A stretch of DNA of 64,000 bases from Lyophyllum atratum (lineage: Eukaryota; Basidiomycota; Agaricomycetes; Agaricales; Lyophyllaceae): assembly GCA_014905825.1 (NCBI GenBank), contig JACGCN010000011.1, positions 1 to 64,000 on the forward strand, written 5' to 3'. The notes beneath the pieces are model-generated. The model made no database searches. It saw nothing but the letters and a program-made list of their open reading frames with translations, and was not told the DNA's origin. Each line of letters begins with the position of its first letter. Within the stretch, counting starts at the first letter, position 1. Positions 1 to 64,000 of this stretch are shown here, piece by piece. The position numbers and the translations under genes were made by a program.

Positions 1-1
1 A

Positions 2-109
2 TCGGTGGCTGTTGACAGCATGAGCGAGCGATTCAATGCGGACCCAGCGGCGATGTTCGACGGCCCGAAAGCATGGGCAGGTCTACCAAGGCGGCCCAAG
101 ACCTGCTGA
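2..109 (+). CDS. Possible 3' end of an unknown gene (cut by window edge)
   Basis: A reading frame open from the left edge reads ...DSMSERFNADPAAMFDGPKAW... and stops at TGA 107-109. Residue composition looks coding (no runs, mixed charged and hydrophobic residues), but it is only about 35 codons and I recognise no family. It could equally be a chance frame. A GT donor at about 91 (cag/gtctac) could extend it into another exon. Confidence 0.25.
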   Translation, partial: SVAVDSMSERFNADPAAMFDGPKAWAGLPRRPKTC

Positions 110-1331
110 GTGTGAAGTACCAGGATTCGCGGATGGGTCAACCCGTGTGAGATTCGCAGTTTAGGATTCTTCAGGACTTACACCACCACGACTGCTCTCG
201 GCTCCGGTTCCGGACAACAGAGCCGGTGCTCCTGAGCATTCGCTCAGACCGAGCTGGCTTCGATTCAACCTGCCTTTCATAACGGGGGGATGAGCGACTT
301 CTGCAGACAAGGAGCGGCATTGAACCAACGACTCCCGAGGATTGATGCTTTCAGCTTCCAAGCATACGAGGTGTCCGTGTTTCCCTCCTCTCCCATGGCT
401 CAGGTCGTTGCAGTCGGCGCAAATCGAGTCGTCGTTTGCTATTGCGCATAGCCACCGTTGCCGTGTCTACTTTCCCAGGTCTATTACCCATAGCGAATGT
501 CCCGACTTACTAACGTATTCACCATACGATGAGTCTCTTGCTTTCCTTCTTTATCTCTTGTCAACTCTCGGGATCGATCTTGGCCGCACACCCAACAACG
601 CTGAAATGGTCCGAATCTCCGCGCTGGTACCGCCCGCAGACTACAGCCTCTATAATTTTCCGAAGAAGAGCACGGATTTATGATCGAGGGCGTCCATCCC
701 AGGATTTCGTGCTCGTGCTTCTACTTCGAGGCCATGGCACGCGTACGAGGTTCACCATCTCAATCCATCATTCCTCGCTGCTGATCGAAGTAAGTCATGT
801 TTTCGAAGCATTCGTCGATTGACAGGATGAATGGGCTTCCTCCGGTAAGTCTCCCAGGTTTCGCCGGGTGCAAGTGGTTGGATGTCGCGCAGCAGCAGGC
901 GTGTTACTGACAGGTGAGGGACGCCCCGGTTCCTCGTATTCGTGTTCTGGAATAGCGCTAAGCTCTGCTGATCTTTACTTATTCGACTCAGCGGGCGCGG
1001 AGTCCCAGGTGCAATTGGGAACGCGGAACACTCTGTATTCTATGATCTCCAAGACCACCGCATTCAGCTGAGGTATATGGCGCATGTTAGGGATCTACCA
1101 TCATGAGATGTGACCGTTTGGTGGAAGAGGCGTCGCTGATGCGCCGCGGCCACATATGCGAATTTTGCGGGATATATTGTCCAGGATGATGGTAATGTAC
1201 AACCCTTTACATTGCAGACGATGCCAGACTTTGTTTACAGGTGAGGCCTCTCGATTCTCCTTGAATGATGACTTATCTCGTTCTTATTTGCGTTTAGGGC
1301 CTCCGACTCGTCGTTGAGAGGCGATTTCTGC
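110..1331. other. Gap with no supportable gene
   Basis: Short frames occur on both strands. None continues across plausible splice sites into a recognisable protein. The frame at 529-822 (+) starts with a hydrophobic stretch resembling a signal peptide but has no further support. Confidence 0.4.
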
Positions 1332-1830
1332 CTACTTCCGAGCCATTGGGTGCTTGGGATCATGAGCATCCATCTTCTCGTGCATAGCTTCTACTCGGCT
1401 ATCGAGGGAATCCATCTTCTTATCGAGAGCATCTACCCAGATGTCAAGAGCGTTTGTCCAACTATCAAGTGTGTCCATCCTATCGGTCAGTCCCTGAATG
1501 TTATTCTCAAGTGCTTTCAATCTCTCCAGGGTCTGCTATCGAGGCGTGTTGTGATAAATAGTTTGAGGCAGAACGAACAAGGACGCAAATACCATCTTGG
1601 ACGTGGAAAAAGTTTCCCCCGGACCCTCTGATTCGTGCAGAGGGGTGATTAAGTTGTGCTCAATTGACTTGCTCGTTCGCTCCATGTCGATGAGATTTCC
1701 GTTGGGACAGATATCGCTTCTCGCCGCTTCTGAGGTAGCTGTCCTTCGGTGTGCACGGAAAACGCTGGAGAAAGTCTCTATAGCGTTCTGCAAGTTAACA
1801 CGTGCGTTTCTTCGGTGTTGTAGAATACAT
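1332..1830 (-). CDS. Small coiled-coil protein, 5' end uncertain
   Basis: Two minus-strand exons join in phase: an upstream exon (about 1830 to 1599, ending ...FSTSKM before gtattt) and a last exon (about 1535 to 1332, starting QTLERLKALENN). The last exon is a heptad-like coiled coil with repeated MDTLD/ALD/MDSLD units and ends in a Lys-rich tail. A good acceptor (ttttcag) precedes the upstream exon at about 1831, so at least one more 5' exon is expected; I could not place it with confidence. No enzymatic motif is visible. Small proteins of this look are common in agaricomycete genomes, but I cannot assign a function. Confidence 0.4.
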
Positions 1831-3141
1831 GCCTGAAAATCAGTACCGTGATAGGAGCATCAACCGAATTCGGCCTTGTCCTCCTATTCTATCTGACGCG
1901 CGTTTCTCGCGCTCGCGCGGCACTCAAATCTGGCTACAGGCGGTCTGTTTCGTGCCATAAATATTGTTCCAATGTGCTAACGCTGATCATACTTCCGATT
2001 CCCCAAAGAAACGACGGACCAACTGAAGCGGCTCCGGTAGGCGGCAAAGATCAGGCTTTACAAAAATAGCATCGTCTTATCCACCCAAGAATAGGCTTGT
2101 CTACCCAAATTTATACAACGTGCAAGTCTGGCTCGCCCCACCGACCGTACTACTTAACTGCAAGTTATGTCGCACATGTACTTCAACTTCGACAGAGAAC
2201 TATCGATATTCAACTCTCATTTGTCTCACGTTCTGCATCCGTCATGCTGCTTCCTCTCCCGCTCATGGTACTGTTCAGGATCTGCGCTGAAGACCCTTCC
2301 GTCTTTTCCTTCCCAAAGGTCAATGGTCCAATTACTCATCGATTCAGTGCTAGAAATACCATCTTATCACGAGACCTACCACGTTGAACCAGCCCCACCA
2401 TGTCCAAAACGCTCTGCGCACGTTTGGGTAGGATCCTGCGTCATACCTTACTTATTCTCGTCGCCCAGCCTAATTTATTTCAGACGCAGCTCAACTTCTC
2501 TCACTCTTTTCATACCGGTAAGCCACTGCTCGGAGGAATGTCCCGTTTTCGAAAATAGGTCGCGTTGCTACGTGCTTCTTGACTTCCCGAGAAGGATTTA
2601 CCATCTCACAGGCTTGAGAAAGCGGCCACAGTCGTGGCCCGTGTATTCGTTGTTGTCCTTCCGCCTTGACCTTGCGCGAAAACTCATGCCACGCGTCGTT
2701 TCCTCTCATGTTCTAAGTCTATGTGACAGAAGTCGACAAGTATAAGGAACACGGCGACGCTAGCACGCACTTGTATGATCCGAGAGTCTACCATGGCGTC
2801 CGAGGATATACAACATACCACGTTTTGACGCCTTATTGGGCTACATGAGTCCAAGAGTACTTTGTAGGCGCATACGCTTCCCCGACACTGGCTCAGCCAA
2901 GACCCGTCGGCGATGTGTGATGGACCGTCCATCAACAGCCAGGGAGAACTTCGCTCCTAGCTCCGGCAATCAACACTTTACATCCACTGGACACGTATGT
3001 CATGTTCGAAGGCGACTGCTGACTTGCTATTGTATAGTTCGAATGTTCCCAATCCACGTGTCATACAGTTCCCTTTCTCCGATACACTGCCGCCTCTCCT
3101 TCTACCTCGAGTCCATGATCGCAACGTGGAATGATCGAGTC
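1831..3141. other. Gap with no supportable gene
   Basis: It probably contains the 5' exon of the coiled-coil gene at its left edge. Frames at 2097-2745 (+) and 2491-2935 (-) are open but show no recognisable domain and no consistent exon chain. Confidence 0.35.
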
Positions 3142-4502
3142 CTAGAGTGAAGAAGGGACTAATTCAGTTAGATCGACAAGGTTACCATCGCTATTGAGAG
3201 CAGCTTGGATGAATGCGACGTCTCGCAGCGCTTCCAACGGGTCTCCTATGTCCGAAACATCACTCTTCCCCAAGATCGCGTCGAAGAAGCTCGCCAACTC
3301 GAGATTCACGCCCTGCACCGGCTCTTCTATGATCTCTTCCTTCTCCTCTTCAGGCTTTCCTTCCGCCTTGACCACGGTCTTGATCTTGACGCGGAGAACC
3401 GGGGTGTCGGAGCCCTCGACGTCGACCTGGTTAACAGAGAGCCAGCCGTCGGTGCCAGTGATAAGGAAACCGTCGGCGACGGGACGAGATTTCGTGGGTG
3501 ATGCGAATGTCATCTCAGCTGTTCCGTGGAAATGGGATCCAGCGCGAACGACGGCGTTGATGGTGTCGTGGGGCTTCAGGAAATCTTTGTTAAGCGAGGC
3601 GAAACCAGATAGGTGCGTTAGCCGGTGCGGAAGCATAACACGCAATGCGGCAACGGTGTGCTGAGGAGGAACCCTGGGATGAGGGAGGATCTTTTACGAC
3701 GTATGGAACTACTTACCACGCCACCGTCCAACTGCATTCCCAGACGGATATAAGTACGCCAGTCCAGATATTCCGAAGTTAAAACTTACCAAAAATCCGC
3801 CTTGATACTAAGGATGGCTTGCGTGAGAATAGATGACGGTAGAGGAATGAGAGACGTACGTCGGGCACGGTGCGCCAAGGCGTCTTATACCATTTGGATT
3901 CCTTGTCGATGTGGTTGAAGACCACTGTTCGGAAGAAGATAACCTCCCCGATCTTCCCGGATGCGATCGCAGCAGCGGCAGCACGAAAGCCAGGCTCTGC
4001 TTCAAAATTCTCTGCCACCCTCCAAATAAGACCTTTCGCTTTGTATTGCTCGTTGTACGTCTTGATAAGCTCCAGTCCCTGAGCGACATCATCAGCGACG
4101 GGCTTCTCGCTCAAGACATGTTTCCCAGCGGCGAGAGCCTTGAGGATGACGGCGGGTTGGAGAGTAATGGGAAGGGCGACGATAACGGAATCGATATCTG
4201 ATCGTGCAAGGAGGGCATCTAAATCGGTCGATTTATCTCCATCGTAATGGATGGACGGGGGCGCTTGCAAGCTCAGAGAAGCAGCAGCGGCATCTGCAAG
4301 GTCGTGCGCGCTCTTCTCCGATCGAGAATAGACTGCTTTAAGGGTTGGAGCTGCCTGTCCCAGGGCTGCAAGTGCAGGTAGATGTGCTATCGATGATGCG
4401 TTTAGGTGAACACTCGGAGATCGGTTGAGAAGGGCGTCAAGGCTCGAGCGTACCTTCTTTAGCAAAGATTCCTGCACCGAGGATGGCGATACCAGACGAC
4501 AT
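3142..4502 (-). CDS. Gfo/Idh/MocA-family NAD(P)-dependent oxidoreductase
   Basis: Five exons fit without a frame break: 4454-4502, 3860-4386, 3790-3807, 3717-3731 and 3142-3660, giving 375 aa. The start MSSGIAILGAGIFAKE carries the dinucleotide-binding glycine motif GAGIFA. LSEKPVADD (about residues 115-123) is the EKP signature in which Lys lies at the active site in this family. The short exons encode DYQGGFL and LDGGV, the conserved central-sheet region. The family reduces or oxidises sugars, inositols or dihydrodiols with a bound nicotinamide cofactor; the substrate cannot be told here. No signal peptide is seen, so it is probably cytosolic. The gene is divergent from the GH1 glucosidase across about 514 bp, so the two could be co-regulated in sugar use (inference). 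Two exons of 18 and 15 nt are unusually short. Confidence 0.9.
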
Positions 4503-7719
<3,217 letters not shown>

Positions 7720-7982
7720 ACGGTAGCCCCGAAGCTGTTTCGATATCAATTCATATATACAAACTCGCCGTCACGTACAGACCTATCATTCGCTTAGTTC
7801 ACACACATTATATATGTACACCTCTTGGTCATTTCCATCCATCCCACCTTCACGATCCTACCCCTACGACCTTGACTGCCTGCTGTTTTAATCCGTTGTA
7901 TATTTATGACGAGGTAGACCCGTCGCCCTTGTATTTGCTCACTAGCGCAAACAGCATCATATTCGTGACCGCTGTCGCATTA

Positions 7983-10730
7983 TCATACCATCAACCAACC
8001 ATTCTCAGCACTCAGCACGTCCGATTTAACGGGGTGTAAAGCTTGCTCGATGTCCGCCGCAAGCCGCTGCATTTCTTCATGTCGGATGTTCAAGACCGAT
8101 TTTCGTTCATCGCAGTACGTCTGCCAGGACGATATAAGGTCTCCTTGCTTCGCATTCTTCTCCTGGAAAAGCAGCATTCAACCGTGAAGTAACAACTACA
8201 CAGACAGAACGTACCTTCAGCCATTGTAGGATCAAATTTGCATTGGTCCAGTCGATCCTAGAAGACCGGGTAACACTGAGGTCGGGTTTTGTCTTGTGCC
8301 GACCACAGGAATCGAAATCATCGAGTGCTTTAGTGATGGAGCGTATTGGGTCGTCTGATCCACCGTGGCTGGTGGAAAATCAGGTCATGTCTACTATCGG
8401 AGGTGGTTCTAGACTGACGAGTACCGCATTGAATCGTACTGGGCAAACAAATGACAGCTGTCACCAAACTATGTATCACGACCGGATATGGACTACTCCT
8501 TACCCTAGATTCTACATTTCGAGAGCAAAACACGCTCGTCATATCTTGAAGCGCAAACTTGACCTCTGGAAGGTCTGCGTTCGCTCGGGTAACATGTCCT
8601 GCCCAGAACATTCTGGAATATGGGTAGGAGTATTGCCTGGATGGAACGGCTTGAGTCAGGGGGCCCATTCTTTAGAAATTAGAAACGGTGCCCACCAGGT
8701 ATGTCTGCCATGCTCGCCTGGACGAAATAGCAATGTCCTTAAGCAGTGAACTGCAAGGGCAGCATGGACGTTCTCAAGCCGCGTTGCAACGTCCTCGCCT
8801 GCGATATTGAGGTGAGTAATTCACGACAAATAAGTTAAACAACCGACGTTTGTTCCACGCTACTGCGTCCTTCGGACTTTCGGGGACTGTCTGCCCAAAC
8901 GCAGAAGCAAACGCATACGTAGAGTCCGAGGCGGAATCCTCCAAAGCACGAAAATGGCGATAAAGTACGACTGTATTGACCGTTCCCTACGTCGAATCGT
9001 TAGAAAAAATCCCTTGTGTACATATTTCAACCCACTGAGAAGATGCGGCGGAATTTGGCCAGCCAGGTCAATAGCTGCCTATCCCATTGTGGTCCGTGAT
9101 GGCTTTCTTTCACCAGATATAAGTCGCTCTCATTGGTGAAAAAACATCGCCAGAAATGGACGTTGGTTGCAAGGAGGATTTGAACGGTAGTATCCGGCAA
9201 GGTCCCCTTCATCGAAGATAGCCGAGAATGCAAGTCTTCAATAACGTCCGCGGCTTCGAGCATCGGGGTTCGTGATTCATGGCTAACTTTCAAGGCCTTA
9301 AGATAGGCATTAAGTCGCAATTCCAGAGAGAGTTTCTCATCCAGGTGAAAATCGCCTGCACGGTCGGCGTGAAAGATAAAGTCATCGAACGAGGAGTGGA
9401 AAGGGTAGTATAGGTCGTCTGCAATCTTATCAGAAAATATGGAACGACAACCTCGCACAGCGATAGAAAGCTGATCGGGTCCAAGATTATGCGCTTGACT
9501 GATGAACCGGCCCGTCTGGTGAGCGCAGTTGCCCCTTCCCCCCACGATGTAACCAAGGATTTTCTTGAGAAGATCTGGGTTTGGACTTTGGGATAAGATG
9601 TGTAGACATAGATTGTCGAGCTCGCGACGTGGATTCGAGGTGCAGGATGATGTATTTAGCGCCGCGGCGAGTCGTTCCACGGGAGAGAATGATTCTTCAT
9701 CAACATGTCTGATCAGCAGTGAGGCGTACATGAGAGAGCCGTCTGAACGCTGAACAACCTGCGAGATATCTTCATTAGTTGGCCAATGTTCGTTGATGCC
9801 CGAAAACGCTGCGTGGTGCCTGGTGGATGAGGATATCCTCGCAAACTCATCGAGCAGGTATGTGCGGACATCGGCATCCGCGTTAACAACCTCATATAAC
9901 AAAATGGGTGTGACGACTTTTCTGGCTTTCGTTGTTTCCAATGTCTTCTGGATATGTGGATCCGGCCTGCTCACGATCAGGAAACGCAGTGGGAAGGAAG
10001 GAGTGTTGACGAGGTGAATGATGTGATCCAGAACCTCCGACTGTTTTTCACTGTTTGCGCACTCGTTCAGAGCATCGACGATGACGAGATACGGGATTTG
10101 GAGTTTTGATAGCCTGGTTCCCCCTCGAGACGCCATGGAAATTCTGAGGCTCTGGAGGGGCTCGATAATCAATTTCTGGACTTGCAGCCCAGGGGATTTA
10201 CTGATGATGGAAGGGTCTTGCATGAAGTTTTTCAGCACGAACGGGCGAGTTTTGGGGATGGACATGGCGATCTGGTAAGCGATCGTCGGGAAGAAAAGCT
10301 GTACGGTGTCTCGTCCTGCGTGTTGACGAGAGAAGAAGAAGCTCGCTGCAAGCGAATCCAGATCAGCAAAATTCTCGGCGATCGTCTGAGCAATGGCGGA
10401 TTTCCCAGCGCCTGCGGGACCGTGAAGCCAGATGACCCTCTTCCCCTCCTCATCTACCCCGTCTTGAATGTGCTCCATGACTTCTTTCAACAGATCGACG
10501 TGAGTGCCAGGGTGGCATGCCGACGCTGGAGATCGTTCCTCCGAATTGTAGGCAGCCCCAGTGGAAATGGTATGGCGCATACGACCGATCCCTACTATGT
10601 GGCCTTCAGCTCTATTAGTGTGGTGTCACACGGGAAGCTCACCGTATTCTGACTCATCGGCCGAAGGCATACTGATGAAGGTACCCCCCATGATGTTCAC
10701 AGTGCCAACGTTGTTAGCAAAAAAAGACAT
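7983..10730 (-). CDS. NACHT-domain P-loop NTPase (NLR-like), multi-exon; 3' exon chain approximate
   Basis: Exon 1 (10643-10730) encodes MSFFANNVGTVNI.... Exon 2 (from 10594 to about 9027) joins in phase and carries the NACHT core: GAAYNSEER linker, Walker A GPAGAGKSA, Walker B-like YLVIVDALNEC, sensor-like FLIVSRPDPHI, and a helical region with FHSSFDDFI. This is the common agaricomycete STAND/NACHT architecture, linked in the literature to self/non-self recognition. The long frame stops at 9027, but coding-like exons on the same strand continue: about 8860-8958 (TVVLYRHFRALEDSA), 8680-8790 (EDVATRLENVHAAL), about 8470-8668 (MFWAGHVTRANADLP), 8215-8376 (WTNANLILQWLK) and 7983-8162. The last two join in phase across a normal intron. 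I infer one long gene; the alternative is a 550-aa NACHT protein ending at 9027 plus a second small gene. No WD40, ankyrin or TPR repeats are seen. Confidence 0.75.
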
Positions 10731-10886
10731 GCCCAGAACTATTGAAGGTGGTAGATGAAAAGTGTCGATAGTTTGTGGAGGGACGATGAAATGTGAGTGT
10801 CAGTACAGCGATTCTTCGTGACGTGATATCCATTGTCATCTCGCGTTGATATCGGTCTGGTTTGGCGCCTTGGATGACACTAGCGC

Positions 10887-10920
10887 TGAAGCTTGAAGCT
10901 TGAAGCTTGAAAGCTTGAAG
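10887..10920. repeat. Short tandem repeat GAAGCTT
   Basis: Four to five head-to-tail copies of a 7-bp unit (one with an extra A) lie about 160 bp upstream of the NACHT gene start. Confidence 0.85.
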
Positions 10921-11585
10921 AACTACCAAAACCCCATGGCGCACGGTCAGATGGAAGAAGGAACACCAGCAGTCCTGTCACTCGCAGGTTACTTCTCTGG
11001 CGTGGCGATCGTGACGTTCGGCAATAAGGATCGGATTGCTTATCTTATCTTGATCCGATGCCCTAATCCGAACCTTATCTAAGCGCAGGTTTCGAGGCCA
11101 CTCGTCTCTTCCTTTTCTTAACCTGCCCTCCGTATCTATTGCGCACGCCTTGAAGTGTCGATGCAACGGTGCAACCTCTTTCTGGCTATTTGTCTCTAAA
11201 CCTACTAGTACGCGCAGAACTTGCTTACGGAAAGCATGCACTCGCACGAAGGAGGGCATCGGAGGTCAGGATGTCGATAGCATCGTCTTGTAAAATCCAT
11301 CTTCAAGAGTCCGGTCCTCTTGAGACAGGATCACATGTGGGTCCCCTCCCCACATGCTTGAAACACAATTCTTGATCATCGTTCGTACTATTCGTCGTGT
11401 AAAGTGCGTGAGAAAAGGTGCATAAAAGATGTGGGTAGACGCTATGGTACGTAGTTACAAGTTAGCCGAAGCTAACTGAAACGAAGACGGGCACGGCAGT
11501 GTGTAGAGGTACAAGATAAAAGCACAACAGCTATGCGTTACAACATATCTTACTCCACAACAAGTAGGCTCGGGGCCAGAGAGCG
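10921..11585. other. Intergenic, no gene seen
   Basis: It lies between the NACHT gene's 5' end and the 3' end of the P450 gene. Only short unsupported frames occur. It should contain the NACHT promoter. Confidence 0.5.
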
Positions 11586-14347
11586 TCATGCACGAGTACA
11601 ACGGACTACTGACTCTACCATGAATGCAGAATCAGTGCTTATCCCTGGTTGAAGATTACAGTAAGCGGTGCGGAGAAAGCAGCAAAGTGAAGTGGATACG
11701 CACAGTAGGGTGATCTTGACAGGGACCTGCGGACCACTCGTATGGCCCTCAGCGTAGGGCGTCAAGGTGATATACAATTTCCAGTCAATGTCCTTATCGG
11801 ACCTCTCGAACTTGTATGCCTGTAGGAGAACCGCGAGCACGAGCTCTGTACTATGTATTAGCCAACAGCACATCTATCGTGAAGAGTAGTTGTGAAGACG
11901 TACTTATCTCGTGAATGGCAAACTTCATGCCGCTGAAAAGGTATATCAAGAAATGCACGATGAGATGAATGGAAGGCCACTCACGGGCACGCCCTCGGGC
12001 CACCAAGGAACGTCATCCTAGATCACCATATACGCGTCAGCAGCCCATTTCGTGACTGACAACCTAGGACGCCGACCAACTCACATATTGGAATACAAGC
12101 CCGGCAACTTCGATCCCTCAGGCGAGCTCAACTCTCGCCCTGCCTCTCCAAGCCACCTCTCGGGCTTGAACTCCTCAGCGTCAGGGCCCCACAGCGCTTT
12201 GGAACGGTTCGCCGGGGCGAGTCCAAGGTAGACTGCGGTGCCTTTGGTAATGAGGAGCTCACGCGTGACGATGCCTGTTGCGTTGTCGCGAATGGGGTAT
12301 TGTAGGGGGACGACGGTATCTTCGATGGTTCTACATGGTTGAAAATAGTTGCGTCGTAAGTTGTGAGATGCTGGTGGTGATGCATGGAAATAAGCTTACT
12401 GCCGCCAGACGAAGGTGACGGGCGTGAACAGCCGAAGTGTCTCCCTGCACACGGCGTCGAGCAGAGGCAAATTGTTCAGCTCGTGGAAGTCGAAGTCCTC
12501 GTCGTTCCCTTTCCTCTGATTAGCCCAACCCAGTATTAGTACACAAGTTGAGCAGCGGACCCAAGAGATAGGGCGTACCTCACGAGCCTCACTCAGCTCC
12601 TCCCTCAAGCGGCTTTGCAGGTCAGGGTTTAGCGCCAGCAACGAAATGAACCTGGACAAGGCTCCCGACGTCGTTTCTTGCGCGCCATGGACGACTGAGC
12701 TATAATTTTAAGAAAAACAGATTAGCCGGTGGAGTGAGAAAAAGAAGGAAGGAAAAAATGAGATTGTATTCAGGGACTGCGCGACTTACCCCATGTTCGC
12801 AATGACTACATCGTCGGGTAGACGGTCTTGCTTCTCCGCTTCCCAGTTCGATTTGACTGCAGGTACCATAGGATCAGCGTTAGCGAGCCGAATAGCCAGA
12901 ATAATAGCCAGGGAGTAGGGCATCGGACCGGAGAAGCGAGAGAAGGGACATACAGAGGATGGTCATGAGATCCTTCCCTCCTGAAGCGCTTTCTTCCAGG
13001 GCGGACATTCCGCCTTGGCGGTAAAGCATCTTCTTATCGTCTAGGAGCTGTTCGTATACCGGGTGCATCACGTCGCAAGCCTTTTTGAACTGACAGGGTA
13101 GACATAAGCAGATGAATGGTGGAACGAGGAACAGAGAGGAACAGTGGATGTACTTCGCGCGGTGCAGACCAGGGAAGGTACGTAACAGCGTTCGAGAGGA
13201 AGCGACGCAACCACACCGGCTCCATCTTCCGCCATGCCTGGAGATAAGGTAGGAACAAGAAAAGACGGCTACCAATCGGGCTGGGCGTACCGATTCTTTC
13301 AGTACCTATACAAGACAGCGAAATGGGAAGACTGCACGTACAGAACCGAGGTTATAGCCCAATGGAACTCCTTAAACTCTTTGCTGTCGTGGTCGAACGA
13401 GTTGAACGTGTGCCCTAATCCGCCTTGTGCGATGAGCTCAAGCGTCGTGCGTACCAGTCGGTCGAGGATATCGATCTCATGCCCTTGTGGCTGATCCATG
13501 ATCTCGGCGTTGAGTGCGGTTTGGAGCTGTGATAGATGTCTCGTGAATTAGTGGAGGAGTAGGAATGCAAAGAATTAAGCGTACCTGACGGGTAACGTTG
13601 TAGAAAAGTGGGGTCAGGCGAGATATCCGTGCAGTCGTGAAAATGGGGTCGACGAGTTTGCGCTGCTTCTTATGCTCGTCGCCTGGGAGGAATCATTGAA
13701 AGGACGAAAAACAGACATAGAAAGGTGGGTAACGTACCGTAGACCGACGCCAAGCCATCGCCGTGATGAATGATACCAAAAAGGCTATGGATGAGGTGTC
13801 AGCGGCGTAGAAGAGACGGAACACCAAATTCGATGAACCAACCCTGCAAACTCGGTAGACTCCCGAAAGACGTTATGGTCCCGGACAAGAATCGCGTGCA
13901 GTGCAGCGGGATCCGTAATGTACAAAGCCTCTGGCTATAGAGCAGTCAGATTTCGTTCAGCAAGGTGCTTCCCAGATGGTTGCACGAAACAGGACGTACC
14001 CCCATGATGCCCCCGTCAAGCTTCGCGACATGCCCGTATTTCTCGATCATCTGAAAGTGCCAGTCGAGTCCTTCTGGGTTGTGGAGGTCCAGGAGATAAC
14101 CTGTAGCGTAAGGACGACACGCAACACGAGTAAGAATCTGCGATGGACATTGACGATCCCACGTACCAAGTATCGACGAAGCCTTGGGTCCACGAATGGA
14201 CTGGTAAGGTGATTTGCGGCGCCATCGCCTCATTGCCGAGAAACAGACCAACGTGAAAGCCCCGAGAGCACAGGCCGTGGGCGTCGAGAGAATGGGCATC
14301 GAGGGAAGGAACTCCGAGAGGCGGGGGAGGAGAGTCGTTAAAGTCAT
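11586..14347 (-). CDS. Cytochrome P450 monooxygenase
   Basis: This is a multi-exon minus-strand gene. The chosen start (ATG at 14345-14347) gives MTLTTLLPRLSEFLP... followed by a hydrophobic membrane anchor (CALGAFTLVCFSAM) and basic WRRK, so it is probably an ER protein. Next come RGPKASSILG and GYLLDLHNPEGLDWHFQMIEKYG, typical of agaricomycete P450s. The I-helix reads HGAQETT (about 12680), the K-helix ExxR is ETLR (about 12440), then RW (about 12160), and the haem loop is FLGGPRACPG (about 11985-12020, split by an intron) with Cys as the haem ligand. The end (DWKLYITLTPYAEG) matches the usual P450 C terminus. The exact last exon is uncertain: the frame can run to TGA at 11586 or a small intron may start near 11660. 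The substrate is unknown. Confidence 0.88.
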
Positions 14348-16274
14348 GAAGGCGGGTCGTAGCGCTGAACGCGTCAAAGATTCGGATGTGTGAAGAAGGG
14401 GGGATGTGGCCGTGAAGATGTGAACAACCCGACATGAGAGATATTTATGATCGCGCACGGATGGGTTCTGATACCCGTGATCTGGAAACTGAATAGGCAA
14501 GGACCTACACACGCAGGGTCCACGATGCGGTATCTCAAGCCAGGAGCGTAAGAACTCTGATGGACAGCATGAGCTGTATACAGATTACGCAAGACCGTAA
14601 ACCAAAAGCGTTAGCGAAACACGATGCAAGGACCTACAAATGATAAGAAGGAGAGAATTTCGAATAGGGTCAGGCGGGCCTACCGAAGCTGGTTAAGTTC
14701 GGGAAATCCATTGGCCGGTGACCGGTTACAGGGTTGGATTTGGTTGGAGCAAGCGCTTTTCCCGATGATGGCTAGGGGATCCCGCCGGACGCGACATCGA
14801 TCGGAGCTGATAACCATACAGGGCCCCGGGTGAGCAGCGCAAACGACGATCTGTGGTGGAGGAGCGTGTGTGGGATTATCGGTTGGGTGCTAAATGTATC
14901 ATCAGCCGGGAGGGACCAGCTGGCAAATGGAGCAGTTCGCTTGTAGGGGCGCCACTGCGTGGCCTCATGCCTGAGCCATTTTTGTACTCCGCTGGCCACG
15001 TTGTTGTGAACGAGGCGGGTCCCGGACAGTGCCAAACGCATGATGTGGGGGGTTCGCGGGTGATCTCTTGATCAGGCGGGATGTGATACAAAGAACAATC
15101 CATCACTGAATTGCGGGGGGCTCAGGGGGGCGACTGGAACATTGTAAACGGCACGGTTGGAGGATCGAACGTCAAGATGAGGAATACGCTCCAGATCTTA
15201 ATTCGGAAAGCAATGAATGGGAGCTGACAACGTTTGGGGGAGGGATAGCGTACGGACAGGACGACGTGTCCTGCGGAACAATCCATCAAGGGTCCGAGAT
15301 CGAGATTGCGTACCCGCCCTTAACTCGATATGTCAGGAAGAATCCGTCTGACTGTCTCTGACAGGAGCAGGCGGCATCAGATGAAGGCTTTAAGAAAGGT
15401 CGCTGCAACATGAGGCCAAGAGACTTCATTTCATGCCCGGGAGATGAACCTAAGTGGGTCTAGGACTTGAATCTTTTTCGTAATCGGCAAGAGACAATGA
15501 GTATTTCTGGTTATGACCAGCTGCGACGAAGGTTTCCTCTCCAAAAACAGTCAAGCCTCGGTAGAAACGGACGCAGCGCGAGTCTCCCTGGATGTGGTCG
15601 TACTAAGACAGACGGGCTTCTGGATGGGCTTGATCATGACAGTCTACAGAGCCCAAGTATTGACTCGACGCTTGTGGAAAAAGCAATCACAAACACCGCC
15701 AAATCCGCACGTTGTCATTTTGCTCCCGTGTGACCTAAATATCTGAACGCCGGCCACTTCTAGACTCGATCCCAGTCGCCTTGTCAGTTATCGCAGTGCT
15801 TTATCTGAATGAGAGTGTGCAATGTTTAATCACAAAAATTGAGGTGTTCCGTTTTGGGATTGTGTGAGGGGGGTAATAACTTCCAAGGCGACTGGTAGGG
15901 AATAACCGTAATCTAGTACAGGCCAAGTTTCAAACACCGACATTTTCTATAAAAGGCAGAAATCTTACCACGTGAGTGCTATAATTGAGATCCCGCGCAG
16001 AGGACGAGACGTTCCCCTCATCGTTCGCGAAGAGAGCCTCGGCATATAAGTCCCACCGTACGGGAATCTTATTTTACGTACTAAGATAAGTAAAATGAGA
16101 TCGATTATCGATTTTCCAGGTGGCAGGTTGCCGTTCTCGTGCCATATAAAATGTTCCAGATTCATGCTGCGCTAGCATATTAGATACCTGTGAGGGACGG
16201 ACAGGATTTCGCGCGGACAAACGGTCACGCAAATTATGATGCATGCTGCTCAAGCCTAGGGTAAGAATAACTGA
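14348..16274. other. Long gap with no supportable gene
   Basis: Frames at 14624-15733 (+) and 14772-15106 (-) have no recognisable motifs and overlap one another. Stretches of G runs (about 15110-15130) and AT-rich sequence (about 15760-16200) fit non-coding DNA. Confidence 0.45.
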
Positions 16275-16554
16275 TCATGCGTCTTCGACGCGCTGAGTGG
16301 CTCGAGCAGTTTCGTTTTCGGCCTCTAGCTGAACGGCAGCACCATCATTCAGTCGCTTCTCCTCAGCCCTACGTTTTTTCTCCTCGACCCGCTGCCTCTT
16401 GAAGTTCTGGTGCCCTGTGTTGTAAATGATCGAGCTTGTTTGGCAAAGAGACGAGGCTTTTCAGACGCGGGATAGTCAATGAAAACAGAATGAATTTAGT
16501 TACGAGGAATTAATGTATGTTCTCGTCGTGTCGTGAACGCTTACTAGCGCTCAT
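16275..16554 (-). CDS. Possible small charged protein (63 aa), two exons
   Basis: ATG at 16552-16554 gives a 10-nt first exon (16545-16554) with a gtaagc donor. The second exon (16275-16456) follows acceptor ctgaaaag. The joined frame is 63 aa. It contains NFKRQRVEEKKRRAEEKR, a strongly basic amphipathic helix, followed by an acidic Ala/Glu-rich tail ending RVEDA. I do not recognise the family. The exon 2 coding look is good, but the first exon is very short and inferred only from splice signals. Confidence 0.45.
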
Positions 16555-17576
16555 GGAGAGACGAGCGCGTTTTGCACAACGCGCTCGGGGTGGTGAGAAC
16601 ACTCAGAGCATCCAAATAGGAAATTGTCGGACATTGAAAAGTGGCCTGTACTAATTTACGGTTATTCCCTACCAGACGTTACGGTAGTAATTACACCCCA
16701 ACAGTGTACCATATCCGTAACGGCTGGTATCGAGACTAGGCCACTTCTGGCAAGAATCTTCTGCATCTCCCTTTCCTCAACTGTCCATGACATTCTTGGC
16801 ACAACTCGTCTGGAGGTGAGCCTCAAAGACTGTGTTATGCCTAAGTAGGTGCAACAGCCGAGGTGTAACGGTTCCTGGAACGTTGTTCCGGCTCTTTCGG
16901 CCCTTGCGCACTGTTCAAGTCTTTTGGCAACGTTCCTGGACCTGGTTCTTCTCCGCAGAACTAGTGGCTTTGGAGGAGCCGATGCCTGCAAGACCACGAC
17001 TAGGTCACTTCCAGTACAGGTTTAATCGGGTCCACCATCGTCGTCTTCCATCAGAGACTGACCACCCTCCCGCGCTAGTAGTAATATCGTCGCACCACAT
17101 TTTCTCGTACTTCAAACCCATGACCTCGCTGTAGTGATTCGGCGAATGACGTGCAAGTCACACGTCTTGCGCCTAGAGCGGAACCGATTTAACGATGGGC
17201 TATGCGTCTTCCGATTCACCCAGCGTTGTATTCCTCCATCTATGTGTGCACTTCCTACCGAGGTCTTTCCTACCGTGTTAATCATTTCGTCTGCGGTGGC
17301 TCGGCATCGGGAGCGAGGCTGAACAGTTGTGGAGGTTTGCGGCTACGCTACCCCGGCGCGTGTTGGAGGTGTTGATCTGTCCAGATCTCTCCAATTCTCT
17401 CTGGATATTATATATATATATATGGGTCCGATTATCGGTACGCCGTCGTTCGAAGCACTGGTCATACCTACTTGTGCTCAACAATCGATTTTTGCGACAC
17501 AACCCTCCAATCTATGTGTTCAGATAACATTTAGATCAGATAAGATTTCCATCTGCATCTGACTCAGCATCGCGAA
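16555..17576. other. Gap with no supportable gene
   Basis: Frames at 16624-17134 (+) and 16662-16997 (-) overlap on opposite strands without known motifs. A short (TA)n run lies at about 17408-17422. The right end must hold the promoter of the TatD-type gene. Confidence 0.4.
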
Positions 17577-18918
17577 ATGACTGCTATCATGTCATCGTTG
17601 GTATTTCACGGTGCCAGAGTATTTCTTCGTCCCTCCCTCCATCTGAAGTTATATACTCGTTCATTTGCATCCAAACCCAACTACACGCGCAAAATGGGGA
17701 AGAAAAAGTCCAACACCCCCTCCGAAGACTTCCTACTGCTCCCAACCCCGCCTTCGACCCTATCGATCGTGGACACACACACCCATCTCGCATCGACGTT
17801 CTCGGCGTATAGAAGCAGGTACAAGGAGGGGAAGTATACCGAAGTGCACGAGTTTGTGCAGAAGATGTACGAGGGTCGGAAAGTGGATGCGGTTGTTGAT
17901 GTGTGGTGTGAGGCTCCGGTACAGAAGATGTGGAGGACTTTCGCCGACAGCGCCGTAAAGAAGGAGGACAGGGAAAGCGTATGGTCTGGGATGGAGTATT
18001 GGTTTGTTATGGGTACGTCTGTCATTTCACTTATACTGTCCGACGCTGACGGGACGCGTTTATAGGTGTTCATCCGTACGTCATGCCTGCAGTGCAACTT
18101 GCTGGGTTCTCATGATTTTTCTAGACACGAAGCGAAAGTATATAATGACGAGGTAGAGAAGGACATGTACGTCATCTGGTCTCCGCCCTCCTTCTCGGGT
18201 ACTCATACTGCTCAGCCTCGAAGCTATGGACCATCCTCGCTGCGTCGGCTGGGGCGAGATGGGCTTGGATTACCACTATGACAACTCACCTCGAGAGATA
18301 CAGCAGGCTGTTTTCGCTCGACAGCTGCGGCAGGCAGTACGGTTGGGCAAACCATTGACAATTCACACGCGCGAGGCGGACGCCGATACCGAAAGAATAC
18401 TGAAACAAGAGGTGCCAAAGGATCATAGAGTGCGTCGACCTTTCTCTTTCCCGCCTGGATTTCGATATTGAAGCGTGGATGCTAGATACATATACACTGC
18501 TTTACCGACACTCCCGATTTCGCTCAACGCCTGCTAGACCACTTCCCTAACCTCTATATCGGTATCACAGGCACGCTCCCCCTTTCAGTCCCGCTCATGT
18601 CATCAGCAGGCTAATATAACGTTCACAGGCGTGATCACGTACTCCACAAATGAATACACCTCCACCGTTATCCGCAACATGGTTGCCACCAACCCCGACG
18701 CACCGTTGCGTATACTTCTCGAGACGGATGCTCCGTATATGGTTCCGGCGAACCTGTACGACTCGCTCAAGGAGATGAAGGGGAAGCTCCCGGTGTGTCA
18801 TTCGGCGATGGTGCCTTGGACGGCGGCGTTTGTGGCGAATGTGGCTGGAGAGGGGTGGACCGCTGATAGAGTCGTGAGCGAGGCGAGGGAGAACGCTAGG
18901 AGGATGTATGGGGTGTGA
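17577..18918 (+). CDS. TatD-family metal-dependent DNase
   Basis: The exon chain is 17577-18012, 18066-18075, 18125 to about 18166, 18216-18429, 18486 to about 18570 and about 18629-18918. TatD metal-site motifs occur in order: VDTHTHL (HxH), GVHPH, GWGEMGLDYHY (Glu ligand), IHTREAD, IHIHCFTD and LETDAPYMVP (Asp ligand). The family are TIM-barrel 3'-5' exonucleases or endonucleases acting on DNA, linked to DNA turnover and repair. The first 30 residues (basic, Arg/Leu/Ser-rich, no acidic residues) look like a mitochondrial presequence; a second ATG at 17589 keeps it and one at about 17693 removes it. Exon 2 is only 10 nt. Confidence 0.9.
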
Positions 18919-19017
18919 AAGGCGATATTTGGTCACCATGGATCGGACGCTGGAGTCTGGAGTGTCGACTTTCCCACCTTCAAGGGAGTCCACTGAGAAT
19001 TCATGCCAGGTCAGCAT

Positions 19018-19326
19018 TCAATCAGACGAGCCTTGAGCGCCAGTATTATCTAGAGCGCCAACTATACCGTAGTTCCGACATCAACACTAGAGAACAATCA
19101 CAACACACACAACACATGCTCGATACTGGTACAGCGTCATGAGAAATCGCTGTGCTGACAACACTCACGTTGCATCATCTCCAAGATGTCGACAGTCTTC
19201 ACCAATTTTACATAGTCACCAAAGACCTTCGGTAGTTCTGGAGCGTGACCCACAATGTTGGCGCTGTTAACGTCATTATAACTCATCCGTACCCTCCTCA
19301 GTGTGCCTTCGGGCTGACAAGTCAGA
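19018..19326 (-). CDS. Coding-like exons of an unrecognised gene, 5' end not placed
   Basis: An exon at 19169-19326 (after acceptor actgcag) reads SYNDVNSANIVGHAPELPK...VKTVDILEMMQ and joins across a GTGAGT...TAG intron to 19018-19061, ending LGALDNTGAQGSSD and a stop. The frame looks like protein, but I do not recognise it and the 5' exons are missing. It lies just downstream of, and converges on, the TatD-type gene. Confidence 0.35.
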
Positions 19327-19599
19327 CTGCAGTGAGATTCTCCTTCGACACCATGAAAATGGAGTTGAGGCTACATAGAGCGATTCGTTACATGTTTCCT
19401 ATATGAAATTTCTGCTCAAATGGTCCTAGTCTCATACCAAGAACGTCCACGTGCGCGTGGAGAGGGGCTTAGTTGAGTCATTGTCATTGTCATCTGTTGA
19501 GCCTACAAATGGTCCATCGATTCAACCTTCGCATCATAAGTTCTATCTTGACATTTGTAAGCTGTGGCTTCTTTCGCTTTGTCCACCACCTTCTTTCAC

Positions 19600-19767
19600 T
19601 TTGACCACAACCTTCTTCTACGCCAACCTCTTTCCAATATCGTCACACGCTGTAGACCTCTCGATTCCACCTCTGTTACAAAATTTGACCACAACCTTCT
19701 TCTACGCCAACCTCTTCCCAATATCGTCACACGCTGTAGACCTCTCGATTCCACCTCTGTTACAAAA
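19600..19767. repeat. 84-bp direct tandem repeat (two copies)
   Basis: Two adjacent near-identical 84-bp units start at 19600 and 19684 with TTTGACCACAACC, differing by about one base (ctctttcc/ctcttccc). They end about 20 bp before the first ATG of the F-box-like gene. Confidence 0.9.
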
Positions 19768-19787
19768 CCTGACCTGGAATCCCCGAA

Positions 19788-21355
19788 ATGGAAATGCGCG
19801 CCGGGACCATGCATCGAGCGCTCGCCATCCCCGAAGTTCTGCGCACCATTTTTATGACAATGGGTACGCAGATATGGCCAACCCAAACCTACCCTTGGTG
19901 GGACATCCCGAACTCGTCAGATCATACTCAATACCGCAGCCAAGATTCAAGCCGAGCTGCTCTTGCAAATTCCGCCAGGACTTGCAAAGGATTTGCTGAA
20001 CCCGCATTGGACGCTCTGTGGGAGACACTTCCTTCTATTATACCCTTATTGAGCATCGTGGGGCTGAGAAAGAACAAAGATAGCGGCATATACGTATGTA
20101 ATAAATCTGCGAACCATCCTCTACTGTGAAAATCTAACTTGTCTAGTCATTTGAGGATGGCTTTCAATCCGCTCAATGGTCGAAGTTAGAAACTTACGCA
20201 AAACGGGTACACCACCTTATTTCTGAAAGCTTAGTGCAATTCAGCCCCATCGTTTTCGTTCGGGTTGCGCATCAAAGTCGGAACAGTTACCTTTTGCCCC
20301 GTCTGCGGACTCTGCTATATCCTTGCTCGCCACACCTATTTCTGCTCGCCTCTCCCTGCCTCCGACGATTGCACATCACTTCATTTGAAGGAGAAGCTTG
20401 GAATGAATTTGTCGATGGGTTAGAGACCGCTGCCCCACCTCTTGAGGAATTCGTATCGATAAGTAGGAACGTTCCACCACGGCTATCTAATCTACGTCAC
20501 CTTCATACTCTACGCCTACACGATGTCAGCTGGCTTCAGCAGGAGGACCTAGCCATCATCTCCGCTCTCCGGTCCTTGAAGACCCTACATGTCGTTTTCG
20601 ACGATGAGCAAGGTCGAATTCCTCTTCCATCAAAGCATCTTATTTACACCTTACGAAACCTGAAGATTTTTGGCCTTCCCGTAATTATACATGACACTCT
20701 CGCTCATCTTTCCGGCACTCCCCTCGAATCCCTTCGTCTTAGCACATCAGACGACTTTTGGGACAAGGGGATGGCCCATATTTCGTCGTGGGCGCTGTCG
20801 CTTACCCACGTCTGGCTGGAGAATGAATGGTTCGTGGACCAAGAGTCTCCATTACAAGACATGGCTGTATTGCAGCCGTTGCTCGAGCTCAAAAGGCTTC
20901 AATGCCTCGTCATTCGCACTGGAATGTGCCTCGACCCCTCAAACGCCGATTATCATGCCATGATGTGTGCATGGCCTGCGATCAATGCTCTTCATCTCGA
21001 CTTCGGACTACACACGTTTCAGATAGCACCTCGTGCCAGCTTATCTGTCCTTCAAGCATTTGCCGAAACCTGTCCCAACCTCAAACACCTCATGCTCTAT
21101 CTAGACCTCTCCGTCGTACCGCCTTCCCCGCCCGTATTCTCCCACCCACTCGACACACTGTATATTCCAGGCGGCATTGCGTGCGACGTCGTTATCTTGA
21201 CTAGATACTTGGACAGGTTGTTTCCGCGTCTACGTCCTGTGATCGAAGATCTTGAAGACATAGGCGAGGAACATGTAGACGAGGATTGGACGCAGCTTGG
21301 TAATCTCTTGAGATTGTGTCAGGACTCGAGATCTGGTAAAATCCGGGGTACTTAA
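19788..21355 (+). CDS. F-box-like / leucine-rich agaricomycete protein
   Basis: Two exons (19788-20093 and 20147-21355) join in phase to 504 aa. The N terminus (ALAIPEVLRTIF ... ARTCKGFAEPALDALWETL) has the layout of the degenerate F-box-like domain found in large agaricomycete families. The rest is a series of irregular Leu-rich segments (LRHLHTLRLHDVSWL, LKTLHVVFDD, LESLRLS, LKHLMLYLDL), as in LRR-type F-box proteins. A role as an SCF ubiquitin-ligase substrate adaptor is inferred from the family. The ATG at 19809 (MHRALAIPEVL) fits the usual start of this family better than 19788. Confidence 0.75.
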
Positions 21356-22012
21356 TTCTTTTAAGATGGAGAACCGGGATTCACAATGCGGCGGTGAACT
21401 AATCAAGTCATACCCTCGCATCTCACACATATGTCGACGTCACGTCATCATACTCTTGGAATTTGGTCTGTTCGTATATGGTCCTTTCGTCGTCAAGGGG
21501 TAGTTCTGTTTTATCCTACGTCGCTGGTATGTTGCGCTCATCATGATATCGTACAATATCTATCCCCCGCACAATGTCGGCCTTGAATGCCATTAAACAC
21601 CCTCTTTTCATCTGCCTAGCCTCCATGCGTCCCATCCCACGGATTTTGGCTGAAACCCCATAACTGCGCTTCAATGAAGTAGAACAGGAGACAGTACTAG
21701 TCGACGCTCTTCCTACGCTGGAGTACTCTTGACCGCATCATTACAACTAGTACATCCTCACGAATGTGATCGCGGGCGACCATATCGGTTAGGCGGGAGC
21801 CACGAACCCTTGGGGGCGTCAATCATCCATCACAACTTCTAAGAGCGCTCATACGACGCAGCTCCGATCGACTCACACACGCGAAGCACCCATACGACCT
21901 TCATCGTGTATTAGACATGCCTTCCGCCTTTCCTTATTTTTGCTCTCCACTCGCAGTTATTCTATGCTTACAGTCATAGTATACCTTGTATTTCGTTTTG
22001 GTCGGGAGGTAT
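21356..22012. other. Intergenic, no gene seen
   Basis: The gap lies between the F-box-like gene and the convergent minus-strand gene. No frame of note and no repeat seen. Confidence 0.5.
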
Positions 22013-22663
22013 TCAAATGTAAGCTACAAATTTGACGGGCTCAAGGTTGAACTGGCGACGTGGCAGGAGGTGTTGAAAACAGTCATAATGGAGGTGCCAT
22101 TGGCGTGAGCCGTGCGAGAGGAAAACCGGAGGGGATACTGCCCAGTATGTGCGCCTATCAGCACACATTGCACAATGCTCAGATTCTGTCTTGACCACTT
22201 CGTCAGAGGCTCGCGGGTCTTTGTTCTTCTCCGACTCAATCCCCCCCTCGAGATTGGGTACCCAATCCAGTCGGGTCGCGAACACGTACTCCCGGAGACG
22301 ATCAGCAATGCGGGATCTGACCTGATCGATGGTGTGGCTTTTCGGATACAGGAGACCTGGGCAATGGACATCTTCATCGCCATCAATTTCGACGACTTTG
22401 TACCCTTCCTTCCTGTATGTCTTCAAAACTTCAGACACGTTGGGGACAATGGACCAATAATCACACATCTTACCGGGTCGAGTCCCTGGTTCGTCCCAGT
22501 AATGATATCCAAGAAATTGTACGGCTGACGCTGGTCTTGATTAACAACGACAGCCCTGACCGTCTCGCCGATCTTTAATCGGTCAGTGGTGAGATGAGTG
22601 CAAGAGCGTAATAATACGCACAACTGGACGGTACTTCTGTTTGTCGGGTAGATGTAGTGGCAT
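22013..22663 (-). CDS. Unrecognised protein with Cys/His-rich C-terminal half
   Basis: The last exon is open from about 22530 to a stop at 22013 and reads SAVQFLGYHYWDEPGTRPGKMCDYWSIVP... (shown in parts). Upstream, a short exon from ATG 22661-22663 (MPLHLPDKQKYRPVV) can join in phase through two small introns. The C-terminal region has CAMC, then WHLHYDC about 30 residues later, a spacing that could bind zinc (inference). I do not recognise the family. The true start could lie further upstream: sequence around 22690-22720 also looks coding. Confidence 0.5.
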
Positions 22664-23898
22664 TGAATAAACACGGAAGTCCGAGAGAAGTTCGGAAATA
22701 CTGTGAGTTGGAAACTGGTTGAAAGACGCTATTCGCGAGGCGAGCAGAAGCAAAGTTTGTGCGTCAGTTGAAAACGGCGAGGTATAAGAACAGCTGTATG
22801 TGATCCTGTAAGCCGGGGTCCTTTTAAAAAAGCGATCATCCTGAGCCACCACTGGGGGCATACGTTGCCATTTGAGCCGCCACCTGGTGTATATCAACCA
22901 ATCAGGGGATAGACACGGTGTAGTGGAGGTCAGATGTGTAGTAACAAGACCTTTCGTATATCCACATATGAGTGGATATTTGGGCGTCGTAAGGTGATTC
23001 ACTCACCTGGATTCATGCCTTGGCCTGGCGGTTATCCCTCGAAGGAATTCGTAAACCTGAAAATCTTCGAATCTTGGGGAGAAGAGGAGGCAGCCTACGG
23101 ACGTCCCTCTCGAGAATTGAACATAGAATTTAGGCGTAATAAAGTAAAAGCCGTTACATCCGAGGAAAACCAGTGCATCTGGGGTCGATTGCAAAGAGCT
23201 AAACCATGAAACAGCGATAGTTGGAGATAAGGGGCTGATCAACCGAAGTTGGGGCATGTCATGTGTCCGACACCATGAGTGAACGAGGCAATCGGCCAAA
23301 AGGCAATTTCCAAAGGGCTTTATTTTCGAAGCAGCGTAATCTGAATGGGTCTGTCAGGTGTATTTACAAAACGCCGAGCTGGTGTTCGGATGAACTCGTA
23401 CTTGTGCCGAGTTCTGTTCGCTCTAGGGTGTAAATGCCATCGTCAAGGGCAAGGAGTGTGGAGAAGAAGAGGGTGGGTCTTCAGATCTCAGAGGAGAGGA
23501 TGGTCTAGACGCTGAAGACACCGGGAACGGCTGAGTGTGAAAATGATCCGGATCTTGCTTAACCGCGGCGGGCCGTGCGGTCCCTCCTTTGAGCCCAGAC
23601 CCGACCCGAACACAGCGTCCTTTGGTTCGTCTCAAGCAGCAAAATCTATAGTTGATCCAAGTTCGCTCACACGGATTACGAACAATCATGAAGTTCATTC
23701 TATTCGGAAAAGATACAAAGGTATTGTAATGAGTGTCATGTACTAAAACTACAAATGCTGTTAAGTGTGTTCGTAAGGCAGTAATACTGGTAATATTCGT
23801 ATGAGTAATCGTCGCGAGAGAGAGACAGAAAAAGAGACGGGGAAAAGAAACCATTAAACAGAAAAGAACCCCGAGTACACGCCGAGCGAACCGGCCGC
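22664..23898. other. Intergenic, no supportable gene
   Basis: Frames at 22934-23209 (+), 23003-23299 (-) and 23423-23914 (-) lack motifs and mutual splice support. Confidence 0.45.
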
Positions 23899-26800
23899 TC
23901 ACTCCCCCACCCACTCCCCCCCACCTGCCAGCGTCGCAAACAAGCCCTTCCTCCTCACAAGCTCCTCAAACGTCCCCTCCTCCTTCACCTCCCCATCCGC
24001 CACCACCAGCACCCGATCACACATCCTCATCACCTGCAATTTATGCGTGACCATCACCGTCGTCCTCCCCCCCTCCTTCTTCATCTTCTCAATCGTCTCC
24101 AGCACCGCCCTTTGGTTCTCCGGGTCCAGCGCACTGGTACATTCATCCAGGACGAGCACCTCGGACGGACGAACGAGCGCACGTGCAATCTGCAAACGCT
24201 GGGCCTGTCCACCGGAGATAAGACCCGCGTTCTCCCCGACGAGGGTATCGTACCCGTGCGGGAGACCCATGACAAAGTCATGTACGTTAGCGGCCTTGGC
24301 GGCCTTGCGAATGTCCACCTCCGAGACCTTATCGAGCCCACTGCCATATCGGATATTCTCAGCAATGCTCGCATCGAAGAGGTGCGGTTGCTGCGACACG
24401 ACCGAGACATGATCCCTTAGATGGGTGGGTTCGATATCAGCTAGAGGCGCGCCGCCGACAGTGATGCTCCCGGAGGACGGCTCATACAGACGTTGAAGGA
24501 GAGCAGCGATAGTGGATTTGCCGGAGCCTGATGCGCCGACGATGGCGACGGATTCGCCAGGGGTAATGGAAAGATTGATATTGCGGAGGACGGGCACATC
24601 GGGGCGGGATGGGTACGTGAACTGCACATTGGTGAAGGTGATGGCGGCGCTGCCGTTGGCAAAGCTGGGACGGAGGGAGCCGGTGGAGTCGGAGGGGGTG
24701 TTGGAGGAGAGTTTGAGGAGTTGGTTGAGGTCGCTGGTTGCCTGTACGGACTTTGCGATTTTTTGGGCTGTAAAAACAAAATTCAAGTCAGATCCCGATA
24801 CAACACCCGATGAAACGGAAAGACATACTGAAAGCCATGAGCTGCGATCCGATCGTAACAGTGAACACCACAAGATTCAAGACTTCCACCATCTGCAAAT
24901 AATCATACCGCCCCTTCACAATCAACACCGCCCCCACATAAAACAACAGCGCCTCCGCCAAATAAATCAACCCACTCGCCACCCCATACGTACACCCCTC
25001 CACAAACGCCCCCCTCACCCCCATCACCAACGCCTCCTCCGCCTTCCTCTCAAACCTCCCCCTAAAAACACCCCCAAACCCCACCGCCCTAATCGCCCTT
25101 ACATTAGCCACCGCATCATAATACCCCCGCGCCACCTCCTCCCTTGCCCTCTTATTCCTGAGTTCGCACCCCGCGACCAGCATCGTCTGCGCGGCCATCA
25201 CACCCGCGAACACAGGCGCCACGCCCAGCCCCACGAGCGTGAGCTCCCACCCGCGCGCCATGGCCCACACGAGCCCGACGCTGAGCATGCTCACCACCAC
25301 TACACCCTGGCTCGCGACCACCGCCACCAAATTCCGCGCATCGTCAGCGTCCTTGACGAGGACCTGCACGAGGCGCACAGGCGCGCTCCCGTCTTTCTCG
25401 AACCACGTCTTATCCTGGCGGAGCACCTCCCCGAACGCCCGTTGGCGGAGCTGGGTGATCCAGGAGAGAGCCACGGTCTCCATGGCGAAGTACTTCAGGC
25501 CAATGAGTAGACCGTCGATGCCTGCGATACCGAGGACGAGCCCTCCGAAGCGGTTGATGAGAGCTGTATCGCGGGCGCCGGTGGAGACTTCGAAGAGGAG
25601 GCGGGAGAGTAGGAAGGAGAAGAGGGGGGTCATGGCTCCGCTGAGCGCACAGACGAGGAGACTGAGGATGAGGAAGGGCTTATGCGGGATCGTGGGCCAG
25701 GCGGTCTTCACCGTCTTCCAGAACGACGGGATCATCTCCTCTGTCGACTCTTCCACGGGTGACTGCTGCTGTGTTTGCTCCTGACGACGCCGGGACATCA
25801 TCCACCCCCTCTTCTTCTCCCCCACCACCTTCTCCTTCTCCTCCTCCTTCTCCCACCTCACACGCTCCCCCCTCCCCCCCCTTCTCTCAAGCACAACACT
25901 CCCACTCCTGTTCATCGCCCTCTTCTCCCCCTCGAACTCCTCATCCCCATCCCCCTCCCCACCCCCATCCACGCGCTCCCTCCCATACCAATTCGAGTAA
26001 GGCGAAGAACGCGTCGGGAACACAGGCGACGAAGGCGTAAACTGCAGACTCATCCTATCCCTTCCCAGCCCGCTCCTCATCCTACTCGGCACCTGCAACT
26101 CCCCATGCACACTCGACGGGCGGCGCACCTGCACCTGCACCTCCATAGGCTCGGCCCGGATCGTCTGGCGCTTGACAGCAGGAGCGGGGTTGGCCAGCTC
26201 CGCCACAGCGTCGAACATCCAGTTCCCGAGGGTAATAGGGCGCAACAGCGTCTGCGGTCTGAACCTCTCCTCCCTCTCTTCCCCCCCATCCCCCTCCTCC
26301 TCAAACTCAAAATCGGGCTTCTTGGCGTCGTCCAGATCCACAGCCGGAAGACACCCCCCAAGCCCGAGCTGCACATCAAGCATCCCCCGGAACTGGCCCC
26401 TTCCATCATCTTGCGCGCCGTGGGGGAGGGGCTGGGGCGGGGCCTCGAGGTCGGCGCGGTATCCCTGCTCCACGACAACGCCCTCGCGCATGACGTACAC
26501 GAAGTCGTGCGCCTCGATCTGGGAAAGGTCGTGCGTGATGACGACGGTGGTGCGGTTACGTCTCCACGTGCGGAGCGCAGCGAAGACGAGGAGGCGCGAG
26601 GTCGCGTCCAGCGCGGACGTTGCTTCGTCTGGATAAACAACAAGTACCGTCAGACACCAATATCTCGTCAGGATGAAGGGAAGAAAGGGACACGCACCTA
26701 GAACCAATACCGGCGGATTCCTAAGCCTCGCCCGCGCAATCGCAAGCCTCTGCCTCTGCCCCCCACTCAAACACACACCCTGCCCTCCCCCCCCTCCCCC

Positions 26801-28630
26801 ACTCAACACAGTCTCATACCCCCCCGGAAGCCCCGTTACAAACTCATGCAACAGCGCCGCCCTACACGCCTCCTCCACCTCCACTTGGCTCGGCTCCCTC
26901 CCCCCGACGGAAGTCACAGCAACAGCCACGTTCTGCGCAACCGTAAGCCCCTCAAACACCAAGTCCGCGCCGTACCCATGCCCCACGCCCATCACCTGCG
27001 TGCGGAACCAAACCTCGTCGAGGAAACGCACGTCCTGCTCATCCGCGCATACGGCCCCGGCTTGGGGAGTGTACAGCCGGAGGAGGAGGGCGGCGAGGGA
27101 AGACTTGCCCGAGCCGGAGGCGCCGACAACGAAGGTCGTTTCAGCGGCGGGGAGGAAGAGGGAGACGTCCCTGAGGGCCGGGGTTTCACTCGGAGCGCCC
27201 GTGGATGCAGAGGAAGAGGCGGAGGCGCGGGCGGGGTAGGTGAAGGTGACGTTGTGCAGGGACAGCTCGCCTGCAAACGCCGTGGGTCGGATCTTCCTGA
27301 GCTTCCTCGACTTGTGCTGCGAGGATGTTGGCGTGTAAGGCGGGAGCGTCGTAGGGCTGGATGGGAACTCGTCATCGTAGGCGGGCGGGGCAGAGGTATC
27401 GACAGCGACTTCCAGGAGGGCGCGCGCAGCTTCCTTTCCCTTGGCGAGGACGATGAGCTGGGGGATGCACATCTGGAGGTTGGAGGTGGCGATGAGGCAG
27501 GCCCAGAATACGGCCATGACGTCGCCGGCTGCGACGCTCCTCTCCCTAACGAGCTTGGCGCCGAACCAGAAGCCCTGCACGAACATGGCGAGGGTGGTGA
27601 ACTGGCCGAGGGCGGAGGTGAAGCCCCAGACGGCGTTGAGGCGGCGGCCGGCGATGTTTAGGGCGTTGAAGGCGGTCGTGGTGGTGGCAGCTTCGAGGGA
27701 TTGGGCGTTGAAGGCTTTGACGGTGGCGATGGAGGCGGTGGCGCGGTCGATGAGGGCGGCGGCTTTCGCGGTGAGGGTGCGCTCGGTGTGGAGGAGGGGG
27801 GAGGCGGTGGCCTGGGAGAAGGCTTGGATGAGGATGAGGAGGGGGACCGCGGAGAGGATGACGAGGGTTAGGGCCCATGAGCGCGTGAAGGCGAGGACGA
27901 GGCAGGTGATGGTGGTTGTGAGGTATTGGAGGAGTTGGCCGAGTGCGAGGGAAGAGGCTGCGCGGACGTCGTCGGTTTCGCTGAGGGGGGTGTTGGTAGG
28001 AGAAAAAGAATAAACCGAGGACGCTTACCGAGTAAACTTGGCCATGAGACCTCCCGCACCAAGCGGGCCTTGGTCTTCGGTGGTATCAGCGTCTGCACCC
28101 ATCTTCGAGTCGAACCAGACCATGTCTTTGTTGGTCACAGCCTCATACACACGTCTCCTCAGTGCAAGGACGTTGCGTTCGCCAGTCCAGATCCACAGGC
28201 AGCTGGTTAGACTGCTGAGGGCGAGCGCGCCGACGGCTAGAGCGATGAGTTGGAGTGCTGCGAGCCCGACTTCGTGTAGGAGGAGATCCTTGTCGAGGGT
28301 TGAGGGTTCGGATAGCGGGTAGCGGGCGAATGCAGCAAAGGCCTGGCCGACGACAAAGGTCATGAAAGGGGCGATGCCACCGGCGATGATGGAAGAGATG
28401 ATGGCGGGGAGGAGGAGTAGTAGTCGGTGACGGGGTGGGAGGAGGGAGAAGAGCAGGCGGATGGAAGGCTGGAGTGGCTCGGGCGTAGGAGTAGGAGTTG
28501 GAAGGGGAGCGGGTGTAAAGGGCAGCTTGGCGTCGGAGCAGATGGAGGAGCGCGGGGAGAGTTCAAGTTGGTACATCAAGTTGTCGTTGTGATTCGTGTC
28601 CACCTCGAGGGCGGGCGTCGTACGGCGCAT
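23899..28630 (-). CDS. Full-length ABCB-type ABC transporter, Ste6-like
   Basis: It is a roughly 1,500-residue TMD-NBD-TMD-NBD protein in a few exons. The start MRRTTPALEVDTN at 28630 precedes a Pro-rich stretch and the first membrane domain. NBD1 has Walker A VVGASGSGKSS, C-loop LSGGQRQRLAIARA and DEATSALD; an intron at about 26631-26698 splits VLVL from DEATS and happens to stay open. A charged linker of about 200 residues follows. The second membrane domain (from IPHKPFLILSLLVCAL) leads to NBD2 with IVGASGSGKST, LISGGQAQRLQIARAL and VLVLDECTSALD. The layout and NBD2 C-loop resemble the fungal a-factor (lipopeptide pheromone) exporter group around Ste6; multidrug export is the alternative. 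It acts in the plasma membrane. Both ATP sites keep Walker A, C-loop and the catalytic Glu, so both look competent. Confidence 0.92.
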
Positions 28631-30503
28631 CGTAGCAAAGAGTAAGGAGGGAACGAAAATGAAGACCCATCTCTACCCATCCTTTCCTTTTGTTCATCGC
28701 ACAATGGGTAAACGAGACAATTGAGAATCTGGTGTTTGGCTTTGTTTGTATAGCCGAGCAGACAATAGCGCTTTGTCTCGTGCCTGGCCGCGTGATCCTT
28801 CCCTCCCCAGTGCCACTTTCGGCATCGCACAAGAGCGGTAAATTGCTCATTGCACACGCCTCGAGGAGAGGGTGAAAGAGTTCGCCAGCAACGACTCTGG
28901 TGACGTTGGGGAGACGCGCAAACAACGCGTACCCAATTAGGCTGACTTTGTACACAAAGACATAGCCAAACAAACACCGTTGGCCGAATCAGCCAACGGT
29001 TCTTGGCACTGCAATGCAACTGCAATGACGTTCCCGCCCTGTCCCGCCTCCCGTCACATACCTGCAGAGAGGCTAATTTCACATCGCTTGACGTCGTCCG
29101 CTACGATGAACCCGTCACGCCAGCCACTGCCTGCATTCTCATCGTCAGAACTACCGCCCGCACTTAGGCCGCTCAGGTTGAGTTAGACACTCGGCGACCT
29201 CGGAGCTTCATCCATGTCCAGCACATCAACGCTGGACCAACCTCACTCTTCTTGTAGCCCTGGTCAACATCTGGGACATGTAAGGAACACTTCGATTGTC
29301 TTCAACCTAAACAACGCATTTATCGAGCCTACCAGGACAGGCCACGGCTTCCAAATAGATACTTGCAAATGACGGCTCGAGCGCATACATGCGGGGGGTG
29401 CCATGCTTTCTGGGCTGGTATACGGACGGCGGGAAGAGAACTCGGAAATCACTTTCGAGAGCGAGTCATAACTCGTTGCTGTTGAAATCGGTACGAGGGA
29501 CGTTCGTGCCAAAGCAGCACCAAAGACTAACCTTGAAATCTAAGACTCGAGATCACCCACACACATAAAGTACTGGACGTCGACGCTCACCAACGCCTCG
29601 TAAGGAACGACGGCGGGTCAAGCGACAGACGGTGAAGCCAAAAAGTCTCAGCAGGTTGTACTCACAGCACACCGGGATCTCAGGCAAGCCCGCCGACCCC
29701 GTCGTCCTCGAGCCGAGTACTGGATACCCCAGCATCAACAGCATCGATGTCGTCCGGCCGCCCATCCACCCATCCACCATCCTCACCACAACGACCCACA
29801 CACCGCCCCCAATCCCGCCCGCTCTTCAACCGACGCCCCCCCACCAACCATCTCCACGACAAAACTGCACCCCCGACCCCGCTCGTCCTGGCCCATAAAC
29901 ACGGCTCCATACTCCTCCCGCCTTCTTCGCGCGAAACTGCCTCTCCTCCCGGCCCTCATTCACCAGGCACCTCCACCGCGTCCCCCGTCCCCATAGCCAA
30001 ACCCCAATTCCACCAACCATACCACCCCGTCCTGCAGTCTGGCCCATGTGACGTCGACGCTGACGAAGCAGTCCCTGCAGGCCCAGACGATGAAGCGCGA
30101 GCAGGAGAGGGTGCTGCAGGTGCTGAAGGTGTCGGGTGGGTACAGCGTTGTGGGTGCGCGTGTGTCCCGCTCACAGGTTGTCATATGCACACAAGTTCGG
30201 ACCTCGTATAAGCCTTGGGGAGGTGGTGGCGGATGAATAGGAACCGACGTTTCATCGGGCGGGGTGGGTTTGATGTCGACTTCGGACTCGAGTGAGGAAC
30301 AGGGGAGGGAGAGGAGGGAGAGGAGGGAGAGGAAGGTGCCCAGGGAACGGAATACCCATACCCACCCAACAGCGGCCGTCGCCTGCCCGTGTCCATCTCT
30401 TCGCTGGAGCAGGCCGCACTTGCACAGGCCCCAGCAGAGACGACGTCACCACCGCCAGTTCGCCTCCACGACCCATCCGTTCCCCAGGCCCGCAGACAAC
30501 TTC

Positions 30504-30640
30504 AACAATCCTGCCCACCGCGTCGTACATAGGACGATTCTACGACCGACCTCTCATCCACCCCCCACGTCCGTAGCCAACGACAACAACCCCGCCCACC
30601 GCGTCTCACAATGATTATGCGACCGACCTCTCATCCACCC
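30504..30640. repeat. Imperfect direct repeat, period about 81 bp
   Basis: CAACAATCCTGCCCACCGCG ... CGACCGACCTCTCATCCACC is followed by a second copy starting at 30585, with several differences in the middle. Confidence 0.75.
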
Positions 30641-30650
30641 AGCCCACCCC

Positions 30651-30665
30651 TAGGGTTAGGGTTAG
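30651..30665. repeat. Interstitial telomere-like TTAGGG repeats
   Basis: TAGGGTTAGGGTTAG gives about two and a half units of TTAGGG, the usual basidiomycete telomere repeat. It is flanked by normal sequence on both sides, so it is not a chromosome end. Confidence 0.8.
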
Positions 30666-30980
30666 CCTCTGGCTTGCACAATGGTTATCAGTTGCTGCAA
30701 GACACGCTTTTTCATAATCCACCAGCCGACTCTGGTCAACTATTCGCGGGTCTTCGCTGATAGATTTGGCTTGTTTCCTCAGTCCCATGATGAGGGAGAA
30801 GGAGATGGCAAGGCTGAGGATACATTCGCGTAGATGTTCCCCATTCATCCCGTTCCAGACGGCGATATTCCATCATTGATCAACTAGGTGTTCCATGCCC
30901 GAGGTCTTATGATTTGTCCGACCCTGGGTCCACTGCCACATCGACTGCGCTTCTATCAACTGCGTGGCTCTCACAATCTA

Positions 30981-31036
30981 ACCACCACCACCACCACCAC
31001 CACCACCACCACCACCACCACCACCACCACCACCAC
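30981..31036 (+). repeat. (ACC)n / (CAC)n microsatellite
   Basis: About 18 triplets. It lies just before the preferred start of the membrane protein gene. In the open frame starting at ATG 30914 it would encode about 18 histidines. Confidence 0.95.
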
Positions 31037-31066
31037 AGTCCACGTCGCTCTTCACACCTCCTAACC

Positions 31067-32104
31067 ATGATCAACAAGCCCGTACCAGGTCAATCACCAG
31101 ACAGTCCATCGCCGCTGCCATCCCCATCCGCCCTATCTCCAGAACACCAATGGCTCCCACCATATCCACTGTTCCCCTCCAGACCCCTCGTCGCCCTGAA
31201 CATGGTCTCCTGCGCCCTCTCATTCGCCGCCTTCATCTCCTCCATCGCCGCATACATGGTCGTCGGCGTCGACAGATTCATCATGCCCAACACCATCGGC
31301 TTCACCCTCACCGTCCCCTTCCACATCTACCTCTACCGCTCCGCCCGCACCCACCGCCAAACACCCTCCCACGTCAGCCCCGTCTTCCTGAAGACGCACG
31401 ACATCATCTACATGTTCTGTCTCGTCTCGGTCTGGGTGTTCATCTTCTTCCTCAACGTCACCTCCGCGGACGGAGTGGGGGGGATTATGGCGGCGGTGTG
31501 GTCGGGCATGGCGTGGCCTACGCTTCTGCTCATCGCGCTGATGTGTACGAGGGAGGTGAGCCGGATAGATGCGATCATGCCGGATCTCGAGATAGATGCC
31601 CCTGGGGACGAGGAGGCGGGAACCACCAGACCCCCTCACCGGTACGTGACGTCCTCATAGCATGCTCACCGTGACCCCAGCCCTAACTCTCTCGAACCTC
31701 CCAGGGGAACGAGCTACATCTTCTTCGCCTCAATGGTCCTATCCACGGTGACGACCATGGTCTTCGCATACGAACCCACAGTCCTCTACCCCCTCAACAT
31801 CTTCGCCTACCTCGCCACCGCGCCGCACCACGCCGCCCTCTTCGTCACCTCCGTCCGCAAACGCGCCGACGCCTCACTGCTGCTCGCGCGCCCCACCCCG
31901 CTGTCGTACGCGTTCTTCCTGGTGTCGTTGTGGTGCTGCGTGTTCATCGTCGATGTGACGCATAATTCGTATGATGCCCCGACGTATCTGTTCCAGAAGA
32001 TTGTGGCGGGTGTGTGTGGGGGGCTGGAGTGTGTTGTTGTTATTACGCTGGCTGTGCAGCGGGTGTTGGATAATCTGGGAGAGGGAGAGATCAAGCTCGT
32101 TTGA
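31067..32104 (+). CDS. Eight-segment integral membrane protein, unknown function
   Basis: Two exons (31067-31641 and 31705-32104) join in phase to 324 aa. ATG 31067 sits in a good context (ccATGa); ATG 30914 in the same frame would add a poly-His leader. After a Pro/Ser-rich N terminus there are four hydrophobic segments (around NMVSCALSFAAFISSIAAYM, GFTLTVPFHIYLY, IIYMFCLVSVWVFIFFL, WSGMAWPTLLLIALM). An acidic loop follows, then four more (IFFASMVLSTVTTMVF, LNIFAYLATAPHHAALFV, YAFFLVSLWCCVFIV, VAGVCGGLECVVVITLAV). The two halves look like a tandem four-helix duplication. I do not recognise the family. Confidence 0.75.
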
Positions 32105-32264
32105 GAAGGCGGTGCGGATATGGCATCCATCTAGGGATTGTGTCTCCTTGTACAGTAATCGTGGTCGTGATTGTATCGATATCTTCCAATCTTTGAACGT
32201 CCGTCTGACTCTTACTCGGCAGCTGGATCTGCTTTCATCAGAAGAATCACACGCCCGTCTTTGA

Positions 32265-32430
32265 CAACTTCAGGTACTTTTGAAAGTTCCAAAAGGCGCC
32301 AAAAGCTGTTTGGCCTCGCAACTTTTAAAAGCAACGGTCGGTTGCTTTCGAAAGTTGATTTCAAGTTTTAAACAACTTTTGAAAGTAGCAAAAGTTACTT
32401 GAGAATACGACGAAAAGCACTTTAGAAGTC
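32265..32430. repeat. AT-rich cluster of ACTTTTGAAAGT-type palindromic motifs
   Basis: ACTTTTGAAAGT occurs at about 32274 and again at about 32373. Related forms (ACTTTTAAAAGC, GCTTTCGAAAGT, AAGTTTTAAAC) lie between them. The cluster sits beyond the 3' end of the gene at 32552 and may be a subterminal repeat region of the DNA transposon (inference). Confidence 0.6.
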
Positions 32431-32551
32431 ACCGGAAGAAATGAAAAGCTCTGGATTGATTGCTATCGACGGTACACTAACCATAAAAATGGTGCTCCAA
32501 GCCAACTTCGAGCTCACACAGACGAACCCAGGGAACGGGTATACTAGTCAG

Positions 32552-34023
32552 TTAATCATCTGAATCATCGGCGTCGATCATCTCGATGTCGGATGACGGG
32601 GCAGCAGCATCGACTGCGGAACGCATGACGGCGGTGGACCTTGGAAGCACATCGACAGCGGCACGCATGATTTTCAGCCACTGTTTCTCCGTCAGGCGCT
32701 TGACGGTCTTGAGTATCTTTGACGTGGCTAAGATTTCAACGATCTTGTTGTCCTCGGTGACAATCTGGCGGTCGTCACAGTTGTTGGCAGAGAACTGGCT
32801 CAGCTTTCCGGGCTGGGTGACACGTTCGCCGGTCTTGCACAGAGTAAGGTTGTGCAGGCACTGCACCGGGCCCGGGTAAACATGAGTTGACTCAGTTACG
32901 GGTATATATAGATGCATTACATACCGCCTGAACAGCCAGCACTAGGGCACCAGTAGGTTTGACCTTGGAGCGTCGGACGAAAGAAATGTCCTTTATGAAT
33001 TGGTAGTGAACGGCGAAAACCTTGGCGACGAAGGGGGATTGGAAAATGCCCTATATAGGAGAGTTAATTAAAGTGTCAGACTCTGCATGGGTATAAGTGC
33101 TCAAGCGCTCACCTTGTACTCGGGTTTCTCTTCCCCATCCTCACTTATCACCATGTCGATGGTCTTGTAATAAAATGGCTTTGAGTTCCAAACATTAGGC
33201 TCCCCGATCGCGTCTTCGACCCACTCAGCTCGCTCTCCCTTTGTGTTGAGAGAGGGAAGCAGAGTCTTAATCAGGTAATCACTTGCGACAGTGGTCATCT
33301 TGTTGCGATAATTGCTCAAGCGGCCTTCCACCTGTCCAGAGTAAGCTCCCAGTAAGCTCCCAGACGTGCATGAATGTAAAGAAGAGAAGTGACCTTATTC
33401 TGGACTGCACGGATTAGTTCCACATCTTCGGGCTCCTCACTATCCAGGGATGGTTGATTTGGGAAATACTTTGTCCAGAGCCGGATTATCTCCGTGTCCG
33501 AGTCGACTTTCACAGAAGCCCAAGGACGGATAGTGCCAAAATACTCGTAAACGCGAGGCCCAAAGTATTCATCGAAGCGCTTGTTGACCTCGCTGGGCAG
33601 ATCATCGTCGCCGAGCTGGGCCTTTGGTTTGGGTGTCTGTGTAAGTTCGCGGCGCACCTCTGGGCTCACATAGTCAGGAACCGACGTCGTGGGCTCAATC
33701 TTAGCGATAGATTGGACCTATTGGAGATAGTGATGGCATCTGAATCAGTCGGTGATGACATCGCGACACGAGTGAGTTCTACCTTTGACCCCACAACATT
33801 GGTTTTCTGACCTTTCGCACTACCTCCACCATGGTAACGAACAGCGCTCTTCTCATTCTTAGCAACTCCCACCTTCTCAATGGAGTCTCCTTCGCCATCG
33901 CTGATGCCTCGTGGTTCTTCGTCTTCAGACTCCTCAGAATTTTCCTTGTGCTTGGTCTCCGAAATGGACAATAACTTTGCTAATAACCCAGGCTCAGGAG
34001 CTTCAACGTCCTCCTCGTCATCT
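32552..34023 (-). pseudogene. 3' part of an unrecognised gene split by the gypsy element
   Basis: Exons read on the minus strand: 34023 to about 33793, about 33720-33395, about 33331-33113, 33050-32925 and 32860-32552, all joining in phase. The protein is acidic and low-complexity at first (EENSEESEDEE-like), then globular: PEVRRELTQTPKPKAQL, DEYFGPRVYEYFGTIRPWAS, FVAKVFAVHYQFIKDISFVR, QFSANNCDDRQIV. It ends in an acidic tail. The C-terminal part resembles a domain common in agaricomycete proteins of unknown function (possibly the DUF6532 group, from memory). Its 5' part lies at 46336-47057, beyond the retrotransposon. The gene is otherwise free of stops, so the break is recent. Confidence 0.7.
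34019..34023. repeat. Target site duplication CATCT (left copy, gypsy)
   Basis: CATCT directly precedes the 5' LTR, and the identical CATCT at 46331-46335 directly follows the 3' LTR. A 5-bp duplication is normal for Ty3/gypsy integrases. Confidence 0.95.
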
Positions 34024-34127
34024 TGTGAGGCGTCAGTAAGCGCTGCCATTACCTTTTCACTTACATATGTTTTCCAATCCTTTCTGATACACGTTTTCTC
34101 GGTCACGGTCACTCTTAGTCACGTAGC

Positions 34128-34134
34128 TATAAAA
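34128..34134 (+). promoter_or_regulatory. LTR TATA box (TATAAAA)
   Basis: It lies 104 bp into the 5' LTR, as expected for the U3 promoter; the same box is at 45960-45966 in the 3' LTR. The start of R would be about 25-35 bp downstream. Confidence 0.65.
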
Positions 34135-34290
34135 TCGTCTGAGTAGTTACATCAAATAGATCCTCTTTTACAACACAACGCCTTGAACTTGAGTATTACT
34201 CTTAAGTTCGGAGGCTCCTGTGATCGAGTGACCTCAAGGACTGAAAGCCTCGCCTCGCCGAGTTCCTCCTGCGTCATCTAGACACTTCTC

Positions 34291-34339
34291 GCGGCTTCTC
34301 CCGAGAAGAGAAGACATTCCTGGCTCGTGGCTTCTCCCG
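34291..34339 (+). promoter_or_regulatory. Paired GTGGCTTCTCCCG motif in the LTR
   Basis: GCGGCTTCTCCCG at 34291-34303 and GTGGCTTCTCCCG at 34327-34339, 36 bp apart. Both would be in the transcribed leader. The same pair precedes the extra ORFs at 43072 and 43115. Function unknown. Confidence 0.7.
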
Positions 34340-34879
34340 AGCAAGGGAATCGATTCACGTCTAGCTGAGGCTATACCAACTCGACTACGCTCTGCTCTAG
34401 GTCTTTCCACCTAGGTCACCTGTCTATTCGCGCTCGCTAGGATAACCGTCGCTCGGCTCACCCACGCGGAACCTCGAGATCCTCACACAGGTTCCACAAA
34501 GGTGGACACTGTGGGAACCACCGACAACCTGGCCGGTGTTACTAGACCAACAAAACCACTTACTACTTCGAAGGCGAAGACGTCGTCTTCCAACCCCACC
34601 AAACGAACTCGTTCAATTTCCCCCGAGAAAAGTCCCCAAGTTCTAGTTACTGTTACAGACGACCCGACTACAGCGGGTTCTCGACCCGGACAGCAACCAG
34701 TCACGTTCACGGGTCTCCCGCTCCGATATCGCAACCCTACTCAACCTTCGCCTCTCAATATCCGATCTCAGGCCTCGGGACTCAAAAGCAGCGTCGTGCA
34801 TCCAAGGAAACCAGGATCAGCGACACCTATCAAATCATCTCCTCTAACTACTTCGACAGAAGCTCAAGACGACGCTTCG

Positions 34880-37800
34880 ATGATGGAGGAAGAGAGGAGC
34901 ATGGAAATGAGAGTCGGGATGGAGCATGGCTACGAGAGTTCCCCCATGGCAGCTATAAGGATGGAACTGGAGGCAGAGGGGAATGATGAGATATCGATAA
35001 TGACCGCAGCGAGGATGATAGCGGAGAGAACTGCTCTGGGCAAAACGGACATCGTCGACCGAGGAGTATCCATGTCCCCGTCAACGTTCTCGAGGTTCGT
35101 TCTAAACAAGGATCTATTGTATGAACTCGGATTCGTTGTCGGGAAGTTACAAGACGCCCTGAAGCTATGTTCAGAACTATGCGAAGAACGGACCGGATAT
35201 TTTAAAGTCGATCCGAAAGGAGTACTATTCAAAGTATTGAACGGAACCAACGATCTAGGCCTACTGAACATTGCGTGGATAGGGCTTAGACGCCGGATCG
35301 AATTGTCTATTAAGACTCTAGACAAGTACGAAGCCCAATATCAGAATCGGAAAGCCATCATTTCCTCCCCTACTTCCACGGCATCGGAACTGTACGATCC
35401 GCTGGAAAGACTCGAAACCGCTTCTGATCAGATGAGAGAACTGTTCGATCGAGTTCCTCACTTCAGAGATCAACTAAGTGAAAGCTCACGCGAGAAAACG
35501 AAGACTTTCAGGAATTGGAGCCAGCTAGCCCCGATTCCTGACGAAATCTTTCGCGCGTTCCCCGATCGAAAGCCGGAAAGACACCCTCCTATCCGTTTTT
35601 ACGACGAAAAGGGGAGATTCATCGAAATCGACTATTCTGACCTGGAGAGTGAAGAGAACGCGAAGAGCGAGAGAACCCCTAAAGCGGATGTTAAAAGCGG
35701 AAAGCAACGGGAGATCCCCCCTCACCTGACAAGTCCTGAAAATTGGCGAGTGGAGAGCTCTCTAAATCCTCCTACTGCGGTAGAAAAACGTCCGGACGCG
35801 GGGGCGTTACTGGGAAGCGGTACTCCTTTCAAAGGGACGTCAGGGATGTTTGATAATATTCCATTCCCTCCGAATATGGAGATCCCAGCGAGAGAAGGCC
35901 TTCCTAATGTCCTCCATGGGTTGGCTACTCCAGCTAGTGCATCAAGTAACCCCTTCTACGCGAATTCCGCGAGTGGTCCTACGGATCCCGGGGAATTAGC
36001 TGGCCCCAGCTGGAGAGATAGAACCACTACGGCGATGACAGCTTACCAAACTACTCCTGACCCATCCAAGTCTGCGTTCGGAACGCCCTGGAACCAAGCC
36101 CAACATAAAGCATTCTCGACTACGCATGCAGCAACGTCAACGATTCCGCCGACTGGGTCTTCCAGGAATGCGGCTGGCGAAAATCCAGATGGGAATAACA
36201 ACCGTGAAAGGAACGCTGAAAGTGGAAGTTCGGGGGGCGGTAGCTTACCTTTAACCCTCTTTCCTCGCCATAGCAGGGGACCTGGGAATTCAGGCGAATC
36301 TCCTGGGGGGGGAGGCGGTCCTCCCGACGCGGGAGGTGGAGGAGGTGGCGGACCTCCGTATCCGGGTGGAAGCGGCCCTTGGAATCACTCAGGAGGAGGC
36401 GGTGGTCCTCCTAATCCCGGTGGAAATGGCCCCGGCAATTACTCATCCTTCAACGCCAATGGAGGAGGAGGTGGAGGCAACGGACCGCCTAATCCTGGTG
36501 GTGGTGGCGGACAGTGGAACTCGCCTCATCCGAATGGAGGGTGGAACGTACCTACCATCAAGTCGGAACTGAAACCGGATGACCTCCCGAGCTGGGATGG
36601 CAATCACAGAACGGCGGTAGAATATTTCTGGAAGGTACAACAGTTGGCGTCGCTGGGAGGCAATATCCCGCAATCATTAGGTCAATGGTCATGGAAGAAG
36701 TTAATCGACAATTCACCGGTGCAATCCTGGTTCGTTACTCTCACCCATACCGACCAAGCAAACATGAGATCCCACTACGTGAACTTCCTCAGAGGTATAA
36801 GAGACGATTACCTTGGCGACTCCTGGCAATTGGAAATGAATGAGATATACGAGACACAGAGCTTCAGACAGAAAGGCCACGAACGGGAGTCTCCGCCCAC
36901 TTTCATCACGAGACGAGTGATGTACACCCGAATGCTGGTTGTTACCGATGATGGAGGTCCCAAGGAGGTATACGAGATTATGAAGAAGGCTCCAATCGCC
37001 TGGAAACCTATTTTAATCCTGGAAAATATCAGAGATACCAAAACCCTCTTCTCGAAAGTCACCACGCACGAACTCGCATTAATACATGCAGCGCGTCAGC
37101 AGGACTCCTCAAATTACTTGACTGCGGATAACTTGGAAGGGTACTTACGAAAGCTGGGAATCACGGAAAAGCCTAGAAACTTCCAAACATACAGGCGGGC
37201 GAATGCAACGGAAATCGAGAAGATGGAAGGAGACGAGAGTACTGGTGATAGTAGCTCCGACGCATTGGATGTCTCCGACCGATCCAAGGACGACCAAGTT
37301 CTGAAGGAATGCTTTGCTATCCTTCAAAGAAGGCAGCGAGCGCCTCCCCCTGGAGGCTATCCATTCCAGAAAAATGACCACGTCACGACGAAGATGGGGA
37401 AGTTGCCTCCTTCACCGTGCAAGTGCTGTGGAAGCAAGAATCATTGGGATAAGGAATGCCCCGACTGGGCGGTATTCCTGCAGCAAGCGAAGCGGCGGGC
37501 GAACATTACGATGACTCTCAACCCAGAAGAAGAGAGTGCTTACCATAGCGCCTATAGCGTCTTGCTGGAGCAGCAGCTAGTGAATGCTCCGGTTTACACG
37601 CCTCAAAGCGATGCACAGGATTTTGAGTCGGCAGCTGAATCTCTACAGAAGGCTCCCCAGAAGCCAGAAGAGGAGAGGAGGTATAAGACCGCAAAGGACA
37701 TGGCGGGCAGGAATCAAGATCGCGGAAGCGAGATGGAGGACGGTCCTATAAACTTTGGTGAACATTCGACTACGGAACGGACTATTATAACGGACAACCG

Positions 37801-39223
37801 CGACGATGAAGCCCATTCAGGGCTCAAGGGAGGTACGACTCGGAAGTCTTCATTCGAGGAAGTACCGGACGAGCATTGGGCAGCGATGGCCCAGAAACCG
37901 AAAGCGGCTAAGCACTTGATCGAAGACCTGGACGACTATCGAGACAACGATGGACCAGATCAGGGGTCGGAAACGCTAACTGATGTTTTCAGCGTACCTT
38001 CAAAGGATACAACGCCGCTGGACGGGACTCCGAGAGAAGCATTCCTGGCGGACTCGGAGAGACGCGAGAGTGATCCATCATGGACAGAGACGCACCTTCC
38101 GCCACCAAAGGTGGACGGAGTGCCAGTAAAATTGACGAAATGGAGGAAACACAGGCCCGGAGCTTCGGCGCTGGGAATATCAGTGTTAGCCATGAAGGGA
38201 TGGATAGGAAGCAACGCAAACGTTCAGACGGACCTTCGAGTGGACTCATGCGCGGACATAACCCTAATCTCCAAGGAGTTCTATGATTCACTGAAACACA
38301 AACCGCGTCTGCAACAAGGCAAGAGAATGAGTTTGTGGCAACTCACCGACAAGGAATCATCTATCTCGGGATTCGTAACTAACCCAGTGTTCGCTTTGAC
38401 TGAGAACGACGAACTCGTCGAGGCGGAAGCTGAGGCTTACGTGGTGCCGGGAATGACGATACCCATCCTACTAGGAGAAGACTTCCAACTCTCGTACGAA
38501 ATCACGGTCTCCAGGAGTATCGATGAAGGAGCGAAAGTTCACTTCGGTAGGACGCACCACTCGATACGAGCTGAAGGGGTGGGACGAACAGAAGACTTCG
38601 CTAGAATGCGCCAGAGCGTAGCTTTGGCGAGCAAATTCACGAAGGCCAAAACTCACCGTAGGGCCCAGGCTCGAAGACGTCGAAGAAAGGCGAAACTGGG
38701 CGAGGACGCAAGGACCATAAGATCGGCTGAAGATTACAAGTTAAAACCGCACGAATGTCATAACATACGGGTGGAGGGAAACTTTACAGAGGATCGAGAA
38801 TGGTTGGTGGAAAAGAACCTGTTATCTAATCACAACGGATCTTTGCTGGCCGTGCCGAACATCTTGATCTCAGGTCGACACCCTATAGTCCCGGTTTCGA
38901 ACCCTTCAGACACGCCAAAATATATTCGCAAAGGGGAAGTGATTGGGACCATAACCGACCCGCAAGAGTTCTTCGACAACGAGAGGGGTAGCCCAGGCGG
39001 TGAAGACTTACGCAAGAAAGCAGAAGCTATGGCCGCCATCATAAACATTGCTATGGACGGTCCAAAGGAACCAACAGCGGAAAGTGACGAGACGGAAGAG
39101 ATTGGCCCCAAGACAGCGGCTATGCCAGATCCAACAGTATATCCCTCCGCAAGGATGGAAGAATTAATCGACGTAGGATCGCTACCAGAGGAGTTGAAGG
39201 AGCGAGCATGGGCGATGCTTTGA
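34880..39223 (+). CDS. Gypsy gag and aspartic protease (ORF1)
   Basis: The frame is open from 34502, just after the LTR, but the first ATG is at 34880 (MMEEERSMEM). The order is: a polar N-terminal region; a Pro/Gly-rich segment (36295-36540, GGGGGPP units); a retrotransposon gag core (DLPSWDGNHRTAVEYFWKV); a CCHC knuckle CKCCGSKNHWDKEC (about 37420-37465); an acidic linker; and a retropepsin region LRVDSCADITLISKEF (about 38238-38285) with YVVPGMTIPILLGED downstream. The protease triad is D-S-C where D-S/T-G is usual; from memory this is shared by related agaricomycete elements. The ORF ends at TGA 39221-39223, after which the same frame continues into pol. Confidence 0.9.
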   Translation: MMEEERSMEMRVGMEHGYESSPMAAIRMELEAEGNDEISIMTAARMIAERTALGKTDIVDRGVSMSPSTFSRFVLNKDLLYELGFVVGKLQDALKLCSELCEERTGYFKVDPKGVLFKVLNGTNDLGLLNIAWIGLRRRIELSIKTLDKYEAQYQNRKAIISSPTSTASELYDPLERLETASDQMRELFDRVPHFRDQLSESSREKTKTFRNWSQLAPIPDEIFRAFPDRKPERHPPIRFYDEKGRFIEIDYSDLESEENAKSERTPKADVKSGKQREIPPHLTSPENWRVESSLNPPTAVEKRPDAGALLGSGTPFKGTSGMFDNIPFPPNMEIPAREGLPNVLHGLATPASASSNPFYANSASGPTDPGELAGPSWRDRTTTAMTAYQTTPDPSKSAFGTPWNQAQHKAFSTTHAATSTIPPTGSSRNAAGENPDGNNNRERNAESGSSGGGSLPLTLFPRHSRGPGNSGESPGGGGGPPDAGGGGGGGPPYPGGSGPWNHSGGGGGPPNPGGNGPGNYSSFNANGGGGGGNGPPNPGGGGGQWNSPHPNGGWNVPTIKSELKPDDLPSWDGNHRTAVEYFWKVQQLASLGGNIPQSLGQWSWKKLIDNSPVQSWFVTLTHTDQANMRSHYVNFLRGIRDDYLGDSWQLEMNEIYETQSFRQKGHERESPPTFITRRVMYTRMLVVTDDGGPKEVYEIMKKAPIAWKPILILENIRDTKTLFSKVTTHELALIHAARQQDSSNYLTADNLEGYLRKLGITEKPRNFQTYRRANATEIEKMEGDESTGDSSSDALDVSDRSKDDQVLKECFAILQRRQRAPPPGGYPFQKNDHVTTKMGKLPPSPCKCCGSKNHWDKECPDWAVFLQQAKRRANITMTLNPEEESAYHSAYSVLLEQQLVNAPVYTPQSDAQDFESAAESLQKAPQKPEEERRYKTAKDMAGRNQDRGSEMEDGPINFGEHSTTERTIITDNRDDEAHSGLKGGTTRKSSFEEVPDEHWAAMAQKPKAAKHLIEDLDDYRDNDGPDQGSETLTDVFSVPSKDTTPLDGTPREAFLADSERRESDPSWTETHLPPPKVDGVPVKLTKWRKHRPGASALGISVLAMKGWIGSNANVQTDLRVDSCADITLISKEFYDSLKHKPRLQQGKRMSLWQLTDKESSISGFVTNPVFALTENDELVEAEAEAYVVPGMTIPILLGEDFQLSYEITVSRSIDEGAKVHFGRTHHSIRAEGVGRTEDFARMRQSVALASKFTKAKTHRRAQARRRRRKAKLGEDARTIRSAEDYKLKPHECHNIRVEGNFTEDREWLVEKNLLSNHNGSLLAVPNILISGRHPIVPVSNPSDTPKYIRKGEVIGTITDPQEFFDNERGSPGGEDLRKKAEAMAAIINIAMDGPKEPTAESDETEEIGPKTAAMPDPTVYPSARMEELIDVGSLPEELKERAWAML

Positions 39224-42200
39224 CGAAGGGTCAAAGCATTTGGATTCGACGGACGGCTAGGCAACTATCCTGCAAAGGTTCACATACGTACAGCGGACGG
39301 CCAAGTTCCGATTGCGGTGCCTATGTACGATAGTTCCCCGGCAAAACGGGCAGTCATGGATGAACAGATGGACAAATGGTTTGAGCTAGGCGTTATTGAA
39401 CCATCAAGGAGCCCATGGAGTGCGCCCGTGGTCATAGCCTACCGCAACGGAAAACCTAGGTTTTGCGTCGACTACAGGAAGTTGAACGCGGTTACCATTC
39501 CGGACGAGTTCCCAATCCCTCGACAGTCGGAAATTCTATCATCGCTGGCGGGCGCACAAGTTCTATCGAGCTTGGATGCTTTAGCCGGCTTTACTCAACT
39601 AGAGTTCGACGAATCCGAGGTCGAGAAAACCGCTTTCAGGACTCACAGGGGGCTATTTCAATTCAAAAGGATGCCTTTCGGGCTACGAAATGGGCCATCC
39701 ATTTTCCAGCGCGTGATGCAGGGCATTCTAGCCCCGTACTTGTGGATCTTCTGCCTGGTTTATATAGACGACATCGTCATATTTTCGAAGTCTTACGAGG
39801 AGCACATCGAACACCTGGATGCGGTATTAGGCGCTATCGAGGCTTCGGGTATCACGCTGTCCCCCACGAAATGCCATTTATTCTACGACTCGATATTACT
39901 ACTGGGACACAAGGTGTCTAGATTGGGGCTCTCCACACACGAGGAGAAGGTGAAGGCTATCTTGGACTTGGAGAGTCCGCGGCGCCTGTCACAACTGCAG
40001 ACATTCTTGGGCATGGTGGTCTATTTCTCAGCTTTTATACCCTATTACGCCAGCATTTGCGCGCCGTTATTCCACCTCCTTCGGAAAGGAGCACGTTGGA
40101 TTTGGGGGGCGGAGGAACAGCATGCATTTAACGCAGCAAAAGAGGCCCTTCGCTCAGCTCCAGTGTTAGGTCACCCGATCGAAGGCCGACCCTACAGACT
40201 CTATACTGATGCTTCGGACGAGGCTGCAGGATGCGCGCTACAGCAAATCCAACCTATCCTTGTCAAAGACCTGGCAGACACACGGGCGTATACCCGTCTG
40301 GAGAAAGCTTTCAAGGCCGGTCTACCTCCTCCTAAACTCACGGTAAACGTGGGAGGGAAACTAGACCGGGAACCTGAACCCGATACTTGGGGAGAGACCT
40401 TTGAGGGTACGACAGTGCACGTCGAGAGAGTCATCGCTTACTGGTCGAGAAGCTTCAAGGGAGCAGAGACGCGGTACTCGACAACGGAAAGAGAAGCGCT
40501 GGCAGCGAAGGAAGGCCTGGTCAAATTCCAACCTTACATAGAAGGCGAAAGGGTTACGCTCGTTACAGATCACTCCGCGCTCCAATGGGCAAGGACGTAC
40601 GAGAATTCCAACAGAAGGCTGGCGTCCTGGGGGGCCGTGTTTTCAGCATATGCTCCAAATCTGGAGATCGTTCACAGAGCCGGAAGAGTGCATTCGAACG
40701 TCGACCCATTGTCGAGATTACCAAGAGCGCCTCCTTCGCACGTGTCGCCAAAAGGAGAGGGATCACCATCTATTCAAACGGATTCAGACCTTATAGAAGC
40801 CCAGGAAAAGGCTTTCGAAGGGATGCCCGCTAAAAGGGCCACGTTCGTGGCATGGGACATCGAAGATTGTTTAGAGGGAACCCAGTCAGTGTGGGCTTTA
40901 GCCTCCGAATTGCGGAAAACTCGTTCGCAAACGAAGGCAGCTGTCAATGTCGAAGATCCTCAAAACGAAGCTCCAGTGGAGACATCAGAAGCCAGTACAT
41001 CCAAGTCCCCAGTACCGGAGAACGAGGAGGATAAGGAACTGGATATGGTCAAAGTTTCTGAGGAATACTGGGCGGCTATGAATCCTCCCCCTAGTATGCA
41101 CGTTCAGATGGATCCAGAGTTTAGAAAGGAATTCGTCAAGGGCTACGCAGCGGATCCGAATTTGGCTGGAACTTGGTCGAGTGACGATTCGGACGCCGAC
41201 AAGTGGGTACCCGGGCGCAGATTCTTCAAGGACGAGCACGGTCTCCTCTTCTTCCTCGATGCAGACTATCAACCTCGATTATGCGTGCCGGCTAATCAGA
41301 AAAGCAGGATTTTGACGGAGGCTCACGAGAACGCTCTGGAATCCGCTCATGCAGGTCCCAAGAAACTATGGGAATCTATAAGTCCCAGGTTCTACTGGCA
41401 CCGAATGAAGGCAGATGTTTTACGATTTTGCGCGACCTGTGACGTCTGTCAGAAAACCAAACCCGCTCATTTCAATCGTTACGGGTATCTCATTCCTAAC
41501 CCAATACCCGGTAGACCCTATGAATCTGTCTCGATGGACTTCGTGGTTAATCTGCCATGGTCGGAAGACTACAATGCAATATTCGTCGTGGTGGATAGGC
41601 TCACGAAGCATGCGCACTTTATACCCACAACGACAGGTCTTACAGCCGAAGGATTTGGCGAATTATTCTTCATTCACATAGTATGCAAATACGGCATGCC
41701 TACCAGCATAATTACAGACAGGGATCCTCGGTGGACGTCCGATTTCTGGAAGGGAATCGCGAAATGTCTGAAAACGAAAATGTCCTTGTCTTCTTCTCAC
41801 CACCCGCAACACGAGGGACAAACCGAAATAGTAAACCGTACCCTGGAGACGATGCTGCGAGCATATGTGGGATCAGACCGAACTTCATGGTCGAAATGGA
41901 TTCACATACTAGAATTCGCCTATAACACAAACCACCACGCTTCACTCGGATGCACTCCCTTCTTCCTCCTACACGGCTTTGAGCCTAGGACCCCTCTGGA
42001 CTTTTTGAACGAAAAACCGCTCTTGGGACCCACTTATGGACTGACCGGGGAAGCTTCCGCCTTTCTGGAAAACCTGAGCTTGCACCGTGAAAGCGCCCGA
42101 CTAGCGATAGCTAGAGCTCAAGAAACCCAAGCACGAAGCTATAACGAAGGACGAAAGGACGTACCAAAGCTAGAAAAGGGCGACATGGTGTTGGTAAACC

Positions 42201-42613
42201 CTCACTCCCTGGAATGGATCGAGTCCAAGGGAGAGGGAGCGAAGCTGGCCCAGAGGTGGATAGGTCCCTTCGAAGTTGTGCAAAGGATCAACGACAAGGT
42301 CTACCGATTAAGGTTAAACAGCAAGTACCCGGGAAGCCCGGTGTTCAACATCGATCATTTGAAAAAGTATCGGGATGGGACACCGGGAGAGAATAGGACC
42401 GTATTGCCGGAGACCAGGTCGAAGAAGCCAGCTAAAATGGAATACGACGTGGAGCGAATTATAGCACACAAAAATCATGGCAAAGGAGTGGGACTCCGCT
42501 ACCTCGTTCGATGGGAAGGATATGGCCCGCAATTCGACACCTGGGAGCCGGAGAAACACCTCAGCAACGCTCGACAGATGTTGAGGGAGTACAAGAAGGC
42601 TAATCGCCTCTAA
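39224..42613 (+). CDS. Gypsy pol: reverse transcriptase, RNase H, integrase, chromodomain
   Basis: It follows the TGA at 39221 without a frame change; 31 codons (RRVKAFGFDGRLGNY...) precede the first ATG at 39317. RT runs from FCVDYRKLNAVT to YIDDIVIFS (catalytic YIDD at 39761-39772). RNase H has YRLYTDASDE, STTEREALAA and LVTDHSALQW. The integrase has an HHCC zinc finger (HENALESAH ... CATCDVCQ) and DDE residues in SMDFVVNLP, IITDRDPRW and HHPQHEGQTEIVNRTLE. The C-terminal chromodomain (YLVRWEGYGPQFDTWEPE, about 42496-42552) probably guides integration to modified chromatin. All catalytic residues I can check are present. Confidence 0.95.
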   Translation, partial: RRVKAFGFDGRLGNYPAKVHIRTADGQVPIAVPMYDSSPAKRAVMDEQMDKWFELGVIEPSRSPWSAPVVIAYRNGKPRFCVDYRKLNAVTIPDEFPIPRQSEILSSLAGAQVLSSLDALAGFTQLEFDESEVEKTAFRTHRGLFQFKRMPFGLRNGPSIFQRVMQGILAPYLWIFCLVYIDDIVIFSKSYEEHIEHLDAVLGAIEASGITLSPTKCHLFYDSILLLGHKVSRLGLSTHEEKVKAILDLESPRRLSQLQTFLGMVVYFSAFIPYYASICAPLFHLLRKGARWIWGAEEQHAFNAAKEALRSAPVLGHPIEGRPYRLYTDASDEAAGCALQQIQPILVKDLADTRAYTRLEKAFKAGLPPPKLTVNVGGKLDREPEPDTWGETFEGTTVHVERVIAYWSRSFKGAETRYSTTEREALAAKEGLVKFQPYIEGERVTLVTDHSALQWARTYENSNRRLASWGAVFSAYAPNLEIVHRAGRVHSNVDPLSRLPRAPPSHVSPKGEGSPSIQTDSDLIEAQEKAFEGMPAKRATFVAWDIEDCLEGTQSVWALASELRKTRSQTKAAVNVEDPQNEAPVETSEASTSKSPVPENEEDKELDMVKVSEEYWAAMNPPPSMHVQMDPEFRKEFVKGYAADPNLAGTWSSDDSDADKWVPGRRFFKDEHGLLFFLDADYQPRLCVPANQKSRILTEAHENALESAHAGPKKLWESISPRFYWHRMKADVLRFCATCDVCQKTKPAHFNRYGYLIPNPIPGRPYESVSMDFVVNLPWSEDYNAIFVVVDRLTKHAHFIPTTTGLTAEGFGELFFIHIVCKYGMPTSIITDRDPRWTSDFWKGIAKCLKTKMSLSSSHHPQHEGQTEIVNRTLETMLRAYVGSDRTSWSKWIHILEFAYNTNHHASLGCTPFFLLHGFEPRTPLDFLNEKPLLGPTYGLTGEASAFLENLSLHRESARLAIARAQETQARSYNEGRKDVPKLEKGDMVLVNPHSLEWIESKGEGAKLAQRWIGPFEVVQRINDKVYRLRLNSKYPGSPVFNIDHLKKYRDGTPGENRTVLPETRSKKPAKMEYDVERIIAHKNHGKGVGLRYLVRWEGYGPQFDTWEPEKHLSNARQMLREYKKANRL

Positions 42614-43141
42614 CTCCTACAGATACAAACAAAAACACCCAAACGAGGAGCCATGCTTCACCTTCGGTTGAAACGGGAGAGACCGACAATTCTCCGTGAT
42701 TTGATCGCTTATGGCTGAACTCGTCTGGACGACTCATTTTCTTTTTGCTTCTCTCTTTGCGTTCTTATTCTCTTTGTTCTCTTCATGATTTCTTTTCTTT
42801 TCTCATTATCTCTCATCTTTTACGAAAAGCAGACAGCTGCGTTACGATTTCTTTCTTTTACTTACCGACCTGGCAGCCGCTAACCTCACATTTCACCTCA
42901 CCTCACTCCATGTCCATCAACGCGAACTCGGTAACTGATGGCCGGACTCGCTTAGACGCTCGGATAACGGATTCGGATGGCTAGCTCCGGCCTTAAAGGA
43001 CCCTGGCGATGGGGGATACCCTCTTCATCGATTTCCCCAATCGAAGGAACAACCCATAATAAACTGCGTCCGTGGCTTCTCCCGTTCGCCTTCTCGTCTC
43101 TGAGCTAGATTGACGTGGCTTCTCCCGTTAAATCTCTCAGT
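42614..43141 (+). other. Pol-ORF A spacer with pyrimidine tract
   Basis: A 528-bp non-coding stretch. Positions 42736-42830 are strongly T/C-rich (ttttctttttgcttctctc), as seen before fungal splice acceptors or transcription starts. Two GTGGCTTCTCCCG motifs close the region. Confidence 0.6.
43072..43127 (+). promoter_or_regulatory. Paired GTGGCTTCTCCCG motif before the extra ORFs
   Basis: Exact 13-bp copies at 43072-43084 and 43115-43127, 43 bp apart, the second 15 bp before the first ATG of ORF A. They match the pair in the LTR leader. Confidence 0.75.
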
Positions 43142-44203
43142 ATGTCTCTCATGTCTCTGGACCGTCTCCTGTACTCCGACTCCAACAACCGAGTCGTAAG
43201 TTTCGAAGAGCGGAAAATCGACGACGATCTATGGATAGGGCTCAACGGAGTCACAGAACTGATCCCTAAAGAAGCGGCGGCGTACCATGGTAAGGCCTTA
43301 GATCCCCATGGAAGCAACGCCCTCATCAGACCAGACGGCACGTTCTTCGACATGGAATGGGCCGACAGTCCGGGCTGGTTTCATTTAGAGAAGCACTACC
43401 ACGCTTGGATTCCCATCGCCGACAAGAAGAAACTGTCTACTCCATGGTACTACCGACTCAACCATACAGGGGAGATCAGGGACTTCCACGAGGGATCAGC
43501 GACGTTCGAGCCGTCTTCGCAAAGCACGATGGTATCTGATCTGTACCGATTCAGCGAATACTTCAGGGGCGCTGCAGACCTGGCCCGGGAGAGTGGAGCC
43601 GTTCATATCCCCACACCCTTCGATCCTCCTCGAGTCCACGAGATCTTCGACTCCCGTGCGATCGCAGTAAAAACCAACGTCGAAGCTAAACGTTCAATTC
43701 TGGAATGTCTGGGTTTCATCAACTGGCGGCGATCCTGTTTCCCTGGCAGGGACAAGTATTGGTTAGCGGCAGAGCTCAAGGAGATCGAGGCTCTGGACCT
43801 CCGGCAATACACAAAACGGGGAATCCTAGTGGACCTTGAGCGGGACTGGTACCAGATCGACTTCACAGTCCTGTTGAAGAACGACGTTCCGATTTTCTAT
43901 AGATGGACGGACGAGCTCGCCAACGAACCACGTTTTGCGCGCTTCGACCCAGCCATCCTCAAAGCTTATCACCAGGGAGAGCTGAACCCTTCCGACACAG
44001 AGGGAGCGTACTTCGACGAGGAACGGCATAATCGGGTTTACGAAATCAGGTCGAAGCTGGAGAAATACGACGAGTTCCTTCAGTTCGTAGAGGTCGACGA
44101 CGAGTTCACTTATGGGGACCCCAATGACAGTGGCGCCAAACACTTCGTCATAGACTTCCAGGGTTGGCATCGCAGGGAAATCCGCGACAAGAGTAGCCTG
44201 TGA
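43142..44203 (+). CDS. Extra retrotransposon ORF A (353 aa), unknown function
   Basis: First ATG is 43142 (MSLMSLDRLLYSDSNNR); the frame is open from 43115 without ATG. The protein is globular, rich in Trp/Tyr/Arg/Asp, with no signal peptide, membrane segment or zinc knuckle, so it is not an envelope. Landmarks are GLNGVTELIPKEAAAYHG, WFHLEKHYHAWIPIADKKKL, GEIRDFHEGSATFEP, EYFRGAADLARESGAVHIP and ILECLGFINWRRSCF. I recall hypothetical agaricomycete proteins with this FxGAAxxAREsGAxHxP ... LGFxNW layout, but no known activity. It ends at TGA 44201-44203, three bases before ORF B's ATG and in the same frame. Confidence 0.85.
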   Translation: MSLMSLDRLLYSDSNNRVVSFEERKIDDDLWIGLNGVTELIPKEAAAYHGKALDPHGSNALIRPDGTFFDMEWADSPGWFHLEKHYHAWIPIADKKKLSTPWYYRLNHTGEIRDFHEGSATFEPSSQSTMVSDLYRFSEYFRGAADLARESGAVHIPTPFDPPRVHEIFDSRAIAVKTNVEAKRSILECLGFINWRRSCFPGRDKYWLAAELKEIEALDLRQYTKRGILVDLERDWYQIDFTVLLKNDVPIFYRWTDELANEPRFARFDPAILKAYHQGELNPSDTEGAYFDEERHNRVYEIRSKLEKYDEFLQFVEVDDEFTYGDPNDSGAKHFVIDFQGWHRREIRDKSSL

Positions 44204-44206
44204 GCA

Positions 44207-45871
44207 ATGGCGGAGGCGTTCGCTGCTCGAACCTTACAGGAACCAGACGGAGATGTGATCGTTTACACGAGATGGCTCGCTCGCCGGTCCCAGGACGAAG
44301 TTCTGGACTACGAAGGGAGCGATTTCACTCCAGACGCCGACGAAGAACCCATACAAGATCCGAAAAACATGCACGCCTTGCGAGAGTTCTACAAGGACCC
44401 GTACGCCCCCGAAGTTGGCGAGAAGATCGGCAAGTGGTCGGGACTTAACGAGGCGCCACTGGAGAACGAGGAGTCGGTATCTCTACTATCACGTATATCT
44501 ACCGTGATCACCCCGACGAGCATGGACGTGGATTCGGAGGAGGCGAGTAAAGCCGACTCTACCCCCCGAGGACCTAGCCTGCGCTCTTCAATCCCCCCTC
44601 GTCGCGATCACGCTGTACCAAACCCAAGGCGCAGTCAATCCCCCCGCCCTGGTCCATCGACCGACCGCAGGTTCGAATCGGATTGGGCCAGCAAAATGTC
44701 GGGAGATGACGGCCAGAGGGGTAGACCACGAGGGTACGGGCATCGCAGTGTCCGTGATAATGTCGACGCAGTGGGCAACCCTAGCCCTGGGGAGCGAATC
44801 ACCCCGAGCCGGGCGCTGTCGTTAAACGCCATTAAACGCGATCAGTCGGAGCGGGACAGGGAACATTTTATCCGCGATCTTATAGGCTGGGGCGCAAAGA
44901 TGACTCACCAAGAACCCTCCTATCGCTTCCCTGGAAACCTACTGTGGAACGCCTTCTTCCTCCAGCGCGGATACCTCTTGGTCGAGCGCAAAGAAACGGA
45001 GGTTCGCATGAGGTACTGGGCGGCTTCGGTTCAAGGATTACGGAACGTACGGCAAGTACTCGAGCTAGCCATCGAACATCATGTTCGCTTCCGCATAGGT
45101 ATCAAGACCCGGGACCTAGACACCTTCAGGCCATACAACGACGAAATGTCAACACTAGAAGTGGCTACAGCCAAACAGCCGCACATGGTTGGCTTCCAGG
45201 AAGAGACTCTGACTTGGGGATCCGGGGGTGCAGGCTTCGCCACGAACTACATTGGGAAAATGGGAAATGTCTTACGTCGCGGACATGCGGGCGCTTTAAT
45301 CCCTAAAGGCAGCCCTCTGGCGTGGATCGCCTTACACTATGGCGGAGACATGATACTGGAGAAGTTTATTCGGGGCCCGTCGCCAGGGATGGTATGGCAT
45401 AACCTCGGAGAAAGCGATTCCCGCGATGAGAACCCCATACACGTCCTCTTTGACTTCGTCTCACCTGGGGAAGAGTCGTTGATCTACGGCCACATCCCAG
45501 GTCTTAACGGCGAGACCGACCGATGGGTCTACCCTACGGAGGAATTACTAGAGGAGTTCTGCGACCACTGGCAAGGCGAATGGAACCCCGCTTTGGAGAA
45601 GATCTTCCTGGACGTTACGAAGGAATTAAAGGACGACAAACCTCGCGCCCGCACCCGCACGGAGTGGAGGGAATACCTCCGCCGCGCCAGTCGGGGAACT
45701 CGGAAGCCTCCTGTCATACTCGGAAAGGCTTTCTTCGAGGAAGGGGAGCGCCGCTTCCACGCCGCGTTCGGCCGTTCTTGGCATCAACAGCGCGTCTGGA
45801 ACCTCGAAATTCCCGAACGTTACACACCATTAACTCATGGAAAACAGGGGGGCTTTGTGAGGCGTCAGTAA
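44207..45871 (+). CDS. Extra retrotransposon ORF B (554 aa), unknown function
   Basis: ATG at 44207 follows ORF A's stop by three bases (TGA GCA ATG) in the same frame. Residues 1-100 are acidic, about 120-220 are Ser/Pro/Arg-rich and probably disordered (PRRSQSPRPGPSTDRR), and about 225-550 are globular: DREHFIRDLIGWGAKMTH, YRFPGNLLWNAFFLQRGYLL, TWGSGGAGFATNYIGKMGNV, GSPLAWIALHYGGDMI, TRTEWREYLRRASRG. No membrane segment or known catalytic motif. The final codons cover the polypurine tract (45839-45852) and the stop TAA (45869-45871) is 16 bp inside the 3' LTR, so the gene's end is built from element sequence. This argues that it is a long-standing element gene. Confidence 0.87.
   Translation: MAEAFAARTLQEPDGDVIVYTRWLARRSQDEVLDYEGSDFTPDADEEPIQDPKNMHALREFYKDPYAPEVGEKIGKWSGLNEAPLENEESVSLLSRISTVITPTSMDVDSEEASKADSTPRGPSLRSSIPPRRDHAVPNPRRSQSPRPGPSTDRRFESDWASKMSGDDGQRGRPRGYGHRSVRDNVDAVGNPSPGERITPSRALSLNAIKRDQSERDREHFIRDLIGWGAKMTHQEPSYRFPGNLLWNAFFLQRGYLLVERKETEVRMRYWAASVQGLRNVRQVLELAIEHHVRFRIGIKTRDLDTFRPYNDEMSTLEVATAKQPHMVGFQEETLTWGSGGAGFATNYIGKMGNVLRRGHAGALIPKGSPLAWIALHYGGDMILEKFIRGPSPGMVWHNLGESDSRDENPIHVLFDFVSPGEESLIYGHIPGLNGETDRWVYPTEELLEEFCDHWQGEWNPALEKIFLDVTKELKDDKPRARTRTEWREYLRRASRGTRKPPVILGKAFFEEGERRFHAAFGRSWHQQRVWNLEIPERYTPLTHGKQGGFVRRQ
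45839..45852 (+). other. Polypurine tract of the gypsy element
   Basis: GGAAAACAGGGGGG immediately before the 3' LTR, the expected plus-strand primer for reverse transcription. It is also coding (GKQGG) for ORF B. Confidence 0.8.
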
Positions 45872-46330
45872 GCGCTGCCATTACCTTTTCACTTACATAT
45901 GTTTTCCAATCCTTTCTGATACACGTTTTCTCGGTCACGGTCACTCTTAGTCACGTAGCTATAAAATCGTCTGAGTAGTTACATCAAATAGATCCTCTTT
46001 TACAACACAACGCCTTGAACTTGAGTATTACTCTTAAGTTCGGAGGCTCCTGTGATCGAGTGACCTCAAGGACTGAAAGCCTCGCCTCGCCGAGTTCCTC
46101 CTGCGTCATCTAGACACTTCTCGCGGCTTCTCCCGAGAAGAGAAGACATTCCTGGCTCGTGGCTTCTCCCGAGCAAGGGAATCGATTCACGTCTAGCTGA
46201 GGCTATACCAACTCGACTACGCTCTGCTCTAGGTCTTTCCACCTAGGTCACCTGTCTATTCGCGCTCGCTAGGATAACCGTCGCTCGGCTCACCCACGCG
46301 GAACCTCGAGATCCTCAAACAGGTTCCACA
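45856..46330 (+). repeat. 3' LTR of the gypsy element
   Basis: 475 bp, matching the 5' LTR except for A instead of C near the end (cctcaaacag versus cctcacacag). Confidence 0.95.
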
Positions 46331-46335
46331 CATCT
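46331..46335. repeat. Target site duplication CATCT (right copy, gypsy)
   Basis: Identical to 34019-34023. Confidence 0.95.
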
Positions 46336-47057
46336 ACAGGAATATCTCGGAGGCCTGTCTTGACACTCTGGCGCGGCTTCTTGCTGAGGGTTCTTTAAAC
46401 AAACAGACGTAAGGCGAGAAGCACGGAGTTGATCAAGATTGTGACTAACAGGGCGATAGGGTTGCCCTTCCGTTTCTTCTTATAACCACCCTCCTCACGC
46501 GCTAACGAGGCCTTCAACACATCCACCTGGTCCCGAATTGTGGGCCCCTGCGCCTTCGGTGTTGGCTTACGAACCTTTGGTGGGGGCGGATCTTCATCAT
46601 CAGAGTCATCCAAGAGCATTGCATCCGGTGAGTCTGCTCGCATTGTCTTGTCAGCTTCATAGTTGTCGTCGTCTTCTTCATCGATGTCTGGCCCATTCAG
46701 TCAGCCTGAGCAGCACAGCAACCTGATTGAAAAACCTTCAGACTTACTCTCGGAAATGACCAAGATCGGCTTCTGAGGACGAGGAGTTTTGACGCGCATC
46801 TCCGAGGGAGGACGGTTGGCCTCGACCAGCCTCTGCTCCACTTCCTGCTCCTTCCTGTGCTCGTGATGAGCAAGGTCTTCGAGTGCCTTCGCTTTTTGTT
46901 TTGCTTTGCTGGCTTCTTCATCCGCTTTTTTCTGCTTATCAGCTTCGATCTGTGCAGCAGTGCGTCTGGTACGCTTGGGGACGGTACTCATATGAGGTGC
47001 GGTGACGGTTCGAGTGCGCAGGTTGCGGGGCATTGGCATCACAGGACTGCTGGCCAT
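46336..47057 (-). pseudogene. 5' part of the unrecognised gene split by the gypsy element
   Basis: It starts at ATG 47055-47057 (MASSPVMPMPRNLRTRTVT). The exon runs to about 46750 (PILVISES), then about 46688-46461, then a third exon that begins about 46400 (TLSKKPRQSVKTGLRDIPV) and is interrupted at the target site. The frame resumes at 34018 as DDEEDVEAPEPG. The region is highly charged: a helical stretch RRTAAQIEADKQKKADEEAS, then acidic LLDDSDDEDPPPPKVRK. Proteins starting this way are numerous in agaricomycete genomes, function unknown. A simple ORF caller would end this piece falsely at 46395 by reading through an intron. Confidence 0.7.
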
Positions 47058-47376
47058 GGCAAGGGGAGTGAAGGAGTGGGTATGCTGGATGTAGAGCGAG
47101 GTAGGACTTTCGCTTTGCCCCCCAAAAAATTTCAACTGATGAAAATGTGAACGTGACCAGCTTATGAGACACGTTTTGTAACTTAGACAAATAATTTGAA
47201 CTGTTCTTTCCGTCCCGACCAGACATTGACGCCCATGTACAAGCCACGCAAACCCTTTACCCCGGCCCTGTACAACTGCACCTTCCAGATGTCGTCGAGC
47301 ACTGAAGACCGCTCGTGGCCTGAAGCTCCACTACGAGTCGCATATAGTACCCCACGACTTACGGCTTCCACCGAGC
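47058..47376. promoter_or_regulatory. Short divergent promoter between the split gene and the Plavaka transposase
   Basis: A 319-bp gap with starts on either side facing away. Includes an AT-rich stretch near 47180-47200. It would drive both genes if they form one two-gene transposon. Confidence 0.5.
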
Positions 47377-48682
47377 ATGCCAGGCCCCAGCAGCAATCAA
47401 GACGATCCAGATGCTACACCCCCACCACCCCAGCCGCCTTCCCCTACTTTTTCGTCACGTCGCTCTCCCCGTCGCACACCCTCTGGATCCCCTCTGCCAA
47501 TACCCGGAAGTCCACGGCCTGCAGGAATTCCTGTCAATCGAGTGAATAGTAACGGTGAAACGATTGAATAGTAACGGTGAAATGATTGAGATCCATCCAT
47601 TGTTAGACGGTATGAATTTTACACTCACAAACTTTTAATGCCTTCTAAAAGGCTATGCTGTAGGGACACCATGTGATGCCGATGGTTTTGATCTCAACGA
47701 CGACACCATCCCTCCACCTCCTGAACCCCACGACCAGACAGATTTCAGGCCCTTTCCGGATCGGGCAAGATTTGAGTTCGCCGAGTTCCTTTTCACGAAA
47801 GAAGAGATGTCAGCCGGCAATATTGACAAGCTCCTCACTCTCACGACGGCTCTCAATCCTGATCGGCCCCCTCCGTTTTCTGGCCATCAGCATATGTACG
47901 GCTTAATCGACTCGATCAAACAAGGCGACGTACCATGGCAATCATTCAGTGTTACGTATCAAGGTCAACTCCCCGATTCACAACCCATTCCATCATGGAT
48001 GCTTGAAAAATATGAAGTATGGTTCCGTGACCCTCTCGAGGTTCTCGAGAACCAGATGGGCAATCCTGACTTCGACGGCCAGATTGACTATGCACCGAAA
48101 CGGGTCTCTAGAAATGGCAAACGGCGGTACCGGGATCTCATGACGGGAAACTGGTCCTGGGAACAGTGTGTAAGTCATCTCAAATCCACACTTCAGGTAC
48201 TTTGTTCCGACGTTCCCTAACTTTGTAAAAGGATAAGATTGCTGTCGACGAATCTACGCACGGTGCTAGCTTTGTACCTGTCATCTTAGGCAGTGACAAG
48301 ACGACAGTTTCCGTAGCCACTGGACAGAACAAGTATTATCCTCTGTACATTTCACATGGTGGTGTTCACAACTCGGTGCGACGTGCCCATCGAAACGCGG
48401 TCGCACTGGTCAGCTTCCTTGCAATACCAAAGAGTAAGCTGTATCCTATTGATAGCTTTCACTACTTCTTTCTGACTTCGCCTTTCAGCCTCGTGGGATC
48501 ACAAAGACTCACCAGAGTTCCGGAAATTTCGCCGGCAGCTTTTCCATGCATCCCTCGAGCATATACTGAGCTCTCTTCGTCCTCATATGACCAAGCCCCG
48601 TGTGACAAAGTGTGCGGACGGTCACTACCGTAGAGTTATCTATGGCCTTGGTCCTTATATTGCAGACTATCCGGAGCAGGCC
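47377..48682 (+). pseudogene. 5' part of a Plavaka-family transposase gene, split by a copia element
   Basis: Exon 1 starts MPGPSSNQDDPDATPPPP (Pro/Ser-rich). After an intron ending at about 47651 the long second exon has the Plavaka N-terminal hallmarks YAVGTPCDADGFDL, RARFEFAEFLFTKEEMSAG, QHMYGLIDSIKQGDVPWQSF and GNWSWEQC. Further exons give HGASFVPVILGSDKTTVSV, RRAHRNAVALVSFLAIPK and GHYRRVIYGLGPYIADYPEQ. The frame is cut exactly there by the copia insertion and resumes at 53941. Plavaka proteins are CACTA-like DDE transposases found in many agaricomycete genomes. Confidence 0.88.
48678..48682. repeat. Target site duplication AGGCC (left copy, copia)
   Basis: AGGCC before the 5' LTR and again at 53941-53945 after the 3' LTR. 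Confidence 0.95.
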
Positions 48683-48874
48683 TGTTGAGGTTTGACTTGT
48701 TCAAGACCGGTGGTGAAGCCATCAACATTACTATATTTATCTCTTTCGATCATGTTACTATACTTAGACATCCGAGGTCTCGATGCCGAGCATCGAGACT
48801 GTTTTCCTATTCATTCGTGCCGTTCAAGCTTACTCACCATAAAAGTTTTCATAGAAATTTTACTACCACAAAAG

Positions 48875-48882
48875 TATATAAA
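48875..48882 (+). promoter_or_regulatory. Copia LTR TATA box (TATATAAA)
   Basis: It predicts transcription starting near 48905-48912, which is where the repeated 32-bp block begins (48908). The same box is at 53745-53752 in the 3' LTR. Confidence 0.7.
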
Positions 48883-48939
48883 CCCTACTCTAGCCTCGGA
48901 CCACCCTCAGTCGTTTCAACACTTCGTGTCTGACTGAGG

Positions 48940-48992
48940 GTGAGTTCTAATTACTTTACTTCTATTCAAACCTTAACTAATTAATCCTGTAG
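48940..48992 (+). other. Intron-like segment in the LTR (53 bp, GTGAGT...TAACTAAT...TAG)
   Basis: It starts GTGAGT, has a branch-site-like TTAACTAAT 17 bp before the end, and ends CTGTAG. The flanks (32 bp before, about 15-17 bp after) occur a second time at 49024-49070 with this segment missing and the ends joined exactly. The 3' LTR has the same arrangement at 53810-53862 and 53894-53940. Confidence 0.8.
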
Positions 48993-49193
48993 TCTTAAAT
49001 CTCTACAGGTACATATATTAATACAGTCGTTTCAACACTTCGTGTCTGACTGAGGTCTTAAATCTCTACAGGCTATCGGCCCCGCTTGCGCTAGCGCTAT
49101 TTGCTCAATCAGACACTTTCGAAATCGAACTCATACTTCACACACATTCGAGCTACCACACAAAAACCCACACACACTCACTAGCTCTACATC

Positions 49194-52100
49194 ATGACGA
49201 ACACCGGTAACAACAACCCTCCTTTGTTCCCAGAAGAAGAAAAATTCGATGGGTCAAACTACGTCGGTTTCAAAAAGCGAATTCTCATCGCAGCACGACT
49301 TCGCATGGCCGTCGGATACTTAGACGGCACCATCCCTAAACCACCTAACCCAGACGACCCGGGAGACGAGTCCTCGCCCAACCCCGTAGCTATCATCCTT
49401 CCTCCCGAACCCACCGACTGGTCTTCGCGTACTCCGTCCTTTAACGAGTGGGGGTCTAGGGATGCATGGGTCCTGGCCCTGATCGCGTACAACACCAAGA
49501 ACCCTGTGGGGTTAGGTATTGAGATGGATGGGTCCGCTGCCGATGCCTGGAAATCACTTACCAGCAACTACGGCACCACATCGGATCACACAGCTGCTAA
49601 CGCGGAGAGAACCCTCCGTAACACCATCTTCACGAGTGGCGCAGACCTCTCCGAACACATCTCCGACCTTCGTACCAAGTGGGCTTCGGCAGTCGACAAG
49701 GGCGCGAGGATTGACGACAAAGCCTTCCAGGCTATTGTCCTCGGCTCCCTACCCGAGGAGTGGAACACTATCGTCGCCACACTGTACTCTGCAAAGAACT
49801 CAGCCGACGCAATATCCATCCTTAACCTACATTGGGACCGCCTGAAGAGTCAGAAAGCTCGTACATCCTCCACCGCACTTCAGGCGAAGGTGTCGACTAA
49901 ATCCAATGTCACCTGCGCGAACACGAATTGCGGGCGAAAGGGGCATACTATAGAGAACTGCTATTGGCCTGGCGGTGGGAAGGAAGGACAGTTTCCAGCC
50001 CATTTCCGAAACCGCAGCCGCACCCCTAATGGTGACGCCACATCTAACACCCCGAACAAAACCCCTTCCACCACACCTCCTAAACCCACTGCCAACTTAG
50101 CTGACTCCAACAAAACCGCCGACAATGAGTCTAGGGTTGCGTATGCGCTCATGACGAACGCCACTGCCCAATACGCGCCATTTAATCTCCAGGAGCACAG
50201 CATAGAAGATATAGCCACCTACGCCATGGCCGCCCGTTATAGCCAAACCCCTACATATGCCGATTCGGGTGCAAGCAACCACTGTTTCGTCCACCGGTCA
50301 TCCTTTGTCAAATACGAGACCCTCCCAACACCGCTTCGTGGGCAATCCGCGAATAAGGACGTCACCTTTGAGATCGTCGGGAAAGGAACCGTCACTCAGA
50401 TAGTCACCGCAAACGGGGAGGAGACCGAACTCACTTTCCATGACGCCCTTCACACTCCCGGCCTTGCTGCCAACCTCATCTCAATCGGCCGATTCGATGA
50501 CGCTGGGTACTCAGTCACATTCTCTGGAGGGAAAGCGACCTTCTCAGCCCCCGACGGACGCGTCTTCATGATCGGAAAGGGCACGCGCGGCATGTACCTG
50601 TTGGATCCTTGCCTTAGCAAAGCCCCCGCTGTACCTACCCAAGTTATGGTAGCAAAATCGTTGGACGTACCTGCGACACTCGATGTATGGCACCGACGGT
50701 TTGGGCATGCCGGCGTCAGCGGTATTCGCGACCTCGCTAAGAAAGGGTTAGTGGACGGATTACACATAAAGGGAGATATGGATGTGAAAGGGGTGTGCGA
50801 GGACTGTGTGTACGGAAAACACGCAGCTCGACCGTACGACGGGGTGGTCATTCCAGAGTCGAGACGGAACCTGAAGGTGCACATAGACTTGTGGGGTCCG
50901 GCTTCGACGGCTTCACTTGGGGGCGCGTTGTACATGATGCTTTGTGTGGATGGGGGAACGGTACGGATGAGGGGGTTCTTCCTGTCGCGGAAGGATGCGA
51001 AAACCACACTGGAGGCGTTCGTGATCTATCATAAAGAGGCGGAGCGTCAGACGGGGGAAAAGTTGGTGTACGTGCGAATTGATGCGGGGAGAGAGTGGTT
51101 TAATGAGCTGTGGAGGGACTACTGTCAGGAACACGGGATCACCCTGGAGTTTAGCACTCCCTACGCCCACGGACAAAACGGATTAGTCGAGCACTGCATA
51201 CGTACGATCATCGAAGTAGTCCGGTGTATGATCACGGACGGTGGTCTACCCAGATTCCTGTGGGCGGAGGCTGGTGGTACTGCCATTACCCTCCGCAACC
51301 TACTCCCATCGTCTCGGCATCCTGGAGTTGTTCCCGAGGAGGGCTGGACCGGCAAGCGTCAGGGCGTCGCACATCTGCGACCTTTTGGATGCACGGCGTT
51401 TGCTAAAGTCCCCGAGGAATTGGTCGTGTCGAAGCTCGACCCTCGATCGATCAAATACGTCATGGTCGGCTATTCCGACAACGGATACAGATTGTTCGAT
51501 CGCAACTCGCGTGCTATTATTACCAGCCGCGACGTTATCTTTGAGGAAGGTATTGGCCACCGCTCCCTCACCGTGCACGACGACGACGATCTATTGGCAA
51601 CCACTACACCTCCTGACAACCCTGCTACACCTTTTATTATTCACGCCAAGCAGCCTATCGCCGCACGCGTCAGGGAATCTGATGGGCCTGTCCATCCACC
51701 TTCTGCCGAACCCTCTACTCGAACCATCCCACCCACGCCTGCCACGGACGATCCCACACCCACCCCTGCTGCTCCTCGGCAATCCGCCCGACTGGCGAAT
51801 CCCAAACCCTCCAATGCGACCGTCGAAGCTCGTGAGACACTAGCCAGAGAGGAGACTGCGCGTCAGGCTGGTGAGGATTGGGCCACAGATACTCGCCGAC
51901 CGACGGTTCTGGCTGCAGAGAACGCCCATGGATTCCTCGCTTCCCTCACCACTGATGTTAACTCCGACGCTCACGTACCTAAACACTATGGGGAAGCTAT
52001 GCGACGCCCGGATCTTTGGGTCGTGCCGATGGAGGCTGAGCTTGCCGTCCTACAGAAACGAGGGGTGTTCCGGCTCGTCGAAGAGGCTGAGGTACCAGAA

Positions 52101-52301
52101 GGGAAGAAGGTTATAGGATGTATGTGGGTGTTTGCGAATAAGTACGATGCGGAGGGAAACATCGTGAAGAGGAAGGCTAGGTTGGTGGCGAAGGGGTATA
52201 CGCAGGTGCAGGGGGAGGACTTTGATGAAACATATGCCTCCGTCGTCCGACTCGAATCCATCCGCATGACGATTGCTACCACCGCCAAACTCGGTCTATG
52301 A
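49194..52301 (+). CDS. Copia gag, protease, integrase and start of RT (ORF1)
   Basis: ATG 49194 (MTNTGNNNPPLFPEEEKFDG) follows a leader of about 120 bp. The gag core has GSNYVGFKKRILIAARLRM and a zinc knuckle CANTNCGRKGHTIENC (about 49914-49962, CX4C spacing). Protease DSG is in YADSGASNHCF (about 50261). The integrase has an HHCC finger (HRRFGHAG ... CEDCVYGK) and DDE residues in VHIDLWGP, a later conserved D (VRIDAGREWF) and a Glu in HGQNGLVEHC. RT begins VIGCMWVFANKYD and KARLVAKGYTQVQGEDFDET. The frame stops at TGA 52299-52301 within RT and continues in the same frame. Confidence 0.92.
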   Translation: MTNTGNNNPPLFPEEEKFDGSNYVGFKKRILIAARLRMAVGYLDGTIPKPPNPDDPGDESSPNPVAIILPPEPTDWSSRTPSFNEWGSRDAWVLALIAYNTKNPVGLGIEMDGSAADAWKSLTSNYGTTSDHTAANAERTLRNTIFTSGADLSEHISDLRTKWASAVDKGARIDDKAFQAIVLGSLPEEWNTIVATLYSAKNSADAISILNLHWDRLKSQKARTSSTALQAKVSTKSNVTCANTNCGRKGHTIENCYWPGGGKEGQFPAHFRNRSRTPNGDATSNTPNKTPSTTPPKPTANLADSNKTADNESRVAYALMTNATAQYAPFNLQEHSIEDIATYAMAARYSQTPTYADSGASNHCFVHRSSFVKYETLPTPLRGQSANKDVTFEIVGKGTVTQIVTANGEETELTFHDALHTPGLAANLISIGRFDDAGYSVTFSGGKATFSAPDGRVFMIGKGTRGMYLLDPCLSKAPAVPTQVMVAKSLDVPATLDVWHRRFGHAGVSGIRDLAKKGLVDGLHIKGDMDVKGVCEDCVYGKHAARPYDGVVIPESRRNLKVHIDLWGPASTASLGGALYMMLCVDGGTVRMRGFFLSRKDAKTTLEAFVIYHKEAERQTGEKLVYVRIDAGREWFNELWRDYCQEHGITLEFSTPYAHGQNGLVEHCIRTIIEVVRCMITDGGLPRFLWAEAGGTAITLRNLLPSSRHPGVVPEEGWTGKRQGVAHLRPFGCTAFAKVPEELVVSKLDPRSIKYVMVGYSDNGYRLFDRNSRAIITSRDVIFEEGIGHRSLTVHDDDDLLATTTPPDNPATPFIIHAKQPIAARVRESDGPVHPPSAEPSTRTIPPTPATDDPTPTPAAPRQSARLANPKPSNATVEARETLAREETARQAGEDWATDTRRPTVLAAENAHGFLASLTTDVNSDAHVPKHYGEAMRRPDLWVVPMEAELAVLQKRGVFRLVEEAEVPEGKKVIGCMWVFANKYDAEGNIVKRKARLVAKGYTQVQGEDFDETYASVVRLESIRMTIATTAKLGL

Positions 52302-53558
52302 CTATGGCAGATCGACTTTGTATCAGCATACCTTAACAGCGTCAACCAGCACGTCGTATACATGCGGGTTCCTCCAGGGCTTCGAGGGGGGGAGGGGAAG
52401 GTTTGCCTTCTCCTCAAAACCCTGTACGGAATGATGCAGGGAGGGTATGATTGGTGGCATACGCTGAACAAGTCCTACACCAAACTCGGCTACAAAGCGT
52501 CACGCGCAGACAGTTGCGTTCGATCCAGGATAGTCGGAAACGAAAGGACTATAACCAATACCTATACCGACGACACTCTAGGAGTGTCCTCGACGAAGGA
52601 GGGCGAGCAGCAGGCTAAGGACGAACTTGGCTCCGAATACGAGACACAAGACATGGGGGAGTTGAAGTTTATCTTAGGCATGCGTGTCGACCAGAATTCT
52701 ACCACCGGCGCCATCTCCCTTTCCCAGCGAACCTACCTCGAGCGAGTCCTCGAACGATTTGGCATGAAAGACTGCAACCCCCATTACACTCCACTCCCCT
52801 CCGGCATTCACTTAGTCGAGTCTCAGTCCCCAAGCACCGAAGCTGACCGTGTCTTTATGAAGGATAAGCCCTATCGTGAAGTCCTCGGGTCGCTCATGTG
52901 GGCACAAGTAGCCACCCGACCTGATCTCTCATACGCCGTCGGTTTGCTCGCCAGGTTCCAATCTAATCCCGGCCCAGCTCATTGGAACGCCATGCTCCAT
53001 GTATTGGGGTATGTAAAAGGAACCCTACACTATTCGATTACCTATTCGAAGGACGTCGGGGATCTCAAACCCCTCGGGTACGTAGACTCCGACTACGGGG
53101 GAGACTTCGACACCAGGCGCTCCACCGGCGGTTACGTGTTCCTCATGGCTAATGGGCCAGTCTCGTGGAGTTCGAAACGCCAACCAACCGTCGCCTTATC
53201 CACCACGGAAGCAGAATATATGGCGCTTACCCGGGGTGCCCAGCAGGCCCTTTGGATGCACAATTTCATGCTCGAGATCGACTTACCCCAATCCCTTCCC
53301 GCCATACTCCATGTCGACAACACCTCCGCTATGGCACTCGCTCAATCCACCAAAGGACACTCCCGCGCCAAACATATTGATATCCGCCATCACTACGTTC
53401 GCGAACGCGTCCAGGATGGGGACATTCAAATCACGCATATTCCCTCCACCGAAAATCCTGCCGATATTTTCACCAAGCCTCTTTCCCGGGCGCTACACGA
53501 GCACATGATTGACCTCCTTCACCTTGATTCGGGTCTTGCCCGTCAGGGGGAGTGTTGA
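52302..53558 (+). CDS. Copia RT (rest) and RNase H, after an in-frame TGA
   Basis: It continues the same frame (LWQIDFVSAYLNSV); first ATG at 52362. The RT catalytic site is YTDD (52563-52574) where YVDD is usual. RNase H has YVDSDYGGDFDTRRSTGG, VALSTTEAEYMAL and DIRHHYVRE, ending ENPADIFTKPLS. The stop TGA (53556-53558) is inside the first six bases of the 3' LTR, and a GGGGGAG polypurine tract precedes it. With the internal TGA unread, this copy makes no complete RT. Confidence 0.88.
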   Translation, partial: LWQIDFVSAYLNSVNQHVVYMRVPPGLRGGEGKVCLLLKTLYGMMQGGYDWWHTLNKSYTKLGYKASRADSCVRSRIVGNERTITNTYTDDTLGVSSTKEGEQQAKDELGSEYETQDMGELKFILGMRVDQNSTTGAISLSQRTYLERVLERFGMKDCNPHYTPLPSGIHLVESQSPSTEADRVFMKDKPYREVLGSLMWAQVATRPDLSYAVGLLARFQSNPGPAHWNAMLHVLGYVKGTLHYSITYSKDVGDLKPLGYVDSDYGGDFDTRRSTGGYVFLMANGPVSWSSKRQPTVALSTTEAEYMALTRGAQQALWMHNFMLEIDLPQSLPAILHVDNTSAMALAQSTKGHSRAKHIDIRHHYVRERVQDGDIQITHIPSTENPADIFTKPLSRALHEHMIDLLHLDSGLARQGEC

Positions 53559-53940
53559 GGTTTGACTTGTTCAAGACCGGCGGTGAAGCCATCAACATTA
53601 CTATATTTATCTCTTTCGATCATGTTACTATACTTAGACATCCGAGGTCTCGATGCCGAGCATTGAGACTGTTTTCCTATTCATTCGTGCCGTTCAAGCT
53701 TACTCACCATAAAAGTTTTCATAGAAATTTTACTACCACAAAAGTATATAAACCCTACTCTAGCCTCGGACCACCCTCAGTCGTTTCAACACTTCGTGTC
53801 TGACTGAGGGTGAGTTCTAATTACTTTACTTCTATTCAAACCTTAACTAATTAATCCTGTAGTCTTAAATCTCTACAGGTACATATATTAATACAGTCGT
53901 TTCAACACTTCGTGTCTGACTGAGGTCTTGAATCTCTACA
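53553..53940 (+). repeat. 3' LTR of the copia element
   Basis: 388 bp, three differences from the 5' LTR (ggc/ggt early, att/atc in gagcat, tcttg/tctta near the end). Same intron-like and spliced-like pair. Confidence 0.95.
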
Positions 53941-55933
53941 AGGCCCTCCTTGCTTGTATCGTGCAAAATTGGTGTGCCAAGTACGTTCCCTTGACACTTG
54001 TCTTGATATCATATTAACATCGTCGTCAGATGCACTGGCAAGCCTGATGATCTTGATGGTGGCGGGATACCTCGGTCTCATGAACATACGTCCCTGTTGC
54101 TTGAGACGTTCACATTGAAGGATTTGTGGGAGTCTTATGGGGTTGTCGGAGATCTAGTGGTATGTCACTGCACGCCGTAATATTCTGTCAATTTGCTTAC
54201 ACCTTTCTATAGCCGTTTACTGATTCTTTCCCAAGGGCGGACATTCACGAACTCCTTGCGCCAGACCTCCTCCATCAAATCATCAAGGGAACTTTTAAGG
54301 ACCACCTCGTCGACTGGGTCGGAGATTACATCAAGTCAGCATACAAGGACACCTCTCGTCGTCCAGCCGAAGTCTTGGCTGACATCGATAGAAGGCAAGT
54401 ATATCTATTCAACATCAATATGTCGCATGCCTTACCGACCCTTGTAGAATTGCTGCCGCTCCACCCTTCCCTGGTCTTCGGCGCTTTCCACAGGGCAGAG
54501 GTTTCAAACAGTGGACGGGTAACGACTCGAAGGGGCTGATGAAGGTACGGTACTTCAGAATTCTTGATTGCGGCTAAAGCTGACTTGTCCAGGTATACCT
54601 TGCAGCAATTCACGGCCACGTACCTGCCTGGATGACGCGCGCTGTTGCCGCACTGATCGACTTCTGTTACCTTGTACGGCGGTCCACAATCGATGAAGAT
54701 GCTCTGGCTTCCATTCAAGACGCACTCTCACGCTTCCACCGTTACCGCGAGGTATTCCGAAATACAGGTGTCCGACCAGAAGGCTTTTCACTCCCTCGCC
54801 AACACTCACTCATCCACTACCCTTTCCTCATCACTCAGTTTGGTGCTCCGAACGGCTTATGTTCATCCATTACCGAGTCCAAGCACATCAAAGCGGTCAA
54901 ACGGCCATACCGTCGTTCCAACAAGAACAAGCCCCTTGGCCAGATGTTGGTCACCAATCAACGCCTCGACAAACTGGCCGCCGCCAGCGTTTTCTTTGAG
55001 AGTCATCAAATGCTGAGCAGCCCTGGTTCCCCCATCATCGCAGCCCTTCAACAGCTCGATCTTCAAGCAGCTGCTCCACAACCCGCGCCATCTCCTCAAA
55101 CAATGTCGGTGCCGCTGCGGCTACCACCTGATCCGCTGGAAGCTCATGACATGGGGGAAGTAGATGGCCCGAGGTCGATGTCAGAGATATCATTAGCAAA
55201 GACACATGGTGCGTAAAAATCTGGCCCTTGAACGCGTTCAATTGTCTCACCAATGACGTCAGTCCGCAAGGTGCCTTCGAATATCAATAGTCTCGCTACC
55301 CACATCAAACAACCCGACCTTCCCGAACTGACCTCCCGTTTCCTCTACAACCAACTTCACCCCGATGCCGACATCCCGGCTGTGCAGCTTTCTCGCGATC
55401 AGCTCCCGGTGATCCACAGCAAAGTGCGAATATTCAATTCCGCTCGAGCCGTCTTCTATGCTCCAAGCGACCTCTCTGGAATTGGTGGGATGCGGCATGA
55501 ACGAATCCGTGCTGCGAGGTCTTGGTACGGGGGTGCGCCGCGCTATGATTGCGTGTTTGTAGGGAAGTCGGACGAGGCAGGTTTCCGAGGGCTGCATGTT
55601 GCCCGTGTATTCCTTTTATTTTCCTTCATCCATGACGGCATAACTTACCCTTGTGCGCTCGTTCAGTGGTTCTCGACCGTCGGTGATTCCCCGTGTCCAG
55701 ACACTGGGATGTGGATGGTTGAGCCAGATGTTCGGTTGAGGAGGGGACGTCTGCGGCGCGTGCTAGAGGTTATTCATCTTGACTCGATCATGCGCGGTGC
55801 GCATCTCATGGGAGTTTCTGGTAAACACTTCCTTCCTTCGCAGGGTTTTGACTTCACGACTGCTTTAAACCGCTTCCATACATTCTTTGTTAACAAATTC
55901 GCCGACCACCACGCGCACGAGGTTGCCTTTTGA
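53941..55933 (+). pseudogene. 3' part of the split Plavaka transposase
   Basis: It resumes at the target duplication as LLACIVQNWC. Then come exons with CTGKPDDLDGGG, PFTDSFPRADIHELLAPDLL, HQIIKGTFKDHLVDWVGDY, GRGFKQWTGNDSKGLMK, VYLAAIHGHVPAWMTRAV, HSLIHYPFLITQFGAPNG, SSITESKHIKAVKRPYRRSN and LGQMLVTNQRLDKLAAASVF, all Plavaka hallmarks. The last exon (about 55259-55933) is the conserved C-terminal domain (FYAPSDLSGIGGMRHERIRA ... FFVNKFADHHAHEVAF). Introns are at about 53981-54028, 54161-54212, 54395-54447, 54545-54591 and 55210-55258. No stops or frameshifts seen apart from the copia insertion. Confidence 0.88.
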
Positions 55934-56028
55934 TAGCACTATTTGTGATACTTTCATCATACTTTTAATCAAGTTTTGTCAATTTACCGCTCGGATTGCC
56001 GAAAGTTTGACACCATTATCTGGGAGAG

Positions 56029-56761
56029 TGATATATCAAAAGCCCGTGGCTGTAGGAGGGCCCTGATGTATCAAAGCCCACAGCTTGTGGGCTCTTATGA
56101 TATATCATTGGGCCAATGATATATCGTCTGCCTACTATACTTTACAGGTCCGTTTCGGACTCAGACTTCTCCCATTCCCTCATCTGCTTCCACGGCTCCC
56201 CCGTTCCCGCCCTCCTTCCTAATCCATACCATTGTCCCCTGTCATCCCGACCATCATCTCCTTCGGGACATCGCTATATTTAGGTCCCTTGCTACGCGTA
56301 GTACTGTAAAATCCTCCATTGCCTGGCTAAATTTAGGTCTCTCACCATGCCTCCTCCCCATTCCCTCATCCACTTCCACAGCTCCCCCGTTCCCGGCCTC
56401 CTTCCTAATTCATACCATTGATTGTCCCCTGCCATCCCGACCATCGTCTCCTATATATTCACATCCCTTGCCACGTGTGGCACTGTAAAATTACCCATTG
56501 CCTTGGCTATATTTAGGCCTCTCACGGACGTTCACATGGCTGGATGATATATCACCTAGTTGAATGATATATCACACAGCTCGCGACAAACAGGATGTGC
56601 GTGATATATCATCGACTCACAATACTTAGATGATATATCACTGACTTATCAATATGGGTTTCACAATAGACGATATATCACTGAGTTATAAATGTCCGTG
56701 ATATATCATCGACTTACAATACTTAGATGATATATCATTGAATCCGCGCTTTGATATATCA
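56029..56761. repeat. Array of twelve TGATATATCA palindromes
   Basis: Copies start at 56029, 56064 (TGATGTATCA), 56098, 56117 (last base G), 56545, 56565, 56602, 56631, 56671 (first base C), 56699, 56728 and 56752. Nine are exact. The 56098/56117 pair forms a larger inverted repeat around CATTGGgCCAATG, and AGCCCACAgctTGTGGGCT (56076-56095 region) sits between two of them. Such dense short motifs next to a transposase gene resemble subterminal transposase-binding repeats. Confidence 0.85.
56171..56526. repeat. Imperfect tandem repeat, period about 186 bp
   Basis: Both copies start CCCATTCCCTCATC (56171 and 56357), share CTCCCCCGTTCCC..CCTCCTTCCTAAT (shown in parts) and end with TATATTTAGG/AAATTTAGG-CTCTCAC. 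Confidence 0.8.
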
Positions 56762-56801
56762 ACCATACTTCAGGTCAGCATCTACGTAGATCATTTGTAC
56801 G

Positions 56802-59800
56802 CTATGGAACGTCCGCCCAAAATTGTAGTACATGAGGGACTTCCATCCAGTCGTTGTGGAACTGCTGCTGAAGGGAGAGGTACAAAGAAGCCTGGCGAAG
56901 TGCATAAGCTCTTGCACCGTCTGCCCTTGCCTGATCCAGGTAGCCAATCATCCGAGATGCCCGCTCCTTCCACCAGTCATGCCGCCACAAGAGGAATGCC
57001 TGAACCCGACGCATCTCCTCCTCCAACAGCTCCACCTCCTCACCCCACCTCATCGCCCTGGCCCTGGCCCGACACCATTCAATGCAAAGAGCTGTCATTC
57101 ACGGACATCAGCAAACATCCCATATTGTACATATGCAGTACGCACCTTCGCTCATACCTGGATCTGTACCGTTCTCCTCTTCGATACCATAATGCCACCA
57201 GATCCACGACGTTGAAGATGATCCAGACGAATCACCGAACAACCCCTCTGAAAGCCCACGCACGTCTTCGGGCCGCAATGCACGCAAGGACGTCTCCCAA
57301 CCCGGTACCTCCCGACCGCGAGACAAGATCACCAAGGCCTCCCGTGCTATACGATACCTGGCAGCAGCTCGGTTTGCAGTAGTCTGCGCGCCGGAAATCG
57401 CAACATTTGAGCGTGTATTCGCCCTGACACCACGAATATTCCGGTCCTTGTGCTTCAAGAGATGTGACCAAAGACGTAGGACGTGCCGGATTTCTTCAAG
57501 CGCATCGTTCGCCTGTCCTTCCCGCAACTTCCATTCATACTCCTGAAGCTCCTCGCTGACCACTACTCCCTTTTCCTTCAGGTTCGAAGGCAGCCACAGT
57601 GCGATATCGTGAGCCTTCGTCTGTGTGACCCCATCCAGCCCCACCTTCTGCACCAACTTGGCCCTCTCCCTCGCCGCCTCTGGAAGGAACAGTGTTTGAA
57701 TGTCGACCCAAGTGGCGATCTTTCGACGTAGTTGGTTTGAGCGCTCCAGGAGGTTTGATAGCTGGTTGGCTGTTGGATGCTTCAGCAGCAAGCTTCCGCC
57801 TGCGTGAGAAGAGAAGCAGTGAGCCTAGCTCTGTGAGCATACAGTGCGTACCAAGACTGACTGGTCCTCCTCTATCACTAATCCATTTGCAATCATCACT
57901 GTCGCATGCAAACCACTCTCCATCTCCTCGGCCCCTGCCTGCTCCTTCGCTGCGACGCCCTCGGCAAGTTTTAACCGTGCCTCACGCTCCGATACCACTG
58001 CAAACACTTTATCAATGATCGGAAGGTCCAGATCAAATGTGCAATATACCTTTCATTTTCTGCGCATATGGATTGGGTGCATCAGGGTTCGCTTCCCATG
58101 CCTCGACTTTTTCCTTCCAAGTAGCGAGAATCTCACATGGTAAGGATGCCTCAAAGTCACGTAGAATATCCTTGTGCTTAGTGCTTCCCTCCGCAGCGAC
58201 CTTGATCTTCTTTAGCAGCCGTTGACCTGTCAAGTCGAAGTCAAGTAAATACAGACGGCCAATTGTATCAAGCTAAGCCACGTACCGAATTGAGTGGTCT
58301 TTTTCCAGTTCCAATCATTGAAATGGTTGTCAATTGTGTCCCGTCGAGAACCCGGCCCCATCTCCTTGGTGCTTTGAGCTATGGGATTAATATTAGCCCA
58401 CCCTCGTTCCGGAGCCTCCCCGTCTGTCCTTCCAACACCTTTAGTAAGGTTAAACGAATGCTTAATGTTGCATTCCTCGATGTGAGCCGGAAGGTGGAAC
58501 TTCGGAACGAGGTATACCATATATTTGACGTTTCCAGACATGTGCATTTCGTGAGGATAGCTGTCCATACGAGTTCGTAGATTTTTACTCCATTGACAAG
58601 CAATATCGTAAGAAACTACGAGCATCGAGACTTTGGTGTCACGGATGGTACCAAAGAACAGGTAGTCCATATTTAAGTACCTAAATTTCGATGTCAGTAT
58701 GCCAGAATCAAATCACCGTCCATCGGTACTCACCTCTCACCATACTGAAGGTCTCCAACTCCAAGCGGACGCTTTAGATCGTGTCTTGCACAGTCGATCG
58801 TCCCACAGCCAGAGGCAGCCAGCCCACGTGCCTCTCTATCAGGCTTGTTCACCGCATCATGTGCTACACAGTCGCTCTTCTATAAAACTTCGAGATCAGT
58901 ATCCGTACCACATCTATCAAAAAAGCGACGTACCTCCTGTTTCTGATCCCAGTGAGCAGCGAGATGGGACTTGTATGCTTTCTCATTCACAAAAAAAGCC
59001 CATCCATCACCTAAGCTCGGATCACGCTCCTCAGACGACACATTTTTGCGTTTCAAGCGGAAATTGGCATCAATACCAAGGAAGAGCGCATAAAGGAAGC
59101 TGAAAAGGGAAATAAGCGAAGGAATTCCAACCAGGAAAAGAGGTGCTCACCGCTTATCCTCTGGTGCAAGTTCATAGTTTGGTGGAAGGTTGATTCCGGG
59201 CTGAGGACATGCAGGACACAAGAGTGCGCACTCTCCCGGTGTCGTCGCCGCAATTCCTGCTGGGTCGTGACCCCGACCTCCGCGCTTCAGCATCTTGAGG
59301 TGGCCCCACTGGCGTATCATATGCATAAATTCGTCATATCGATCCTGTGTTACATTCAGCGAGTATGTCAGTAGGGATGACAATAGCAGACGTACAGGGG
59401 CTGCATCTTCTGTGAGACCAGTATTTATCGTAGCTCTTGAGAGACTGCTAAAATACTCATAACCCGAACATTTTGATTCGAAGGATAGCAACTGAAACTG
59501 TCGAAGACACCTGATCGTAGCGGCGGACCTCGGATTTGTGCCGGTCGCAGGATACAGTCGGGTACGAAGAAGCTGGGTAGCATTCGTCACACCCCGCTCA
59601 CAATTGCAGAAGTCCAAGCCAACTTCATGGACACCGTTCGTGTCGACAACCACGAACTTGTCACCACGAGCCCGTAAGGGATTACTGCAGCGCTCTCCAG
59701 GCGGATGGTTCAATTGGATGCGCAACCCAAGGTCTTTCAGCTTAATGCGTCTGAAGAAAGACCCCGTCCATTCCTGAAAAGAGTTTGAATAGAAGAAACG

Positions 59801-60463
59801 AAAGAAATCTCAGAGAGAACGCACCTCAATGAAATGGAAAGGTGTTCGTATGTGCCAAGCCAATATGCACCCTTTACAAAGAAGATCACCGTGCAAGCAG
59901 TCAAAACAGCGGTATATTGCCGGTAACTCTCCCTGACAGCGACATCCTACCCTAGAGTAATCACCACGTCCGTCGAGGCGAAGTAGTTCCTGCAAAAACA
60001 TCTCGCGATCACCCTCCCGCCATTCTTTCATTGGATTGTCCTTCATGAGTAAAATCAGCTCAGCCCCCGAAAAGAAGACTACTGTGACACTTACTGAGGC
60101 CGTACGCTCTCGATGTTTCTGCTGAACCGGATGCTCTGTGTCCCAGCTGTCGAAAAACCCGTCCTGGAGGAATTCGAACTCCTCAAGTGGGTCTACCTGA
60201 GTCCTGTCGTCGTCATCGTCATCAGCGTCATTAAGACCTAGCGGCAGTTGGCTCTGATTTTCAGCTTTCTCCTGTGGCTCAGAGGGTCGAGAAATAGCGG
60301 AAGTCGTTGTTGTGGTGCCGGTGTTCGAGACGATGGAGATAGTCTCATGGTGGAATATTGCCTTGTGAGGTCTAGGATTGTCGTCCTCGCTGGAGTCGTT
60401 TGGGAAGACCTCAAAACTATTGGCACTTTTCTGAGGCTTCCTTGAGCGGCGCTTGAGGCCCAT
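56802..60463 (-). CDS. KDZ (Kyakuja-Dileera-Zisupton) transposase with CxC2 cysteine cluster
   Basis: Many exons from ATG 60461-60463 (MGLKRRSRKPQKSANSFEVF). The N-terminal CxC2-type cluster is CRCQGELPAIYRCFDCLHGD then CKGCILAWHIRTPFHFIE (about 59830-59960), followed by HPPGERCSNPLRARGDKFVV and GLDFCNCERG. The transposase core has FLGIDANFRLKRKN (first Asp), CVAHDAVNKPDREARGLAAS, GCGTIDCARHDLKRPLGVGD, LVVSYDIACQW (second Asp), KFHLPAHIEEC, and GVGRTDGEAPERGWANINPI (catalytic Glu). The C-terminal part is helical with QLRRKIATWVDIQTLFLPEA and ALRQASLYLSLQQQF, ending near 56802. No stop or frameshift is evident, so the copy may be intact. These DDE-type transposases move cut-and-paste elements and are expanded in agaricomycetes. 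Confidence 0.9.
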
Positions 60464-61048
60464 GGCGACGGGAATGACGGATAGGTTGGATTGTAAGGAC
60501 AGAAACGGCCCGCACGGATGATAGATTGCGTTAGGAAATGTGTGAAACTGATCGATATCTACACAAATTCATGTTTACAAGTTGCGATGCTGGTGGAGCA
60601 TTCAAGTCAGCGTGGTTTATTGCTTTCAGGCCCTTTTTACTCACCTACCTATCGATACATACAGCGGAGATCTGAGGCGGACGACATTCATCATCGCACG
60701 CGCCCATGTGAGCTGCAACAAGACCCGAATCGGTTCCTGACCACTTTATCGATCGTGATGGCGACTATTGCATGATAGGCGCATTTTTGGAGCTTGCATA
60801 TGACGGCTGCATGGCCCGAGAGCAGGGGAGCGAGGTTGGAGACGAAGAGGGGCTGTGTTTGGATAGGAGAGCAGTCTAAATATGGCGTGAATGAGCGCTG
60901 CCACTCGTCGATTCCAACACTGCTGATAGCCGTCTTCGTTCCGGGTCAGATGTAGCGAAGTGGAAATCACTAAGTAATTTACCTTTTGATGTTCGTAAAA
61001 CCTGGACAATAAAATTGCCGGCCTCCAACTTGACCCAACTCCACCAAC
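60464..61048. other. Intergenic between KDZ gene and the next plus-strand gene
   Basis: No supportable gene. It must contain both divergent promoters. I looked for TGATATATCA here and found no exact copy. Confidence 0.45.
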
Positions 61049-61704
61049 ATGGCATCCCCGAACCCGAAGCAGGAACACAAACCGCTGTCCAATGCTGAGG
61101 AAAAGTGCGTCCCCCACCGGTCATCCCCTGACTTGCCACCCGGGCCTGTTGGCGAGAATCATGAGCCGTCGTTGTCAGGTATTAACAAATCAACTCACTG
61201 GAAAGAAGTAATCTGACATATCATATAGAAGATTCATGGCCCACGCTGTGCACATTCTGTGGTGGTAGGCTTGGTGACAACATCTTCGGGTCCCGGTGCA
61301 CTCGCGTCTTGCAATTTGAAAGGCGTCGTCTGGCTGCTCGGAATATCCGAATTGATTTCCCGCTAGAACAACTTCATGCCAACAATCAGCCGGGTAAATT
61401 TCTGGTCCCTCACCAGGACGAATTCGGCGTCAGGAGAATGTACTGTCGGCCGTGTCTTGATTACGCGTATGCCCGGGTAACACATGTGAAGGAGATGGGT
61501 TGGGGTTTGGAGTCCACATGGGGTGACAAAGCCAGAACCGCCGGAACCGACACTGGTTGGGGTGGAGCGGGTTGGGGTTGGGACATATGGAATGCAGAGG
61601 ATGTTGTGCCAGGATCTGAAGAGAAGCTTGGCTGGGAGGCGAAGGGTGGCTGGGGCGCTGAGGTGACTGTTGAGACCTCTCCATATGAGTCAGCATGGGC
61701 GTAG
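61049..61704 (+). CDS. Protein with paired cysteines and GW/WG-rich tail, unknown function
   Basis: Two exons (61049-61178 and 61229-61704) join in phase to 201 aa. The start MASPNPKQEHKPLSNAEEKC is polar. The middle has CTFCGGRLGDNIFGSRC and about 60 residues later MYCRPC, a layout that could form a zinc ribbon (inference). The C-terminal 70 residues are rich in Gly-Trp pairs: MGWGLESTWGDK, TGWGGAGWGWDIW, LGWEAKGGWGAEV. No family recognised. It could be a cargo gene of the nearby transposon or a host gene. Confidence 0.6.
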
Positions 61705-62204
61705 CTCCTGCATTAGCGTAATCTACATATGGTACCAATGTTAGTTGGGACAAGACCTTGTTGCTTAGCAGTGAAAAAGACGAACCGAAGTCGTAACCAA
61801 TCTCAGATCACCAAATATGCAAATAGGTCGGATTTGGTCTGATTGAGCAGGATTGAGCGCACTCCTCTTTGATTAATCAACTTGGCAACCACACATTGTA
61901 ATCTGACTATATTTTTAGAATGACAAGTGTGAAGGTGAATGGGGAGCCGCAGTCAACGCCAATGGGGTCCCGGGCTCAAGTCTCCTTTGGCGCGTCCCAC
62001 GGCCCCTCACGACGCAATGTACTTACCTGATACAGGTTCACATGCCTCTGTGTGAAGTATAAGCCAATTTTTGAGGAGGTAGAAAAAGATATTGGTGGAG
62101 GCGGGCTTGGATGAGGAGGAGATAAGATGTCGCGGGGATTTCGCCCTTGGGTGGTTGTTTGGCACAGTTTGCCTGCACGGTCCGGGGCCCCATCAAAGTG
62201 CGTC

Positions 62205-62256
62205 TGAGTGCTTTTTTCTGCGGCAACACGTGACGCGCCGCAGAAAAAAGCACTCA
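62205..62256. repeat. Perfect inverted repeat, 20-bp arms, 12-nt loop
   Basis: The left arm begins TGAGTGCTTTTTTCTGCGGC and the right arm is its exact reverse complement, ending GCACTCA. The loop holds AACACGTGACGC. Confidence 0.92.
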
Positions 62257-62386
62257 CTTTCAATGACATCATACGAACGCATCAAACAAAGAATACAATT
62301 TTCTCATTGGACTCGTGTCAACATTCTGCTTAAACATGACTCACGCGTTATCAAATGCATCAGCTCATTGGTCTGGGGGTGGGAAT

Positions 62387-62440
62387 TATGACGTGTCTAA
62401 GTTGCGCAAAACCGCTTTTGCGCAACTTAGACACGTCATA
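62387..62440. repeat. Perfect inverted repeat, 25-bp arms, 4-nt loop
   Basis: The left arm reads TATGACGTGTCTAAGTTGCG then CAAAA; the right arm is the exact complement; the spacer is CCGC (62412-62415). Confidence 0.93.
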
Positions 62441-62725
62441 GTTTCCACGGCTCGGCTTTTGCCTCCACTGAGCCCTCTCGAACTTTTTGTTGGCAATGGT
62501 CCCGCTCAAACAGCAAGGTTACACATGGATATAGTGGCATGCGGGCAGGCACTCACGCTTAAGTTCTTAAATTCCAATCTCATTTTTTGATTTCAATCTC
62601 GCTCTCATGAATCTATGATCAATCTAGATTTCCGGTTGTTTCTGGTTGCGCGCGTTGGTGGTGTACACGCATAGGTCACTGTAGGTAAGCCATATGAGTT
62701 CAAGTTGGATCTGAAGGTCGCTTTG

Positions 62726-62811
62726 GGTGGTGTATCCACCTAAATCTGGTGGGGTACCCGGTTGAATTGGGTAGCGTACCCAGTTGAATTTGGTAGTGTA
62801 CCCAATGTTCG
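62726..62811. repeat. Four diverged 21-22-bp tandem units
   Basis: Units share GGTRGNGTACCC followed by an AT-rich half (for example GGTGGGGTACCCGGTTGAAT, GGGTAGCGTACCCAGTTGAA, TGGTAGTGTACCCAATGTTC). Confidence 0.6.
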
Positions 62812-62882
62812 GTTGCATCTTCTGAGCGATTTCAGTCACTTCCTTTCTCCGGTCCTCCCTTACTTATTTCTTAAGTCAGGCA

Positions 62883-63694
62883 ATGGACGACAGTCAAGTC
62901 TCACCAAAGAGGGGGACAGACGGTTTGACAAAATACCAACGCTATTACAAAAAGTATGTCATACTACCTTGCACACATTAATTTGCTATTGATAAGTCTA
63001 CAGTCATCCGGAGGCCAGAGAGAAAAATCTGGAACGTGCACGACTACGCCGTGAGGAGGAGAGAAAGAAGAAAGCTGTCAAGTCACCAGCCCAATCAAGT
63101 CGCGCTTTTACGCCTAGGCTCCCGTCGGATTTTCGTGCAACTAAGAGAAACAACCAATGGGCTATGTACGGTGAAGCCGTCAATTCGATGATAGGCCCTT
63201 GCCCTCCGGAGCCCCTCCCCGATCCTGATAGCTTTGTGGAGATGGACGAACTCACCCCACTGACAATACAGATTTTTGATTGGGCAGAAGGATGGGGAGG
63301 CGTGACATTTTGGGCAATCGGAATCGAGAGATCCTTCCAGTTGGCTGTGGAGGATAAGCGGGTCGAAGAATGGAGAGTTCAGTTGGAGAATCATGCCGAG
63401 GTGGGAAGGCAACTACTTCGGGGGTTGCACGAGATGGATGGGCGTCTACCACTGGAGACATATAAGGTCAAGCAGCTATGGAGGCTCAAATGCGGATTAA
63501 TCGAAGTTCTGGTGAAGGGACTTACAATACTGGACATCAAAACATCGCTTCTACCCGACCTTTGCGCAGTCAACGAGGGCAGAACAACGGCAAGAATGGT
63601 GATGGAGCCTGTCAACAAAGAAGAGGAGGTTAGCGAACATCACGATGGTATAGACTCGGACAGCGGGGGAGATCAAGACATATATTCATCATAA
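62883..63694 (+). CDS. Unrecognised protein with basic helical N terminus
   Basis: Two exons (62883-62953 and 63004-63694) join in phase to 253 aa. The start MDDSQVSPKRGTDGLTKYQR leads to YYKNHPEAREKNLERARLRR, a strongly basic helix that could bind nucleic acid (inference). The middle is globular (ELTPLTIQIFDWAEGWGGVT), then helical (VEEWRVQLENHAEVGRQLLR), with an acidic tail ending DSDSGGDQDIYSS. I do not recognise the family. Confidence 0.65.
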
Positions 63695-63731
63695 AACTTA
63701 TAACAATTTTATATAGCGTAAACTGGCAAGG

Positions 63732-64000
63732 CTAATGAGTCAGAATCTCCTCGGTGACACGCACGACACGACCATCACACAAAGCATCATTGTAGGCTTT
63801 CGTAGCTTCAGCCTTGGTTTTGTAGCTCTGTGCAGTAGCGCCGGAAATACCTGTCATGTTGGGATTGAGATACAGGCTGAGAAAATGCATCAGTTCGGTA
63901 TAGGAATGACATCAAGGACAAGTAACGTACGAGTCCGAGAATACACCAGGGTTTCGGCCGAGTGTAACTACATACCATCGGCTCCGACGGGGCTGAACCG
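63732..64000 (-). CDS. Protein with RNase H1 N-terminal / caulimovirus-VI-like domain (cut by window edge)
   Basis: Read on the minus strand, an exon gives VTLGRNPGVFSDS (about 63965-63930), then after an intron LYLNPNMTGISGATAQSYKT, KAEATKAYNDALCDG and RVVRVTEEILTH before TAG at 63732-63734. The pattern GxxPGVxxxW/S ... VxGxxGAxxxxxxxxxEAxxAY is that of the small RNA/DNA-hybrid-binding domain at the N terminus of eukaryotic RNase H1, also found in caulimovirus protein VI. Here it is near the C terminus, as often in agaricomycete proteins carrying this domain. The 5' end is outside the window. Confidence 0.65.

What the first reader, a model, noticed from the sequence alone, without database searches (positions are those of the whole stretch)
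48908..49070. Copia LTR contains an intron-like segment and, just downstream, a copy of the same region with that segment exactly removed
In each LTR a 32-bp block (48908-48939) is followed by 53 bp with GTGAGT donor, TTAACTAAT branch-like site and TAG acceptor (48940-48992), then TCTTAAATCTCTACAGG. After 14 bp (49010-49023) the block returns (49024-49055) joined directly to TCTTAAATCTCTACA (49056-49070), which is precisely the spliced product. The TATA box at 48875 places the RNA start at about 48908, the first base of the block. So the LTR end looks like a captured 5' end of spliced element RNA. The same structure in the 3' LTR shows it is heritable through retrotransposition. It suggests that leader splicing occurs and that a template switch between spliced and unspliced RNA built this LTR. 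Intron gain in one of two tandem copies is the alternative.
Basis: partly seen in the sequence, partly recalled or inferred. Interest (0 to 1): 0.86.

Follow-up and report, generated by a model that had tools for sequence, protein, structure and literature searches.

The report
LTR introns with renewed spliced leader
Most copia-type jumping genes examined in this mushroom-like genome carry, inside their terminal repeats, an intron plus a fresh copy of the intron-free leader, which suggests that copying rewrites part of the element from its own spliced RNA.

Summary
I read the LTR end of 70 of 105 copia pol hits in this genome. Forty-eight (33 families) have U3 - A1 - GT..AG intron - B1 - GT-linker - A2B2, with A2B2 equal to spliced A1B1. 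A and B differ widely between families (median A identity 61%) while the two copies match within an LTR, so this is not one old capture: the second copy is renewed. The base just before A2 differs in 6 of 14 near-identical pairs, against 0.6% at other sites. That is where a strong-stop cDNA ending at the RNA 5' end would land. One element lacks exactly the intron in copy 1. A second intron (linker+A2B2, GT..YAG) must also leave the 5' leader. The last 7 nt of U3 pair with the intron-1 donor in 229 of 231 cells across 33 families; U3 is in the RNA only at the 3' end, so a hairpin could hide the donor there, as in foamy virus. I infer that the 5' copy is spliced, the 3' copy keeps its intron, and first-strand transfer rewrites A2B2 from the spliced leader. 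No RNA data were available. Ten searches of a partial paper library found no report of introns inside LTRs.

The parts
48683..49070 (+). 5' LTR of the copia element (TSD AGGCC at 48678-48682)
   Evidence: 99% match to 53553-53940, TG..CA ends, 5-bp duplication of the flank
53553..53940 (+). 3' LTR, same architecture, 3 substitutions
48875..48882 (+). TATA box TATATAAA, 34 nt before the inferred start site
48898..48908 (+). U3 arm complementary to the intron-1 splice donor region (would be in the RNA only from the 3' LTR)
48909..48939 (+). exon A1; inferred RNA start at A48909
   Evidence: position mirrored by the start of A2
48940..48992 (+). intron 1, 53 nt, GTGAGT...TTAACTAAT...TAG
   Evidence: intron 1 is precisely absent in relative L083
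48993..49008 (+). exon B1, ends CTACAG
49009..49071 (+). inferred intron 2, 63 nt: GT-linker + A2 + B2, acceptor CAG completed by G49071 outside the LTR
   Evidence: clearest in L099/L104; splicing inferred, not seen
49009..49024 (+). linker L, ending in the base n (C49024) that is hypervariable in related families
49025..49070 (+). A2B2 = spliced A1B1; inferred renewed copy and landing site of first-strand transfer
49071..49083 (+). putative primer binding site (primer not tested)
   Evidence: sequence directly after the LTR, similar in relatives
53768..53940 (+). same U3 arm, A1, intron 1, B1, linker, A2, B2 in the 3' LTR (B2 has one private substitution)
49194..53558 (+). copia gag-integrase-RT coding region; one in-frame stop (52299-52301) splits it in this copy

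Best explanation
This is a Ty1/copia LTR with a spliced leader that is rewritten in the replication cycle. RNA starts at A1 in the 5' LTR. There intron 1 (GT..AG) and a second intron made of linker+A2+B2 are removed, giving a leader A1-B1-PBS. In the 3' LTR the RNA also contains the end of U3, which folds onto the intron-1 donor, so the intron is kept there. Reverse transcription starts at the PBS, copies the spliced leader to its 5' end, and the strong-stop cDNA is transferred by homology to A2 near the RNA 3' end. The new LTR therefore gets A1-intron-B1-linker from the 3' copy and A2B2 from the spliced leader. SHOWN from sequence: architecture, identity of copies within and divergence between families, junction hypervariability, U3-donor complementarity that changes with the donor, one precise intron-1 loss. 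INFERRED: start site, both splicing events, site of transfer, hairpin function, poly(A) site at or after A2.
For: Of 70 of 105 pol hits read, 48 LTRs (33 families) carry A-i-B-L-A-B. GT-AG lies in a best register in 48 of 48 parses made without any splice-site rule. Between-family A identity median 0.61, yet all 29 differences in A1B1 between seven disjoint pairs of elements are mirrored in A2B2. The base before A2 differs in 6 of 14 near-identical pairs, other sites in 29 of 4948, the base before A1 in 0 of 14. In six groups fetched, that base was the only polymorphic position in each (6 of 210 positions; four of the six groups were chosen after variation was seen). L083 lacks exactly intron 1, apparently in both LTRs (same alignment break). 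U3 -1..-7 pairs with the donor arm in 229 of 231 cells, up to six pair types at one position; 270 of 330 pairs against a permuted maximum of 234 in 5000. Cost of opening the donor: 6.2 kcal from +1, 16.6 with own U3, 7.8 shuffled U3, 11.7 other families' U3; at least 5 kcal higher than from +1 in 33 of 33. TATA-like motif (5 or more of 7) 31-34 nt upstream in 21 of 33. L099/L104: X-GTGAGT..CTAAC..X'CAG without inner intron, again with a U3 arm over the donor. Copy 2 followed by an intron start: 0 of 48; more than two A units: 0 of 48.
Against: No RNA was examined. Mean unpaired probability of the donor did not discriminate (0.20 from +1, 0.156 with U3, 0.206 shuffled, 0.195 other U3); only opening energy did. 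In 3 of 33 families one of 40 shuffles reached the own-U3 opening energy, and L114 is weak (10 of 100). The register for the pair count was set by me after seeing the folds. The junction base is not renewed every cycle: 8 of 14 pairs agree and CC is shared by L037-39. Eleven elements with a single X do without the structure. Why intron 2 is kept at the 3' end where its YAG lies inside the LTR is not explained. One genome only; 0 of 8 distant copia-like contigs elsewhere showed it, though their LTRs were not delimited.
Confidence: 0.77

Rival explanations
1. One ancient capture of spliced leader cDNA; since then the two copies are inherited as a tandem repeat.
For: Explains the start of A2 at the start site and the missing intron.
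Against: Copies would have diverged: 29 of 29 differences between elements are mirrored; A identity between families is 0.61 at the median.
Confidence: 0.05
2. DNA-level or slippage homogenisation (gene conversion, repeat expansion and contraction) keeps the copies alike; no splicing needed in the cycle.
For: Tandem repeats do homogenise (recalled); single-X LTRs L073 and L109 could be repeat deletions.
Against: Tracts crossing the A/B border would add the intron to copy 2 or remove it from copy 1; copy 2 with an intron start 0 of 48, more than two A units 0 of 48. Does not predict a hypervariable base exactly before A2.
Confidence: 0.09
3. RNA starts at A2; A1-intron-B1-linker is only a U3 regulatory duplicate.
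For: A hypervariable U3/R junction at A2 would fit a start site there.
Against: TATA-like motif 31-34 nt before A1 in 21 of 33 families; no reason for A1B1 to match A2B2 or for GT-AG and branch-like motifs.
Confidence: 0.05
4. Spliced renewal is real, but the U3-donor inverted repeat serves something else (promoter palindrome, transfer hairpin) and the 3' intron is kept for another reason, such as poor splicing of terminal introns. (Overlaps the best explanation, which shares the renewal.)
For: Mean unpaired probability did not differ; the arm spans the start site.
Against: The arm tracks the donor sequence, with G opposite the donor U in five of 33 families, recurs in L099/L104 and was not seen in the folds of nine single-X LTRs.
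Confidence: 0.3

Closest known systems
Foamy virus major splice donor in R, occluded in the 3' LTR (PMC3694450; abstract and section 11 read)
   Same: A splice donor lies in the LTR; RNA that contains the last U3 bases (-13 to -1) folds differently from RNA starting at +1 at the donor, so donor use differs between 5' and 3' LTR; linked there to poly(A) choice.
   Different: There the acceptors are outside the LTR (recalled), no whole intron sits in the LTR, and no spliced copy of the leader is built into it. Here donor, acceptor and a renewed spliced copy are all inside.
Ty1/copia LTR retrotransposons; fungal PBSs against tRNA anticodon loops, including iMet, are described for Helenus (PMC10886601, passages only)
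   Same: copia gag-integrase-RT order, TG..CA LTRs, 5-bp duplication, a GG-TATGGG-like sequence after the LTR in many relatives.
   Different: Ordinary LTRs are U3-R-U5 with one R (recalled); here the inferred start site and transfer site are two different places in the LTR.
Spliced retroelement RNAs in general, e.g. Drosophila copia, Ogre (recalled)
   Same: Retroelement RNAs can be spliced.
   Different: Those introns lie in or span the internal region; here the intron is kept in the LTR while its spliced form is also written into the same LTR.

Membership tests
Ty1/copia LTR retrotransposon | LTR pair with TG..CA and 5-bp duplication | tested here: met
   also L044/L073, GGATG on both sides
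Ty1/copia LTR retrotransposon | copia-type gag and pol with integrase before RT | tested here: met
   Retrotran_gag_2 (copia-type), gag_pre-integrs, rve (24 bits, below its 32.6 cut-off), SH3_retrovirus, then RVT_2; relatives named copia or Ty1/copia RT
Ty1/copia LTR retrotransposon | PBS next to the 5' LTR, half-tRNA-iMet type | not tested
   GG-TATCGG / GGTTATGGG seen directly after LTRs; no tRNA gene was compared
Spliceosomal intron (intron 1) | GT..AG boundaries at the exact edges of the missing segment | tested here: met
   48 of 48 unconstrained parses; 49-62 nt long
Spliceosomal intron (intron 1) | branch-point-like motif near the 3' end | tested here: inconclusive
   33 of 33 families have one of three lax patterns within 21 nt, but no shuffle control was run
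Spliceosomal intron (intron 1) | spliced transcripts | not testable with these tools
   no RNA data; precise loss in L083 is indirect
Foamy-virus-like occlusion of an LTR splice donor | U3 sequence changes donor structure in the 3' LTR RNA | tested here: inconclusive
   opening energy supports, unpaired probability does not; pair counts support; no probing data

The most novel reading that the evidence does not exclude
A widespread class of fungal copia elements separates start site and strand-transfer site: the LTR holds one unspliced and one spliced copy of its leader, and the cycle rewrites the spliced copy from RNA. A U3 hairpin that exists only in the 3' copy of the RNA keeps the intron from being lost. 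In the 5' LTR the transfer site (and perhaps the poly(A) site) is removed as an intron, which would also solve the problem of using poly(A) signals only at the 3' end.
Probability: 0.6. Interest if true: 0.92.

Novelty: new variant of a known kind. Interest (0 to 1): 0.86.

Why it matters
Introns are normally lost when spliced RNA is reverse transcribed. These elements appear to keep an intron in their LTRs by treating their two ends differently, and to use the spliced form as part of the new LTR. That would add a step to the textbook cycle, give a record of splicing and start sites readable from DNA alone, and offer a second case of the foamy virus trick in an unrelated element. It also matters for annotation: R and U5 cannot be assigned by the usual rules in these LTRs.

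Tried and rejected
Mean unpaired probability of the donor as a measure of the hairpin: it did not separate 5' from 3' RNA, and opening energy was used instead; both are reported. Model in which the strong-stop jumps to the RNA 3' end at the linker: disfavoured because the linker is invariant within groups while only the junction base varies. Search for the structure outside this genome: viral contigs gave no relative; genome contigs gave 11 copia-like contigs titled as bacterial genomes; 8 have at least 400 bp downstream of pol, 0 of 8 show it, LTRs not delimited. L003/L004 (window-like LTR relics without a clear A1) were not resolved. L044/L073, whose 5' LTR is U3-A-B only, was first read as proof of splicing, then set aside because a deletion between the A repeats gives the same product; likewise L109. 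I looked into four papers only (one abstract plus section, three by passages), and the library lacks most subscription journals and all preprints.

Full report
WHAT IS THERE. The window's copia element has 388-bp LTRs at 48683-49070 and 53553-53940, 3 substitutions apart, flanked by AGGCC. The coordinates in the finding are right. The LTR reads U3 - A1 (48909-48939) - intron-like 53 nt (48940-48992) - B1 (48993-49008) - linker (49009-49024) - A2 (49025-49055) - B2 (49056-49070). A2B2 equals A1B1 with the 53 nt taken out.

IT IS GENERAL. The C-terminal part of pol found 105 places in the host genome (a lower bound; some elements give two hits). I read the LTR end of 70 of the 105: the 30 with loci, window included, plus 40 that I picked, mostly with an intact C-terminus; the rest were not read. 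Forty-eight have the full structure (L042 in its 5' LTR, its 3' LTR is cut), in 33 families when clustered at 90% of A plus intron. They reach down to 33% pol identity (L121, L122). One more (L083) has A1B1-linker-A2B2 with intron 1 exactly absent, while L054 and L084 of the same group have it; the intron edges share at most AG. Three (L099, L104, L114) have X-GT..linker-X' with no inner intron. Eleven have a single X (L026-L033, L041, L051, the closest to the window by pol identity, and L109 from the L104 group). In seven nothing was found or the LTR is cut (L098, L105, L106, L108, L110, L115, L119). 5' LTR regions were fetched for 28 elements besides the window: the parser finds the structure in 17, an 18th (L079) has it with one substitution in A1, L073 has U3-A-B only, eight belong to single-X elements and one (L059) showed no LTR. 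The parser finds nothing in 82 other window chunks or 144 shuffles. Run without any splice-site rule, it gives GT-AG in 48 of 48, and its one hit among the other LTR ends tried is a repeat in L106 outside this pattern. The parser asks for exact repeats, so departures were looked for by eye: single changes in one copy of one LTR in the window 3' LTR (B2), L079 (A1) and L081 (A2), a 4-bp insertion in L037 (B2), and a cut B2 in L097.

THE COPY IS RENEWED. A1 identity between families has a median of 0.61 (0.47 to 1.00), yet within LTRs the copies agree. Because A is defined as an exact repeat, the fairer test is the mirrored count: in seven disjoint pairs of elements with equal exon lengths, 29 of 29 differences in A1B1 are present in A2B2. 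Six differences seen only in second copies all come from the pair L097/L103, where B2 of L097 is cut. A single old duplication cannot do this. The start of A2 marks where it comes from: the base before it differs in 6 of 14 comparisons of near-identical LTRs, against 29 of 4948 other sites and 0 of 14 for the base before A1 (the 14 pairs are not all independent). In six groups extended with short fetches this base was polymorphic in each (for example A, C and T in the L111 group), and none of the other 204 positions was. Four of the six groups were chosen after variation had been noticed, so the 14-pair figure is the fairer one; a fetched pair from C84 belongs to a different subfamily and was left out. 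Nine presumed LTR pairs of one insertion (by spacing) agree in 9 of 9. This is what terminal errors at first-strand transfer would leave (that such errors occur at the U3/R border of retroviruses is recalled; one search gives only a passage on recombination near that border in fission yeast elements). The linker itself does not vary within groups, so the transfer seems guided by homology to A2 and not by a jump to a ragged RNA end.

TWO INTRONS. For the renewed copy to be A1B1 next to the PBS, the 5' leader must lose intron 1 and also linker+A2B2. The second segment starts with GT after YAG at the end of B1 in 33 of 33 families (the code picks the AG|GT nearest to the repeat end). In families where the LTR continues past B2 (L048-L050, L101/L107, L102, L111/L113/L118, L116, L117; seen from PBS position or from shared tails), the repeat ends at YAG|GT, apart from two chance-shared bases in L049. 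In families like the window's the acceptor's G is the first base after the LTR, so it is supplied by the PBS side in the 5' LTR and only by chance in the 3' LTR. L099/L104 show this second intron alone in textbook form: GTGAGT..CTAAC..CAG, 53 nt. Intron 1 is 49-62 nt long with branch-like motifs (no shuffle control for these).

WHY THE INTRON SURVIVES. The last bases of U3 are complementary to the intron-1 donor region of the same family: positions -1 to -7 pair in 229 of 231 cells, with several pair types, G opposite the donor U in five families and C in two, and permuted pairings do not reach the observed total (270 of 330 against a maximum of 234 in 5000; the register was set after seeing the folds). 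RNA starting at +1 lacks this arm; the 3' LTR part of the RNA has it. Opening the donor costs 6.2 kcal/mol on average from +1, 16.6 with the own U3, 7.8 with shuffled U3 and 11.7 with U3 of other families; 33 of 33 rise by at least 5, and 30 of 33 beat all 40 shuffles. Against this, the mean unpaired probability of the donor hardly changes, so the claim is that the donor is more tightly held, not that it is naked in one state. The same arm is found in L099/L104, weakly in L114, and not in the folds of nine single-X LTRs. Foamy virus is a tested precedent for U3-dependent donor structure (PMC3694450, abstract and section 11).

MECHANISM AND LIMITS. Shown: structure, identity pattern, junction variability, complementarity, one precise intron loss. 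Inferred: start site at A1, both splicing events at the 5' end, transfer to A2, intron kept at the 3' end by the hairpin, poly(A) site at or after A2. Not explained: how intron 2 is kept at the 3' end where its acceptor lies inside the LTR, and why the single-X elements can do without all this. Single-copy LTRs L073 and L109 fit splicing but also simple deletion between repeats.

NOVELTY. Ten literature searches in the held library listed no intron inside an LTR and no renewed spliced copy (calls in Tried and rejected). I call it a new variant of LTR retrotransposon rather than a new kind of element, because pol, LTR ends and target duplication are ordinary.

Noticed in passing
window 52299-52301: In-frame stop splits gag-pol of this copy into 1035 and 398 aa ORFs in the same frame; several relatives have one long frame.
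   Followed up: no
window 56171-56420 and 56595-56741: Two short direct-repeat pairs (64 nt, 186 apart; 50 nt, 97 apart, with GATATATCA motifs) downstream of the element.
   Followed up: no
L077, L078, L080 (5' LTR ends of the L048, L049, L052 elements): The LTR tail CCATAAC followed by GGTTATGG or GGTTAGG looks like an inverted copy of the PBS core.
   Followed up: no
L044 / L073 (C108): One insertion (GGATG on both sides) with unequal LTRs: 5' LTR U3-A-B only, 3' LTR full.
   Followed up: partly
L003, L004: Degenerate window-like LTR pieces with repeated CTACAGGTACATA-like motifs and no clear A1.
   Followed up: no
L151-L161: copia-like elements in contigs deposited as bacterial genomes, probably eukaryotic contamination.
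   Followed up: partly
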